From Moorella humiferrea (GTDB lineage Bacteria > Bacillota > DSM-521 > Neomoorellales > Neomoorellaceae), in assembly GCF_039233145.1 (NCBI RefSeq), contig NZ_CP136419.1, positions 2,578,001 through 2,642,000 on the forward strand: a stretch of DNA of 64,000 bases. Direction: 5' to 3'. The notes beneath the pieces are model-generated. The model saw only the letters and a list, made by a program, of their open reading frames with translations. It did no database searches and had not been told where the DNA came from. Each line of letters starts with the position of its first letter. The stretch's first letter is position 1. A program made the translations under genes and the position numbers. Positions 1-64,000 of the stretch are shown here, one piece after another.

Positions 1-367
1 CGGCGGCGGCGACGGCCTCGGCCCCGCTGCGGCTGCAGACGGTAACGGTAAGGTCGGCCTTTAAGGCCCCGGGCAGTTCTTCCGGCAACAGGGGACTCAT
101 TACGAGTACGGGGGCGGTTATACCGGCCCGGCGCAGTTCCACCCCTTCAGCCAGGGTGGTAACCCCCAGGTAATCCGCACCCGCGTTTACAAAAATCCTG
201 GCCGCTTCCACGGCACCTGCCCCGTAGGCGTCGGCCTTGACCACGGCCATAAGGCGGGTAGTTGGAAGTAGCAGGCCCTTGACGGCGCGCAGGTTGTGGG
301 CCAGGGCCGTAGCTTCGATCTCAATCCAGCGGGGTCCAACCAGACCGGTCAGTTCTTTTAAGTCCAT
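1..367 (-). CDS. alr: Alanine racemase, N-terminal part (cut by window edge)
   Basis: PLP enzyme interconverting L- and D-alanine, which supplies D-Ala for peptidoglycan. The first 122 residues are visible; the rest lies beyond the left edge. The fold-type III barrel start is clear: WIEIEATALAHNL near residues 14-26, then AVVKADAYGAGA with the PLP-binding lysine at residue 44. The usual YGHG after this lysine reads YGAG here. The ATG at 365-367 follows AGGAG with about 7 nt spacing. It lies 19 nt downstream of the FemX-like gene on the same strand, so both wall-related genes are probably co-transcribed. Family is secure; a non-alanine racemase of the same fold cannot be excluded from this fragment. 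Confidence 0.88.
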   Translation of the reverse strand, partial: MDLKELTGLVGPRWIEIEATALAHNLRAVKGLLLPTTRLMAVVKADAYGAGAVEAARIFVNAGADYLGVTTLAEGVELRRAGITAPVLVMSPLLPEELPGALKADLTVTVCSRSGAEAVAAA

Positions 368-386
368 ACTCCATCTCCTGCCAATT

Positions 387-3124
<2,738 letters not shown>

Positions 3125-4807
3125 TTACATCCTTTCCGGGGCGTTGACCCCCAGAAGGTGCAGGACGTTACGCAGGGTTATGCGGGCGGCTTCCACCAGC
3201 ACCAGCCGTGCCTTGCGCAGTTCGGGGTCATCGGCCAGGACGCGGCAGCTGGTATAAAAGCTGTGGAACAGGCTGGCCAGTTCATGGGCATAACGGGTGA
3301 GCCTGTGGGGCTCCAGGGCCTGGGCCGCCCCCGCCACCGTATCCGGCAGGGCGGCAATCTGCTTGATTAATGCCACCTCGGCTTCTTCCTGTAACAATTC
3401 CAGCCGGGCTTCCCGGGCCGGAGGGACTTCCAGGCCCCTTTCCCTGGCCAGACGCAAGATGCTGCAGATCCGGGCGTGGGCGTACTGTACGTAAAAAACA
3501 GGGTTGTCCGCCGTCTGGGACCGGGCCAGGTCCAGATCGAATTCCAGGTGGCTGTCGCTTTTGAGCATGACGAAGAAATAACGGGCGGCATCCCGGCCGA
3601 CTTCTTCAATCAGCTCGTCTAACGTTACATAACGGCCGGTACGCTTGGACATGCGCAGGATCTCGCCGCCCTGGTAAAGGCGCACGAGCTGCATGAGCAC
3701 GATCTCCAGGCGGTTGGGATCGTAACCCAGGGCCTGGAGGGCTCCCTTCAGGCGGGCCACATGGCCATGGTGATCGGCGCCCCAGACGTTGATCACCCGC
3801 GCGAAGCCGCGCTCAAATTTGTTGCGGTGGTAGGCGATGTCGGCAGCAAAATAGGTGGGCAGGCCGTTCTTGCGCACTACCACCTCGTCCTTCTCGGCCC
3901 CGAAGGCAGTGGCTTTAAACCACAGGGCCCCGTCTTTTTCGTAAATATAGCCGGCCCTGTCCAGGTCGGCGATGGCGCGGGCCACGGCTCCGGAATCATG
4001 GAGGGACTGTTCGCTAAACCAAACGTCGTAGGTCACTCCGAAATCCTCCAGCACCCGGCGGATGGCGGCCAGTTTTTCCTCCAGGGCAAACTGCACCAGC
4101 ATTTCCCGGCGCAGCTTCGCATCGGTATCCAGATACTTGTCCCCGTACCGGTCGATAAAACGCCGCACCGTATCGATGAGGTCTTCCCCGTGGTAACCGT
4201 CGGCGGGAAGCTCGGCGTCCACGCCCAGGGCCTGGAGGTAACGGGCTTCCAGGGAAAGGCCGAAGTTTTCTATTTGGTTGCCGGCGTCGTTGATGTAAAA
4301 CTCGCGGGTAACGTCATAGCCCACGGCGGTAAGGAGGTTGGCGATGCTGTCCCCCAGGGCCGCTCCCCGGGCGTTACCCATGTGTAAAAGCCCGGTGGGA
4401 TTGGCGCTGACAAATTCCACCTGGACCTTGACCCCCTGGCCGATATTTGACCAGCCGTAATGTTCGTCTTCAGCGAGGACGGCCGGCAGTACCGGCAGGA
4501 GCCACCCCCGGTCCAGGATAAAATTAATAAAGCCCGGGCCGGCCACCTCGATCCTGGCCACCCCGGGTTGGGGCATTTCCAGGTGTCTGACTATGATTTC
4601 GGCCACCTGTCTGGGGGCCTGGCGAGCGGCCTTGGCCAGCAGCAGGGCCAGGTTGGCAGCAAAGTCGCCGTGAGACTTGTCCCGCGGCGCTTCAATCACA
4701 AAATCAGGCAGCGTCTCATAGGTGAGTTCCCCCGCTGCCCGGGCGGATGCGGCGGCCTCCCGCAGGGCCGCCGCCAGCCGCCTTTTCATTTCCTGCATTA
4801 TGTTCAC
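3125..4807 (-). CDS. argS: Arginyl-tRNA synthetase
   Basis: Class Ia synthetase charging tRNA-Arg. It is 560 residues long, with an N-terminal additional domain, the HIGH-type motif as HMGN in NPTGLLHMGNARGA, the KMSKS-type motif as MSKRTG, and a C-terminal DALR anticodon-binding domain ending VLHLLGVNAPERM. The start is GTG (GTG AAC ATA ATG) with AAAGGAG about 12 nt upstream; the ATG three codons in is a possible alternative. It is preceded by a DUF1934 gene, the same neighbour order as ywiB-argS in Bacillus. Confidence 0.97.
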   Translation of the reverse strand: MNIMQEMKRRLAAALREAAASARAAGELTYETLPDFVIEAPRDKSHGDFAANLALLLAKAARQAPRQVAEIIVRHLEMPQPGVARIEVAGPGFINFILDRGWLLPVLPAVLAEDEHYGWSNIGQGVKVQVEFVSANPTGLLHMGNARGAALGDSIANLLTAVGYDVTREFYINDAGNQIENFGLSLEARYLQALGVDAELPADGYHGEDLIDTVRRFIDRYGDKYLDTDAKLRREMLVQFALEEKLAAIRRVLEDFGVTYDVWFSEQSLHDSGAVARAIADLDRAGYIYEKDGALWFKATAFGAEKDEVVVRKNGLPTYFAADIAYHRNKFERGFARVINVWGADHHGHVARLKGALQALGYDPNRLEIVLMQLVRLYQGGEILRMSKRTGRYVTLDELIEEVGRDAARYFFVMLKSDSHLEFDLDLARSQTADNPVFYVQYAHARICSILRLARERGLEVPPAREARLELLQEEAEVALIKQIAALPDTVAGAAQALEPHRLTRYAHELASLFHSFYTSCRVLADDPELRKARLVLVEAARITLRNVLHLLGVNAPERM

Positions 4808-4848
4808 GCCTTACCCAAACTCCTTTTATCTCCAGCTTCCTAAAACCT

Positions 4849-5292
4849 TTAAGCGTAGTTTTCCAGGTATTCGACGGTAATTTCTAGCTGGTTGTCGCTG
4901 ATCTTTTCTTGATCTACCTGTAATTCATACTCTAGATTAATACTTCCGCCCCTTTCTGTCAAGTCGACCTGCACCTTGGAAGGCAGCACGGCGATCTTCA
5001 TGGTGCCGTAGGGCGTCACGTAAAAGAAAGCGTTTAAAATCCCTGCTTCAAAAGTGGTCTTCTGCTCGGCCGTGCCCATGCGGTTTAAAGTCACCCGCTG
5101 GGGCTCGACCTTCAATGCAGTTGTGGTACCCTCCATTCCCGACAGGCTGGTTTCATTGTAAAGGATGTAATAGTGTTGATCCCGGATGAAGAAGCGACCT
5201 TCGGTAATCAGCTCTATGGTGTCCGTCTCGCCCAGATCATTGGTCTGGGTGCCCTTAACCCTCACCAGTACGTCCTTCTTCAAGCCACGCAC
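4849..5292 (-). CDS. DUF1934 family beta-barrel protein (YwiB-like)
   Basis: A 147-residue cytoplasmic protein of the DUF1934 family, which has a lipocalin-like barrel and no firmly known role. Recognised by VRVKGTQTNDLGETDTIEL at the start, YYILYNETSLSGMEGTTT in the middle, and the terminal LEYELQVD..ISDNQLEITV. Upstream of argS, as in many Firmicutes, suggesting co-expression. The GTG given abuts the AAGGGA site; an in-frame TTG at 5281-5283 sits at a better distance (10 nt) and would give MKKDVLVRVKG, so the start is uncertain by three codons. Confidence 0.8.
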   Translation of the reverse strand: MRGLKKDVLVRVKGTQTNDLGETDTIELITEGRFFIRDQHYYILYNETSLSGMEGTTTALKVEPQRVTLNRMGTAEQKTTFEAGILNAFFYVTPYGTMKIAVLPSKVQVDLTERGGSINLEYELQVDQEKISDNQLEITVEYLENYA

Positions 5293-5370
5293 TTCCCTTC
5301 GGGATTTTTGGGGTCCTTAAATAGTTATTCTCCAGAAAGAAGGAATTTCCTTTTTATTTTTAATGATAAT

Positions 5371-6417
5371 TTAACAATTCTTGTTGTTAATTATTCCTGA
5401 AGATGCCAAATTGCGCCCGACGGCCAGGGCCACAGGCTCGATTTCGCCCATAAGGCGGTCGAAGGTTTCCGGATGCAGGGATTGGGGACCGTCACAGAGG
5501 GCCCGTGCCGGGTCCGGGTGTACCTCGATTATCAAGCCGTCGGCCCCGGCGGCCACGGCAGCCCGGGCCATGGGCGGAACGAGGCGCCAGCTCCCCGTCC
5601 CGTGGCTGGGATCAACGACCACCGGCAGGTGAGAGTTTTCTTTGACTACGGCCACGGCGGCCAAATCGAGGGTAAAGCGGGTGGCGGTTTCAAAGGTACG
5701 GATGCCCCTCTCACATAAAATTACGTGGGGATTGCCGCTGTCTAAAATATATTCGGCCGCCATCAGCCATTCTTCGATGCTCGCCGCCAGGCCTCGCTTG
5801 AGAAGAATGGGTTTACCGGTCGTTCCCGCCTCCTTCAAAAGCCGGAAGTTCTGCATGTTACGGGCGCCGATCTGGAGGGCGTCGGCATACTCCGCCACCA
5901 GGGCCACGTCCCGGGTGTCCAGCACTTCGGTGACGATGGGCATGCCCACTTCCTCCCTCACCCGGGCCAGCATTTTAAGGCCTTCCTCTTCTAATCCCTG
6001 GAAGGCATAAGGGGAGGTGCGCGGTTTATAGGCGCCGCCGCGCAAAATATGGGCACCGGCGGCCTTCACGGCCATGGCTGTAGTCAACAGCTGTTCTTCG
6101 CTTTCTACGGCACAGGGCCCGGCCATAATGACCAAGGCGCGGCCTCCCACCGGCACGCCGCCGATCCGCACGATGGTCGGGGTTTCCTTGAGTTCCCGGC
6201 TCACCAATTTGTATGGCTTCATAATGGGAACGATTTTTTCCACGCCGGGCAGGTTGATGATGGCCTCCGAACTGAGGGCCTTTTTATCGCCGATGGCGCC
6301 GATAACCGTCTTTTCCTGGCCGTAAATGGGATGGGTCTTAAAACCCAGCTCCACTAGGCGCCTGCTGACTGCCTCAATCTGTTCCCGGGTCGCCCCGGGT
6401 TTCATAACGACGATCAC
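5371..6417 (-). CDS. aroF: DAHP synthase (3-deoxy-7-phosphoheptulonate synthase), type I-beta with regulatory N-domain
   Basis: Condenses phosphoenolpyruvate and erythrose 4-phosphate, the first step of the shikimate pathway. It has 348 residues: an N-terminal ferredoxin-like domain ([17 protein letters not shown]) of the kind that carries feedback control, then the TIM barrel with [10 protein letters not shown] and [12 protein letters not shown]. The start chosen is GTG at 6415-6417, which follows GGGAGGAAT at good spacing and gives the usual [10 protein letters not shown] opening; the frame stays open further up into the leader but that part is the terminator of the T-box. Expression should depend on uncharged tRNA-Phe through the leader at 6450-6755. 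Confidence 0.95.
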
Positions 6418-6449
6418 TTTATCATTCCTCCCATCCTGCAGGGTAAAAT

Positions 6450-6755
6450 AAAAACTCCCCGTCCTAGGGACGAGGAGTTGTACCCGCGGTACCACCCTAA
6501 TTGGCTGCTATAGCAGCCCCCTCATTGCAGGGTACGGGAAAAGAAACGTTTGCCTCCTTTCCGATACCCCCTCCCTTTTAACGGCGGGAGCTCCGGCCCG
6601 GCCTACCCAGCCGGTTTTACCGGCCTTCAGCCTGCTCCTCCGGGGCGAACTTCAGCTCTAGCCTCCCGGCCGGCCTCCCACCGCCGCCGGCTCGCTGGGC
6701 GGTCAGCTAAAGCCTACTTTTCCCCTTCACGGGATTTAAATTACCTGGTTTTGTA
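6450..6755 (-). promoter_or_regulatory. T-box riboswitch leader of the DAHP synthase gene, Phe (UUC) specifier
   Basis: Seen directly: the conserved T-box AGGGTGGTACCGCGG at 6498-6484, a following 12-bp terminator hairpin (arms 6479-6468 and 6464-6453) with a U run, and a stem I whose internal loop has AGTA on the 5' side (6718-6715) and GAAG-UUC on the 3' side. The triplet UUC at 6649-6647 is in specifier position, flanked by an 8-bp upper helix (GCUUUAGC with GCUAGAGC) and a GGGG/CCCC lower helix. UUC is a Phe codon. By the known T-box mechanism, uncharged tRNA-Phe would stabilise the antiterminator and allow aroF transcription. Confidence 0.93.
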
Positions 6756-6760
6756 AAGAT

Positions 6761-6790
6761 ACTTTAGCAGAAGGACGGCCCCGGCGTCAA
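6761..6790 (-). promoter_or_regulatory. Sigma-A type promoter for the aroF T-box transcript
   Basis: TTGACG at 6790-6785 and TAAAGT at 6766-6761 with an 18-bp spacer. It starts right after the stop codon of the MFS gene and is placed to begin transcription at about 6754, just before stem I of the T-box. Confidence 0.6.
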
Positions 6791-6794
6791 GGGT

Positions 6795-8126
6795 TTAATG
6801 CAGTTCCTCCAGGGTTTTGCCCTTCGTTTCCACCCCTAAAATCAGCATCCCCAGGGCGGTGGCGACAAAGACGGCGGCAAAGAGGAAGAAGATTACCGGA
6901 TAGGCCGCCTCCTGGCCCAAAAGAACCAGCATCTGCCCTACCATCAGGGGAGCCAGAATGGCGCCGATGCGACCGCTAAACGAGGCCCAGCCGGAGCCGG
7001 TGGCGCGGATGGCCGTGGGATAAAGTTCCGGCGTGTAGGCATAGAGGACGCCCCAGGCACCCAGGTTGAAAAAATAGACTGCCAGGCCCCAGATAATAAG
7101 CTGACCCGTGGTGCTGCTTAAGGAGAACATATAGGCCGCCGCCCCGCTCAAGACAAGGTAGCTCACCAGGGTTGTTTTGCGGCCGATTTTTTCCACCAGG
7201 TAGGCAGCGCTGAAATAGCCCGGTATCTGACCCAGAGTCATGATGAGTACATAGCCAAAGCTCTTGATTATGGCAAACCCCTTGCCTACCATAAGGGAGG
7301 GCAACCAGGTAACGATGCCGTAATAAGAGAAGTTAATCCCGAACCATAAAAGCCAGAGGCAAAGGGTGCGCCGGAAATAGCGCCGCGACCAGAGGTCCCA
7401 AACGGTTTCCCCAGAGGCAGGTCCTTCATCCTTAACCGGTTCAAAGGGCCCTTCCCCTTTCAGAACGCCACTGTCCTTTTCCACCACGGCCACTACGGCT
7501 GCGGCGGCCTCCAACTGCCCTATTTTCTCCAGGTAGCGGGGTGATTCCGGCAGGGCACGGCGCAGGACGGCGGCATATAGCGCCGGCAGGGCGCCGATGA
7601 AGAAGGCCAGACGCCACCCCCACCGCGGTACGGCCATGTAGCCGATGAGGGCGGCGACAATCCATCCTAGGGCCCAAAAGCTTTCCAGGAGGACGGTCAT
7701 GCGACCCCGGTACCGCGCCGGCGAAAACTCGCTCATCAAGGTGAAGGCTACCGGCACCTCGGCCCCCAGCCCCAGCCCCACCAGGAAACGCCAGAACATC
7801 AGCCAGGTGTAATTGGGCGCCGTACCGGCCAAATAGGTGGCTGCCCCGTAAAAGATCAGAGTATAAGTAAAGACCTTCTTCCGGCCCAGGCGGTCGCTCA
7901 AGGCCCCCCCGAACACCGCCCCCAGGCCCATCCCTAGAAGACCGATGCTCCCCAGAGCCCCCATCTGGGCGGCGGTAAGATGCCACTCCCCGCCCACCGC
8001 CGGCAGGACAAAGGAAATGAGCCCCACGTCCATGGCGTCAAAAAGCCAGCCTATGCCGCAGATAAGGAGCAGGCGGTAATGGAAGGGACCCAGGGGCAAT
8101 GTTTCCAGGCGTCGGGCAATGCTCAC
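6795..8126 (-). CDS. MFS transporter, metabolite:H+ symporter / NiaP-like group
   Basis: A 443-residue 12-TM major facilitator. The loop 2-3 signature reads GGALSDRLGRKKVF and the sugar-porter type PESPRYLEK follows TM6; a charged cytoplasmic loop divides the two halves (about residues 205-235). The opening GPFHYRLLLICGIGWLFDAMDVGLISF resembles the YceI/NiaP and aromatic acid symporter groups (family knowledge). The substrate is not readable: a vitamin such as niacin or an organic acid are both possible. The start is GTG, preceded by GGAGGGGGA. A palindrome sits inside its promoter. Confidence 0.75.
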   Translation of the reverse strand: MSIARRLETLPLGPFHYRLLLICGIGWLFDAMDVGLISFVLPAVGGEWHLTAAQMGALGSIGLLGMGLGAVFGGALSDRLGRKKVFTYTLIFYGAATYLAGTAPNYTWLMFWRFLVGLGLGAEVPVAFTLMSEFSPARYRGRMTVLLESFWALGWIVAALIGYMAVPRWGWRLAFFIGALPALYAAVLRRALPESPRYLEKIGQLEAAAAVVAVVEKDSGVLKGEGPFEPVKDEGPASGETVWDLWSRRYFRRTLCLWLLWFGINFSYYGIVTWLPSLMVGKGFAIIKSFGYVLIMTLGQIPGYFSAAYLVEKIGRKTTLVSYLVLSGAAAYMFSLSSTTGQLIIWGLAVYFFNLGAWGVLYAYTPELYPTAIRATGSGWASFSGRIGAILAPLMVGQMLVLLGQEAAYPVIFFLFAAVFVATALGMLILGVETKGKTLEELH

Positions 8127-8165
8127 AGCAAAAAATCCCCCTCCAAAACAGTTTATGTTGCTATT

Positions 8166-8194
8166 ATCTTATCACCTGTCTTGTCAGATGTAAA
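8166..8194 (-). promoter_or_regulatory. MFS gene promoter with an imperfect palindromic operator candidate
   Basis: TTTACA (8194-8189) and TAAGAT (8171-8166) are 17 bp apart. The spacer is filled by an imperfect inverted repeat (8172-8191; half sites CACCTGTC and GTCAGATG on plus). Such a placement is typical for a repressor site; the CTGTC/GACAG half sites are reminiscent of NiaR-type operators (from memory, inference). Confidence 0.5.
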
Positions 8195-8212
8195 GATAAA
8201 AATGAGCGCCCC

Positions 8213-9523
8213 TTATTTTTGCAAGAGGCGCTGCAGGGGAGGAACGACCTGTTTTTTACGGGACATGACGCCGGGCAAAAATACCCTCCCCCCCGTCGTG
8301 GCGACGTTAAAAGCCCGCTCCACAACCCGGGCCTGGGGGCCGGTAAAAAGTAATTCCGTCCCGTTGCGCATCAAGTCGGTAATCATCAGGACGATTAAAT
8401 CGTAGTTCCTTTCGGCCTGTAATTTTTCCAGTTCGGCGTACAGCTCATCGCTGCCCACCGGCAGGGTGTCCGTATCGACGATTTCTATCTGGCCGATGCC
8501 CACGGTGCTGCCGCCGAAGGTAAAATTCTTAAAATCCTCAAGGACGATCTCCCGTGCCGTGCGTCCGGCCAGGGAAGACGCGGCCCGGAACATCTCGCGT
8601 CCGAAAAGGTTAAGGTCGATGCCGGCAATTCCGGCCAGCCACCCGGCCTCCTCCCTGTCGTTAGGGGTACAGGTGGGCGACTTAAAAAGCAAAGTGTCGG
8701 ACAGGATGGCGGCACATAATATCCCGGCGATGCCTTTTTCCGGTACGATGCCATGCTCACGATACATCTTGCTGACGATGGTCGCCGTGCTACCCACGGG
8801 TTCGTTGCGGACCAGCACCGGCTCGGCCGTCTCGATATCGGCCAGGCGGTGGTGGTCGATGACTTCCAGGATTTTAGCCTCTTCAATGCCAGGAACGGCC
8901 TGGCCCTTTTCATTATGGTCCACCAGAATGACCCTTTTACCCTGCATGGCCAGCAGGTGATAACGGGCAATTAATCCTACCAGGCGGTGGTCGTCGTCGA
9001 TAACCGGGTAATTGCGGTAACGGGTGTCCAGCATGGTCTGCCGCACTTCGGCTATGAGGTCGTCCTCATGAAAGACGACAAGGTCCTCCCTCTGCATGAC
9101 CTTGCTGACTGGCTCGTCCATGGGAACGTTGCCGGTATCCCAGGCTTCCAAAAGAAGGCGTGCCAGGTCGCCCATGGTGAAAAGGCCGAGAAGGCGGCGT
9201 TCTTCATCGACCACGGCCAGGGTTTTTACACCGTGCTGGCGCATGAAAATGCCGGCCTGACGCACTGTAGCCTCTGGACGGATAAAAAGGAGCCCGCCGT
9301 CGAGGACGTCTTTTACCCTGGTGCGGACGTCCTCAACCTGCAGGGGGGCGGAAAGGTGAAAGTAAGACAGGACAAACTCCGTTTCCCGGTTGAGCTTGCC
9401 GCACCGGGCGGCCAGAAAGCCTCCCTGATGCAGTTCATTTTTTAAAGCGGCATAACCCACGGCCGCAGCGATGGAATCGGTATCCGGCCGCTGGTGACCT
9501 ATTACCAGAACTTCTTTCCCCAT
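8213..9523 (-). CDS. ppaC: Mn-dependent family II inorganic pyrophosphatase with tandem CBS domains
   Basis: Hydrolyses pyrophosphate to phosphate. It has 436 residues. The DHH half starts GHQRPDTDSIAAA (ligands His10, Asp14, Asp16); two CBS domains fill about residues 70-190; the DHH chain resumes with ILVDHNE and VIDHHRLADI; the DHHA2 part ends with the SRKKQVVPPL substrate-binding signature. There is no DRTGG domain between the CBS pair, the same architecture as the characterised Moorella thermoacetica enzyme, which is inhibited by AMP/ADP and activated by ATP (established for the family). Likely cytosolic and adenylate-regulated. It stands alone between rlmH and the MFS gene. Confidence 0.93.
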   Translation of the reverse strand: MGKEVLVIGHQRPDTDSIAAAVGYAALKNELHQGGFLAARCGKLNRETEFVLSYFHLSAPLQVEDVRTRVKDVLDGGLLFIRPEATVRQAGIFMRQHGVKTLAVVDEERRLLGLFTMGDLARLLLEAWDTGNVPMDEPVSKVMQREDLVVFHEDDLIAEVRQTMLDTRYRNYPVIDDDHRLVGLIARYHLLAMQGKRVILVDHNEKGQAVPGIEEAKILEVIDHHRLADIETAEPVLVRNEPVGSTATIVSKMYREHGIVPEKGIAGILCAAILSDTLLFKSPTCTPNDREEAGWLAGIAGIDLNLFGREMFRAASSLAGRTAREIVLEDFKNFTFGGSTVGIGQIEIVDTDTLPVGSDELYAELEKLQAERNYDLIVLMITDLMRNGTELLFTGPQARVVERAFNVATTGGRVFLPGVMSRKKQVVPPLQRLLQK

Positions 9524-9655
9524 TGGCTCCCTCTCCTTTCCAAAGACCTCGGCAATATTTTGTCTCTCCGTTTCAACCCGGCACCTTTAAATTCTATGGG
9601 AAGATGGAATAAAAAACAAGATCTGTCGAAAAAATTCCGGTTAAAGCGCCGGTTT

Positions 9656-10138
9656 TTAGCGATGGTAGGGTTCGCCGCTAAGTATTTTAAAGGCGCGGTA
9701 GAGCTGCTCAAGGAGAATAAGGCGCATGAGCTGATGGGGAAAGGTGAGGCGGGAGAAAGAAAGGCGCAGGTGGGCAGCTTCCAGTACCCCAGGGTCCAGA
9801 CCCAGGGTGCCGCCGATAATAAATGTCAGGTTACTGCGACCGGTTAGGGCTAAATCGCCGAGGCGCCCGGCCAGTTCTTCCGAGGTTAACATTGTGCCCT
9901 CGCGGTCCAGGGCGATAATATAAGCTCCCGGCCGGATAAGACGCATAATGCCTTCCCCTTCGGCGGCTAAAATCTGCCTGGCCCGGGTCGGCGGCAGGGG
10001 TTCGGGTATTTTTTCTTCGGGCCCTTCCAGGATGCGGACCCGGGCGAAGGGCCGCAGGCGTTTTAAGTATTCACTAACGCCGTCGCGAAGGAAAGGCTCC
10101 CGCAGCCGGCCCACGGCAATAATGTCAATATGCTGCAT
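9656..10138 (-). CDS. rlmH: 23S rRNA (pseudouridine1915-N3)-methyltransferase
   Basis: A SPOUT methyltransferase modifying helix 69 of 23S rRNA. It has 160 residues, with the deep trefoil knot SAM site in LTFIIGGTLGL and the strongly conserved C-terminal LSFSRLTFPHQLMRLILLEQ followed by GEPYHR. The ATG starts 2 nt after the HtrA-like gene ends, so both are probably co-translated; the htrA-rlmH neighbourhood is common in Firmicutes. The 132 nt downstream to the pyrophosphatase gene contain only a weak 4-bp hairpin. Confidence 0.95.
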   Translation of the reverse strand: MQHIDIIAVGRLREPFLRDGVSEYLKRLRPFARVRILEGPEEKIPEPLPPTRARQILAAEGEGIMRLIRPGAYIIALDREGTMLTSEELAGRLGDLALTGRSNLTFIIGGTLGLDPGVLEAAHLRLSFSRLTFPHQLMRLILLEQLYRAFKILSGEPYHR

Positions 10139-10140
10139 TT

Positions 10141-11280
10141 TTACTTCGACGGCATTTCTCCCAAAGTTACGGCGACATCGAATTGTTTTTTCCCGGCGAG
10201 GCGTACGACCGTTAAAATCACCCTGTCCCCCGGGGCTTTTTTATTGATAATGCTCTGAATGTCGGCATAGTCGGCCACCCGGTTGTTGTCTACGGCAACA
10301 ATGACGTCGCCCACCTTCACCCCGGCCCTGGCCGCCGGGCCGTCGTTAAAAACGCCGCCGATATATACCCCCTCAGGTATATTATACCACCTGGCCATCT
10401 CCGGGGTAATATCCTGGAGGTTGTATACGCCCAGAAAGGGGTGGGTGACATAGCCGCGGGTCAATATCTGGTCGATGATGGGCCGCACATCGTTGATGGG
10501 GATGGCAAAGCCCATCCCCTCCACCCCGCTGGCCGCTATCTTGACGCTGTTGATGCCAATGACCTCCCCTCGCAAATTCACAAGGGCGCCGCCGCTGTTG
10601 CCGGGATTGATGGGCGCGTCGGTCTGAAGGGTCCGCAGGGTGATCTCCACACCACGCGGGCCGGGTACGGTAACCTCCCTGTTGAGGGCGCTGATCACGC
10701 CTACCGTAACCGAGCGGGCGAAGGCACGGCCCAAGGGATTGCCGATGGCCACCACTGTCTCCCCCACCTGAACGGTGCTGGAATCCCCCAACCGGGCCTG
10801 GGGGAGGTTGGCCCCCTTAATCTGCAAAACGGCTAAATCACTGCGCTCATCTGTTCCCACCACAGTGGCCGGATAGACCTGATCGTGGTCGAGGCTCACT
10901 GTTATCCTTTCGGCGTCGGCGATGACATGGTTGTTGGTGACGATGTAACCGTTGGCGCCGTCAAAGATTACGCCGGAGCCCTGTTTTATCCCGCCTTCGC
11001 CGGTGAAGTTGCGACCCGTCATGGCCGAAACCCCCACGACGGTCGGCCCGACCTGCTTGGCAATTGTAACGACTGGCGAACTGTCCGTGAATTGGACCGG
11101 TTGTCCTGCTGGAGGCTTCAATGCGGCCGGCGTCCCCGGTACCGGCGTCAAAGGACGCTGGTACAGGCGGGGTGCTACCACCAGGGCCGCGCCGGTGCCC
11201 AAGGCCGCACCACAAAAAAACAGCAAAAAAAGGCCCAAAATACGTAAATATTTTCCATTTTCCCAGGAGAAGTAGCGCAA
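10141..11280 (-). CDS. HtrA/DegP-like membrane-anchored serine protease with PDZ domain
   Basis: A 379-residue envelope quality-control protease. Residues 12-36 form an uncleaved signal anchor, so the catalytic part faces outward. The trypsin-like triad is His118 (TNNHVI), Asp148 (ERSDLAVL) and Ser229 (NPGNSGGALV). A single PDZ domain covers about residues 285-375 (PAARAGVKVGDVIVAVDN). The start is TTG preceded by AAAGGAGGT at 6 nt, one of the best ribosome sites in the window. It forms a pair with rlmH. Confidence 0.93.
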   Translation of the reverse strand: MRYFSWENGKYLRILGLFLLFFCGAALGTGAALVVAPRLYQRPLTPVPGTPAALKPPAGQPVQFTDSSPVVTIAKQVGPTVVGVSAMTGRNFTGEGGIKQGSGVIFDGANGYIVTNNHVIADAERITVSLDHDQVYPATVVGTDERSDLAVLQIKGANLPQARLGDSSTVQVGETVVAIGNPLGRAFARSVTVGVISALNREVTVPGPRGVEITLRTLQTDAPINPGNSGGALVNLRGEVIGINSVKIAASGVEGMGFAIPINDVRPIIDQILTRGYVTHPFLGVYNLQDITPEMARWYNIPEGVYIGGVFNDGPAARAGVKVGDVIVAVDNNRVADYADIQSIINKKAPGDRVILTVVRLAGKKQFDVAVTLGEMPSK

Positions 11281-11345
11281 AAAAATACCTCCTTTACCCG
11301 TTAATTAATATTACCTGGCGGACCTTCCTTTATAATCTGGCAAAA

Positions 11346-11376
11346 TAAAAAAAGCCCCCGCACGTCAAGGGGGACA
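11346..11376 (-). terminator. Rho-independent terminator after the HEXXH peptidase gene
   Basis: Read on minus: CCCCC, a 9-nt loop, GGGGG, then CTTTTTTT. It separates the peptidase gene from the HtrA-like gene. Confidence 0.8.
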
Positions 11377-11384
11377 AAAATTTG

Positions 11385-12254
11385 TTAATGGCTGCGGGCG
11401 TATTTTTCCACAGGATATTCCCTGGTAAAGGCCGCGGCAAAGGCTTCGAGGTCCATTCCCAGGATCTCCTGAAAGGCCTTTTCTAAAGTGATACCCTTCC
11501 CAAGCTCGTCAAGAAGACGATGGACGGTCGCCAGGCCCCAACCATCGACCATGTATTCGGTCATGAGCAGCGACTGACGGTAGGCCAGGGCCTGATCGGG
11601 CAGACCGTCGTAGCCGTAATCCATACTCCGGAGGGAGTACCATTCCCGCGCCGTCAATGAGCCGGGCATGGTAAATCCCGTGATTTTTTTCTCAACATAC
11701 TGGGCAAGGCCTTCCGTCAACCAGCGGGGATAATTTCCCCGCGCCCTTTCATCAACCAGGAGATGGGCCAGTTCATGGGCCATGGGACCCGAAGTGGTGA
11801 AAATTCTGGCAATATCTTGCAAATCCTCTGCCGAAATCCAATCAAGGGGGGAAAGGACGCGAATGACACCACCCCAGTATACGCCCATGGCGCTTTCGCT
11901 GGCCGGCCAGCCAAACTGTAATGCCAGGCTTCGCCGGTCGGGGTAAAGGATGATTAACGTCTGGCGCCGGGGGGCATTACCTAACATTTCCTCCACCGGA
12001 GCGTAGGCTTCCTCGGCCGCCGCCAGGACTATAGGCGCCACGGTGGCATCTTGTTCCCGGTAGCGCAGGCGAAAATGGGGACTCTCGATTTCCGGCCACT
12101 GACGGGTCTGCCAGGCGGCGTGGGCTTCTGCCACCCATCTTACCGCTCCATAACTTGAGGTGCGCAGCCAAACCGGCGCGCGGACAAGATTTGCGCCGGC
12201 CACTATCAGGGCGAAAAATCCCGCGGCAATTCCCGACCACCAGCGGGACGACAT
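11385..12254 (-). CDS. Membrane-anchored HEXXH metallopeptidase (peptidase MA-like family)
   Basis: A 289-residue protein with an N-terminal hydrophobic anchor (about residues 6-26) and a gluzincin-type zinc site HELAH, followed by the WLTEGLAQY segment that holds the glutamate ligand of MA-family enzymes. The domain before it (ESPHFRLRYREQD) is typical of these proteins. Probably acts outside the membrane; the substrate is unknown. The ATG chosen follows GGAGGGGAGAGAC; an in-frame ATG six codons upstream lacks a good site. A TATAAT at 12306-12301 lies in the upstream gap, without a clear -35 box. Confidence 0.75.
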   Translation of the reverse strand: MSSRWWSGIAAGFFALIVAGANLVRAPVWLRTSSYGAVRWVAEAHAAWQTRQWPEIESPHFRLRYREQDATVAPIVLAAAEEAYAPVEEMLGNAPRRQTLIILYPDRRSLALQFGWPASESAMGVYWGGVIRVLSPLDWISAEDLQDIARIFTTSGPMAHELAHLLVDERARGNYPRWLTEGLAQYVEKKITGFTMPGSLTAREWYSLRSMDYGYDGLPDQALAYRQSLLMTEYMVDGWGLATVHRLLDELGKGITLEKAFQEILGMDLEAFAAAFTREYPVEKYARSH

Positions 12255-12343
12255 GTCTCTCCCCTCCCCCATGGCCTTTTTCTTTCTGGCCTTTTTTTCG
12301 ATTATACTATATCTATAGTGCCAACTTCACTGGTAATGGGTGT

Positions 12344-12373
12344 AAAAAATCCGGAGCCCCAGGGCTCCGGATT
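12344..12373 (-). terminator. Rho-independent terminator of the trxB-copZ-like operon
   Basis: A 12-bp perfect stem (AATCCGGAGCCC and its complement) with a 2-nt loop and a T6 run on minus, 10 nt after the CopZ-like stop codon. Confidence 0.93.
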
Positions 12374-12382
12374 AACAGCTGG

Positions 12383-12595
12383 CTATTCCAGATCTACTTC
12401 GTAACCAGCCTCTTCAACAGCCTTTTTCATATCCTCAAGGGTGACTTTGGCGGGATCGTAAGTAACTTGGGCTTTCCCGGCGGCCAAATCAACGGTGGCC
12501 ACCGTAACTCCCGGCAGCCCCTTTAAAGCCTTTTCAACCGCCATCCGGCAGTGCTGACAACTCATTCCCTTAACTCGCAAGGTACCTTCAGCCAT
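12383..12595 (-). CDS. Small heavy-metal-associated (CopZ-like) protein
   Basis: A 70-residue HMA domain protein that binds a soft metal, most often Cu(I), through the MxCxxC motif, here GMSCQHC at residues 11-17. The ferredoxin-like fold pattern (VEKALKGLPGV..VDLAAGKAQVTYDP) is complete and ends KKAVEEAGYEVDLE. The ATG follows AAAGGAGGGGAAGTTT; a longer frame upstream is not plausible because it would overlap trxB. It is 34 nt after trxB and shares its terminator. No copper ATPase is nearby, so the partner is unknown. Confidence 0.88.
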   Translation of the reverse strand: MAEGTLRVKGMSCQHCRMAVEKALKGLPGVTVATVDLAAGKAQVTYDPAKVTLEDMKKAVEEAGYEVDLE

Positions 12596-12629
12596 AAACT
12601 TCCCCTCCTTTGTTTTCCCGGCGGGCCTT

Positions 12630-13544
12630 CTAAAGACTGGCCAGGTAGCGTTCCGCCGCCATGGCCGCCACGGCACCGTCGCCCACCGCCGTACTTACCT
12701 GGCGAAACTCTTTAACCCTCACGTCGCCGGCGGCAAAGACGCCGGGTACGGAAGTAGCCAGATCCTCGCGTGTCACGATATATCCTTGGGCGTCGAGGGT
12801 AACGACCCCCTGGAGGAAAGAGGTATTTGGCTCGAGGCCTATAAAGATGAAGACCCCGTCGAACGCCTCTTCCCTGACGGCGCCGCTGCCGACGTCCTTA
12901 AGTTCCAGGCCTTCCACCTTTTCCCCGCCCTTTATCCTTGTTACGACGGTGTTCCAGGCAAAGGATATTTTAGGGTTATCCCGAGCCCTTTCCTGTAGAA
13001 TCTTAGCCGCCCTTAGGGTGTCGCGCCGGTGGATGATGGTCACCTGGCTGGCAAAGCGGGTGAGGAAAAGGGCTTCCTCCACCGCCGAATCACCGCCGCC
13101 AATAACCGCCACCTTTTTGTCACGGAAAAAGGCGCCGTCGCAGGTGGCGCAATAAGAAACTCCCCGGCCGCGGAATTCTTCTTCTCCCGGTACCCCGAGG
13201 GGACGCGGGTGGGCACCACTGGCAATAATTACCGCCCGGGCTTCAAAGGTTCCGCTGCTGCTTAAAACCTTTTTCACGGAACCGGTAAAGTCAACACCCT
13301 GAACGGTGGCCGTCTCCAGCCTGGCCCCGAAGCGCTGGGCCTGTTCGGCGAATTTCATGGCCAGTTCAAGACCAGTAATGCCTTCGGGAAAACCGGGATA
13401 ATTTTCAATCCTGTCGGTAAGTCCCGCCTGACCGCCTGGAGCTCCCATCTCCAGGACCACGGTGTCCAGCCCGCCCCGGGCACCATATAGGGCTGCCGTC
13501 AGTCCGGCCGGCCCGCCGCCTATAATCAGCAAATCATGGGGCAT
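12630..13544 (-). CDS. trxB: Thioredoxin reductase (NADPH-type flavoprotein)
   Basis: A 304-residue FAD enzyme that passes electrons to thioredoxin or a related carrier. N-terminal FAD motif [16 protein letters not shown], redox CATC pair in [13 protein letters not shown](P)H motif [12 protein letters not shown], and the C-terminal FAD stretch [10 protein letters not shown]. The ATG follows GGGAGGTATGGGAT. It is followed by the small CopZ-like gene, while no thioredoxin gene is adjacent. A promoter lies at 13634-13663. Confidence 0.93.
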
Positions 13545-13633
13545 ATCCCATACCTCCCTGCCTTATATTATTTGCTTTCTCATAACCACCATGCCAATCA
13601 GAGAGGGATATCTCTTCTGAAAATACTATTGTT

Positions 13634-13663
13634 ATTATACGCCTTTGCTTTATATTAAAGCAA
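13634..13663 (-). promoter_or_regulatory. Promoter of trxB
   Basis: TTGCTT (13663-13658) and TATAAT (13639-13634), 18 bp apart, directly downstream of the terminator of the preceding gene and about 90 nt before the trxB start. Confidence 0.6.
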
Positions 13664-13664
13664 G

Positions 13665-13696
13665 AAAAATCTCCGGGGGGCTTGTCCCCGGAGAAT
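13665..13696 (-). terminator. Rho-independent terminator after the M23/LysM gene
   Basis: On minus: TCTCCGGGG, a 7-nt loop, CCCCGGAGA, then TTTTT. Perfect 9-bp stem, 12 nt past the stop. Confidence 0.92.
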
Positions 13697-13707
13697 ATTA
13701 AAACTTA

Positions 13708-15138
13708 CTACAAATAACCCGCAGGGTTGCGGAAATTGCCGTTTACCAGGACTTCAAAGTGAAGGTGGGGACCGGTGGTGCGGCCGCTCGTTCCTACATA
13801 ACCGATAACTTGCCCCCTGCTTACCCGTTGGCCGACCCGGACGTTAAAGCCCGACAGGTGGGCGTAACGGGTGACCAGCCCGCCGCCGTGGTCGATAATG
13901 ACCATGCGGCCGTACCCGCCGTCATAGCCGGCAAAGGTAACCCTGCCGTCAGCCGCGGCGCCTACGGGCTGCCCTATGTTTCCGCCGATATCCATGCCGG
14001 TATGGAACTCGCCACCGCGGTAACCGAAGGGAGAGGTTATGGGACCGCGAACGGGCCAGGACAAAATCCCGGAGCCTCCACGGGACGCCAGTACCATGCG
14101 CGTTCCCCGCTCCACCACCTGTGTCACCGGTTCCTTTAGCACCTGCTCGCCGATTACATTTTTCTCTACCTGATTACCGTTTTTGGTCACTATCCGGTAG
14201 GTAACCAGGCGTTCTCCTTCGGCACCGGACTGGATAACTCTTTCCTGTCCCCGAAAAAGTTCCTCGTTTTCCTTTATTTTTACGTCATAGGGCACTGTTT
14301 CCCTTACTTCCTGGTTGTAGACGACCATTACCTCAAGGAGGGGTTGGGCGACCGTCAACCTCAATCGCTGGCCTATATCCAAGCGCTCTCCTTTAAGTTC
14401 GGGATTGGCGGCTTTAATATCGTCGACGAGGAGGCCGTGGGCCCGGGCTATGGACCACAGGGAATCGCCTTGCTTCACCACGTACTCCATGTTTTTGCCG
14501 CTCATGCCCTTTAACCTGGCCAGGGCCTGCTCCGGTGTCAATATTTCCTCCGGACTGGCCGGTCGGTGTTCATAGGTTACCTCTTCAAGGAATTTTACTT
14601 CCTGAATCTCGCCGCTTCCCGGAGGAGGCAGGTAGTCTTTTTTATATTGTTCCAGAACCGCATCGGCCACACTGTCGCTGGCTACTACAATTTCCGGCCT
14701 GCCGTCGATGGTGATTACCGTGGCGTTTGCGGTTATATGCAGCGCCTGCTGCAGGGCTTCTTTAAGGCCCTCCGCATCCATAACCGCGCGTGAGCTTATA
14801 CGGACCCTTTGGAAGGACACCTGGTCTGCGATCTTAAGCCCAATGGAGTCCGCCGTCATTTTTTCTGCAAGGATATCCTGAATGATGCGGTCAACTTCGG
14901 CCCGGTCGGCGGTCACGGCCACCTGCCGGCCGTTGACCATCACGGCCCATGCGTTGGGCGCAAGGAAATAGTACCACCCTCCCAGCAGGATGCCCCCCGC
15001 CAGGACGGCATTAATTAAAAAGAACTTTCTCTTTCCTCTGTACTTATTCCGGTACTTCTCCTTCCACCGTTCGGTCCGTTCCCGTAAACAGCGACCCCTT
15101 GCGGCCGCCATGTCCGGCAGTTTACCCGGTGGCGGCAT
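13708..15138 (-). CDS. Envelope M23 endopeptidase with LysM and G5 domains
   Basis: A 476-residue cell-wall protein. A basic N-terminus leads to one membrane segment (about residues 39-60), then a variable region, a LysM domain (YVVKQGDSLWSIARAHG, about 218-262), a G5 domain (about 268-345, with a GERLVTYRIVTKNG core), and a C-terminal LytM/M23 domain with the zinc ligands in FHTGMDIGG and HLHFEV. Likely cleaves peptide cross-links, or regulates wall turnover, at the outer face of the membrane. The ATG follows GGAGGAAAGGC. The roughly 90 nt upstream are AT-rich and probably hold its promoter, which I could not define. Confidence 0.93.
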   Translation of the reverse strand: MPPPGKLPDMAAARGRCLRERTERWKEKYRNKYRGKRKFFLINAVLAGGILLGGWYYFLAPNAWAVMVNGRQVAVTADRAEVDRIIQDILAEKMTADSIGLKIADQVSFQRVRISSRAVMDAEGLKEALQQALHITANATVITIDGRPEIVVASDSVADAVLEQYKKDYLPPPGSGEIQEVKFLEEVTYEHRPASPEEILTPEQALARLKGMSGKNMEYVVKQGDSLWSIARAHGLLVDDIKAANPELKGERLDIGQRLRLTVAQPLLEVMVVYNQEVRETVPYDVKIKENEELFRGQERVIQSGAEGERLVTYRIVTKNGNQVEKNVIGEQVLKEPVTQVVERGTRMVLASRGGSGILSWPVRGPITSPFGYRGGEFHTGMDIGGNIGQPVGAAADGRVTFAGYDGGYGRMVIIDHGGGLVTRYAHLSGFNVRVGQRVSRGQVIGYVGTSGRTTGPHLHFEVLVNGNFRNPAGYL

Positions 15139-15231
15139 GCCTTTCCTCCTCTCCCCCCTGTATGTGGCAGGAAGTTCCCTCCCCCGCCCAAATTTAATTA
15201 TTCGACTTTGTAGACGAAATTCCTGCCTAAA

Positions 15232-16647
15232 TTATGCGCCGATGGCTTCTTTAACCTGCACATAGATGGCGGCCTGCAGACGCATTTTTTGAACGGCGCA
15301 GGCTACGGGTGCCGGTTCCCTTAAATTTCCCGTAGCCGCCAGGTTGGCCGCATGGCAGCCGCCGCTGCAGTAAAAACGGGCCCAGCACCGGCGGCATTCC
15401 GGCTGGTTGTATACATGGGCCTGGCGAAACTCCTCCCGCAGTTCCGGGCGCGTGATCCCCTCCTGGACGTTGCCCAGCCGGTATTCCCGTTTACCCACCA
15501 GCTGATGGCAGGGATAAAGATCCCCACCGGGCGTTACCGCCAGGTAGCTCGTACCCGCGCCGCAGCCGCTGAGCCTTTTGGCAAGGCAGGGGCCCGCTTC
15601 GGGATCAATGCTGAAGTGGAAAAACTTAAAGGGATTTCCCCCTGCCCCGGCCTCTAAATAAGCCACGGCAAGGCGGCGGTATTCTTCGGCCAGGCGGTCT
15701 AAATCTTCCTCCCTAATAGCATATTCGGCCTCCGGTGCCGCTACTACCGGTTCCAGGGACACGAAACGAAAACCCAGGGCGGCAATGTGGAGCACATCTT
15801 CACTGAAATCTAAATTCTGATGGGTGTACGTCCCCCGTACCCAGTAATCACGGTGGCCCTGGGCGGCAACAAAATGCCTTTCCCTGGGTACGACGAGATG
15901 ATAGGTGCCCTGTCCAGAGGGGGTCCGTCGATTCAAATCATGAACTTCCGGCCGGCCGTCCAGGCTCAAAATAACGCTGATCTGGTTGGTAATCAGGAAT
16001 TCCTCCACTTCCGGCGTCAACCCCAGCCCGTTGGTGGTCAGGGTAAAGCTTATTCTCTTCCCTGCAGCTGCCGCTTTTTCCCTCCCGTAAGCCACCAGTT
16101 CCCGAACGACGCCGAAATTTAAGAGCGGTTCTCCACCAAAAAAGTCGACTTCTATCCGCGGCCTCCGGCCGGATTCCTTTAGCAGCAGTTCCAGGGCACG
16201 ATAGCCGGTCTCCCGGCTCATTAAACCCCGTTCGCCACCGAAGGGGCCGCCGTCGGCAAAACAATAACGGCAGCGCATGTTGCAGTCATGGGCCACGTGA
16301 AGGCAGAGGGCCTGAAGGGTGGGCTCAGGCGGACGGTAGGAGGGACCGAGGCGGTCTTCGCTAAAGAGGGTGCCTTCTGCTTGCTTGGCTGCCAGTTCCG
16401 TCCAAACCTCTTCCACCGTAGCGGCCCCCCATTTTCCTAAAGAGCGGGGAAGCAGGGTGGTCCAGTCGTTCTCCGTAAATTTACCGTTCCTTCCCCCAGC
16501 CCGTAGTTCCTCCAGAACGTCCCTGGTGGGCCCATCTATGATATGCACGGCACCGCTGTTGACATCCAGAAGCAAACAGAGTTCTTCAAAATCGAACCAG
16601 TAGACGTCTCCCCGCCAGTCGACGTTTTCAAGATTTAGTGCAGGCAA
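15232..16647 (-). CDS. scfB: SCIFF maturase, radical SAM/SPASM thioether-forming enzyme
   Basis: A 471-residue radical SAM protein that matures the SCIFF peptide by making a Cys-to-Thr thioether link (established for this family). Residues 1-100 look like a peptide-recognition region (DFEELCLLLDVNSGAVH). The radical SAM cluster motif is CNMRCRYC, followed by DFFGGEPLLNF. The SPASM part supplies the auxiliary Fe-S ligands (GCGAGTSYLAVTPGGDLYPC, then CRRCWARFYCSGGC). The start is TTG after GGGAGGCGA. It lies 74 nt after the precursor gene, with a hairpin between them. Confidence 0.93.
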   Translation of the reverse strand: MPALNLENVDWRGDVYWFDFEELCLLLDVNSGAVHIIDGPTRDVLEELRAGGRNGKFTENDWTTLLPRSLGKWGAATVEEVWTELAAKQAEGTLFSEDRLGPSYRPPEPTLQALCLHVAHDCNMRCRYCFADGGPFGGERGLMSRETGYRALELLLKESGRRPRIEVDFFGGEPLLNFGVVRELVAYGREKAAAAGKRISFTLTTNGLGLTPEVEEFLITNQISVILSLDGRPEVHDLNRRTPSGQGTYHLVVPRERHFVAAQGHRDYWVRGTYTHQNLDFSEDVLHIAALGFRFVSLEPVVAAPEAEYAIREEDLDRLAEEYRRLAVAYLEAGAGGNPFKFFHFSIDPEAGPCLAKRLSGCGAGTSYLAVTPGGDLYPCHQLVGKREYRLGNVQEGITRPELREEFRQAHVYNQPECRRCWARFYCSGGCHAANLAATGNLREPAPVACAVQKMRLQAAIYVQVKEAIGA

Positions 16648-16689
16648 CGGCAGTCGCCTCCCCCTGGAATAAATATCACAGCCAATATA

Positions 16690-16717
16690 AAAGCCCGACC
16701 GTTGGAGCCGGGCCTTG
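16690..16717 (-). terminator. Hairpin between scfA and scfB, probable partial terminator
   Basis: On minus: an 8-bp stem (AAGGCCCG with CGGGCTTT), loop of 12 nt, then a short T run. It lies 4 nt after scfA. It may end most transcripts and so keep the peptide in excess over the maturase (inference). Confidence 0.65.
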
Positions 16718-16721
16718 GGGC

Positions 16722-16868
16722 TTATTTTTTATCAGCACGCTCGCAGGGCTGATTGCTGACGGTAATAGAAGTCTTGCAGGCCGACTGGCAGGAGACATGG
16801 CAATTGCCACAACCTCCCTGCCTGACGTTTTCCTGCAGGCGGGGGGTAAATACCGTCCGGATGTGCAT
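16722..16868 (-). CDS. scfA: SCIFF ribosomally made peptide precursor (five-cysteine variant)
   Basis: A 48-residue peptide starting ATG at 16866-16868 after AGAGGGGTG. The leader runs to about residue 18; the core is GGCGNCHVSCQSACKTSI followed by TVSNQPC. Cysteines are at 20, 23, 27, 31 and 42. The family (six cysteines in forty-five) normally has a sixth Cys in KTSC, which here is Ile35. Cys31 and Thr36 are five residues apart, as in the reported thioether of a characterised SCIFF. It begins 15 nt after rpsI, so it is probably read with the ribosomal operon, and is followed by scfB. The function of mature SCIFF is unknown. Confidence 0.93.
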   Translation of the reverse strand: MHIRTVFTPRLQENVRQGGCGNCHVSCQSACKTSITVSNQPCERADKK

Positions 16869-16883
16869 CTGTTACACCCCTCT

Positions 16884-17276
16884 TTATCGTTTGGAGAATT
16901 GTGGCGCCTTGCGGGCCTTCTTTAAGCCGTACTTTCTTCTTTCCTTCATCCGCGGATCCCGGGTCAGGAAACCGTGGCTCTTCAAAACCGGGCGCAGGTC
17001 AGCGTCAGCCTGCAGCAGGGCCCTGGCAATTCCCATCCTGATGGCCCCGGCCTGACCGCTTATGCCGCCGCCCTTAACTTTGGCCATTACGTCAAACCTT
17101 CCCGCATTGTTGGTAACTTCCAGGGGTTGACGTACTTCCATGGCCAGAATTTCCTGGTTGAAATATTCGTCGAGGGGGCGATCGTTTACAGTCACCCGAC
17201 CTTCGCCGGGTACCAGGTACACCCGAGCCACGGCATTTTTACGCCTTCCCGTGCCGTAAAATTGAACCTGGGCCAA
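16884..17276 (-). CDS. rpsI: Ribosomal protein S9
   Basis: Small-subunit head protein whose C-terminal tail reaches the P-site tRNA. It has 130 residues: [20 protein letters not shown] at the start, [14 protein letters not shown] in the middle, and the diagnostic basic tail ending APQFSKR. It forms the usual pair with rplM, 14 nt downstream of it, and is followed at 15 nt by scfA. Confidence 0.98.
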
Positions 17277-17290
17277 AATTTTCCCCTCCT

Positions 17291-17725
17291 TTAGTCCTTA
17301 ATCTCCCAAACTTCCGGCCGCTGGGCCGCGTGGGGATGGCTGTTACCCCGATAGACCTTTAGCTTCTTGATCATTTGCCGGCCCAGGCGATTATGGGGAA
17401 TCATCCCTTTCACGGCCTTTTCAATGGCGCGCTCGGGAAAGGTCTTCAAAAGCTGGGCATAGTTCATAACTTTTAAGCCACCGGGATAACCGCTGTGGCG
17501 GATGTACTGCTTTTGCTGGAGCTTTTTGCCGGTGAGGCGCACTTTTTCCGCATTGATGACGATGACGTGATCGCCGCAGTCCACATGGGGGGTAAAAATA
17601 GGCTTATGTTTGCCCCTGAGGAGGCGCGCGGCTTCAGTGGCTACGCGACCCAGGGTTTTACCCGCCGCGTCGATGACGTACCACTTACGCTCCACCTCAT
17701 GTGGTTTGGCCATAAAGGTGGACAT
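17291..17725 (-). CDS. rplM: Ribosomal protein L13
   Basis: Early-assembly 50S protein of 144 residues. Family marks: [35 protein letters not shown], and [16 protein letters not shown]. The start ATG (MSTFMAKP) has AGGAGGGAGAAA directly upstream; a longer frame of 13 codons upstream lies inside the promoter area. A promoter stands at 17754-17782. Confidence 0.98.
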
Positions 17726-17753
17726 TTTCTCCCTCCTGTTCTTACACGAGATT

Positions 17754-17782
17754 ATTTTAAGCAATTAGCTATGGCAAGTCAA
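17754..17782 (-). promoter_or_regulatory. Promoter of rplM-rpsI-(scfA)
   Basis: TTGACT (17782-17777) and TAAAAT (17759-17754) with a 17-bp spacer, in the short gap after truA. Confidence 0.65.
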
Positions 17783-17787
17783 GAAAA

Positions 17788-18528
17788 TTAGTAGGCCACC
17801 CTCTCTAAACATAATCCCTGGGCCGGGGCCGTGGGCCCCGCTTTCTCCCGGGAGCGGGATTGAATAATACCCGGTATGTCATCTGGAGAAAGCTTTCCCC
17901 TGCCGACTTCCACGAGGGTCCCCACCATAATCCTGACCATATGATAAAGAAAGCCGTTGGCTACCACGTCAAAAAAAATGAACCGGTCCCGGCGGTGCAG
18001 GCGGGCCTCTAAAACTTCCCGCTCAAACCGGCGCACAGGGCTACCGGCGGCGCAGAAGGAGCGAAAGTCGTGGTAGCCTATGAAATAACGGGCGGCCTCT
18101 GCCATGGCGTCAAAGTCCAAAGGATAACGCACCTGCCAGCAGTAGCGGCGGCTGAAAACGTCGGGTACGGTATGATTGTAGATGCTATAGCGGTACCATT
18201 TCCACCGGGCGCTGTAGCGGGCGTGAAATTCGGGGGGTACGGCTTCAGCCTTGAGGGCGGCAATGTCTTCCGGCAGGACGCTGTTTAAGGCAGCCGGCCA
18301 CCGCTCCACAGGGATACGGCTGGAGGTGGTAAAACTGATTACCTGACCGCGGGCATGAACCCCGGCGTCGGTACGCCCGGCGGCCGCAGGGCAGACCCTT
18401 TCCCCCGTCAGCTTCTCTATGGCGGCGGCTACAACACCCTGGACGGTCGGCCCGTGGACCTCCGGCTGTACCTGCCAGCCGGCATAATTGGTACCGTCGT
18501 AAGCCAATGTGATCTTTAAATGGGGCAT
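17788..18528 (-). CDS. truA: tRNA pseudouridine(38-40) synthase
   Basis: Converts uridines 38-40 of tRNA anticodon arms to pseudouridine. It has 246 residues, opens LKITLAYDGTNYAGWQVQP, and has the catalytic Asp in GRTDAGVHARGQV; also FLYHMVRIMVGTLVEVGRG. It follows ecfT by 44 nt, the common order alpha operon - ecf - truA - rplM - rpsI in Firmicutes. Confidence 0.97.
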   Translation of the reverse strand: MPHLKITLAYDGTNYAGWQVQPEVHGPTVQGVVAAAIEKLTGERVCPAAAGRTDAGVHARGQVISFTTSSRIPVERWPAALNSVLPEDIAALKAEAVPPEFHARYSARWKWYRYSIYNHTVPDVFSRRYCWQVRYPLDFDAMAEAARYFIGYHDFRSFCAAGSPVRRFEREVLEARLHRRDRFIFFDVVANGFLYHMVRIMVGTLVEVGRGKLSPDDIPGIIQSRSREKAGPTAPAQGLCLERVAY

Positions 18529-18572
18529 GGAATCCTCCCCTTAAAGGAGAAGGGCTGTTTCCCGCCTGCTTA

Positions 18573-19361
18573 TTACCTCCCGAACTTAAGCCGGTAATAG
18601 AGGGAACCGAAGGCCAGAAGAACGTTAGTCAAAAGAAAGAGACCGTCGCCCCGTGTAAAATGCAGTTCCCGCATCCTGGTGCGGCCTTTGCTACCCTGGT
18701 ATCCTCGGGCCTCCATGGCCTCTGCCAGGGCTTCCGCCCGTTGAAAGGCGCTGACAAACAAGGGAATGATGAGAGGCATAAGGTTTTTTATCTTACCCCC
18801 CTGGAAAGAAGCCCCCCGGGCGAGCTGGGCCCGCATGATCCTCTCAGCCTCATCCAGCAGCGTAGGCACAAAACGCAGGGCCATGGTCAACATCAGCGCC
18901 AGCTCGGCCGCCGGCAGGCCTAACTTTTCCCCTGGCCTGAGCAGCTTTTCCAGGCCGTCGGCCAACGTCAGGGGATCGGTAGTAGCTGTAAGCAGGGCGG
19001 CGGCAAGCAGAAGATAAGAGACCCTGGCCCCTCCCAGGAAGCCGTAATTGATGCCTTCACGGGTGACGCCTATGGGACCTACCCGGGCAATCACTTCTCC
19101 CGGCGTGACGGCGGCCTGAAAAGCAAAAATTGCCATCAAGAAGAGGAGGATAGGACGTAGCTGCCGCCATATAAAGGATGGGGCCAGGCCGGACAGAAAA
19201 ATCGCCGGCACAATGGACGCCCCCAAAACAACGGTGGCCGTAGCCGTAGGTGCCGTCAGCAGGGCTACGCTGTACAGGACAAGACCCACGATTTTGACCC
19301 GCGGGTCCAGCTTATGAATCGGGCTTCTACCGGGAATGTAATGACCCAACCAGTTAACCAC
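18573..19361 (-). CDS. ecfT: Energy-coupling factor transporter membrane subunit EcfT
   Basis: Membrane scaffold of group II ECF transporters, which links shared ATPases to separate vitamin-binding S proteins. It has 262 residues and several membrane segments; the two coupling helices carry Ala-Arg-Gly motifs (LARGASFQGG and EARGYQGSKG), which contact the ATPases. It overlaps ecfA2 by 8 nt. No S component is adjacent, so those must be encoded elsewhere. Confidence 0.95.
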   Translation of the reverse strand: MVNWLGHYIPGRSPIHKLDPRVKIVGLVLYSVALLTAPTATATVVLGASIVPAIFLSGLAPSFIWRQLRPILLFLMAIFAFQAAVTPGEVIARVGPIGVTREGINYGFLGGARVSYLLLAAALLTATTDPLTLADGLEKLLRPGEKLGLPAAELALMLTMALRFVPTLLDEAERIMRAQLARGASFQGGKIKNLMPLIIPLFVSAFQRAEALAEAMEARGYQGSKGRTRMRELHFTRGDGLFLLTNVLLAFGSLYYRLKFGR

Positions 19362-20214
19362 GCGCCCCCTCCCCCAGCCACGCCAGTATGGCTTTTCTGG
19401 CTTCCGTCAGGGTAATTGCATCCAGGGGCACCTCCGCTCCCAGCTCCTTCAGCTCCTGCATTAATTGGGTGATGGGCGGAGGTAGAAGGCCGTAAGACTT
19501 TAAGGCATGACCCCAGCTAAAAACCTCCCGCGGCGTACCCTTGAGGGCAATCTTTCCCCGGTGGAGAACGACAATCTCCCTCGCCGTTGCAGCCACCTCG
19601 GCCATATTATGGGAAATAAGCACCACTGCTTTTCCCGGACGCCGGTAAAAGGAGTGAATGACGCCGAGGATTTGTTCCCTGCCGGCAGGGTCGAGGCCGG
19701 CAGTGGGCTCATCCAGGATAAGAATTTCCGGGTCCATGGCCAAGATGCCGGCAATGGCCACGCGCCGCTTCATTCCGCCGCTTAAGGTAAGGGGAGAGAC
19801 CTTGCCGATTTCGCGGGGATCGAGACCGACCATTTTCAGGGCTTTTTCTACCCGTACCGTCAATTCCCCGCCCCTCAGGCCCATATTTCTGGGGCCGAAG
19901 GCCACATCCTCGGCCACCGTCTCGGCAAAGAGCTGCTGTTCCGGCTGCTGGAAAACCATACCTACTTTGTACCAGCTCGCCGTACCTTTACGCCCTCGAC
20001 CCTTCATTGGACGGCCATCGAGGGCGACGACACCGGACGTGGGCTCCAGAAGACCGGCCATAACCATGGCCAGGGTCGTTTTCCCCGAACCACCGGCACC
20101 GACAACGGCTAAAAAATCACCGGGCTTGACGTTAATATTAATATTTTCAAGTACCGGCAGCCGGCGCCCGGCCACCTGGTAGGCAAAATCTACCTCCCGG
20201 AGGCTAATTTCCAT
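19354..20214 (-). CDS. ecfA2: Energy-coupling factor ATPase EcfA2 (EcfA')
   Basis: One of the two ABC ATPases of the shared ECF module. It has 286 residues: Walker [11 protein letters not shown]-loop [13 protein letters not shown], signature LSGGMKRR, and Walker [13 protein letters not shown]. The ATG lies within the last 25 nt of ecfA1, so translation is coupled, in keeping with the two subunits forming a heterodimer. Distinguished from EcfA1 by the longer C-terminal part and the QQLF segment. Confidence 0.95.
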
Positions 20215-21020
20215 AAGGCCCGGGCCATCTCCTCTACTGTTACCACATCTGGCGGTAGGGTTAAACCTGCCTGCCGCAGACTTTTATTTAAAGCAACGAT
20301 TGCCGGTACCTTCAGACCGGCCGCCGCCAGCTTTTCTACCTGGTCAAGCACCTCTACCGGGGGACCGTCCATAATTATCCGCCCTGCCTTTAACACCAGC
20401 ATCCGCCCGGCCAGGGCAGCTTCTTCCATTATATGGGTAATCAGAACTACGGCCACCCCTTTTTCCCGACGGAGTTCCATCACCTTCTGCAGGATTTCTT
20501 CTCGTGCTACGGGATCGAGCATGGCCGTGGCCTCGTCAAGAACCAGATATCGGGGTTCCATGGCCATGACGCCGGCCAGGGCCAAACGCTGCTTCTGCCC
20601 GCCGGATAAAAGATGGGGAGGCCTGTTCTTCAAGTCCTTTAAACCGAAGGCCTCCAGCGCCGCCTCAACCCGCTCCCGAATTACGGCTGGAGGAAGCCCC
20701 AGGTTTTCCAGGCCGAAGGCGACGTCGTCTTCAACGGTGGCCGCTACAATCTGGTTATCGGGATCCTGAAAGACCATGCCTACCCGACGGCGTATTTCCG
20801 TTAAGGTATCTTCATTTTGGGTATCCATTCCGTCGACCAAAACCCGTCCCTTGCCGGGACGCAGGAGGCCGTTTAAGAGACGGGCCAGGGTCGATTTGCC
20901 GGAACCGTTGGGCCCAGTCAGGGCGACAAAATCCCCCGGCCCCACGGTAAGATTTACATTTTCTACAGCCGGAAACGCCGTGCCCGGGTAGTAAAAAGTA
21001 ACGCCCCGGACCTCAAGCAT
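20190..21020 (-). CDS. ecfA1: Energy-coupling factor ATPase EcfA1
   Basis: Partner ATPase of EcfA2. It has 276 residues: Walker [22 protein letters not shown] after the Q-loop, signature [13 protein letters not shown], and Walker [14 protein letters not shown]. It starts 2 nt after rplQ, so the ECF core is an extension of the alpha ribosomal operon. Confidence 0.96.
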
Positions 21021-21022
21021 TG

Positions 21023-21361
21023 CTATACCAGTTCAATACGGACCATAGGCGCGCCGTCCCCCTGGCGGTATCCGGTTTTAATTATCCGGGTGTAGCCGCC
21101 GTTTTTGTCCTGGTAGCGCGGGCCGATCTCTTTAAACAGCTTGGTGACTACGTCTTCGTCTAAAAGATAGGCTAAAGCCTGGCGCCGGGCGTGGAGATCC
21201 CCCCTTTTCCCCAGGGTGATCATCTTCTCGGCAAGACTCCGTAGCTCTTTGGCCCGCATTTCGGTCGTCTCGATTTTCCCTTCCCGCAGGAAAGAGGTTA
21301 CAATATTACGGAGCATCATTTTGCGGTGGCCGGACAGGCGGCCTAATTTCCGGTAGCCCAT
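21023..21361 (-). CDS. rplQ: Ribosomal protein L17
   Basis: 50S protein near the exit tunnel, 112 residues. [18 protein letters not shown] at the start and [18 protein letters not shown] near the end are typical. The ATG at 21361 is preferred over a GTG three codons upstream because MGYRKLGR is the family start and AAGGGG precedes it at proper distance. Last ribosomal gene of the alpha operon, 12 nt after rpoA. Confidence 0.97.
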
Positions 21362-21373
21362 ATAATTCACCCC

Positions 21374-22315
21374 TTATCCATCGCTTTGCCGCAGGGACAG
21401 GCCAAGTTCTGCGAGCTTTTGCGTTACTTCTTCCAGGGATTTTTTGCCGAGGTTACGTACCTTCATCATATCCTCTTCCGTCCGCTGCAAAAGCTCGCCG
21501 ACGGTATTGATGCCCGCCCGCTTTAAGCAATTATAGGAACGCACCGAAAGATCGAGTTCCTCAATGGACATGTCCATGAGGCGATCTTTGCTATCCTCTT
21601 CTTTCTCCACCATGGTGACTTCATCGCTGACGCGCTCAGTCAAACCTAAAAAAAGGCGAATGTGTTCAATAAGAATCTTGGCTGCCGAGCTCACTGCCTC
21701 ATCAGGGGCAATGGTTCCGTCGGTCCATACTTCCAGGGTAAGCTTGTCGTAGTCGGTTACCTGGCCCACCCGGGTGTTTTCCACTTGGTAATTCACCTTA
21801 TGCACCGGTGAAAAAAGGGAATCCACGGGAATAATCCCTATGGGTTGGTCTTCCTTTTTATTTTTTTCCGCGCTGACATAACCCCGGCCTTTTTCTACCG
21901 TCATTTCCATGAAAAGGCGGCCGCCCCTTTCCAGGGTGGCTATATGCAGCTCGGGGTTTAGTATCTCGACGTCGGCGCCGGTAATAATATCGGCTGCCGT
22001 AACTTCCCCCTCGTCCTCGGCTTCAATGCGGATAACCCGGGGTTCGTCGCCGTGGAGCTTAAGGGCCAGGGATTTGATGTTTAAAATAATCTCCGTGGTA
22101 TCTTCCACCACCCCGGGGATGGTAGAAAATTCGTGGAGCACCCCTTCGATTTTTACGGTAGTTACGGCGGCCCCGGGCAGCGAAGAAAGGAGGACCCGCC
22201 GCAGGGAGTTACCCAGGGTGATGCCATAACCCCGTTCCAGGGGTTCAACTACAAACCGCCCGTACTTGTTAGATATCTCCTGGCATTCAATCCTAGGCCG
22301 TTCTATTTCGAGCAT
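21374..22315 (-). CDS. rpoA: RNA polymerase alpha subunit
   Basis: 313 residues. The N-terminal assembly domain has the dimer motif [20 protein letters not shown]; an acidic linker around residue 235 (EKEEDSKD) joins the C-terminal domain that contacts UP elements ([20 protein letters not shown] and [12 protein letters not shown]). It sits between rpsD and rplQ as in most bacteria. Confidence 0.98.
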
Positions 22316-22353
22316 TGTTCCCCTCCTTCTCGTGAGCTCATCCAGCCAGGCGC

Positions 22354-22980
22354 TTACTTGGAGTAAAGCTCAACGATGAGGTGTTCTTGTACCGGAACAT
22401 CGATCTGTTCCCGGCTGGGCAGGGCGAGGACACGACCCTCCAGCGCGGCCGCGTCGGCCTGCAGCCATGCCGGTACCGTCCGGTGGGCCGCCGCAGCGGC
22501 AATATCCTTGAAAAGGGGGCTCTCCTTGCTCTTTTCCCGGACGGCAATGACATCTCCTGGACGCACAAGATAAGAAGGAATGTCTACCTTCTTACCGTTG
22601 ACCGTAAAATGACCGTGGCGCACCAACTGCCTTGCCTGGGCGCGGGAATCGGCAAATCCCAGGCGGTAAACGACGTTATCCAAACGCCTTTCCAGAAGAA
22701 TCAACAGGTTTTCGCCGGTCACGCCCTTCATGCGCTCGGCTTTCTCAAAGTAGTTGCTGAACTGGCGTTCCAATACGCCGTAAATGCGGCGTGCCTTCTG
22801 CTTTTCCCTGAGCTGTAGGCCGTATTCGGAAAGCTTTTTCCTGGCCTGCCCGTGCTGACCGGGCGCGTAAGAACGCCGGGCTATGGCACATTTATCTGAA
22901 TAACAACGATCGCCTTTCAAGAAAAGCTTTATGCCTTCCCTCCGGCACAGGCGACAGGTAGCGTTTTTATACCTTGCCAA
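22354..22980 (-). CDS. rpsD: Ribosomal protein S4, zinc-type
   Basis: Primary 16S-binding protein, 208 residues. It is the Zn-binding form: Cys9, Cys12, Cys26 and Cys31 lie in the first 31 residues (TCRLCRREG, then [10 protein letters not shown]). The S4 RNA-binding domain follows ([13 protein letters not shown]). The start is TTG with GGGAGGTAATATT upstream. In Bacillus S4 is autogenously regulated; here it is within the alpha operon, as in clostridia and proteobacteria. Confidence 0.97.
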
Positions 22981-23021
22981 AATATTACCTCCCTGCCAGT
23001 GGCTTTTTAAGAGTATTAACC

Positions 23022-23411
23022 TTATACTCGACGCCTCTTAGGAGGCCGGCAGCCATTGTGGGGTATGGGGGTTACGTCCTTTATTACGCTGACTTCCAGG
23101 CCTGCGGCCTGCAGGGAACGAATGGCTGCTTCCCGACCGGCTCCCGGGCCTTTCACGTAACATTCCACTTCCCGCATTCCGTGCTCCATAGCCTGTTTGG
23201 CGGCGGCTTCGGCCGCCATCTGGGCGGCAAAGGGCGTGCTTTTGCGCGAACCTTTAAATCCTACCGTCCCAGCGCTGGCCCAGGCTATGGTGTTGCCGTT
23301 TTTGTCGGTAATCGTTACCAGGGTGTTGTTAAAGGTTGATTTAATGTGGGCCACGCCGCTTTCAATATTCTTGCGCTCCCGCCGGCGTGGCCGGGCAGTT
23401 TTCCGTGGCAT
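23022..23411 (-). CDS. rpsK: Ribosomal protein S11
   Basis: 30S platform protein, 129 residues. [39 protein letters not shown] and the terminal [16 protein letters not shown] are diagnostic. 12 nt after rpsM. Confidence 0.98.
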
Positions 23412-23423
23412 ATCTTCTCCCCC

Positions 23424-23795
23424 CTACTTCTTACGCCGTACACCCACGGTTTTACGAGGTCCTTTGCGCGTGCGGGCATTGGTCTTGGTACGTTGACCGC
23501 GTACCGGCAACCCCCGGCGGTGCCGTAGCCCGCGGTAACATCCGATTTCCATCAGCCTTTTAATGTTCAGGGCTACTTCCCGTCGCAGATCTCCCTCGAC
23601 CGTTAGATTTTTGTCGATATATTCGCGGAGACGGTTAACTTCTTCTTCCGTAAGATCTTTGACCCGTGTATCGGGGTTGACGGCCGTGGCCGCCAAAATC
23701 TTATTGGCCATGGGCCTGCCGATCCCGTAAATATATGTCAGGGCAATTTCCACCCGTTTGTCCCGGGGAAGGTCTACCCCGGCAATCCTTGCCAT
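23424..23795 (-). CDS. rpsM: Ribosomal protein S13
   Basis: 30S head protein contacting the 50S subunit and P-site tRNA, 123 residues. [20 protein letters not shown] opens the protein; the helix-two-turn-helix and the basic tail [17 protein letters not shown] follow. First gene after rpmJ in the alpha part. Confidence 0.98.
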
Positions 23796-23813
23796 TTACG
23801 CCGTACCCCCTGT

Positions 23814-23927
23814 CTAACCCTGTTTTTGTTTGTGTTTGGGATTTTCACATATTACCATTACCCGGCCCTTGCGTTTAATGATCTTGCACTTCTCGCAAAT
23901 AGGCCGGACTGAAGGTTTGACTTTCAA
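23814..23927 (-). CDS. rpmJ: Ribosomal protein L36, zinc ribbon form
   Basis: A 37-residue 50S protein: [20 protein letters not shown] then [15 protein letters not shown]. Zn ligands are Cys11, Cys14, Cys27 and His33. The start is TTG, with GGAGGG about 8 nt upstream, 25 nt after infA. Confidence 0.97.
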
Positions 23928-23952
23928 ATTAAACCCTCCCAGCTGTTGCAGC

Positions 23953-24171
23953 TTATTTATAGCGGTACACAATTCGTCCCCGGTTTAAATCATAGGGCGA
24001 TAATTCCACCAGTACTCGATCCCCCGGCAAAATACGAATAAAATTCATGCGGATCTTGCCGGAAACATGGGCCAGCACCCTGTGCCCATTGGCCAGCTCT
24101 ACCCGAAACATGGCATTGGGCAGGGGTTCGATTACCGTACCTTCTACCTCAATGACATCCTCTTTGGCCAA
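23953..24171 (-). CDS. infA: Translation initiation factor IF-1
   Basis: A 72-residue OB-fold protein that occupies the ribosomal A site during initiation. [20 protein letters not shown] and [19 protein letters not shown] are family-defining. The start is TTG after AAGGAGGGG. Confidence 0.98.
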
Positions 24172-24186
24172 ATAAACCCCTCCTTC

Positions 24187-24471
24187 TCAAGCCTGCTCAG
24201 TCTCTAAGAGCTGGGCAATAGCCCGCCGTACTTCGGCATCGGTAACGTCTTCTCCCTTCTGCAACCGTTCGGCGATCCCCGTCGCCACGCGGTTGACCGG
24301 CTGGACATGGAGGACATTTTTTAACTTGGGTTTGCCGGTGCGCCGCAGGCGGCCGTCGACCAGATAGACCCGCGTGGGGCCGGCCAGTCGCCACACCAGA
24401 AAGGGCCGCCCGCGGTCACGCCCGGCCCGGGAGAACACCAGCTGTCCCACCTTGAGTTCATCTGCCGGCAT
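24187..24471 (-). CDS. KOW-domain RNA-binding protein, L14e-like
   Basis: A 94-residue protein with one KOW-type module (LKVGQLVFSRAGRDRGRPFLV, residues 6-26) resembling archaeal/eukaryal L14e, found in many clostridia between map and infA (family knowledge). The basic middle (RLRRTGKPKLKNVLHVQPV) should bind RNA; the C-terminus is a helical segment (TDAEVRRAIAQLLE). Its place in the spc operon suggests a ribosome-linked role, not demonstrated. ATG start, 15 nt before infA. Confidence 0.8.
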   Translation of the reverse strand: MPADELKVGQLVFSRAGRDRGRPFLVWRLAGPTRVYLVDGRLRRTGKPKLKNVLHVQPVNRVATGIAERLQKGEDVTDAEVRRAIAQLLETEQA

Positions 24472-24497
24472 ATCTTCGCCTCCACCTCCAGTTTGAC

Positions 24498-25244
24498 CTA
24501 GAGCAGCGTCAAAATTTCCGGTCCGTTATCCGTGATGGCTACCGTATGCTCAAAGTGCGCCGAAGGTTTTTTATCCCTGGTCACCACCGTCCAGCGATTG
24601 GCCAGGGTATAAACCTCATGGGTACCGGCATTTACCATGGGCTCGATGGCCAGAACCATGCCTTCCCGGAGACGGGGACCGTAACCGGGGGGACCAAAAT
24701 TCGGCACCTGGGGGTCTTCATGCATTGCCCGGCCGATACCATGGCCTACATAGTCGCGGACTACTGCGAGGCCGTTCTTTTCGACGAAAGTCTGAATGGC
24801 ATGTGATATATCCGTCAGCCGGTTTCCCGGGACGGCCTTCTTAATACCTTCGTACAGGGCGGCTTCGGTAACCGCCAGCAGGTGCTTTTTTTCAGAATCA
24901 ATATCACCTACTGGAAAAGTTGCCGCCGCATCACCTACGTACCCATTTTTTACCGCACCAATGTCAATACTAATAATATCCCCTTCCGCCAGTTCCTTTA
25001 AACCTGGAATGCCGTGCACCACTTCTTCATTGATTGAGGCGCATATGCTGGCCGGGAAACCTTGGTATCCCTTAAAAGCCGGAACGGCGTCATGTTTCCG
25101 AATATACTCCTCGGCTATCCGATCCAGTTCCGCCGTCGTCACCCCGGGTGAAATATGCTCTTTCAACTTGGCCAGGGTAAGGGCCACAACCCGGCCGGCT
25201 TCCCGCATCAGGGCGATTTCCCGACGCGATTTTAAAATAATCAT
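24498..25244 (-). CDS. map: Methionine aminopeptidase type I
   Basis: Removes N-terminal methionine from nascent proteins. It has 248 residues and the pita-bread fold; the metal ligands lie in [17 protein letters not shown] (two Asp), [12 protein letters not shown] (His), AIEPMVNAG (Glu) and the final FEHTVAI region (Glu). The ATG overlaps the adk stop by 4 nt. Confidence 0.97.
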
Positions 25245-25894
25245 CGCCAGTCTCTTCCCAGGGCGGCGCCTATGGCGGTGGTGACGGCCGTAATATCCCC
25301 ACTGCCGTCGATTTCCCGTAAAAGGCCGCGGCGGCGATAGTAAAGGACGAGGGGCTCCGTTTGTTCCCTGTATACATTCAGTCTTTTTTCCACCGTTGCC
25401 GCAGTATCGTCGTCCCGCTGGATAAGCTCACCGCCGCAGATATCGCATTTGCCTGCTTCCCGGGGGGGATTATACTGCAGGTGGTAGGTGGCGCCGCATT
25501 GGCTGCAGATTCTGCGCCCCGTCAGGCGTCTGAGGAGCTCTTCCCGGGGCACCTCGATGTCGATAACTGCCTCCAGCCTTTCGTTGCGATCCTCCAGCCA
25601 GGCATCAAGGGCTTCGGCCTGGGGGACCGTACGCGGGAAACCGTCGAGCAAAAACCCCCGGCGGCAGTCGGATTTGCTCAGGCGCTCCTGTACCAGACCG
25701 ACGGTCACTGCATCAGGTACGAGGTTGCCGCTCTGCATGTACTGTTCCGCACGGCGGCCAAGTTCCGTGCCTTCCTTAATGGCCTGCCGGAACATATCCC
25801 CCGACGATATGTGGGGAATATCCAGTCTTTTGCAGATGATGCCCGCCTGGGTGCCCTTACCGGCACCGGGCGGCCCCAGCAATACCAAGCGCAT
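25241..25894 (-). CDS. adk: Adenylate kinase, zinc-lid form
   Basis: Interconverts ATP + AMP and 2 ADP. It has 217 residues: P-loop [13 protein letters not shown] site [16 protein letters not shown], and a LID with a four-cysteine zinc site (CSQCGATYH then CDICGG), usual in Gram-positives. Placed between secY and map as in Bacillus. Confidence 0.98.
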
Positions 25895-25913
25895 TTTTAC
25901 GGCCCCCCGAAAT

Positions 25914-27176
25914 TTATTTCATAAACCCTTGGTAGTGCCGCAACAAGAGGTGGGACTCCAGCTGTTTCATTGTTTCCAGAGCCACACCGACTACTATCAA
26001 AAGGGAGGTGCCGCCGAAGTATACGTTGATGCCGGTGACGGCCATTAAAATATTGGGCAATACTGCTATAAAGGCCAGGAATACGGCTCCGGCCAGGGTG
26101 AGGCGGGTTAAGATCCTCTCAATATATTCGGCAGTGGGCCTGCCCGGCCGCAGTCCCGGAATGAAGCCGCCGTACTTTTTCATGTTGTCGGCCACATCCT
26201 GGGGATTAAAGGTCACTGCCGTGTAAAAATAGGTGAAGAAAATAATCAGCAAGGCGTACAGGAACATATACAGAGCCGACCGCGGGTCAAAAAACCTGAC
26301 GATGGCCTGGGCCAGACTGCTGTGCGGAAACCAGGAAGCCAGGGTGCTGGGAAACATCAGGATGGACATGGCGAAAATTACGGGGATAACCCCGGCCTGG
26401 TTTACCTTCAGGGGAATATGGGTGCTCTGACCGCCGTATATCCGCCTGCCGACCACCCTCTTGGCGTACTGGACCGTAATCCGCCTCTCCCCCTGCTGAA
26501 TGGCCACCACCGCGGCAATGACTACCACGGCAATCACGACAAAGAGAAGGAGGGATATAATGCTTACTTCGCCGGAAACTAAATACTGGTACAGGCTAAC
26601 GGCACCGGCCGGCAGCCGGGAGACAATGCCGGCAAAAATAATCAGGGAAATGCCGTTGCCAATGCCCCTTTCCGTAATCAGTTCTCCCAGCCACATGAGG
26701 AAGGCCGTGCCCGCCGTGAGCATTACGGCAACTACAAAATAATTGTGCAGCCCCGGCCTTAAAAAAGCGCCTGAACGTGCCAGGTACAGGGCCATGCCCA
26801 GGGACTGGAGGAGCCCCAGGATAACTGTCCCGTACCGGGTGTACTGAACAATTTTCTTGCGCCCTTCAATATCCTCTTTGGCCAGGCGTTCCAGAGCGGG
26901 AATAACTACCGTCAACAGTTGCATGATGATAGAGGCATTGATGTAGGGCATAATGCCCATGGCAAATACGGTAAAGCGTTTGAAGGCACCACCGGAAATG
27001 ACGTCAAAGAAACCTAAAATGGTGCCGCCGCGCACCAATTCCTGCAGGACGGCGTTGTTTATACCAGGAAGGGGTACATGTGCTCCCAGCCGGAAGACAA
27101 TAAACATCATTATGGTAAAAAGTATTTTTTTGCGCAGGTCTTCCAGCTTCCAGGCGCTGGCCAGGGTATTCAGCAC
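25914..27176 (-). CDS. secY: Protein translocase subunit SecY
   Basis: Channel of the Sec translocon, with SecE (encoded at 50997-51230) as partner. It has 420 residues, 10 membrane segments, [15 protein letters not shown] at the plug entrance, and [19 protein letters not shown] in the cytoplasmic loop. The start is GTG directly following the rplO stop; the site GAGGTGAT lies in the end of rplO. Confidence 0.98.
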
Positions 27177-27617
27177 TTACATCACCTCAACTTTACCGCC
27201 AGCGGCCTCAATCTTAGCGATGGCCTGGCGGCTGGCGGCCTGAACCCTGACGGTAAGGGGCTTGGTAATTTCCCCATCGCCCAGGATTTTAACGCCGTCA
27301 CGGGCCTGCTTGACAAGGCCGGCCCGGGCCAGGATCTCCGGGGTAACAACTGTATCTGGCTCGAAACGTTCCAATTCGCCGACGTTGACGACGGCCAGGG
27401 TACGGGCGAATTTATTAGTAAAACCCCTTTTGGGCAACCGGCGGCTTAAGGGCATCTGACCGCCTTCAAAGCCCCTGCGGACGCCGCCCCCGGAGCGGGC
27501 CTTCTGGCCTTTATGCCCCCGCCCGGCGGTTTTGCCCAGGCCGGAACCGATCCCCCGGCCCACCCGGGTAGGCTTAAACCGTGAACCCGGAGCTGGATGT
27601 AGCTCGTGGAGCCGCAT
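27177..27617 (-). CDS. rplO: Ribosomal protein L15
   Basis: 50S assembly protein, 146 residues. The extended N-terminus is Gly/Arg rich ([20 protein letters not shown]). The ATG (MRLHELHP) is preferred over a GTG three codons earlier, which would overlap the AGGAGGTG ribosome site. It ends immediately before secY. Confidence 0.98.
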
Positions 27618-27629
27618 CCCTGTCACCTC

Positions 27630-27812
27630 CTACTCTACTACCTCGTACTTTACCAGATGGGCCAGTTTCTTAATCTGGCCCCTGACTGCCGGCGTGTCCG
27701 GTCGAACTACCGAATGGTGTAGTTTTTTAAGACCTAAAGCCTGGGCCGTTTTCCTTTCGGTTTCAGGACGGCCGATCAGGCTTCTCACCAGGGTAATTTT
27801 CAGGTTTGCCAA
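27630..27812 (-). CDS. rpmD: Ribosomal protein L30
   Basis: A 60-residue 50S protein: [20 protein letters not shown] and [20 protein letters not shown]. The start is TTG after AGGAGGAGACGGCA, 12 nt from rpsE. Confidence 0.97.
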
Positions 27813-27824
27813 TGCCGTCTCCTC

Positions 27825-28325
27825 CTAGCCCAGCAGCTCGGCCACCGTCTTACCCCTGAGACGGGCAACTTCTTCAGCCCTTTTAAGGCCTTTTAAGCCC
27901 TCGAGGGTGGCGTAAACAACGTTGTTGGGGTTGGCCGAACCCAAACTTTTGGTCAGAATGTCTTTGATACCGGCAGCTTCCAGCACCGCCCTGACCGGTC
28001 CGCCGGCAATGACGCCGGTACCAGGGGCCGCCGGCTTTAACAACACCTTACCGGCACCGAAATGGCCGATTATCTCATGGGGAATGGTCGTACCCACCAT
28101 GGGTACTTTGATTAGATTCTTTTTGGCATCTTCTATGCCTTTACGAATGGCTTCCGGTACTTCGCTGGCCTTGCCCAATCCGGCGCCCACGTGGCCTTTA
28201 CCGTCGCCGACTACAACCAGGGCGGAAAAACTGAAACGCCGCCCACCTTTGACCACTTTGGCTACACGATTGACGTGGACAACCTTTTCCGTTAATTCCA
28301 TGTCCTTATTTTCAACGCGCGCCAT
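27825..28325 (-). CDS. rpsE: Ribosomal protein S5
   Basis: 30S protein important for decoding accuracy, 166 residues. The dsRNA-like N-terminal domain is [20 protein letters not shown]; the C-terminal domain contains [19 protein letters not shown] and [12 protein letters not shown]. 18 nt after rplR. Confidence 0.98.
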
Positions 28326-28343
28326 TTTTCCCCTCCTTCCCCC

Positions 28344-28709
28344 CTAAAACTCCAGACCTGCTTCCCTGGCGCCTTCTGCCAGGGCGGCTATACGGCCGTG
28401 GTAAATATTACCGCCGCGGTCGAAAACTACCTTTTTGATGCCTTTGGCCAGGGCCTTCTGGGCAATGAGTTCGCCTACTTTTTTGGCCGCTTCTTTGTTG
28501 CCCGTAGCTTCCAGACTTTTAAGGGCCGGATCAAGGGTTGAAGCGGCCACCAGGGTGACGCCGCGGGTATCATCTATAATCTGGGCATACATATGGCGCA
28601 GGCTGCGATAGACGCTTAAGCGGGGCCGTTCGGAAGTACCCATAATCCGCCGCCTCACCCTGAGATGTTTGCGCCGTCGCGTGGCCTTACGGTCTATCCT
28701 CTTGAACAT
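28344..28709 (-). CDS. rplR: Ribosomal protein L18
   Basis: 5S rRNA-binding protein, 121 residues. Basic N-terminus ([19 protein letters not shown]), then [20 protein letters not shown] and the terminal [20 protein letters not shown]. Confidence 0.98.
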
Positions 28710-28720
28710 TCCTTTACCCC

Positions 28721-29272
28721 CTACTTTTTACCGCCCTTGGCGCCGGTCTTACCGACTTTGCGCCGGATATATTCGTCTTCATATTTAATACCCTTGCCCT
28801 TGTAGGGCTCCGGGGGACGAACGTCGCGGATGTTGGCCGCCAGCGCCCCTACAGCCTCTTTATCAATGCCCTTAACGATCACTTTGTTGGGTGCCGGTAC
28901 TTCGATCTCCAGACCGTCGCCGGGGACTATTTCTACGGGATGGGAATAACCTACCGTGAGCACCAGTTTATTGCCCTGTTTGGCGGCGCGGTATCCTACC
29001 CCTACCAGCTCCAGGCTTTTCTGAAATCCTTTAGTGACGCCGTCGACCATATTCTGCAGCAGGGCCCTGGACAGGCCGTGCAGGGCTCGATGGGGCTTGG
29101 CATCTGAGGGCCGGCTGACCTTTAATTGATCCCCATCCCGGCTGATGGTAATTTCCGCCGGAAAGGAACGGGTAAGCTGTCCTTTAGGGCCCTTGACCGT
29201 TACCGTATTGCCGTCTATACTGACTTCTACCCCTGCCGGTATCTGGACCGGCTTTCTGCCGACACGTGACAC
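28721..29272 (-). CDS. rplF: Ribosomal protein L6
   Basis: 50S protein near the factor-binding site, 183 residues with two similar domains and the terminal [20 protein letters not shown]. The start chosen is GTG at 29270-29272 ([11 protein letters not shown]) after GGAGGTGGTTCA. The frame is open 17 codons upstream, but those overlap the ribosome site and rpsH and do not look like L6. Confidence 0.96.
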
Positions 29273-29288
29273 TGAACCACCTCCAGCC

Positions 29289-29681
29289 TTACCAGATATA
29301 GCAGATGACTTCGCCGCCGACACCTTCCCGGCGGGCCTGCTTATCCGTTAATACACCTTTGCTGGTAGAAATTATGGCCACGCCCAGTCCGCCCAGTACC
29401 TTGGGAATTTCGCCTTTGCGCGCATAAATGCGCAGTCCCGGGCGACTGATGCGTTTTATCCCGGTAATAACCTTTTCCTTGTTGGGGCCGTACTTGAGGT
29501 AAATCCTTAAAATCCCCTGCTTGCCGTCTTCTATATACTCATAGTTCTTGATGTAGCCTTCATTCTTCATGATTTCGGCTATGGCCCGCTTCATCTTGGA
29601 TGCCGGAACTTCTACCTTTTCCTGGTACACCATATTGGCGTTGCGGATGCGGGTCAGGAAATCCGCAATGGGATCGGTCAT
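29289..29681 (-). CDS. rpsH: Ribosomal protein S8
   Basis: Primary 16S-binding protein, 130 residues: [17 protein letters not shown] at the start, [20 protein letters not shown], and the C-terminal GGEVICYIW. In E. coli S8 represses the spc operon. ATG is chosen over the TTG codon directly before it. Confidence 0.97.
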
Positions 29682-29715
29682 CAACTTGAGCTACCCCCTT
29701 CCTTGTGTCCCGCAC

Positions 29716-29901
29716 TTACCAGCTGGCCTTTACTATGCCAGGAAGCTCTCCCTTGTAGGCCAGCTCGCGGAAACATATGCGGCACAGGCCGAACTTCCGC
29801 ATGTAGGCGCGGGGACGACCGCAGCGCAGGCACCGATTGTAGGCGCGTACTTTAAATTTCTGTGGACGTGCTTGTTTAACGCGTAATGACTTCTTGGCCA
29901 T
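29716..29901 (-). CDS. rpsN: Ribosomal protein S14, zinc-binding (type Z)
   Basis: A 61-residue 30S protein. The zinc ribbon is [20 protein letters not shown] (Cys24, Cys27, Cys40, Cys43), marking the short C+ form. ATG start, 14 nt after rplE. Confidence 0.98.
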
Positions 29902-29915
29902 GGGCTTCCTCCTTT

Positions 29916-30458
29916 TCAGTGCTCCCGGAACGGCATGCCAAAGGCGCGCAGGAGTTCCCGCGCTTCCTCGTCGCTTTTAGCCGTAGTCACCATGGTTATT
30001 TCCAGTCCCCGGGTCTTATCAATCTTGTCATACTCGATTTCCGGGAAAATCAGCTGCTCCCGCAGTCCCAGAGAATAATTGCCGCGCCCGTCAAAGGCAT
30101 GGGGCGATACGCCCTGAAAGTCGCGCACCCTGGGCAGGGCTACATTAATCAGGCGGTCGAGGAATTCATACATCCTGTCGCCCCGCAGGGTCACCTTGCA
30201 GCCGATGCTGTTTCCCTGACGGAGTTTAAAGGCCGCAATAGATTTTTTCGCCTTGGTGACCACCGGTTTCTGGCCGGTTATGGCCATCAAGTCTTGCACG
30301 GCGCTGTCGATAGCCTTGGGATTCTGGGTCGCCTCGCCCACGCCCATATTAACGACTATTTTTTCCAGCTTCGGGATTTCCATTACATTTTTATAGCCGA
30401 ATTTTTCCTGCATGTGTTTGCGTATTTCTTTTAGGTATTTTTCTTTCAGCCTAGCCAA
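29916..30458 (-). CDS. rplE: Ribosomal protein L5
   Basis: 5S rRNA-binding protein contacting P-site tRNA, 180 residues. [40 protein letters not shown] and terminal [16 protein letters not shown] are family marks. The start is TTG with AAAGGAGGG upstream. Confidence 0.98.
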
Positions 30459-30480
30459 AGCCAGCCCTCCTTTACCTGGG

Positions 30481-30807
30481 CTAATCGATTACTTCGCCAC
30501 ACTTCTTGCACACCCTGGTCTTTGTCCCATCGGCGAGAAACTGTTTGCCGATTCTGGTAGGCCTGTTACATTTGCTACAGAAAAGCATGACGTTACTGCT
30601 GGCCACCGGGGCTTCTTTTTCAATGATGCCTCCCTGGGGCATTTTCGGCGTAGGGCGGGTGTGCCGTTTGACAATATTTACCCCTTCAACGATGACCCGG
30701 CCCTTCGTACGATCGACGCTCAAGACCTTTCCTTTCTTTCCGGCGTCTTTACCGGTAATAACCATGACCAGGTCGCCTTTTTTTACGTGGACTTTAACTG
30801 GAGCCAT
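30481..30807 (-). CDS. rplX: Ribosomal protein L24 with C-terminal zinc ribbon
   Basis: Assembly-initiating 50S protein, 108 residues. KOW module: [20 protein letters not shown]. The C-terminus has two CxxC pairs ([14 protein letters not shown] and CKKCGEVID), a zinc-binding form found in a part of the bacteria. ATG start. Confidence 0.97.
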
Positions 30808-30827
30808 TCCAGCGCCACCTCCTTAGC

Positions 30828-31196
30828 TTACAACACTTCCGGCGCCAGGGAAATGATCTTCATAAAATCCTTTTCCCGCAACTCTCTGGCGACCGGGCCA
30901 AAGATACGCGTTCCCCGCGGATTGTTTTGCTCGTTGATGATTACCGCCGCATTTTCATTGAAACGGATATAGGAGCCATCCTCGCGTTTGATGGCTTTGG
31001 TTGTCCTCACGACAACCGCCCGTACGACGTCTCCCTTTTTAACCACGCCCCCTGGCGTGGCCTCTTTTACGGAGGCTATGATGACGTCACCAACACTGGC
31101 GTACCGCCTTTTGGAACCGCCAAGGACCCGGATACACATCAACTTTCTGGCGCCGGTGTTGTCGCCGACTTTAAGGATCGTCTGCTGCTGGATCAT
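30828..31196 (-). CDS. rplN: Ribosomal protein L14
   Basis: 50S protein at the subunit interface, 122 residues. It opens [37 protein letters not shown] is near the end. Confidence 0.98.
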
Positions 31197-31228
31197 GCTA
31201 TACCTCCTTCCCGGCGATTTTCGAGGGG

Positions 31229-31483
31229 TTATTTAGCTTTTTCTAATATCTCAACTACTCGCCAGCGTTTTTCCTTGCTCAAGGGTCGCGTCTCCATAAT
31301 TAAAACTTTATCGCCGACGCGGCATTCGTTTTTTTCGTCATGGGCCTTGAATTTCTTGGTCTTGCGGATGATCTTGCCAAGCAGCGGATGGCGCACGCGG
31401 CTCTCTACGGCCACCACCACGGTTTTGTCCATTTTATCGCTTACCACGCTGCCGACTCGTGTTTTCCTTTGGTTTCTTTCCAC
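31229..31483 (-). CDS. rpsQ: Ribosomal protein S17
   Basis: A 84-residue OB-fold 30S protein. [20 protein letters not shown] and [20 protein letters not shown] are typical. The start is GTG after AAGGGGGCAGG. Confidence 0.98.
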
Positions 31484-31511
31484 CAGGCCTGCCCCCTTTC
31501 TGTATCGATTT

Positions 31512-31715
31512 TTATGCCCGGCCCTGTTTTAGCTCCCGTTCCCGCAATATTGTTTTGGCCCGGGCGATGCTGCGACGAACCTCACGCAAACGCATGGGAT
31601 TGTCCATCTGTCCTGTGGCCAGCTGAAAGCGCAGGTTGAAAAGTTCCTGCTTCAGCTCACCTACTTTCTGCAGCAGTTCCTCCGTGGTCAATTCCCGAAT
31701 CTCTTTAGCCTTCAT
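31512..31715 (-). CDS. rpmC: Ribosomal protein L29
   Basis: A 67-residue two-helix 50S protein at the tunnel exit: [20 protein letters not shown] and [19 protein letters not shown]. The ATG lies inside the last 11 nt of rplP, with GGTGAGG as ribosome site, so translation is coupled. Confidence 0.97.
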
Positions 31716-32139
31716 TGACCTCACCACCCAGTTCCGACCGTTTTACAAACTTGGTTTTGATTGGCAGCTTGTGGGAGGCCAATCGCATTGCCTCGCGGGC
31801 CACTTCTTCGCTGACACCGGCCATCTCAAAAAGAATGCGACCCGGTTTTACTACGGCAACCCAGTATTCCGGCGCCCCTTTGCCGCTCCCCATGCGGGTT
31901 TCCGCAGGTTTGGCGGTAATCGGCGTGTCGGGAAAGATTTTTATCCAAACTTTGCCGCCGCGCTTGATATAACGGGTCATGGCGATACGAGCGGCCTCTA
32001 TTTGACGGCTGGTAACCCACGCGGGCTCCAGGGCCTGCAGCCCGTATTCCCCGAACTGGATCTCGTTCCCCCGGGTCGCCTTGCCTTTGGTGCCCGGCCG
32101 GTGGGGTTTACGGTATTTGACCCTTTTGGGCATTAACAT
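31705..32139 (-). CDS. rplP: Ribosomal protein L16
   Basis: 50S protein at the A-site, 144 residues: [40 protein letters not shown] and [20 protein letters not shown]-type middle (here [19 protein letters not shown]). The first ATG at 32139 fits AAGGGGG; a second ATG two codons in (MPKRVK) is also possible. Confidence 0.97.
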
Positions 32140-32798
32140 TATTTGCGGCCCCCTTCCTGCACCTTGGCCCTCTCTGGTAAAACTTCGCCTTTATATATCC
32201 AAACCTTGACACCTATTTTACCATAAGTGGTACTCGCCTCAGCAAAGCCATAGTCGATGTCGGCCCGCAGGGTGTGGAGGGGGACTTTTCCCTCACTGTA
32301 CCACTCGGTCCGCGCGATCTCGGCCCCGGCCAGGCGTCCGCCGCAGGCGATTTTAATACCTAAAGCTCCCAAGCGCATGGCACGGCTGACGGCCTGCTTC
32401 ATGGCCCTCCGGAAGGCAACCCGCTTTTCCAACTGGGCGGCTATGTTCTCCGCCACCAGCTGGGCGTTGAGCTCCGGCTTTTTGATCTCAACGATGTTGA
32501 GATTGATCTGCTTGCCCGTTAAACGTTCCAGTTCCCGGCGCAAGGCCTCGACTTCGGACCCGCCCCGGCCGATGATAACCCCGGGCCTGGCGGTATTGAT
32601 AATTACCTTAACGCGATTGGCAGCCCGCTCAATTTCCACGTTGGCAATACCGGCCTGATACAGACGTTTTTTGATGAACTCGCGGATTTTCAGGTCCTCG
32701 TGGAGCAGAGCTTTATAGTCTTTATCGGCGTACCAACGGGAATCCCAATCGCGGATAATGCCCAGGCGTAGTCCCTTGGGGTGAACCTTTTGACCCAC
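32139..32798 (-). CDS. rpsC: Ribosomal protein S3
   Basis: 30S entry-tunnel protein, 219 residues. KH domain with [18 protein letters not shown] and the C-terminal domain with [20 protein letters not shown]. The start is GTG (VGQKVHPKG) after AAGGAGGACTGATTTC; the frame continues 8 codons upstream into rplV but GQKVHP is the family start. Confidence 0.98.
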
Positions 32799-32802
32799 GA
32801 AA

Positions 32803-33141
32803 TCAGTCCTCCTTTTCCCCAACCACCACAGTGATATGGCTGGTCCGTTTCCGGCGGATATTGGCCCTGCCCATGGCCCGCGGCTGGTAGCGCTTGAGTG
32901 TCGGGCCTTCGTCGACGTAAGCCCGGGTCACCACCAATTCGCTGGCGTCCAAATCGTAATTATGCTCGGCATTGGCGACGGCCGACTTCAGCACTTTGGC
33001 CACCGCCCGGGCCCCCCGTTTCGGCGTCACCATTAAAATGGCCTCCGCCTCGCGGACGCTTTTGCCGCGGATCAAATCGACTACCTGGCGGACGCGCCGC
33101 GGGGAAATCCGGATGTATTTGGCTACCGCCCTTGCTTCCAT
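32803..33141 (-). CDS. rplV: Ribosomal protein L22
   Basis: Tunnel-wall protein, 112 residues. [20 protein letters not shown] and the extended loop [20 protein letters not shown] are diagnostic. 4 nt before rpsC. Confidence 0.98.
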
Positions 33142-33152
33142 CTGTCTACCCC

Positions 33153-33437
33153 CTACTTCAGCGCTGTTGAACGCTCCGTGTGGGCGCCGTGCCCCCGGAA
33201 GACTCGCGTGGGGGCAAATTCGCCCAGCTTGTGCCCGACCATGTCTTCCGTGATATAAATCGGGACATGCTTGCGCCCGTCATGGACGGCAATGGTGTGT
33301 CCCACCATTTCCGGAAAAATTGTCGAACGGCGCGACCAGGTTTTAATAACCCGTTTCGTGCCCTTTTCGTTCATTTCGATAATTTTTTTCAGGAGCTTTT
33401 CATCACAATACGGCCCCTTTTTCAGGGAACGGCCCAT
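33153..33437 (-). CDS. rpsS: Ribosomal protein S19
   Basis: 30S head protein, 94 residues. [37 protein letters not shown] and [16 protein letters not shown]. The start ATG follows AAAGGAGGTTCCTAT; upstream codons in the same frame form the ribosome site. Confidence 0.98.
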
Positions 33438-33458
33438 ATAGGAACCTCCTTTCACCCC

Positions 33459-34289
33459 TTATCCATTCCGGCGCTTGACAATCAACTTGTCACTGGGTTT
33501 GCGCTTTTTACGCGTCTTTACGCCAAGGGCCGGCTTGCCCCACGGTGTTACCGGATGTTTACGACCGACGGGAGCCTTCCCTTCACCGCCGCCATGGGGA
33601 TGGTCTACAGGATTCATAACTACGCCCCGCACCGACGGTCTGATACCCAGCCAGCGACTGCGCCCTGCCTTGCCGATGGTAATGTTTTCCCAGTCTAGAT
33701 TACCCACCTGACCGATGGTTGCCCGGCATTCCTCTTTGACCTTACGCAGCTCTCCGGAAGGAAGCCTTAAGAGGGCATAGCCGTTTTCCTTGGCCATCAG
33801 CTGGGCGCTGGTTCCGGCAGCCCTGACCATTTGCCCGCCTTTGCCGGGTTTGAGCTCGATGTTGTGCACTAGGGTGCCTACGGGAATCCTGCTCAAGGGC
33901 AGGGCATTGCCGATTTTGATGTCCGCATCCGGTCCGCTGACAACCTGATCGCCCACCCGCAGGTTTTCCGGCGCCAGGATGTAACGTTTTTCCCCGTCGG
34001 CATAACTTATCAGGGCGATGTTGGCCGAACGGTTGGGATCGTACTCGATTGTTTCCACGCGGCCGGGAATACCGTCTTTATCCCTTTTAAAGTCGATTAT
34101 TCTGTACAGGCGTTTATGTCCCCCGCCCCGGTGTCTGACGGTTAGCCTTCCCTGGTTGTTGCGCCCCCCGGTCTTCTTCAAAGGAGCCACCAGGGGTTTA
34201 TACGGTTCCACCGCAGTGATTTCTTCGAAGGTGGAAACAGTCATTTGCCGCAGGCCGGGAGATGTCGGTTTAAACTTTTTAATGCCCAT
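33459..34289 (-). CDS. rplB: Ribosomal protein L2
   Basis: Core 50S protein near the peptidyl transferase centre, 276 residues. [20 protein letters not shown] and the C-terminal [20 protein letters not shown], with the conserved histidine near the active site. Confidence 0.98.
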
Positions 34290-34313
34290 CTTGCTTCTCT
34301 CCTTGATCTTAAG

Positions 34314-34604
34314 CTACTCCAGGCCTTCAAAGACCTTAATTTTATCGCCCGGTCTGAGGGTGACAATAGCTTTCTTCCGGTCCGGCTGACGTCCTGCGAA
34401 GCGGCCTACCCGCCGTAATTTGCCGCGATCCATTAAAGTATTAACCTTGAGGACTTTAACGTTAAACAGTTTTTCAATGGCGTTTTTGATTTCAATTTTA
34501 TTGGCGTTGCGATCAACGATAAAGGTATATTTGTTTTCGGCCATGAGGGCCGTCGATTTTTCCGTTACCAGAGGCTGGAGGATTATTTCTTCAGGTGCCC
34601 GCAT
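34314..34604 (-). CDS. rplW: Ribosomal protein L23
   Basis: Docking site for trigger factor and SRP at the exit tunnel, 96 residues: [20 protein letters not shown] and [20 protein letters not shown]. Confidence 0.98.
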
Positions 34605-34649
34605 CTAGCCGCCACCTCCTTTGTTTTGTGGGCAGGACCGTTTTTTAAA

Positions 34650-35300
34650 TTACTGGGCCACCGCCTTCTGGTCCTCCGGCAAGAGGGCCTCTTCTACCCT
34701 GGATACGGCTTCTTTAGTAATGACCAGCTTGTCGTGGGCCAGAATGTCGTAAACGTTCAGTCCCGCGGCTGGTAGCCATGTAACCCCCGGCAGGTTGCGT
34801 GCCGAAAGGGCGACGTTTTGCTCATTGCCGGCGGTAACGATAAGGGCTTTGTTGTTTACGTTCAGGGCCTTTAGTACGGCGACCATATCCTTGGTCCGGG
34901 GCTTTGTCAGTGTTAAATCCTCCAGGACAATTAGTTCGCCGTCGCGGACTTTGGCCGTCAATGCCGATTTGAGTGCCAGGCGGCGTACCTTTTTGGGTAA
35001 TTTAAAACTATAATCCCGCGGCTTGGGTCCGAAAATCACTGCACCACCGCGCCACAGGGGAGAACGAATGCTGCCGGCTCTGGCGCGGCCCGTACCCTTC
35101 TGGCGCCAGGGTTTGCGACCGCCGCCGCTGACCTCGGCCCACCCTTTGGTGGACGCCGTACCCCGTCGCCGGCTAGCCAGCTGCATAATGACCGCCTGGT
35201 GGAGAACGGCTTCATTGACCTCGCCACCGAAGACGCGGTCGTCGAGGTCGATCTCCCCGACCTGCTGGCCTAACGTATTATACACGGCTACTCTGGGCAT
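34650..35300 (-). CDS. rplD: Ribosomal protein L4
   Basis: Tunnel protein, 216 residues; in E. coli it autoregulates the S10 operon. [20 protein letters not shown] is the conserved loop reaching the tunnel; [20 protein letters not shown] follows. 4 nt after rplC. Confidence 0.98.
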
Positions 35301-35304
35301 CGCC

Positions 35305-35934
35305 TTAGCCTCCCTTAACCGAATTCTTGATAATCAACAATCCCCGGCGCGGTCCCGGTACAGAACCCTTGATCAACAGCAGGTTGCGTTCCGGATCGTT
35401 TTTAACTACCTCAAGACCAAGGACGGTAACCCTTTCTGCGCCGAGATGCCCGGGCAGCCGACGGCCTTTAAAAACACGGGCCGGACCTTTGGCCGCCAGT
35501 GACCCCGGCCGGCGATGATACTTGGAACCGTGTTCCATGGGTCCCCGGTGAAAACCGTGGCGCTTGATGCCACCGGCAAAGCCTTTACCCTTGGATATGC
35601 CCGTAACGTCGACTTTTTCGCCGGGGCTGAATATGTCGACTTTAATTTCCTGTCCTACTTGATAATTTTCGGCATCTTCCAGCCGCAGTTCCCGCACATA
35701 ACGAAAGGGGGTTACCCCTGCTTTGCTGAAATGCCCCCGCAGCGGCTTGTTAACTTTATTCTCTTTTACAGGTTCAAAGCCGACCTGCAGTGCTGCATAA
35801 CCGTCGTTTTCCACCGTCTTTTTCTGAATCACGACGCAGGGACCGGCCTGGATCACCGTCACCGGTATGGCCCTTCCGGCCTCGTCGAAAATCTGGGTCA
35901 TGCCCAGCTTTTTCCCTAAAATACCTTTGCGCAC
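35305..35934 (-). CDS. rplC: Ribosomal protein L3
   Basis: Early 50S assembly protein, 209 residues. [20 protein letters not shown], then [20 protein letters not shown] and [17 protein letters not shown]. The start is GTG with AGGGGGT upstream. Confidence 0.98.
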
Positions 35935-35948
35935 CCTGTTACTACCCC

Positions 35949-36257
35949 CTACAGTTTGATCTCAATGTCAACCCCTGCCGGGAGATCCAGGCGCATCAAT
36001 GCGTCAACCGTTTTGGGCGTCGGTTCGTGAATGTCGATTAAACGCTTGTGGGTACGCATTTCAAATTGCTCCCGGGAATCTTTATTAACATGGGGTGAAC
36101 GTAGTATGGTAAAAATGGTCTTCTCCGTCGGCAGCGGGATGGGGCCGGAAACAATTGCCCCCGTGCGCCTTGCCGTCTCGACGATCTTCTGGGACGATTG
36201 GTCCAGCAGGCGGTGATCAAAGGCTTTAAGACGGATGCGGATTTTCTGCCTGGCCAT
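35949..36257 (-). CDS. rpsJ: Ribosomal protein S10
   Basis: First gene of the S10 group, 102 residues; S10 is also NusE, the antitermination partner of NusG and Nus[21 protein letters not shown] and the terminal [14 protein letters not shown] chosen after AAGGAGGGAAAACGCCC. It follows tuf by 62 nt, with a hairpin between. Confidence 0.98.
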
Positions 36258-36278
36258 TGGGCGTTTTCCCTCCTTCAT

Positions 36279-36312
36279 GGCACGGGATCAGGCAAAACGC
36301 CTGATCCCTGCC
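36279..36312 (-). other. Stem-loop between tuf (copy 1) and rpsJ
   Basis: A perfect 10-bp stem (GGGATCAGGC, arms 36284-36293 and 36299-36308) with a 5-nt loop, extended by four more pairs after a one-base bulge. No T run follows on either strand, so it is not a standard terminator. It could be a processing site or mRNA-stabilising element that sets the ratio of EF-Tu to S10 operon mRNA (inference). Confidence 0.6.
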
Positions 36313-36319
36313 AGGATAA

Positions 36320-37522
<1,203 letters not shown>

Positions 37523-37554
37523 TCTCCTTTTGCCTCCTCCTAAAAACTCTTGTA

Positions 37555-37583
37555 CCGGCCTTTAGCCAGGTGCTAAGGGCCGG
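37555..37583 (-). other. Stem-loop between fusA and tuf (copy 1)
   Basis: A 12-bp stem with one mismatch (CCGGCCCTTAGC with GCTAAAGGCCGG on minus) and a 5-nt loop. The T5 stretch is 10 nt further down, too distant for a normal terminator. With the hairpin on the other side, tuf is bracketed by two structured spacers. Confidence 0.55.
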
Positions 37584-37611
37584 TTTCGCCTTCGTATAAA
37601 TTCTTTTATGC

Positions 37612-39690
37612 TTAAGCTCCCTGGCGCTTGGCTATGATTTCCTCGGCAATGTTCTGGGGTACCTCTTCATAATGATCGAACTGCATGACGTATGTCCCCC
37701 TCCCCTGGGTACGCGACCGCAGGTCGGTGGCATAGCCAAACATTTCAGCCAGGGGTACAAAAGCGCGTATGACTTGGGCGCCGGCTCGCGGTTCCATGCC
37801 TTCCAAACGGCCGCGGCGGGCGTTCAAGTCACCGATGACGTCGCCCATGTATTCCTCCGGCACCACCACTTCCACCTTCATAATGGGTTCCAGCAGCACC
37901 GGACCGGCCTTCTTGGCGGCATCTTTAAAGGCTAAAGAACCGGCGATTTTAAAGGCCATTTCTGAAGAGTCGACTTCGTGGTAAGAACCATCCACCAGAG
38001 ATACTTTGACGTCCACCACCGGGTAACCGGCAAGAACCCCGTTGTTCATGGCTTCCTGGATGCCGGCATCTACCGCCGGTACATATTCTTTCGGCACTAC
38101 ACCGCCGACAATTTTATTCACAAATTCATAGCCCTTACCCCGTTCCTGGGGCTCCACTTCAATAACTACATGGCCGTACTGGCCGCGACCGCCCGTCTGG
38201 CGGATGAACTTGCCTTCGGCCTTAACCGGGCGGCGAATGGTTTCTTTATAGGCCACCTGGGGCCGGCCGACGTTGGCTCCCACCTTGAACTCCCGCATGA
38301 GGCGATCGACGATTATTTCCAGGTGCAACTCGCCCATACCAGAGATGATGGTCTGGCCGGTTTCCGGGTCGGTGTGTATTTTAAAGGTAGGGTCTTCTTC
38401 GGCCAGCTTCTGCAATGCCGTACTCAACTTTTCTTGATCGGCCTTTGTCTTGGGTTCAATGGCCACGGAGATTACGGGTTCTGGAAACTCCATGGATTCC
38501 AGGATAATAGGATGCTGTTCATCACACAGGGTATCGCCCGTAGTCGTCTCCTTCAGCCCTACGGCCGCGGCAATATCACCGGCGTAGGCCTCGTCGACTT
38601 CCTCACGATGATTGGCATGCATGCGCAAGATCCGGCCGATGCGCTCCCGGCGCCCCTTGGTGGAATTGTATACATAAGAACCGGATTTTATCGTGCCGGA
38701 ATAGACCCGGAAAAAGGTCAGCTTGCCCACGTAAGGATCGGCCATGATTTTAAACGCCAGGGCGGCAAAGGGCTCGTTATCGCTGGAGTGGCGTTCGTCT
38801 TCCGCACCCGTTTCCGGATCAATGCCGTGGATTGCCGGTATATCCGTCGGCGCCGGCAAGAAATCTACCACCGCATCCAGCAGCGGCTGGACGCCTTTAT
38901 TTTTAAAGGAAGAACCACAGAGTACCGGGACCATTTTCACGGCGATGGTCGCCTTGCGAATACCGGCCTTGATCTCTTCTTCCGTCAGTTCTTCGCCTTC
39001 AAGGTATTTAACCATTAACTCTTCGTCGCTTTCGGCGACGGCTTCCAACAGCTTTTCCCGATATTCGCGCACTAGGTCTTCCATATCCGCCGGAATGGGC
39101 CCTTCTTCGATAACCGTCCCTAGCTCGTCGGGAAAATAAAGGGCCTTCATTCTAATCAAATCTACCATGCCGCGGAAGTTTTCCTCGGCGCCGATGGGCA
39201 GCTGAATGGGTACCGGGTTTGCACCCAGACGCTCGGCGATCATCTTGACGCCCCGGAAGAAATCGGCACCAACGCGGTCCATTTTATTAATATAAGCAAT
39301 CCGGGGAACACCGTATTTATCTGCCTGTCGCCATACCGTTTCCGACTGGGGTTCGACCCCGCCTACGGAGCAGAACACGGCAATGGCGCCATCGAGGACG
39401 CGCAGGGAGCGTTCTACTTCCACCGTAAAATCCACGTGCCCAGGCGTGTCAATAATGTTGATGCGATGGTCACGCCAAAAGCACGTTGTGGCGGCGGAGG
39501 TAATGGTAATACCCCGTTCCTGTTCCTGAACCATCCAGTCCATCGTGGCATTGCCGTCGTGGACTTCTCCTAAGCGATGCACGCGGCCGGTGTAAAATAA
39601 AATCCTCTCGGTGGTAGTGGTCTTACCGGCATCGATGTGGGCCATGATGCCGATGTTACGGGTTTTTTCTAATGGGTATTCCCTTGCCAT
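37612..39690 (-). CDS. fusA: Elongation factor G
   Basis: Translocase GTPase, 692 residues. G1 [19 protein letters not shown], switch [15 protein letters not shown]3 [10 protein letters not shown]4 [10 protein letters not shown]; domains II-V follow, with [14 protein letters not shown] in domain IV. In the str group between rpsG and tuf. Confidence 0.99.
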
Positions 39691-39780
39691 ATGGTTTCTT
39701 CCCTTCTATCAATCAGGTTTCAGGTACCGGTGGCCGCCGTGAGGCGCGGCCCCCAGTTCCTGGGCCCCTGACCCCCACGC

Positions 39781-40254
<474 letters not shown>

Positions 40255-40270
40255 TTATCCCCCCTTACCA

Positions 40271-40645
40271 CTACTTTTTGGGCCGTTTGGCCCCGTATTT
40301 GGAGCGGCCCTGGTTGCGGTTCTGAACGCCGGCAGCATCGAGGGCTCCCCTGATTATATGATACCTGACACCGGGCAAATCCTTCACCCTGCCCCCTCGT
40401 ACCAGGACCACCGAGTGTTCCTGTAGATTGTGGCCTATTCCGGGGATGTAGGCGGTTACCTCAATGCCGTTGGTGAGGCGCACCCTGGCGACTTTGCGCA
40501 GGGCCGAATTGGGTTTTTTAGGCGTCGTGGTATAGACGCGGGTACATACCCCCCGTTTTTGCGGACATTCCTTTAAGGCGGGGGCCGTCGACTTTTTTAC
40601 GACCTTTTCCCGCGCCTCCCGTACCAGCTGCTGGATTGTCGGCAC
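40271..40645 (-). CDS. rpsL: Ribosomal protein S12
   Basis: Decoding-centre protein, 124 residues, target of streptomycin resistance changes. [37 protein letters not shown] (Lys at the streptomycin-sensitive position) and [20 protein letters not shown]. The start is GTG at 40645 after AAGGAGGTGGAAGGA; an earlier GTG overlaps this site. Confidence 0.98.
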
Positions 40646-40666
40646 TCCTTCCACCTCCTTCCCCGG

Positions 40667-40918
40667 TTATTCTTCCAGGATGACGGCTGAGGCCGAGCCC
40701 ACTTCAATGCCGCAGGTCCGGCCCAGCTCTTTCATGGAATCTACTTCTATTATTTCCACACCCCGGGCGCGACATAGCTCACGTAGCGGCCCGGTGACGT
40801 GGGGCTCGGCATCCCTGGCAATATAGACCACCCGGGCTGTCCCCTTCATTACCGCCTTGGTGACCTGCTTGGTGCCGACTACCTTCTTTTTGGCCACCCG
40901 CAAACGCTCATAGGACAT
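40667..40918 (-). CDS. L7Ae-family kink-turn-binding protein (YbxF/L7Ae-like)
   Basis: An 83-residue protein of the L7Ae/L30e/Gadd45 fold, which binds k-turn RNA in known bacterial members. GTKQVTKAVMKGTARVVYIA, PLRELCRARGVEIIEVDSM and GRTCGIEVGSASAVIL are characteristic. Lies between rpoC and rpsL as in Bacillus (ybxF). The ATG (MSYERL) follows GGGGGG; an upstream in-frame start is less likely. Its role on the ribosome is unsettled. Confidence 0.92.
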   Translation of the reverse strand: MSYERLRVAKKKVVGTKQVTKAVMKGTARVVYIARDAEPHVTGPLRELCRARGVEIIEVDSMKELGRTCGIEVGSASAVILEE

Positions 40919-40956
40919 AATACAACCCCCCTGGGCAGTCACACTTTTTTATACTA

Positions 40957-44457
<3,501 letters not shown>

Positions 44458-44460
44458 TAT

Positions 44461-47400
44461 TTATTCCTGCCCCCCTTCATATTTGCCTCCCCGGAGGCCG
44501 ACCCGGGGCTTTATGGGTGCAAAATCGTCGTCCAGCTCGGCGTCGTCAACCTCCAACTCCTCAAAGGCGTCGGCATCGAGTTCAACGGGTTCAAAGTCAA
44601 TATCTTCTTCTTCCTCTTCCCCGTTTTCACCGTTTTCCTCAGGTTCCGTTTCAGGCCGCCCTTGAATTTCGAGGCCTAAATCAGGCACCGTTTCTACCCC
44701 GTCGTCATCGTCTTCTTTAATCTCGATCTCCTCGTTTTCCTCGGACAGGACCTTCACATCCAACCCCAGGCTCTGGAGTTCTTTAATCAATACCTTAAAG
44801 GATTCCGGCACTCCGGGTTCGGGAACGTTTTCCCCTTTCACAATGGCCTCGTAGGTTTTTACGCGACCAACAACGTCGTCGGATTTCACCGTTAAAATCT
44901 CCTGCAGGGTGTAAGCGGCGCCGTAGGCTTCCAGAGCCCAAACTTCCATCTCGCCAAAGCGCTGGCCGCCGAACTGGGCTTTGCCTCCCAGGGGTTGCTG
45001 GGTGACCAAGGAATAGGGCCCTGTGGAACGGGCATGGATTTTATCGTCTACGAGATGGGCCAGCTTCAACATGTACATGTAGCCTACGGTAATGGGCCGG
45101 TCGAAGGGTTCGCCGGTACGGCCGTCGTAGAGGATGGTTTTACCGTCCTCGGGCAACCCCGCCTCGCGCAGCTTGGCTTTGATTTCTTCCTCCGACGCCC
45201 CGTCGAAAACCGGCGTAGCCACATGAATCCCCAGGGCTTTGGCAGCCCAGCCAAGGTGTGTTTCTAAAATCTGGCCGAGATTCATTCGCGACGGAACGCC
45301 CAGGGGATTCAAAACAATTTCAATAGGTGTACCGTCGGGGAGAAACGGCATGTCTTCTTCCGGCAGAATACGAGAAATAACGCCTTTATTACCGTGACGG
45401 CCGGCCATCTTATCGCCCACGGAAATTTTCCTTTTTTGGGCCACATAAACCCGTACCAGCTCGTTCACTCCCGGAGCCAGCTCGTCGCCGTTTTCCCGGG
45501 AAAAAACTTTAACGTCGACGACAATACCCGATTCCCCATGGGGTACGCGCAGGGAAGTATCCCGTACTTCCCGGGCTTTTTCCCCAAAGATGGCCCGTAG
45601 CAGTCGCTCTTCGGCCGTCAACTCCGTTTCTCCTTTGGGGGTTACCTTTCCGACCAGGATGTCGCCCGGCCGCACCTCGGCACCGATGCGAATAATACCC
45701 CGCTCGTCCAGGTCTTTCAAAACGTCCTCGCTGACGTTGGGGATGTCGCGGGTTATCTCCTCCGGTCCCAGTTTGGTATCGCGGGCGTCGCATTCATATT
45801 CTTCAATATGAATCGAGGTAAAGACGTCTTCTTTGACCAGCTTTTCGCTGATAAGAATGGCGTCTTCATAGTTGTAACCTTCCCAGGTCATAAAGGCGAC
45901 TAAAATGTTGCGTCCAAGGGCCAATTCACCGTGGTCCGTTGAAGGGCCGTCGGCTATGGGCTGGCCGGCCGTTACCCTTTCTCCCTTTTTAACTATGGGT
46001 CTCTGGTTTATGCACGTTCCCTGGTTGGAACGGACAAATTTTTGTAAGCGATAGGTGTCCAGGGTGCCGTCATCGTTGCGTACGACGATCTCCCTGGACG
46101 TAACCCTATCCACTGTACCACTTTTACGGGCCAGCACCACCGCCCCGGAATCCCGGGCCGCCCGCCATTCGACACCGGTTCCTACAAGGGGTGCTTCGGT
46201 ACGTAAAAGGGGTACGGCCTGACGCTGCATGTTGGCGCCCATAAGGGCGCGGTTGGCGTCGTCATGCTCCAGGAAGGGTATGAGGGCCGTGGCCACGCTG
46301 ACCATCTGTTTGGGAGAAACGTCCATATAGTCAACGCGCTCGGCCGGAACCACCACGATTTCCCCCGCATGGCGGGCATTAACCCTTTTTTCTATAAAGC
46401 GACCTTCTTCATCCAAAGGGGCGTTCGCCTGGGCGATGACGTACTTGTCCTCTTCATCGGCAGTCAGGTAGTGGATTTCATTGGTGACGACGCCCCTCTC
46501 TTTATCCACCCGGCGATAAGGAGTTTCAATGAATCCGAACTCGTTTATCCTTGCATAGGTGCTTAAAGAGCCAATCAGGCCGATATTCGGTCCTTCCGGC
46601 GTTTCAATGGGACACATGCGGCCGTAGTGGGAAGTATGTACGTCCCGCACCTCAAAACCCGCTCGTTCCCTGGACAAACCGCCGGGACCTAAAGCCGAAA
46701 GCCTTCTTTTATGGGTCAGCTCGGCCAGAGGATTGGTTTGATCCATAAACTGGGAAAGCTGGCTGGAACCAAAAAATTCTTTGATGGCCGCCACAACCGG
46801 ACGGATGTTAATTAAAACCTGGGGGGTAATGGCCTCGGCATCCTGAATGGTCATCCGTTCCCTTACCACCCGTTCCATGCGGGCAAGGCCGATCCGGAAC
46901 TGGTTCTGGAGGAGCTCGCCAACGGAACGCAGTCTCCTGTTGCCGAGGTGATCGATATCGTCGGGTTTTACTTCGCCGTCCATCAGACGCAACAGGTATT
47001 TAATGGCGTGAATAATGTCTTCCTTGGTAAGGCAGCGGATGTATTCCTGCCGCCCGTTGACCTCCTGGGTCAAAATACCGTGGCCCAGTTTTTTGTTGAG
47101 CTTATAGCGGCCGACGTTGCCGAGGTCGTAACGCTTGGGATCAAAAAACAGGGATTCCAAGAGGGTCCTGGCACTTTCAACCGTCGGGGGCTCGCCCGGA
47201 CGTAGACGTTTATAGATCTCTACCAGGGCTTCTTCTTCCGAATCGGTATTATCCTTTTCCAGGGTGTTCTGGATACGGGCATCAAAGTCAAAAAGTTCCA
47301 GGATACGGGCATTAGTGCTATAACCAACGGCCCGGAGGAGAACGGTCGCCGGAATTTTGCGCGTACGATCGATGCGCACATAAATGCTCTCTGTATTATC

Positions 47401-47916
47401 AGTTTCAAATTCCAGCCAGGCGCCGCGGTTGGGGATAAGGGTGGCCCCGTAAATTTTAGCACCGTTGGCGTCGATAGTTTCCGTATAATAAACCCCGGGC
47501 GAACGGACAAGCTGGCTGACTATGACTCTTTCGGCGCCGTTAATAATAAAGGTGCCCTTTTCCGTCATCAGGGGGAAATCCCCCATGAAGACTTCCTGTT
47601 CCTTTACTTCTCCCGTTTCTTTATTAATTAAGCGCACCTTAACCCGCAGGGGGGCGGCGTAGGTCATATCCCGTTCTTTGCACTCTTCCTGGGTATATTT
47701 GGGTTCACCCAGGGAATAATCGATGAATTCCAGGACCAGGTTGCCGGTAAAATCCTGGATGGGTGAAATGTCATGTAAAATTTCCCGTAAACCTTCATCA
47801 ATAAACCACTGGTAGGAGTTGCGCTGGATCTCGATCAGGTTGGGCAACTCAAGGGTTTCCCTTATTTTGCCAAAGGTCCAGCGTTCCCTGGTCCCGACTT
47901 TAAGCGGATAGGCCAA
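44461..47916 (-). CDS. rpoB: RNA polymerase beta subunit with long acidic C-terminal tail
   Basis: 1151 residues. The rifampicin-binding region reads [20 protein letters not shown], then [11 protein letters not shown]. After the usual core end ([14 protein letters not shown]) the last 93 residues are a strongly acidic, low-complexity tail (for example [20 protein letters not shown]), longer than what I recall for Bacillus. The start is TTG after AGGGGGGAACAGAG. A leader of about 130 nt, with a hairpin at 47941-47971, lies between the promoter and the gene. Confidence 0.98.
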
Positions 47917-47940
47917 CTCTGTTCCCCCCTACAAGAAATT

Positions 47941-47971
47941 CAAAAGCAAGGTAATAAAAACCTCGCTTTTG
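47941..47971 (-). other. Hairpin in the rpoB leader
   Basis: On minus CAAAAGCGAGG, a 9-nt loop, then CCTTGCTTTTG: 11 positions with one mismatch. There is no T run after it. It lies just before the ribosome site of rpoB, so it could affect initiation or mRNA stability (inference). Confidence 0.5.
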
Positions 47972-48052
47972 CCCTTTTAGGTTTCCTGCTTCCTATTATT
48001 GCCGTTCGTGATAACCCTTAATCATCTATCGGCGAATTAATGGCATTTTGTT

Positions 48053-48081
48053 ATGCTATCATAAACCGCGATGAATGTCAA
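48053..48081 (-). promoter_or_regulatory. Strong promoter of rpoB-rpoC and downstream genes
   Basis: TTGACA (48081-48076) and TAGCAT (48058-48053), spacer 17 bp. It stands right after the terminator of rplJ-rplL. Confidence 0.88.
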
Positions 48082-48085
48082 GAAT

Positions 48086-48118
48086 AAAATATTAGCCGGG
48101 GCAAGAATGTCCCCGGCT
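48086..48118 (-). terminator. Terminator/attenuator between rplL and rpoB
   Basis: On minus AGCCGGGG, a 9-nt loop, CCCCGGCT, then AATATTTTATT. The T run is interrupted, so it may only reduce read-through from rplJL into rpoBC, as seen in other bacteria. Confidence 0.8.
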
Positions 48119-48138
48119 TTGCATTATAGAATAAACGC

Positions 48139-48522
48139 TTACTTGATTTCCACAGTGGCGCCGGCTTCTTCCAGCTTGGCCTTGATGCTTTCGGCTTCTT
48201 CCTTGCTGACCTTTTCCTTAACCGGTTTAGGAGCGTTATCCACAAGGTCCTTCGCCTCTTTGAGGCCCAGGGCGGTGATTTCGCGCACCACTTTAATAAC
48301 GTTAATCTTCTTGTCACCGGCTGATTTGAGGATGACATCGAATTCTGTTTGCTCTTCAGCCTGGGCTTCGGCCGGAGCGGCTGCAGCACCGGGAGCAACG
48401 GCCATGGCCACCGGCGCGGCGGCGCTGACACCAAATTCTTCTTCCAGGGCTTTAACAAGGTCTGCCAGTTCCAGAACCGTTAAACCTTTAACGGCTTCGA
48501 TAATTTCCTGCACCTTGCTCAT
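48139..48522 (-). CDS. rplL: Ribosomal protein L7/L12
   Basis: Stalk protein that recruits translation GTPases, 127 residues. The N-terminal dimer helix ([20 protein letters not shown]), an Ala-rich hinge, and the C-terminal domain ([20 protein letters not shown]). 38 nt after rplJ. Confidence 0.98.
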
Positions 48523-48560
48523 TCTTATAGGTCACTCCTTTTAGAATATATTAGTGTGTA

Positions 48561-49091
48561 TTAAGCTGCTTCTTCCTTCTTTTTGCGAACGGCTTCCAGT
48601 ACGTAAACCAAATTGCGGATGTTGCCGGCCAAGACGTTGACCAGACCGGCCAGGGGCGCCTGAAAGCCGCCGACAACCTTGGCCAACAGTTCTTCCCGCG
48701 AGGGCAGATCGGCAAGGGCCTTGATTTCGTCCTGCCCGATCACACGACCCTGCAATACTCCCGCTTTTATCTGGAAAGTTTTGCTGTTACGCATAACTTC
48801 CATCAAAATTTTGGCAGGTGCGGCAGGGTCGTTTAAGCTGAAGGCGGCGGCCGTGGGGCCTTCTAGAAAGGCGTCGAGGCCTTCCAACCCTAACTCCTGG
48901 GCCGCCCGGCGGGTGAGGGTATTTTTCACAACTTTAAATTCTACCCCTGCTTCCCGCAATTTACGGCGCAGCTGGGTCATTTCTTGAACGTTCATGCCCC
49001 GGTAATCGGCCAGGATGGTAACAATGGAACTGCCCAGTTTTTCTTTAAGCTCGGCGACCGCCGCGGCCTTGGCTTCCCGCTGTTTATTCAT
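48561..49091 (-). CDS. rplJ: Ribosomal protein L10
   Basis: Base of the L12 stalk, 176 residues: [40 protein letters not shown] and the C-terminal L12-binding helix ([18 protein letters not shown]). Its mRNA leader binds the L10-L12 complex in other bacteria. Confidence 0.98.
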
Positions 49092-49107
49092 TTCTTCACC
49101 TCCATGC

Positions 49108-49258
49108 CCAAAATAAAAAGCCCTCCGCAGACACGCGAGGGCTACGGCTGTAAAAAATTACAGCCAAACGTTCACGCTACCTCGGCAGGTAAATATTTAA
49201 GCCTTTCCCCAAGGCACCTGCTGTCTACGGTAAAGGTCTTGCTATTAAATTTTTAAGA
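49108..49258 (-). promoter_or_regulatory. Ribosomal protein L10 leader with terminator
   Basis: The 170-nt rplA-rplJ gap matches the L10 leader. On minus one reads GTAGACAGCAGGTGCC, later TTACCTGCCGAGGTAGCGTG, which pair (GCAGGT with ACCTGC) as in the known leader; then a TGGCTGTAA hairpin; then a terminator AGCCCTC - loop - GAGGGCTTTTT (49143-49114). Excess L10-L12 would favour the terminator (established for this RNA class in Firmicutes). Confidence 0.9.
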
Positions 49259-49261
49259 CTG

Positions 49262-49957
49262 TTATCTTACGGCCTTAACGGTGTTAATTTTAATACCCGG
49301 ACCCATAGTTGTCGCCACGCTGATGCTTTTTAAATACTGACCCTTGGCGGCCGCCGGTTTGGCCCTCACCAGGGCCTCGATTAGGGCCTGGAAATTTTCC
49401 CTCAATTTTTCTTCGGGGAAGCTGGCTTTGCCTATGGGCGCATGGACGATGGCCGTTTTATCTACCCGGAATTCTATTTTACCGGCCTTTACTTCCTTGA
49501 CGGCTCTGGCAATGTCCATGGTTACCGTACCTGTTTTGGGATTGGGCATTAGACCCCTCGGACCCAAAATGCGGCCCAATTTACCGACAACGCCCATCAT
49601 ATCCGGAGTGGCAATGGCAACGTCAAAATCCAGCCATCCATTTTGGATCTTTTCCACCAGTTCTTCGGCGCCCACGTAATCGGCCCCGGCTTCCTCGGCC
49701 TCTTTAGCCTTTTCCCCCTTGGCAAACACCAGAACCCGACGGGTTTTCCCCGTGCCGTGGGGTAGAACCACCGTTCCCCGCACCTGCTGGTCGGCATGGC
49801 GGGGATCCACACCCAAACGGACAGCCACTTCAACGGTTTCGTCAAATTTCGCGCTTGCCGTTTTCTTGGCCAGGGCTATTGCTTCTGCCGGTTCATAAAG
49901 CTGTTGCCTGTCTACCAGTTTGCTAATCTCGCGGTACCTTTTACCGTGTTTAGGCAT
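49262..49957 (-). CDS. rplA: Ribosomal protein L1
   Basis: L1-stalk protein, 231 residues; controls the L11 operon in other bacteria. [40 protein letters not shown] and [20 protein letters not shown]. 53 nt after rplK. Confidence 0.98.
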
Positions 49958-50010
49958 GTAGTTTTTCCTCCTTGTGGTACAAGCGGATTTACTCCTCCCA
50001 CACCATCTTT

Positions 50011-50445
50011 TTAAGCCTCGACCTCTACGCCCATGCTGCGTGCCGTGCCCTCGATCATACGCATGGCCGCTTCAATGCTGTTGGCATTAAGGTCTTTCAT
50101 CTTCAACTCGGCAATCTCCCGTACCTTGTCCCGGGAGATTTTCCCGACCTTTTTGCGGTTGGGCTCTCCGGAGGCCGTCTCTATACCCAGGGCCTTTTTG
50201 ATCAAAACGGCTGCGGGAGGCGTCTTGGTAATAAACGTAAAGGAGCGATCTTCATAAACCGTGATCTCCACCGGGATAATAAGGCCGGCCTGGTTGGCCG
50301 TCCTATCGTTAAACTCCTTTACGAAGGCCATTATATTTACACCGTGCTGACCCAACGCCGGGCCAACTGGAGGCGCCGGTGTGGCTTTGCCCGCCGGTAC
50401 CTGCAGTTTAACGACGGCCACAACCTTTTTGGCTTTTGGTGGCAA
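50011..50445 (-). CDS. rplK: Ribosomal protein L11
   Basis: GTPase-centre protein, 144 residues. [20 protein letters not shown] and [20 protein letters not shown], then the RNA-binding C-domain ending [13 protein letters not shown]. The start is TTG after AAAGGAGGT. Confidence 0.98.
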
Positions 50446-50460
50446 CTCTCAACACCTCCT

Positions 50461-50988
50461 TTAGTCGATTTTTTCGATCTGGTTTATATCCAGCTCCACG
50501 GGTGTTTCCCGTCCGAACATGGAAACCATGACTTTAATCTTGCCCTTTTCCGGCTCGATTTCTTCAATGGTGCCGATAAAATTTTCAAAGGGGCCGCTGG
50601 TTACGCGCACATTCTCGCCCACAGCCACATCGATCCGCGGACGCGGCTCTTCGACGCCCATCTGCCGCAGGATTTGCTGCGCCTCTTCTTCCCGCAGGGG
50701 TATGGGTTTATTGCCCGTACCCACGAAACCGGTTACCCCCGGGGTGTTGCGTACAACATACCACGAAGCGTCGGTCAAAATCATTTCGACCAGAACGTAG
50801 CCCGGATAAATTTTGCGCTTTACTATCTTGCGTTTACCGTCTTTTACCTGGATTTCGTCTTCCATGGGTACGACTACTCTAAAGATCTTGTCCCCCATGT
50901 TCATCGACTCGACGCGCTTTTCCAGGTTGGCTTTGACCTTGTTTTCGTAGCCAGAATAGGTATGAATGACAAACCAGGCCTTTTCCAT
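50461..50988 (-). CDS. nusG: Transcription elongation/antitermination factor NusG
   Basis: 175 residues. The NGN domain starts [40 protein letters not shown] lies at the end of the first domain, and the KOW domain is [20 protein letters not shown]. Binds RNA polymerase; links it to S10. 8 nt after secE, in the universal secE-nusG-rplK order. Confidence 0.98.
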
Positions 50989-50996
50989 ATTGACCT

Positions 50997-51230
50997 CTAC
51001 CGCAAAATCAATTTACCCAATAAGAAACTGAATACGGAATCTACGATCCAGATCAACGCCGCCATCATAAGCACGGATACAACGACGACCGACGTATAGA
51101 TAACCAGCTCCCTGCGGGACGGCCAGTGAACCTTCTTTAACTCCGTCCATGAACCCCGAAAAAATTTACCGGCCTGCTCTTTTAAACTCGTTTTATTGTT
51201 TACAGTTCTGGCCACGGTTTTGGTTGCCAT
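50997..51230 (-). CDS. secE: Protein translocase subunit SecE
   Basis: A 77-residue single-spanning partner of SecY. An amphipathic helix (AGKFFRGSWTELKKVHWPSR) leads to the C-terminal membrane segment (YTSVVVVSVLMMAALIWIVD). ATG start; 14 nt after rpmG. Confidence 0.97.
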   Translation of the reverse strand: MATKTVARTVNNKTSLKEQAGKFFRGSWTELKKVHWPSRRELVIYTSVVVVSVLMMAALIWIVDSVFSFLLGKLILR

Positions 51231-51244
51231 TTTAAAAACCCGCC

Positions 51245-51394
51245 CTATTTGGTTTCTTTATGCACGGTGTGCCTGCCACAGCTCGGACAGTATTTTTTCA
51301 GTTCCAGGCGATCGGGATCGTTCTTTTTGTTCTTGGTGGTAGTGTAATTGCGCTGCTTACATTCGGTGCATGCCAGGGTTATACCAACCCGCAC
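51245..51394 (-). CDS. rpmG: Ribosomal protein L33, zinc form
   Basis: A 49-residue 50S protein: [20 protein letters not shown], then [18 protein letters not shown], with two CxxC pairs (Cys9, Cys12, Cys36, Cys39). The start is GTG after GGAGGTGGCGGGCA. First gene of the secE-nusG group. Confidence 0.96.
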
Positions 51395-51413
51395 TGCCCG
51401 CCACCTCCATTAT

Positions 51414-51469
51414 GATGAAGTGGGGAGGTGGAAAACCGCCGTTATGCAGTATCCCCTTCCCACTTCGTC
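51414..51469 (-). other. Long hairpin in the rpmG-secE-nusG leader
   Basis: Arms 51414-51428 and 51455-51469 pair over 15 positions (including G-U pairs) around a 26-nt loop that contains a smaller GGTGG/CCGCC hairpin. On minus it precedes the L33 ribosome site by about 10 nt and has no T run. A TTGACA box at 51569-51564 with a weak CAAACT 17 bp further may be the promoter. Likely a translation or stability element. Confidence 0.55.
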
Positions 51470-51574
51470 TTTTCCCTTTTAATTTTTAAGTAAAATTAAT
51501 ACGCACCGCCGGAATATCCGTGCGGTTGAACACTCTATTTAGTTTGCCATAAACCTAAAGTCCTGTCAATATTT

Positions 51575-52777
<1,203 letters not shown>

Positions 52778-52900
52778 TCTCCTTTTGCCTCCTCCTTACA
52801 TGGCTTTCCTCTGCAATTTCCTGCGCCGCGCTTTTCACGTAGCCGGGCGTGGCATTCCAAAAGATATTTCTACATTTATCGGTCTTTTCCTGCTTGTACC

Positions 52901-52930
52901 TTGTATATTATTGCCCCTATGCTGTAAAAT
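52901..52930 (+). promoter_or_regulatory. Possible promoter of the plus-strand transporter-Nudix pair
   Basis: TTGTAT (52901-52906) and TAAAAT (52925-52930), spacer 18 bp, about 57 nt before the start codon. The 209-nt divergent region must also hold the tuf copy 2 promoter on the other strand. Confidence 0.4.
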
Positions 52931-52986
52931 AATTCCGCCGACGGTTCACTTTGACAATGAAATTATTACGGTGAGGAGGAGGAGAT

Positions 52987-53340
52987 GTGCCGCCCCTGTT
53001 TCTAATTCTCTTATCTGTAATTCTTGGATCCGGAGCCCAGATAGCTTTTAAAATAGGGGTTCTCCATGCTGCGCCGCTAAAATTTGATATACCCGGCGTC
53101 ATCGCTCTCTTGGGCAGCCCTTATATCATCGGCGGTCTGATGGCCTTTGCCGCCAGCTTCCTCCTGTGGCTTAAAATCCTGGCGACGGTTCCCTTAAGTT
53201 ACGCTTATCCTATGGTGAGCCTGGGGTACGTCTTCATTTTCCTGTATTCCTGGCGTTACCTGGGGGAAAATCTGCCTGCCCTGCGCGTTGCCGGTCTGGT
53301 TTTAATCGTCACGGGCATCTTTTTTATCGCCCGCAGTTAA
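52987..53340 (+). CDS. Small 4-TM transporter of the SMR/EamA type
   Basis: A 117-residue membrane protein with four predicted helices (about residues 3-20, 34-54, 62-84, 93-115). The stretch ATVPLSYAYPMVSLGYVF and the following RYLGENLPALRVAGLVLI match the drug/metabolite superfamily, close to ArnE/ArnF-like and small multidrug resistance proteins, which work as dimers. Substrate unknown. The start is GTG with GAGGAGGAGAT upstream. One of only two plus-strand genes here, 24 nt before the Nudix gene. Confidence 0.78.
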   Translation: MPPLFLILLSVILGSGAQIAFKIGVLHAAPLKFDIPGVIALLGSPYIIGGLMAFAASFLLWLKILATVPLSYAYPMVSLGYVFIFLYSWRYLGENLPALRVAGLVLIVTGIFFIARS

Positions 53341-53364
53341 GGATTTTAAAGAGGTGACTTCGTT

Positions 53365-54015
53365 TTGCCTGATTTTAATCTCGATTTTAAAAACATTAAA
53401 GCCCGCATTCGGGAACACAAAAGCGGGCTTCTGGATGCCCATCGATACAATCATGCCGCCGTTTTTTTGCCCTTGCTGGATATAACAGGCGGCTCTCTGT
53501 CGCTCCTTTTTGAAGTGCGTTCCCATCGCCTGACAATCCAACCCGGCGAAGTTTGTTTCCCCGGAGGACACATTAAAAGGGACGAGAAGAGCCCGCAGGA
53601 AGCAGCCGTCAGGGAGACCTGCGAAGAACTGGGACTAACTCCAGATGCACTGGAAATCTGGGGCGGCCTCGATATGCTGGTTACCCCTTCCCAGTTGGTC
53701 ATCCATCCTTTTGTCGGTCTGCTATACGGCATTGAAAACATTAAACCAAATCCCCAGGAAGTAGAGGAAGTCTTTACTGTTCCCCTGGAACGCCTCTTGA
53801 CCCTCAACCCCCTTTATCACAAAGTAAAAATCAAGATAGAGCCGCCGGAAGATTTCCCCTTTGATAAAATTCCCCGCGGACGCAACTACCCCTGGCGGCA
53901 GGCAACCTGGCCGGAACTTTTCTATGAATTTGAAGGCCGGATAATTTGGGGGATGACGGCAAGGTTGCTGCATCATTTTCTGGAAATTGTCAGGGAAGCA
54001 ATGACCGGCAGGTAA
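53365..54015 (+). CDS. Nudix hydrolase, CoA pyrophosphatase-like (YeaB/NudL group)
   Basis: A 216-residue hydrolase of nucleoside diphosphate derivatives. The Nudix box is complete: GHIKRDEKSPQEAAVRETCE followed by ELGL. The preceding RLTIQPGEVCFPGGH resembles the LSxHxGQxxFPGG motif of CoA diphosphatases. The start is TTG after GAGGTGACTTCGTT. It ends 24 nt before a strong bidirectional terminator. Substrate assignment is tentative. Confidence 0.82.
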   Translation: MPDFNLDFKNIKARIREHKSGLLDAHRYNHAAVFLPLLDITGGSLSLLFEVRSHRLTIQPGEVCFPGGHIKRDEKSPQEAAVRETCEELGLTPDALEIWGGLDMLVTPSQLVIHPFVGLLYGIENIKPNPQEVEEVFTVPLERLLTLNPLYHKVKIKIEPPEDFPFDKIPRGRNYPWRQATWPELFYEFEGRIIWGMTARLLHHFLEIVREAMTGR

Positions 54016-54038
54016 TGTCCATGCCGTACGCACTATTA

Positions 54039-54059
54039 AAGGGCGCCGCCGGCGCCCTT
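54039..54059. terminator. Bidirectional terminator between the Nudix gene and the micropeptide cluster
   Basis: A perfect 9-bp stem AAGGGCGCC with a 3-nt loop (GCC). It is flanked by A-rich sequence on the left and a short T-containing stretch on the right, so it can serve both converging transcripts; the minus side gives the better T run. Confidence 0.75.
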
Positions 54060-54071
54060 CAGTTTATACCG

Positions 54072-54158
54072 TTAGTTGCCGAAGAAAAGGAGGATAAGGA
54101 TCAGGAACAGGATTAAGGCCCAACCACTGTTGAATCCCGGGCCGAAGAAGCCGCCCAT
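54072..54158 (-). CDS. Hydrophobic micropeptide 1 (28 residues, YjcZ/SscA-like)
   Basis: ATG preceded by AAAGGAGGCATTACC. The peptide is a short polar head (MGGFFGPGFNSG) and a hydrophobic helix WALILFLILILLFFGN. It resembles the small YjcZ/SscA-type membrane peptides linked to spores in bacilli (family resemblance, not proven). Last of four consecutive tiny genes. Confidence 0.75.
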   Translation of the reverse strand: MGGFFGPGFNSGWALILFLILILLFFGN

Positions 54159-54205
54159 GGTAATGCCTCCTTTCCCTTAAAGTTTAAAGGAAGCTAACGA
54201 CGGGT

Positions 54206-54289
54206 TTAGTTGCCGAAGAAGAGCAGGATAAGGATCAAAAACAGGATTAAAGCCCAACCATTATTGAATCCCGGCCCGAAGCCGCCCAT
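54206..54289 (-). CDS. Hydrophobic micropeptide 2 (27 residues)
   Basis: MGGFGPGFNNG followed by exactly the same tail as micropeptide 1 (WALILFLILILLFFGN). Its own ribosome site GGAGGGATATAAAA precedes the ATG. The DNA of the shared part differs at several third positions, so the peptide sequence is what has been kept after duplication. Confidence 0.78.
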   Translation of the reverse strand: MGGFGPGFNNGWALILFLILILLFFGN

Positions 54290-54322
54290 TTTTATATCCC
54301 TCCTTTGGCGAAAGCGCTAAAA

Positions 54323-54400
54323 TTAATTACCAAAGAACAGTAGGATGAGTATCAAGAAAAGGATAAAAGCCCAGTTGTTGTTAAAAATACCGTCTGCCAT
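54323..54400 (-). CDS. Hydrophobic micropeptide 3 (25 residues)
   Basis: MADGIFNNN then WAFILFLILILLFFGN, one residue different from the tail of peptides 1 and 2. The ATG follows GGGAGGATAAAAA. A single membrane helix with an outward or inward NN/GN polar end. Confidence 0.78.
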   Translation of the reverse strand: MADGIFNNNWAFILFLILILLFFGN

Positions 54401-54490
54401 TTTTTATCCTCCCTTCTCCAGTTAATCCAGGTTTTACTTTAATCTATTCCCCAGTTAGCTTAAGGGTTACATTTTTAGGGGCACCATTGA

Positions 54491-54598
54491 TTAAAAAAAG
54501 ACAAAGAGGGCTATCAGGAGAAAGATAAAAAGAAAGATAAGACCGCCATCGGCCAGGATATTCCTACCCGAGACCTCCGGGCCTTGTACTTCCGCCAT
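54491..54598 (-). CDS. Hydrophobic micropeptide 4 (35 residues)
   Basis: The first gene of the row by transcription. MAEVQGPEVSGRNILADG is polar, followed by GLIFLFIFLLIALFVFF. The ATG follows GAGGGGGTGACATC. It lacks the conserved tail of the other three and may be a distant relative or a separate membrane peptide. Upstream, CATAGAATA (near 54680) resembles a sigma-K -10 box, which is only suggestive. Confidence 0.65.
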   Translation of the reverse strand: MAEVQGPEVSGRNILADGGLIFLFIFLLIALFVFF

Positions 54599-54710
54599 GA
54601 TGTCACCCCCTCAAGAAAACCTACCCGTTCCGCCTGCCATTTTAATGATGGTCACGACATATGGAATCTCCTTTGTATTCTATGTTCGCAAAGATTATAG
54701 AGTTACCCAT

Positions 54711-54735
54711 AAAAAAAGCCCCCAATATAGGGGGC
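54711..54735 (-). terminator. Terminator of the YchF-like gene
   Basis: On minus GCCCCC, loop TATATT, GGGGGC, then TTTTTTT; 11 nt past the stop codon. Confidence 0.93.
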
Positions 54736-54746
54736 AAAATTTTCCA

Positions 54747-55820
54747 CTACACGTTAAAGCGAAAGTTTATAATGTCGCCATCCTGGACGATGTAATCCTT
54801 GCCTTCCAGGCGAACAAGGCCTTTTTCCCTGGCTTTATTCATATCCCCTGCATCTTTAAGGTCGTCAAAACCGACTACTTCGGCCCGGATGAAGCCCCGC
54901 TCAATATCGCTGTGGATCTTACCAGCGGCTGCCCGAGCATTGGTCCCCTCCCTGATGGTCCAGGCACGTACTTCATCTTCCCCGGCCGTCAGAAAGGATA
55001 TCAGGCCCAAGCGACGGTAAATGGCTCGGGCCAGACGTTCTATACCAGGCTCGGCGATGCCCATTTCTCGCAGAAATTCCTGCCTGTCCGCCGGTTCCAG
55101 GCGGGCTATCTCCCCTTCCAGTGCGGCGCACAGGGTTAAAACGGGTATCCCTCGGACGCCGGCATATTCTTCTACTTCTTTCCGGCCTTGATAATCACCC
55201 GCCTTTAATTGCTCTTCGTCTATATTGGCCACTATCAGCATGGGTTTGGTCGTTAAAAATCCCATATGGCGCAGGGCCTGCCATTCGTCGGGCGTCAGGC
55301 CGGCCTCTAATAAGGGTTTTTCGGTCTCCAGGGCTTCCTGACATTTCCTTAAAGCGTTCTGTTCGGCCAGCAGTTCCCCTTTGACCTTTTTACCGGCGGC
55401 AATCCGTTCCAGCCTGGTTTCCACCAGCTGCAAATCGGCCAGAAGAAGCTCGGCATTTATCATCTCCAGGTCGCGCGCCGGATTGAGACTACCTTCCACG
55501 TGAAGCACATCATCCCGCCGGAAGGCCCTGACTACGTGGATTAAAGCGTCTACCTCACGCACGGCGGCAAGGAAGGCCGCCCCGCTTCCCCGCGTCAATC
55601 CGGGAACGTCGATGACTTCCAGGGAAGCCGGGGTTATTTTGCGCGGATGGTACAGGACCGCCAAAAAATCAAGGCGGGGATCGGGGATGGGGGCCGTCCT
55701 GACATTGGTTTTCGTACGACCGGCAAAGGTGGAGGTTTCCGCCTCGCCCTGGGTCAAGAGATTAAACAAGGTAGTTTTCCCAACAAGGGGTAGACCGATT
55801 ATACCGCATCTTAAGGCCAA
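54747..55820 (-). CDS. Divergent YchF-like (DUF933/TGS) P-loop NTPase
   Basis: 357 residues. The N-terminal G domain has P-loop GLPLVGKTTLF (usual YchF: GLPNVGKST), G3-like DVPGLTRGSG and an altered G4 (ANIDEE) in place of NxxE; a coiled helical part (about 130-200) and the C-terminal TGS/DUF933 domain (GFIRAEVVGFDDL, then YIVQDGDIINFRFNV) are clear. Canonical YchF is an ATPase binding ribosomes; the missing NFPFCTIEPN-type segment after the P-loop indicates a separate subgroup with unknown function. TTG start after GAGGTGA. Confidence 0.85.
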   Translation of the reverse strand: MALRCGIIGLPLVGKTTLFNLLTQGEAETSTFAGRTKTNVRTAPIPDPRLDFLAVLYHPRKITPASLEVIDVPGLTRGSGAAFLAAVREVDALIHVVRAFRRDDVLHVEGSLNPARDLEMINAELLLADLQLVETRLERIAAGKKVKGELLAEQNALRKCQEALETEKPLLEAGLTPDEWQALRHMGFLTTKPMLIVANIDEEQLKAGDYQGRKEVEEYAGVRGIPVLTLCAALEGEIARLEPADRQEFLREMGIAEPGIERLARAIYRRLGLISFLTAGEDEVRAWTIREGTNARAAAGKIHSDIERGFIRAEVVGFDDLKDAGDMNKAREKGLVRLEGKDYIVQDGDIINFRFNV

Positions 55821-55837
55821 ATCTTTTCACCTCAACA

Positions 55838-55864
55838 ATAAAAAAAGGAGCGTCATGCTCCTTT
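55838..55864 (-). terminator. Terminator of the tRNA operon
   Basis: On minus AAAGGAGC, loop ATGAC, GCTCCTTT with further T residues; 12 nt after the tRNA-Thr CCA end. Confidence 0.92.
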
Positions 55865-55876
55865 CTTAAAAATTTC

Positions 55877-55952
55877 TGGAGCCCATAACCGGGATTGAAC
55901 CGGTGACCTCCGCCTTACCAAGGCGACGCTCTACCAACTGAGCTATATGGGC
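55877..55952 (-). tRNA. tRNA-Thr (GGT)
   Basis: 76 nt with encoded CCA. Acceptor GCCCATA/TATGGGC; anticodon loop TTGGTAA gives GGT (reads ACC/ACU); T loop TTCAATC. Third gene of the operon. Confidence 0.97.
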
Positions 55953-55953
55953 A

Positions 55954-56029
<76 letters not shown>

Positions 56030-56045
56030 AAGTATTTTATGTGGA

Positions 56046-56131
56046 TGGTGGAGGGGGCTGGATTCGAACCAGCGAAGGCTGCGCCAGCAGATTTACAGTC
56101 TGCCCCCTTTGGCCAACTCGGGAACCCCTCC
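56046..56131 (-). tRNA. tRNA-Tyr (GTA)
   Basis: 86 nt with a long variable arm and encoded CCA. Acceptor GGAGGGG/CCCCTCC; anticodon loop CTGTAAA gives GTA. First gene of the operon. Confidence 0.97.
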
Positions 56132-56159
56132 ACATTTCCTTTTTTCAGACGCAACATTA

Positions 56160-56188
56160 ATTATAACATCACACCTCAATGGCGTCAA
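56160..56188 (-). promoter_or_regulatory. Promoter of the tRNA-Tyr-fMet-Thr operon
   Basis: TTGACG (56188-56183) and TATAAT (56165-56160), spacer 17 bp; next to the end of sigH, about 29 nt before the tRNA-Tyr gene. Confidence 0.9.
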
Positions 56189-56206
56189 GGAAATTTACTA
56201 TGGTAT

Positions 56207-56857
56207 TTACTGGCTGTGGGCCCGGCGTTCCAGATAACGTTCCAGCTTGCGCTTTACGCGCTGCAAAGCATTGTCGATGGATTTTACGTGACGTTTCAAA
56301 TCAACGGCAATTTCCTGGTAGGATTTTCCCTCGAGATAGGACATTAATACCTTCCATTCCAGGGAGCTCAGTATTTCGCCCATTTTTTCTTCGATGTCAA
56401 CGAATTCTTCCTGGCTGATAATTAACTCTTCCGGGTCGGTAATTTTCGAGCCCGAAATAATGTCCAGCAGGGTGCGGTCCGAATCTTCGTCATAGATAGG
56501 TTTGTTAAGGGATACATAGGAGTTCAGGGGGATGTGCTTCTGTCTCGTAGCCGTCTTGATGGCGGTAATAATCTGGCGTGTAATACACAGTTCGGCGAAC
56601 GCCCGGAAGGAAGACAGTTTGTCGCCGCGAAAATCGCGAATGGCTTTGTAAAGGCCGATCATGCCCTCCTGTACAATATCTTCGCGATCGGCACCGACGA
56701 GGAAATAGGAACGCGCCTTTGCCCGGACAAAATTGCGGTATTTGTTTATTAAATATTCCTGGGCTACTTCATCACCTTCCTGGGCCAGGTAAACAATATC
56801 TTCATCCCCTAGAACTTCATACGGTTGCCACGGTTCCTGCTGCACATTGACACTCAT
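56207..56857 (-). CDS. sigH: RNA polymerase sigma-H factor
   Basis: Sigma factor for transition state and early sporulation genes in Firmicutes, 216 residues. Region 2: EYLINKYRNFVRAKARSYFL and DIVQEGMIGLYKAIRDFRGD; region 4: LEGKSYQEIAVDLKRHVKSI. Presence suggests a sporulating relative. ATG start. Own promoter at 56934-56962. Confidence 0.96.
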   Translation of the reverse strand: MSVNVQQEPWQPYEVLGDEDIVYLAQEGDEVAQEYLINKYRNFVRAKARSYFLVGADREDIVQEGMIGLYKAIRDFRGDKLSSFRAFAELCITRQIITAIKTATRQKHIPLNSYVSLNKPIYDEDSDRTLLDIISGSKITDPEELIISQEEFVDIEEKMGEILSSLEWKVLMSYLEGKSYQEIAVDLKRHVKSIDNALQRVKRKLERYLERRAHSQ

Positions 56858-56933
56858 GCCAACGCCTCCAGCCTGGATTTCCCTTAAACAATATTAAGAT
56901 AAAGGAGGCTTATCTTGTCCAATAACATCAATA

Positions 56934-56962
56934 ATTATACAAGAAAGGTCTCCCGACCGCAA
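56934..56962 (-). promoter_or_regulatory. Promoter of sigH
   Basis: TTGCGG (56962-56957) and TATAAT (56939-56934), spacer 17 bp, in the 118-nt gap between rae1 and sigH. Confidence 0.7.
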
Positions 56963-56975
56963 GAGCTACCTGGAC

Positions 56976-57482
56976 TTAACTGCGGCGCCATTTTTCCAAT
57001 ATCTCCCTTGTTTCCCCGCCGAGAAAGTCGTCGAGGAGGTTTTTGCCCGTATCCCTTTGCCCTTTCTCGTCAATTTCCCGGCGGGCTTTTTCAATGTAAT
57101 CCTTTAACTCGGCTACCGGTAGACGAAGGGCGCCGCCCCCTAAAATCATGCGTTGTTCGGCCGCGTCGGACGTAGCTACGTAAACCTGTCCCTGTTCTCC
57201 AAGGTTTTTTACGAGCCTTTCTATAACGGCGTCGGCCGTTTCTCCCTCCTGGCTGTAAATGACTTCCACTCCGCCTATTTTTTCCTTCCTTTCCATCCCG
57301 CCGGGGACATGAAGGGCGTCGAATACAAGGATCACCTTTCCTCCCCAGTAGGCCTGGTAATTAATCAACTCCGCTATTAGTTTATCGCGGGCGTGAGCAA
57401 AACTTGACTTTTCTTTTAAAGCGATTAGTTCCGGCCAATTAAATAACAAATTGTAGCCGTCGATTATAAGAACCTCCGACAC
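56976..57482 (-). CDS. rae1: NYN/PIN-domain ribosome-associated endonuclease (YacP/Rae1)
   Basis: 168 residues. The NYN domain starts VLIIDGYNLLFNWPEL; further acidic residues are in VILVFDALHVPG and GETADAVIERLV. The Bacillus homologue cleaves mRNAs within the ribosomal A site. Here it is located between rlmB and sigH, the conserved yacO-yacP-sigH order. GTG start. Confidence 0.93.
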   Translation of the reverse strand: MSEVLIIDGYNLLFNWPELIALKEKSSFAHARDKLIAELINYQAYWGGKVILVFDALHVPGGMERKEKIGGVEVIYSQEGETADAVIERLVKNLGEQGQVYVATSDAAEQRMILGGGALRLPVAELKDYIEKARREIDEKGQRDTGKNLLDDFLGGETREILEKWRRS

Positions 57483-57496
57483 GACTTCACCTCGCT

Positions 57497-58237
57497 TTAT
57501 AAGGAGCCACAGTATCGCTGGCGGACGACTTCATACATCAAAACAGCTGCGGCGGCGGCAATATTTAATGAATTAACCTTACCGCGCATGGGCAGCCGAA
57601 TGGTAAAGTCGCAGCGTTTCCTTACTAGCGGCGAGAGGCCGCGCCCTTCGCTGCCAAAAACCAGGACCAGGGGTACGGTTAAATCGCTGGCGAAGGCCAA
57701 CTTTTCGCCGTCACCCTCTGCCCCAATGGCCCAAAGACCGCTGTCCTTTAATTTTACGATGGTCTGGGCCAGATTGGCGACCCTGGCCACGGCGAGGTAT
57801 TCCAGGGCCCCCGCGGCGGTACGGGCCACCGCGGCAGTTAATCCCGCCGCACGTCGCCGGGGAATAATCACGCCGTGGGCCCCGGCGGCTTCGGCAGAGC
57901 GCAGCACGGCCCCCAGGTTGTGGGGATCGGTGACCTGATCGAGCATAATCAAAAAGGGGGCTTCTCCTTTTTTCTGCGCCAGGGCCAAGAGGTCTTCTAC
58001 CTCAACATAACCTTTGGCGGCGGCCAGGGCGACAACACCTTGATGGCGTTCCCCCACCATTTTGTCAAGGACGTTTCTGTCTACCCGCTGGACGGGAACG
58101 CCGCAAGTTCGGGCCAGGGACAAGATCTCCCCGATTATCTCGCCTTCCAGCCTTTCGGCCATGAGAATCTTATGCAAATCGCGCCCGGCCCGCAGGGCCT
58201 CCCTAACTTGATTCCTGCCCGCGATTATATCTTCCAT
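57497..58237 (-). CDS. rlmB: 23S rRNA (guanosine-2'-O)-methyltransferase RlmB-like
   Basis: SPOUT (SpoU/TrmH) methyltransferase, 246 residues. A substrate-binding domain (EDIIAGRNQVREALRAGRDL) precedes the knot domain with DQVTDPHNLGAVLRSAEAAG, LVFGSEGRGLSPLV and LPMRGKVNSLNIAAAAAVLM. ATG preferred over the GTG just before it, since GGAGG lies 7 nt upstream of ATG. Overlaps the thyX stop by one base. It may also be the tRNA-type paralogue TrmH. Confidence 0.94.
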   Translation of the reverse strand: MEDIIAGRNQVREALRAGRDLHKILMAERLEGEIIGEILSLARTCGVPVQRVDRNVLDKMVGERHQGVVALAAAKGYVEVEDLLALAQKKGEAPFLIMLDQVTDPHNLGAVLRSAEAAGAHGVIIPRRRAAGLTAAVARTAAGALEYLAVARVANLAQTIVKLKDSGLWAIGAEGDGEKLAFASDLTVPLVLVFGSEGRGLSPLVRKRCDFTIRLPMRGKVNSLNIAAAAAVLMYEVVRQRYCGSL

Positions 58238-58926
58238 CACATTTCCTCCCGGACACGCCGGCGCACGACCGCCGCTCGTCCGCAGCTGGCAGAACCTTCA
58301 TAGCAGACCCCCTCTGTCTCACAGGAAGGTCCGGCATAGCTGAAAATTAGTGGGGCCACCTTACGTACTTCTTCCCTCATCTTCAGGGCCAGCTCCCTTA
58401 TTTCCCACTGGGCGCGCCGACAGCATCGCAGCCGGAAAAAGTTGAAGAGACTGCGGGCGTTAAAGGTGCAGACCAGCTTCGTTTCGCAGGCGTTCGGCAG
58501 GAGGTAGCGGGCGTCTTCCCGGGGCACCAGTTCTTGTAATTCATGATATGCCCTTTGTAAAACCTTCATGCATTCCTGATAGCGGGCCAGGGCCGCGGGC
58601 ACGGCGGCGATGCTGGGGGGTATGATAAATTCAAAGCCGTCTTCGTTTACGTACCGCTGGGATTTTTGGGAGTAGGAGGCCATGCGGTGTCTTACCAGCT
58701 GGTGGGTGAGAACGCGGCTCACCCCTTCAATGGCAAAGGTAAAGGTTATATGCTCCAGGGGAGAGTCGTGGCCCCGGGAAATTAAAAGGCGCAACAGTTT
58801 ATCAACTTCTTCCCGGGACATTGCCGCAAGGAGCTGGCCGGCCCCCCGTGGGGAATAACAGAGACGGGCTGCCGCCGCCACAAGGCGCTCTGGCTCCGGG
58901 GTATGGCTTATTAGTTCAACCTGCAT
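58237..58926 (-). CDS. thyX: Flavin-dependent thymidylate synthase
   Basis: Makes dTMP from dUMP with FAD, NADPH and methylene-tetrahydrofolate. It has 229 residues; the ThyX motif is [11 protein letters not shown] (residues 79-89), and [19 protein letters not shown] precedes it. 1 nt before mrnC and coupled to rlmB. Its presence in this conserved operon replaces what in many relatives is just mrnC-rlmB. Confidence 0.97.
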
Positions 58927-58927
58927 C

Positions 58928-59323
58928 TTATTCCTCTCCCTCCCGGGATTCCGCTAGGTGGAATATTATCCCCGTAAGTTCTTCCAGCCGATGCCAGTCG
59001 CCTTTGAGATACAGATAGCCGAAGAGAGTCTCCAGGGCCGTGCTTGAGTGATATTCCCCGGGCAAAACATTGCGCGGTATATGTCCTGGTCGGGCATTTC
59101 GTCCCCGGCGCAAAATATCCTTTTCCGCATCCGTTAAATAGGCTTCCAGCGCCGGTACCAGCCGGGCCTGGGTGGTGGCCCGCACTAAGGCTACGGCGGA
59201 CTGGTGTAACTGTACCGGCCGGGCGGGACCGCGGCGGAGCAAATGGGTGCGGATCATCAGTTCATACACGGCGTCTCCGATGTACGCCAGAACCAGGGGC
59301 GATAACCCGGCAACGTTGTCCAT
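58928..59323 (-). CDS. mrnC: Mini-ribonuclease III
   Basis: RNase III catalytic domain without a dsRNA-binding domain, 131 residues; trims 23S rRNA ends in Bacillus. [20 protein letters not shown] holds the catalytic Asp/Glu, and [19 protein letters not shown], then [16 protein letters not shown]. 10 nt after cysS. Confidence 0.95.
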
Positions 59324-59333
59324 GGCCAGCTCC

Positions 59334-60764
59334 TTAACTCTTCCTCCAGCGGGGGCCGTGGGGCGTATCCTCGATGGTTATCCCCAATTCTTTAAGGCGA
59401 TCGCGTATGGCATCGGCAGTAGCCCAGTCTTTGCGGCGCCGCGCCTCCTGCCGGATATCTAAAATAATTTCCATCAAACCCTCGAGGAATTTTTCATCAC
59501 CCTGGCGGCGATCGCTGCCGAAAAGGCCCATTACTTCCCCGCCCAATTCTTCATAAACGACGGCCGCCCTGTCAACGGCCAAAGGATTGGGAGGGGTCGT
59601 CCCACCTAGATAGACGTTTATTTCCCTGGCCAGCTCGTAGAGGGCGGCCAGGGCCCGCGCCGTATTAAAGTCGTCCTCCATGGCCTCTAAAAACTCCCGA
59701 CGCAGCTCTTCCATCCGTTCGAGGAGGGTCTTGTCTCTGGAGTTTAGCTCCACGCTCCCCATCCCGGCGAAGCGGCCACGGGTTTCGTTTAAAAGCCGAC
59801 GGGTGTTTTCCAGCCGTTCCAGGCCCTTTTCCGCAGCTGTAAGTCCGGCGTCATCAAAGTCAATGGGGCTGCGGTAATGGGTGGCAAGCAAAAACAGGCG
59901 GACGGCCAGGGGGCGAAAACGGCTGATGATATCCCTCACTAGGAAGAAATTCCCTTTTGATTTGGACATCTTATCTTGATTTACAGTAATAAAACCGTTA
60001 TGCAACCAATAGCGGGCAAAGGTGGAGCCCGTCATTGCCTCCGCCTGGGCGATCTCATTCTCGTGATGGGGAAAGATGAGATCAGCACCGCCGCCGTGGA
60101 TGTCAAACCCTGGCCCTAAATATTTTAAGGCCATGGTAGAGCATTCGATGTGCCAGCCCGGTCGTCCCGGTCCCCACGGGCTTTCCCATGCGGGCTCATC
60201 AATGCCGGCGGCCTTCCAAAGGGCAAAATCCAGGGGATTTCGTTTGGCCGCATTGATCTCTATCCTTGCTCCCGCCCGCATCTCGCCCAGGCTGCGTTTG
60301 GAAAGGCGGCCGTAGGCAGGAAATTTTTCTACTTCAAAGTATACATCTCCTCCGACCTCATAGGCAAAACCGCGGCGCATCAGCTCTTGAATTGCGGCGA
60401 TGATGTCGCCGATGTGCTGGCTTACCCGGGGATAAAAGGTCGCCCGCTTTACATTTAGGGCATCGGCGTCGTTAAAAAATTCGCGGATATAACGTTCGGC
60501 AAGGTTCAGGGCCGGCACGCCTTCCTCCCGGGCTCTGTTAATCACCTTGTCGTCTATGTCGGTGAAGTTCTGGACGTAAACGACTTCGTAATTACGGTAC
60601 TCCAGATAGCGGCGCAGGGTATCGAAAACCACCAGGGGCCGGGCATTACCCAGATGGATGTAGTTATAGGTGGTAGGACCGCAGACGTACATCCGCACCC
60701 GGCCCGGCTCAGACGGAGTGAATTCTTCCTTTTTTCCCGTCAGGGTATTGTAGAGGTGCATCAT
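59334..60764 (-). CDS. cysS: Cysteinyl-tRNA synthetase
   Basis: Class I synthetase, 476 residues. [16 protein letters not shown] (zinc Cys and HIGH-type motif), zinc ligands in [14 protein letters not shown] and [13 protein letters not shown], and [10 protein letters not shown]. The ATG ([10 protein letters not shown]) follows GGAGGCCGGTA. The gene start lies in the last 56 nt of cysE, so the two are coupled and both are downstream of the Cys T-box. Confidence 0.97.
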
Positions 60765-61419
60765 TACCGGCCTCCAGTTCCTCAATCCTTCGTTCCAAAC
60801 GTTGAATCTGCCGCTGCAGGCAGAGGAGCATTTCCGCCACGGGATCCGGCAGTTCGTCGTGGCGCAAATCGATTTCACTGACCTCCGCATCGGCTATTTT
60901 ACGTCCGTTGCGCACGACTACTTTACCCGGTACCCCGACCACCGTGCAGTTGGCGGGGACATCCCGTAATACCACCGAGCCTGCGCCTATTTTAACGTTG
61001 TCGCCAATGGTGATATTGCCTAAAACCTTGGCGCCGGCGCTGATTACCACGTTGTTGCCGATGGTGGGATGCCTTTTGCCCTTTTCTTTGCCCGTACCTC
61101 CCAAGGTAACTCCCTGGTACAAGGTAACGTTGTTACCGATTTCTGCAGTCTCGCCGATAACCACTCCCATACCGTGGTCAATAAAGATGCCTTCTCCAAG
61201 TTTGGCTCCCGGATGGATTTCTATACCGGTCAGGAAGCGGTTTATCTGGGATATAAACCTGGCCAGCAGCTTCATGCCGTGATTGTAAAAGAAATGGGCT
61301 ATGCGGTGCAGCAGCACGGCATGAAACCCCGGATAGCAGAGGATTACTTCCAAAATGCTCCGGGCGGCCGGGTCGCGCTGAAAAATGACTTCAATGTCTT
61401 TTTTGAGCTGCCGCCACAC
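60709..61419 (-). CDS. cysE: Serine O-acetyltransferase
   Basis: First step of cysteine synthesis from serine; 236 residues. An N-terminal helical part precedes the hexapeptide left-handed beta helix ([20 protein letters not shown], active His), then [19 protein letters not shown]. The C-terminal 30 residues form a predicted coiled coil ([20 protein letters not shown]). The start is GTG after GGAGGAATTAAGCC. Controlled by the T-box upstream. Confidence 0.97.
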
Positions 61420-61444
61420 GGCTTAATTCCTCCCCCTCGGCTAA

Positions 61445-61713
61445 ATTAAAAGGCCTCTCATCCCCTCAGGGACGAAAGGCCGCGGTTCCACCCTGTTTGG
61501 AGACAATGTCTCCCCCTCGGCGGGCAACAATTTGCCCCGGCCTTTAACGGGGCCGACCGGCAGAACCTACTGTCCTTTCGGTCCTGCAGCTCCCAGGAGC
61601 ACTTCAGCGACCGGTATCCAGGGCCGCTTTCAGCCTTTGGCGACCCCTCTCTGTTGACCCTTGGTACGCCTACTCTTCCTGCTCATTGCCGTTGCAACTG
61701 TAAATTTTAAGCC
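61445..61713 (-). promoter_or_regulatory. T-box riboswitch leader of cysE-cysS, Cys (UGC) specifier
   Basis: T-box AGGGTGGAACCGCGG at 61494-61480, then a terminator of about 13 bp with T4 (61481-61448). In stem I the 5' side has GAGTAGG and the 3' side GAAG-UGC at 61601-61599, the same layout as in the aroF leader; UGC is a Cys codon, fitting the genes. Uncharged tRNA-Cys would raise both synthesis and charging of cysteine. Confidence 0.95.
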
Positions 61714-61719
61714 AAATTA

Positions 61720-61749
61720 ATTATACTGCCGGCATCGCATCGCTGTCAA
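61720..61749 (-). promoter_or_regulatory. Consensus promoter of the Cys T-box transcript, inside the end of ispF
   Basis: TTGACA (61749-61744) and TATAAT (61725-61720), 18 bp apart, both perfect. The -35 box lies in the ispF codons for LLDS and the stop TAA is part of the -10 box. Confidence 0.88.
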
Positions 61750-62218
61750 GTAACAGCACAGAGGCCTGGGCGGCTATCCCTTCTTCCCGTCCCGTAAAGC
61801 CTAAACCCTCGGTAGTGGTGGCTTTAATGCTGATGCTATCTATGGGGACCTCCAGGGCTTTAGCGATGCGCTCCCGCATTTGCGGGATAAAGGGAGCCAG
61901 TTTGGGCCGCTCGGCAATTATGACGGTATCGGCGTTGCCCAGGCGATAGCCCGCCCTTTTAACCATACGATAAACCTCTTGTAAAAGACACAGGCTGTCG
62001 GCATCTTTGTAGCGGGGGTCGCCCGGAGGAAAGTGGCCGCCTATGTCCCCCAGGGCCGCTGCCCCCAGCAGGGCGTCGGCCAGGGCGTGAAGAAGTACAT
62101 CGGCATCCGAGTGTCCTTCCAACCCAAGATCGTGAGGGATCGTCACGCCCCCCAGAATTAAAGGGCGATGTGGCACAAAACGATGGACGTCAAAACCGCA
62201 GCCTATCCGCAACTCCAT
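61721..62218 (-). CDS. ispF: 2-C-methyl-D-erythritol 2,4-cyclodiphosphate synthase
   Basis: MEP pathway of isoprenoid synthesis. It has 165 residues: metal ligands in GFDVHRF and in the later GDIGGHFPP region; [20 protein letters not shown] and [18 protein letters not shown]. Overlaps ispD by 16 nt, so the two consecutive steps are co-translated. Confidence 0.97.
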
Positions 62219-62901
62219 TCACCCGCCAGGATAGCCCGGGCCAGGATCATATCGCCGGGCGTGGTGATTTTTATATTTATCTCTTCCCCGTAGACTAAAC
62301 GCACCGGGTATCCGGCCTTTTCCACCAGGGACGCGTCGTCGGTGGCCGTCCAGCCGTTTTCCTTCGCTTTGCTGTAGGCGTCGACAAGCCATTCCCGGCG
62401 AAAGACCTGGGGCGTCTGCACCGACCACAGCCCCTCCCGCACCAGGGTGGCGGTTACTATACCTTCTTCATTTCCCCGTTTAATAGTTTCTTTGACCGGC
62501 AGGGCCGCCACGGCGGCTCCGGTTTTCCCGGCGGCGTCGACCACCCGTGCCAAAAGGGCCAGACTTAAAAAAGGCCGTGCACCGTCATGCACGGCCACCC
62601 ATTCCGCCGGCGGGGCTACCGCTTTAAGACCGGCGGCAACGGAATCCTGCCTCTCCTCCCCGCCGGCGACTATTTCTTTGACCTTGCGGAAGGGACCTGC
62701 GGCCACTATTTCCCGGCAGAGGTGAATATCCTCCCCGCGGGTAACAATAATAACTTCATCTACCAGCGGCGAAGCTTCAACGACGGCCAGGGAATAGGCC
62801 AGGACGGGTTTATCTCCCAAAGGCATGTAGACCTTGTTGCCTCCCGCCCCCATACGGCGGCCCTGTCCGGCGGCGGCTATAATGAAACTCAAGAAAGGCA
62901 C
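62203..62901 (-). CDS. ispD: 2-C-methyl-D-erythritol 4-phosphate cytidylyltransferase
   Basis: 232 residues; uses CTP to form CDP-methylerythritol. [20 protein letters not shown] at the nucleotide site, [10 protein letters not shown] and [20 protein letters not shown]. The start is GTG within the last 13 nt of the yacL-like gene. Confidence 0.96.
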
Positions 62902-64000
62902 TGGTACTCACCCCGTTCCAGGGTCTGGTGATTGGAGCCGGCCTTCCTTTCCGGACCTTTGGGACGGGCAAAAATCATCCTACCGGCCGCCGTTTGCAAA
63001 ACGCTGGTCACTACCACGGCAATGGTCTGGCCGATATACCGGCGGCCGTTTTCAACGACAATCATCGTACCGTCGTCCAGGTAGGCTACGCCTTGACCGA
63101 TCTCTTTACCGTCTTTAATAACCTGGACCGTCATTTCTTCTCCCGGCAGAACGACGGGTTTAACAGCATTGGCCAGCTCGTTGATATTTAAAACCCTTAC
63201 GCCCTGAAGTTCGGCGACCTTGTTAAGGTTAAAGTCGTTGGTCAAAATGGGGGCGCCCAGTTTTTGGGCCAGGCGGACCAGTTTGCTGTCCACTTCCGAC
63301 AGGTCATCAAAGTCGACTTCCAGAACCTTAACGCTAACTCCCATTTCCTTGCGAATTTTATTTAAAATATCGAGGCCGCGGCGGCCGCGGTTGCGTTTTA
63401 ACAGATCGGAAGAATCGGCAATATGGCGTAATTCCTCCAGGACAAAGGACGGTATGATCATGGTCCCTTCCAGGAAGCCGCTCTTTAAAATATCGGCGAT
63501 GCGGCCGTCGATGATGACGCTGGTATCGAGTATTTTGGCCCCGCTTCTGCCGCCCTCCTTGCCACCTTCTACCTTGATCCTGTCTCGCTCCCTTCCACCC
63601 AGCCTCGGGATGAGATTAAACAACCCCCAGACCTCGTCTTTCCTTTTCGTACCCAGGCTCCAGCCCAGGTAACCCAAGAAAAGGCTGCCGGCCATGGGAA
63701 TGTAGGGTCCTACAAAGGGCAGATGAAAAAAAGAAGCCCCCAATAAATTGGCAATGATAAGACCAAAAATAAGTCCCAAGGACCCGCTTACTATATCCTG
63801 GGCCGGCAGGCGCTGCAGCCTTCCTTCTAGCCAGCGTGTCGACTGGGTGACAAAATCTATCAAACGCCCCGACAGTACATATCCTATAAATGCGGCCATC
63901 AGGGTCACCAGGCCGAGGAGGGTTAACTTAAGTCCAGGCAGGGGGCTCGTCCCCCAGTTCTGCTGCCAGACGGCCAGGACCAGCTGCGTGGCGTAAAAGC
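62889..64000 (-). CDS. YacL-like membrane PIN/TRAM domain protein (5' end outside window)
   Basis: At least 370 residues; the frame is open to the window edge, and a GTG at 63908 is an alternative start, less likely because it would fall inside the first hydrophobic segment. About four membrane helices are followed by a PIN nuclease domain ([47 protein letters not shown]) and a C-terminal TRAM domain ([20 protein letters not shown]). The yacL-ispD-ispF order is typical for Firmicutes. Probably an RNase at the membrane; target unknown. Confidence 0.92.

Follow-up and report, generated by a model that had tools for sequence, protein, structure and literature searches.

A conserved cluster of hydrophobic micropeptide genes with sigma-K-type promoters in Moorella humiferrea and the widespread FLILILL family, a candidate group of spore-envelope peptides

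Four short open reading frames (ORFs) lie in tandem on the minus strand of a 64,000-nt stretch of the Moorella humiferrea genome (NZ_CP136419.1, positions 2,578,001 to 2,642,000; hereafter, the window). Moorella is a heat-loving spore former, and this genome comprises 2.67 Mb in a single contig. Transcribed in the order 54598 to 54072, the ORFs contain 35, 25, 27, and 28 codons, and each carries a G-rich Shine-Dalgarno site no more than 18 nt from its ATG. A preliminary description, made from the sequence without a strand being given, had reported four tandem ORFs of 25-35 codons with good ribosome sites, and all four were recovered at the same positions. The cluster is flanked by ychF upstream and by a convergent Nudix gene beyond the last ORF (both names were read from translations). 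The features of the region are as follows.

54718..54735, minus strand: terminator-like hairpin of the upstream ychF, GCCCCCTATATTGGGGGC followed by TTTTTTT, which sets ychF apart from the cluster
54676..54706, minus strand: P1, predicted sigma-K-type promoter GTAACTCTATAATCTTTGCGAACATAGAATA, of the form GTAAC-N17-CATANNNTA
54491..54598, minus strand: first ORF, 35 aa, MAEVQGPEVSGRNILADGGLIFLFIFLLIALFVFF; Shine-Dalgarno site GAGGGGGTG
54440..54470, minus strand: P2, predicted sigma-K-type promoter GTAACCCTTAAGCTAACTGGGGAATAGATTA, conserved in 8 of 8 Moorella species
54323..54400, minus strand: second ORF, 25 aa, MADGIFNNNWAFILFLILILLFFGN, FLILILL family; Shine-Dalgarno site GGGAGG
54206..54289, minus strand: third ORF, 27 aa, MGGFGPGFNNGWALILFLILILLFFGN, FLILILL family; Shine-Dalgarno site AAAGGAGGG
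54072..54158, minus strand: fourth ORF, 28 aa, MGGFFGPGFNSGWALILFLILILLFFGN, FLILILL family; Shine-Dalgarno site AAAGGAGG
54040..54059, no strand assigned: GC-rich inverted repeat in the gap between the cluster and the Nudix gene

A similar terminator-like element was aligned in most relatives at the position of the ychF hairpin. The inverted repeat at 54040..54059, which was read from the sequence and did not appear in the terminator-scan output, is possibly a terminator shared by the cluster and the Nudix gene. Upstream of ychF, a SigH-like gene (read from the sequence) occupies positions 56207-56857 of the window on the minus strand, with no operon shared with the cluster as far as could be seen.

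The second to fourth ORFs encode peptides that end in FFGN and lack lysine and arginine entirely. The preliminary description had stated that three of the ORFs share the same C-terminal end or a single-residue variant of it, and this was borne out: WALILFLILILLFFGN closes two of them and WAFILFLILILLFFGN the third. These three are members of the FLILILL family. The ORF at 54491-54598 (MAEVQ...) encodes a different type of peptide with a hydrophobic C-terminal tail, sharing the cluster with the FLILILL genes.

The reading frames, starts, and stops were intact in eight Moorella species including this genome, and the frameshifts or lost start and stop codons that would have counted against the genes were thus looked for and not encountered. 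Changes at third codon positions relative to the window copy were dominant (135/236, 44/90, and 84/145 in three ORF groups). Across all pairs, pN/pS was 0.13 for the first ORF, 0.17 for the second, and 0.21 for the third and fourth together, and the third and fourth ORFs, the two WAL copies, differed by seven synonymous changes and one nonsynonymous change. The earlier proposal that silent differences indicate selection on the peptide was therefore upheld. Because the frames were intact in eight species, third-position changes were in excess, and pN/pS was low, a chance origin was dismissed; at the level of sequence, the four ORFs are confirmed as real, conserved micropeptide genes under selection.

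The FLILILL family is defined by the core F-[ILVA]-[ILV]-F-L-[IV]-L-I-L-L, to which three of the four cluster ORFs conform. A similarity search with one 27-aa peptide detected relatives in 10 of 10 other members of the genus and in most of the taxonomic family. When a family profile was applied to 398 genomes representing an even sampling of the phylum, matches were found in 105 genomes, the largest number in a single genome being 12. Scanning GTDB contigs with a degenerate DNA pattern yielded at least 120 loci; those listed include Desulfotomaculum-type bacteria, Pelotomaculum, Halanaerobiales, Thermosediminibacteraceae, Fermentithermobacillaceae, and Limnochordales, as well as Moorella sulfitireducens, which has the same kind of cluster, and the matches listed contain 163 distinct short peptides located behind ribosome sites. 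The search pattern itself partly dictates the core of this pattern-scan set; F17, L18, L20, I21, L22, and L23 were already invariant in the set obtained by similarity only (A1). None of 590 pattern matches from an alignment-based locus search was confirmed by tblastn because the query was so short. When the four peptides, seven relatives, and 50 diverse members were searched against Pfam and NCBIfam, only chance-level matches were returned; tblastn against plasmids returned nothing with a YjcZ-like query of approximate sequence or with a family-like consensus; and a literature search on the motif string found no relevant paper. Judged by these sequence comparisons, FLILILL is a widespread family without a model in Pfam or NCBIfam, the two general libraries searched.

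Several related peptides were observed beyond the cluster. A fourth FLILILL-family member, a paralogue of 45 aa with a longer head, MVEEGGNVFGPKKSPQESNLGFNFPGGNVAFILFLILILLVFGDN, lies elsewhere in the genome (C1:1299283-1299420; L257:1784-1921). In another genus of the taxonomic family, the position of the first ORF is filled by a divergent hydrophobic-tail peptide, MGTPARSLYTDGLLWFLLLYLLILIFIVF (L009:1756-1845 and L262:2628-2717, minus strand), which has its own sigma-K-type motif at -52. In several genomes, a sibling peptide type with NPF/NPY/NAF-x-LFLILILL in mid-sequence and a longer charged tail occurs near FLILILL genes (L088:6642-6884, L095:6236-6433, L117:2531-2710, L121:4854-4976, L139:3790-3951, L164:5556-5765, and L020:1630-1824). 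A survey of 138 neighbor proteins, among which the YchF C-terminal domain was present, revealed no enriched function (murA-type, 4; Coat_F, 2) and no consistent link to coat genes.

Alignment of the Moorella loci revealed two conserved islands outside the ORFs, namely GTAAC-N17-CATANNNTA ahead of the first and second ORFs. We take this to be the form of a sigma-K promoter, with AC around -35 and CATANNNTA at -10. The spacing was 17 in both P1 and P2 in all eight species; the -10 element of P2 begins with A instead of C in the window, and the other seven species read CATANNNTA. P1 was the sole exact match in the whole 2.67-Mb genome, and when the A-for-C substitution of P2 was also accepted, the 64-kb window contained no such sites other than P1 and P2. 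The sigma-K regulon motif, with AC near -35, CATANNNTA at -10, and a spacing of 16-17, was thus found at both sites, with one mismatch in the P2 of the window. The two-block layout reported for Bacillus subtilis sigma-K promoters agrees with this form (PMC517825).

The test that matters is one that does not depend on Moorella. Within 110 nt of 109 nonredundant family leader genes, the strict motif AC-N16/17-CATANNNTA occurred in 34, compared with 4 of 522 control regions lying ahead of long ORFs at these loci and with 1 of 109 when the pattern was reversed (p = 4e-24); about two thirds of the leader genes carry no strict motif. Its position ranged from -51 to -86, and among all the letter permutations tested, CATANNNTA was the commonest. 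A sigma-E-type pattern had no match in 164 upstream regions; the sigma-G pattern was likewise absent from the upstream regions, where the sigma-A pattern showed no enrichment. A loose sigma-K pattern was not in excess genome-wide (46 matches versus 48 reversed), so the sigma-K assignment is based on where the motifs lie and on their conservation. The 150 nt upstream of the 45-aa paralogue contained no sigma-K-type motif. These comparisons identify P1 and P2, on sequence grounds, as sigma-K-type promoters, that is, promoters of the late mother-cell stage of sporulation. The sigK gene is present in the genome, and a sigma-K-type motif, ACCTATACGGCCGCGCTTCCATAAAATA, was observed approximately 60 nt upstream of the sigK match (C1:1656535-1656562, minus strand), a position that would fit autoregulation.

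SpoIVA was encoded in 103 of the 105 family-positive genomes, and the two SpoIVA-negative ones were incomplete (75% and 61%). Among 49 near-complete genomes without SpoIVA, none carried the family (p = 8e-8, uncorrected for phylogeny). The family is thus nearly restricted to SpoIVA-encoding genomes. Two metagenome-assembled genomes (MAGs) titled Actinobacteria and Deltaproteobacteria (L109 and L115) carry FLILILL peptides; because these MAGs also carry SpoIVA, their organism labels are probably wrong.

The preliminary description had compared the peptides with YjcZ/SscA-type spore peptides while leaving the exact family open. The sporulation link and an outward likeness to YjcZ were retained, but membership in the YjcZ family was not. 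YjcZ (PF09680, YjcZ_2) and FLILILL peptides are both tiny, multicopy, and found in spore formers, often with a Gly/Tyr-rich head and one hydrophobic core that ends near Gly; the YjcZ core, however, is LVLFILLVI, whereas that of the present family is of the FLILILL type. PF09680 had no match at E <= 0.1 in this genome, none over the cut-off in 61 genomes including relatives, and none at E <= 0.1 among 50 family members. Genuine YjcZ proteins were gathered from 295 genomes of the phylum of a Bacilli MAG, 30 of which carried YjcZ over the cut-off. In this Bacilli-containing sample, FLILILL gave weak matches without a convincing member (the five that were inspected resemble hydrophobic stretches arising by chance), and these weak matches came from genomes other than the YjcZ-positive ones. 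Comparison of the family with genuine YjcZ proteins by hhalign gave a probability of 23%, and the similarity did not exceed that of shuffled hydrophobic columns (p = 0.37). Homology by register, tempting by eye, was rejected on this basis, the two families being alike in appearance without detectable homology.

SscA (YhzE) is the small spore coat assembly protein A of B. subtilis. It resembles the FLILILL peptides as a tiny hydrophobic peptide tied to sporulation; no Pfam or NCBIfam model connects the two. SpoVM, a 26-aa mother-cell sporulation micropeptide at the forespore membrane, is a functional analog only: it forms a charged amphipathic helix under sigma-E control, whereas FLILILL cores are uniformly hydrophobic and the sigma-E-type pattern was absent from the 164 upstream regions. 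In B. subtilis, yjcZ has been placed in the sigma-K regulon (PMC517825). The FLILILL family most likely works like YjcZ.

An AlphaFold model of the 45-aa paralogue places a single helix, predicted with confidence, across the core (residues 27-43) and leaves the head poorly ordered. Among the matches listed, the family heads comprised 24% Gly and 18% aromatic residues, and the tails were short and rarely basic. From these properties and the preceding results, we propose, with a probability of roughly 0.72, that the cluster is a late-sporulation micropeptide operon whose products are small structural or assembly parts of the spore envelope, working like YjcZ-type peptides. Late mother-cell expression is inferred from the conserved promoter motifs, and a membrane or coat location and a structural role would follow the same proposal. 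When sigma-K is active in the mother cell, P1 would transcribe all four ORFs and P2 would supply extra transcripts of the last three, and the strong ribosome sites would allow the peptides to be made. The hydrophobic core may form a single helix, placed either in the membrane that surrounds the forespore or where membrane and coat meet. Contact with the coat during its assembly would then be made by the heads, which are rich in Gly and Phe and almost uncharged in the FLILILL peptides and acidic in the first peptide. The presence of several paralogues in one genome would provide a high dose. The peptides would be the counterpart in function of the sigma-K-controlled YjcZ-type peptides of Bacilli, without demonstrable membership in the YjcZ family.

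Binding to one membrane partner is known for many bacterial micropeptides. With this precedent, the products of the cluster could be late-sporulation regulators or accessory subunits of a single membrane protein, for example one involved in germination or coat maturation, and not structural parts; the strict L/I pattern of the core, which suggests specific packing, points in the same direction. However, no conserved neighbor gene was found as a possible partner, and up to 12 matches per genome fit a dose-demanding role better. We consider this role unlikely.

Far less probable is that the peptides belong to type I toxin systems, in which antisense RNAs silence small, hydrophobic membrane peptides. 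Such a function has been proposed, without confirmation, for a YhzE family of nine peptides in B. subtilis (PMC6562991). The FLILILL peptides share with the Gram-positive type I toxins (TxpA/BsrG and those of Clostridioides difficile) a small size and a single hydrophobic helix, and their genes occur in tandem copies. Gram-positive type I toxins have been described with charged C-termini (PMC6563280), whereas a C-tail with at least two K/R was present in only 9 of 159 family peptides among the matches listed, and no charged region of this kind follows the transmembrane segment in the second to fourth ORFs, which end in FFGN. A scan of both strands of 53900-54850 that covered sigma-70-type promoters only found none (1.3 expected) and thus no adjoining or overlapping antisense RNA gene with a sigma-A-type promoter. 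The 5' part of the transcript was not unusually structured (z = +1.25). These results, together with the sigma-K-type promoters and the SpoIVA association, disfavor the toxin interpretation.

The housekeeping genes adjoining the cluster could suggest vegetative membrane microproteins with no tie to sporulation, but the conserved sigma-K-type promoters, the failure to find a sigma-A-type promoter, and the absence of the family from near-complete genomes without SpoIVA render this highly improbable. That the ORFs, short as they are, remain untranslated in a region conserved as RNA or by chance has a negligible probability: pN/pS far below 1, silent divergence between the copies, ribosome sites, and frames intact in eight species argue against it, the region had no RNA-structure signal and only matches far below the threshold in Rfam, and the codon pattern rules out a nontranslated conserved RNA.

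A late-sporulation role in the spore envelope thus remains our preferred interpretation. Beyond a few model spore formers, little is known of the late mother-cell program, to which FLILILL adds a family that occurs in roughly a quarter of the sampled genomes of the phylum, is absent from Pfam and NCBIfam, and has a ready promoter signature. Trypsin-based proteomics is expected to miss the products of the second to fourth ORFs because they contain no K or R. The findings also bear on the nature of YhzE-type peptides, as toxins or as spore proteins. More tentatively, the FLILILL peptides might represent a spore-envelope component that is abundant, lineage-specific (Moorella, Desulfotomaculum-type bacteria, Halanaerobiales, and their relatives), and not described before. 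They would stand in for the YjcZ-type peptides of Bacilli and would have escaped notice through their very small size and, in many of them, the lack of trypsin sites; if so, they may add to the extreme heat resistance of Moorella spores.
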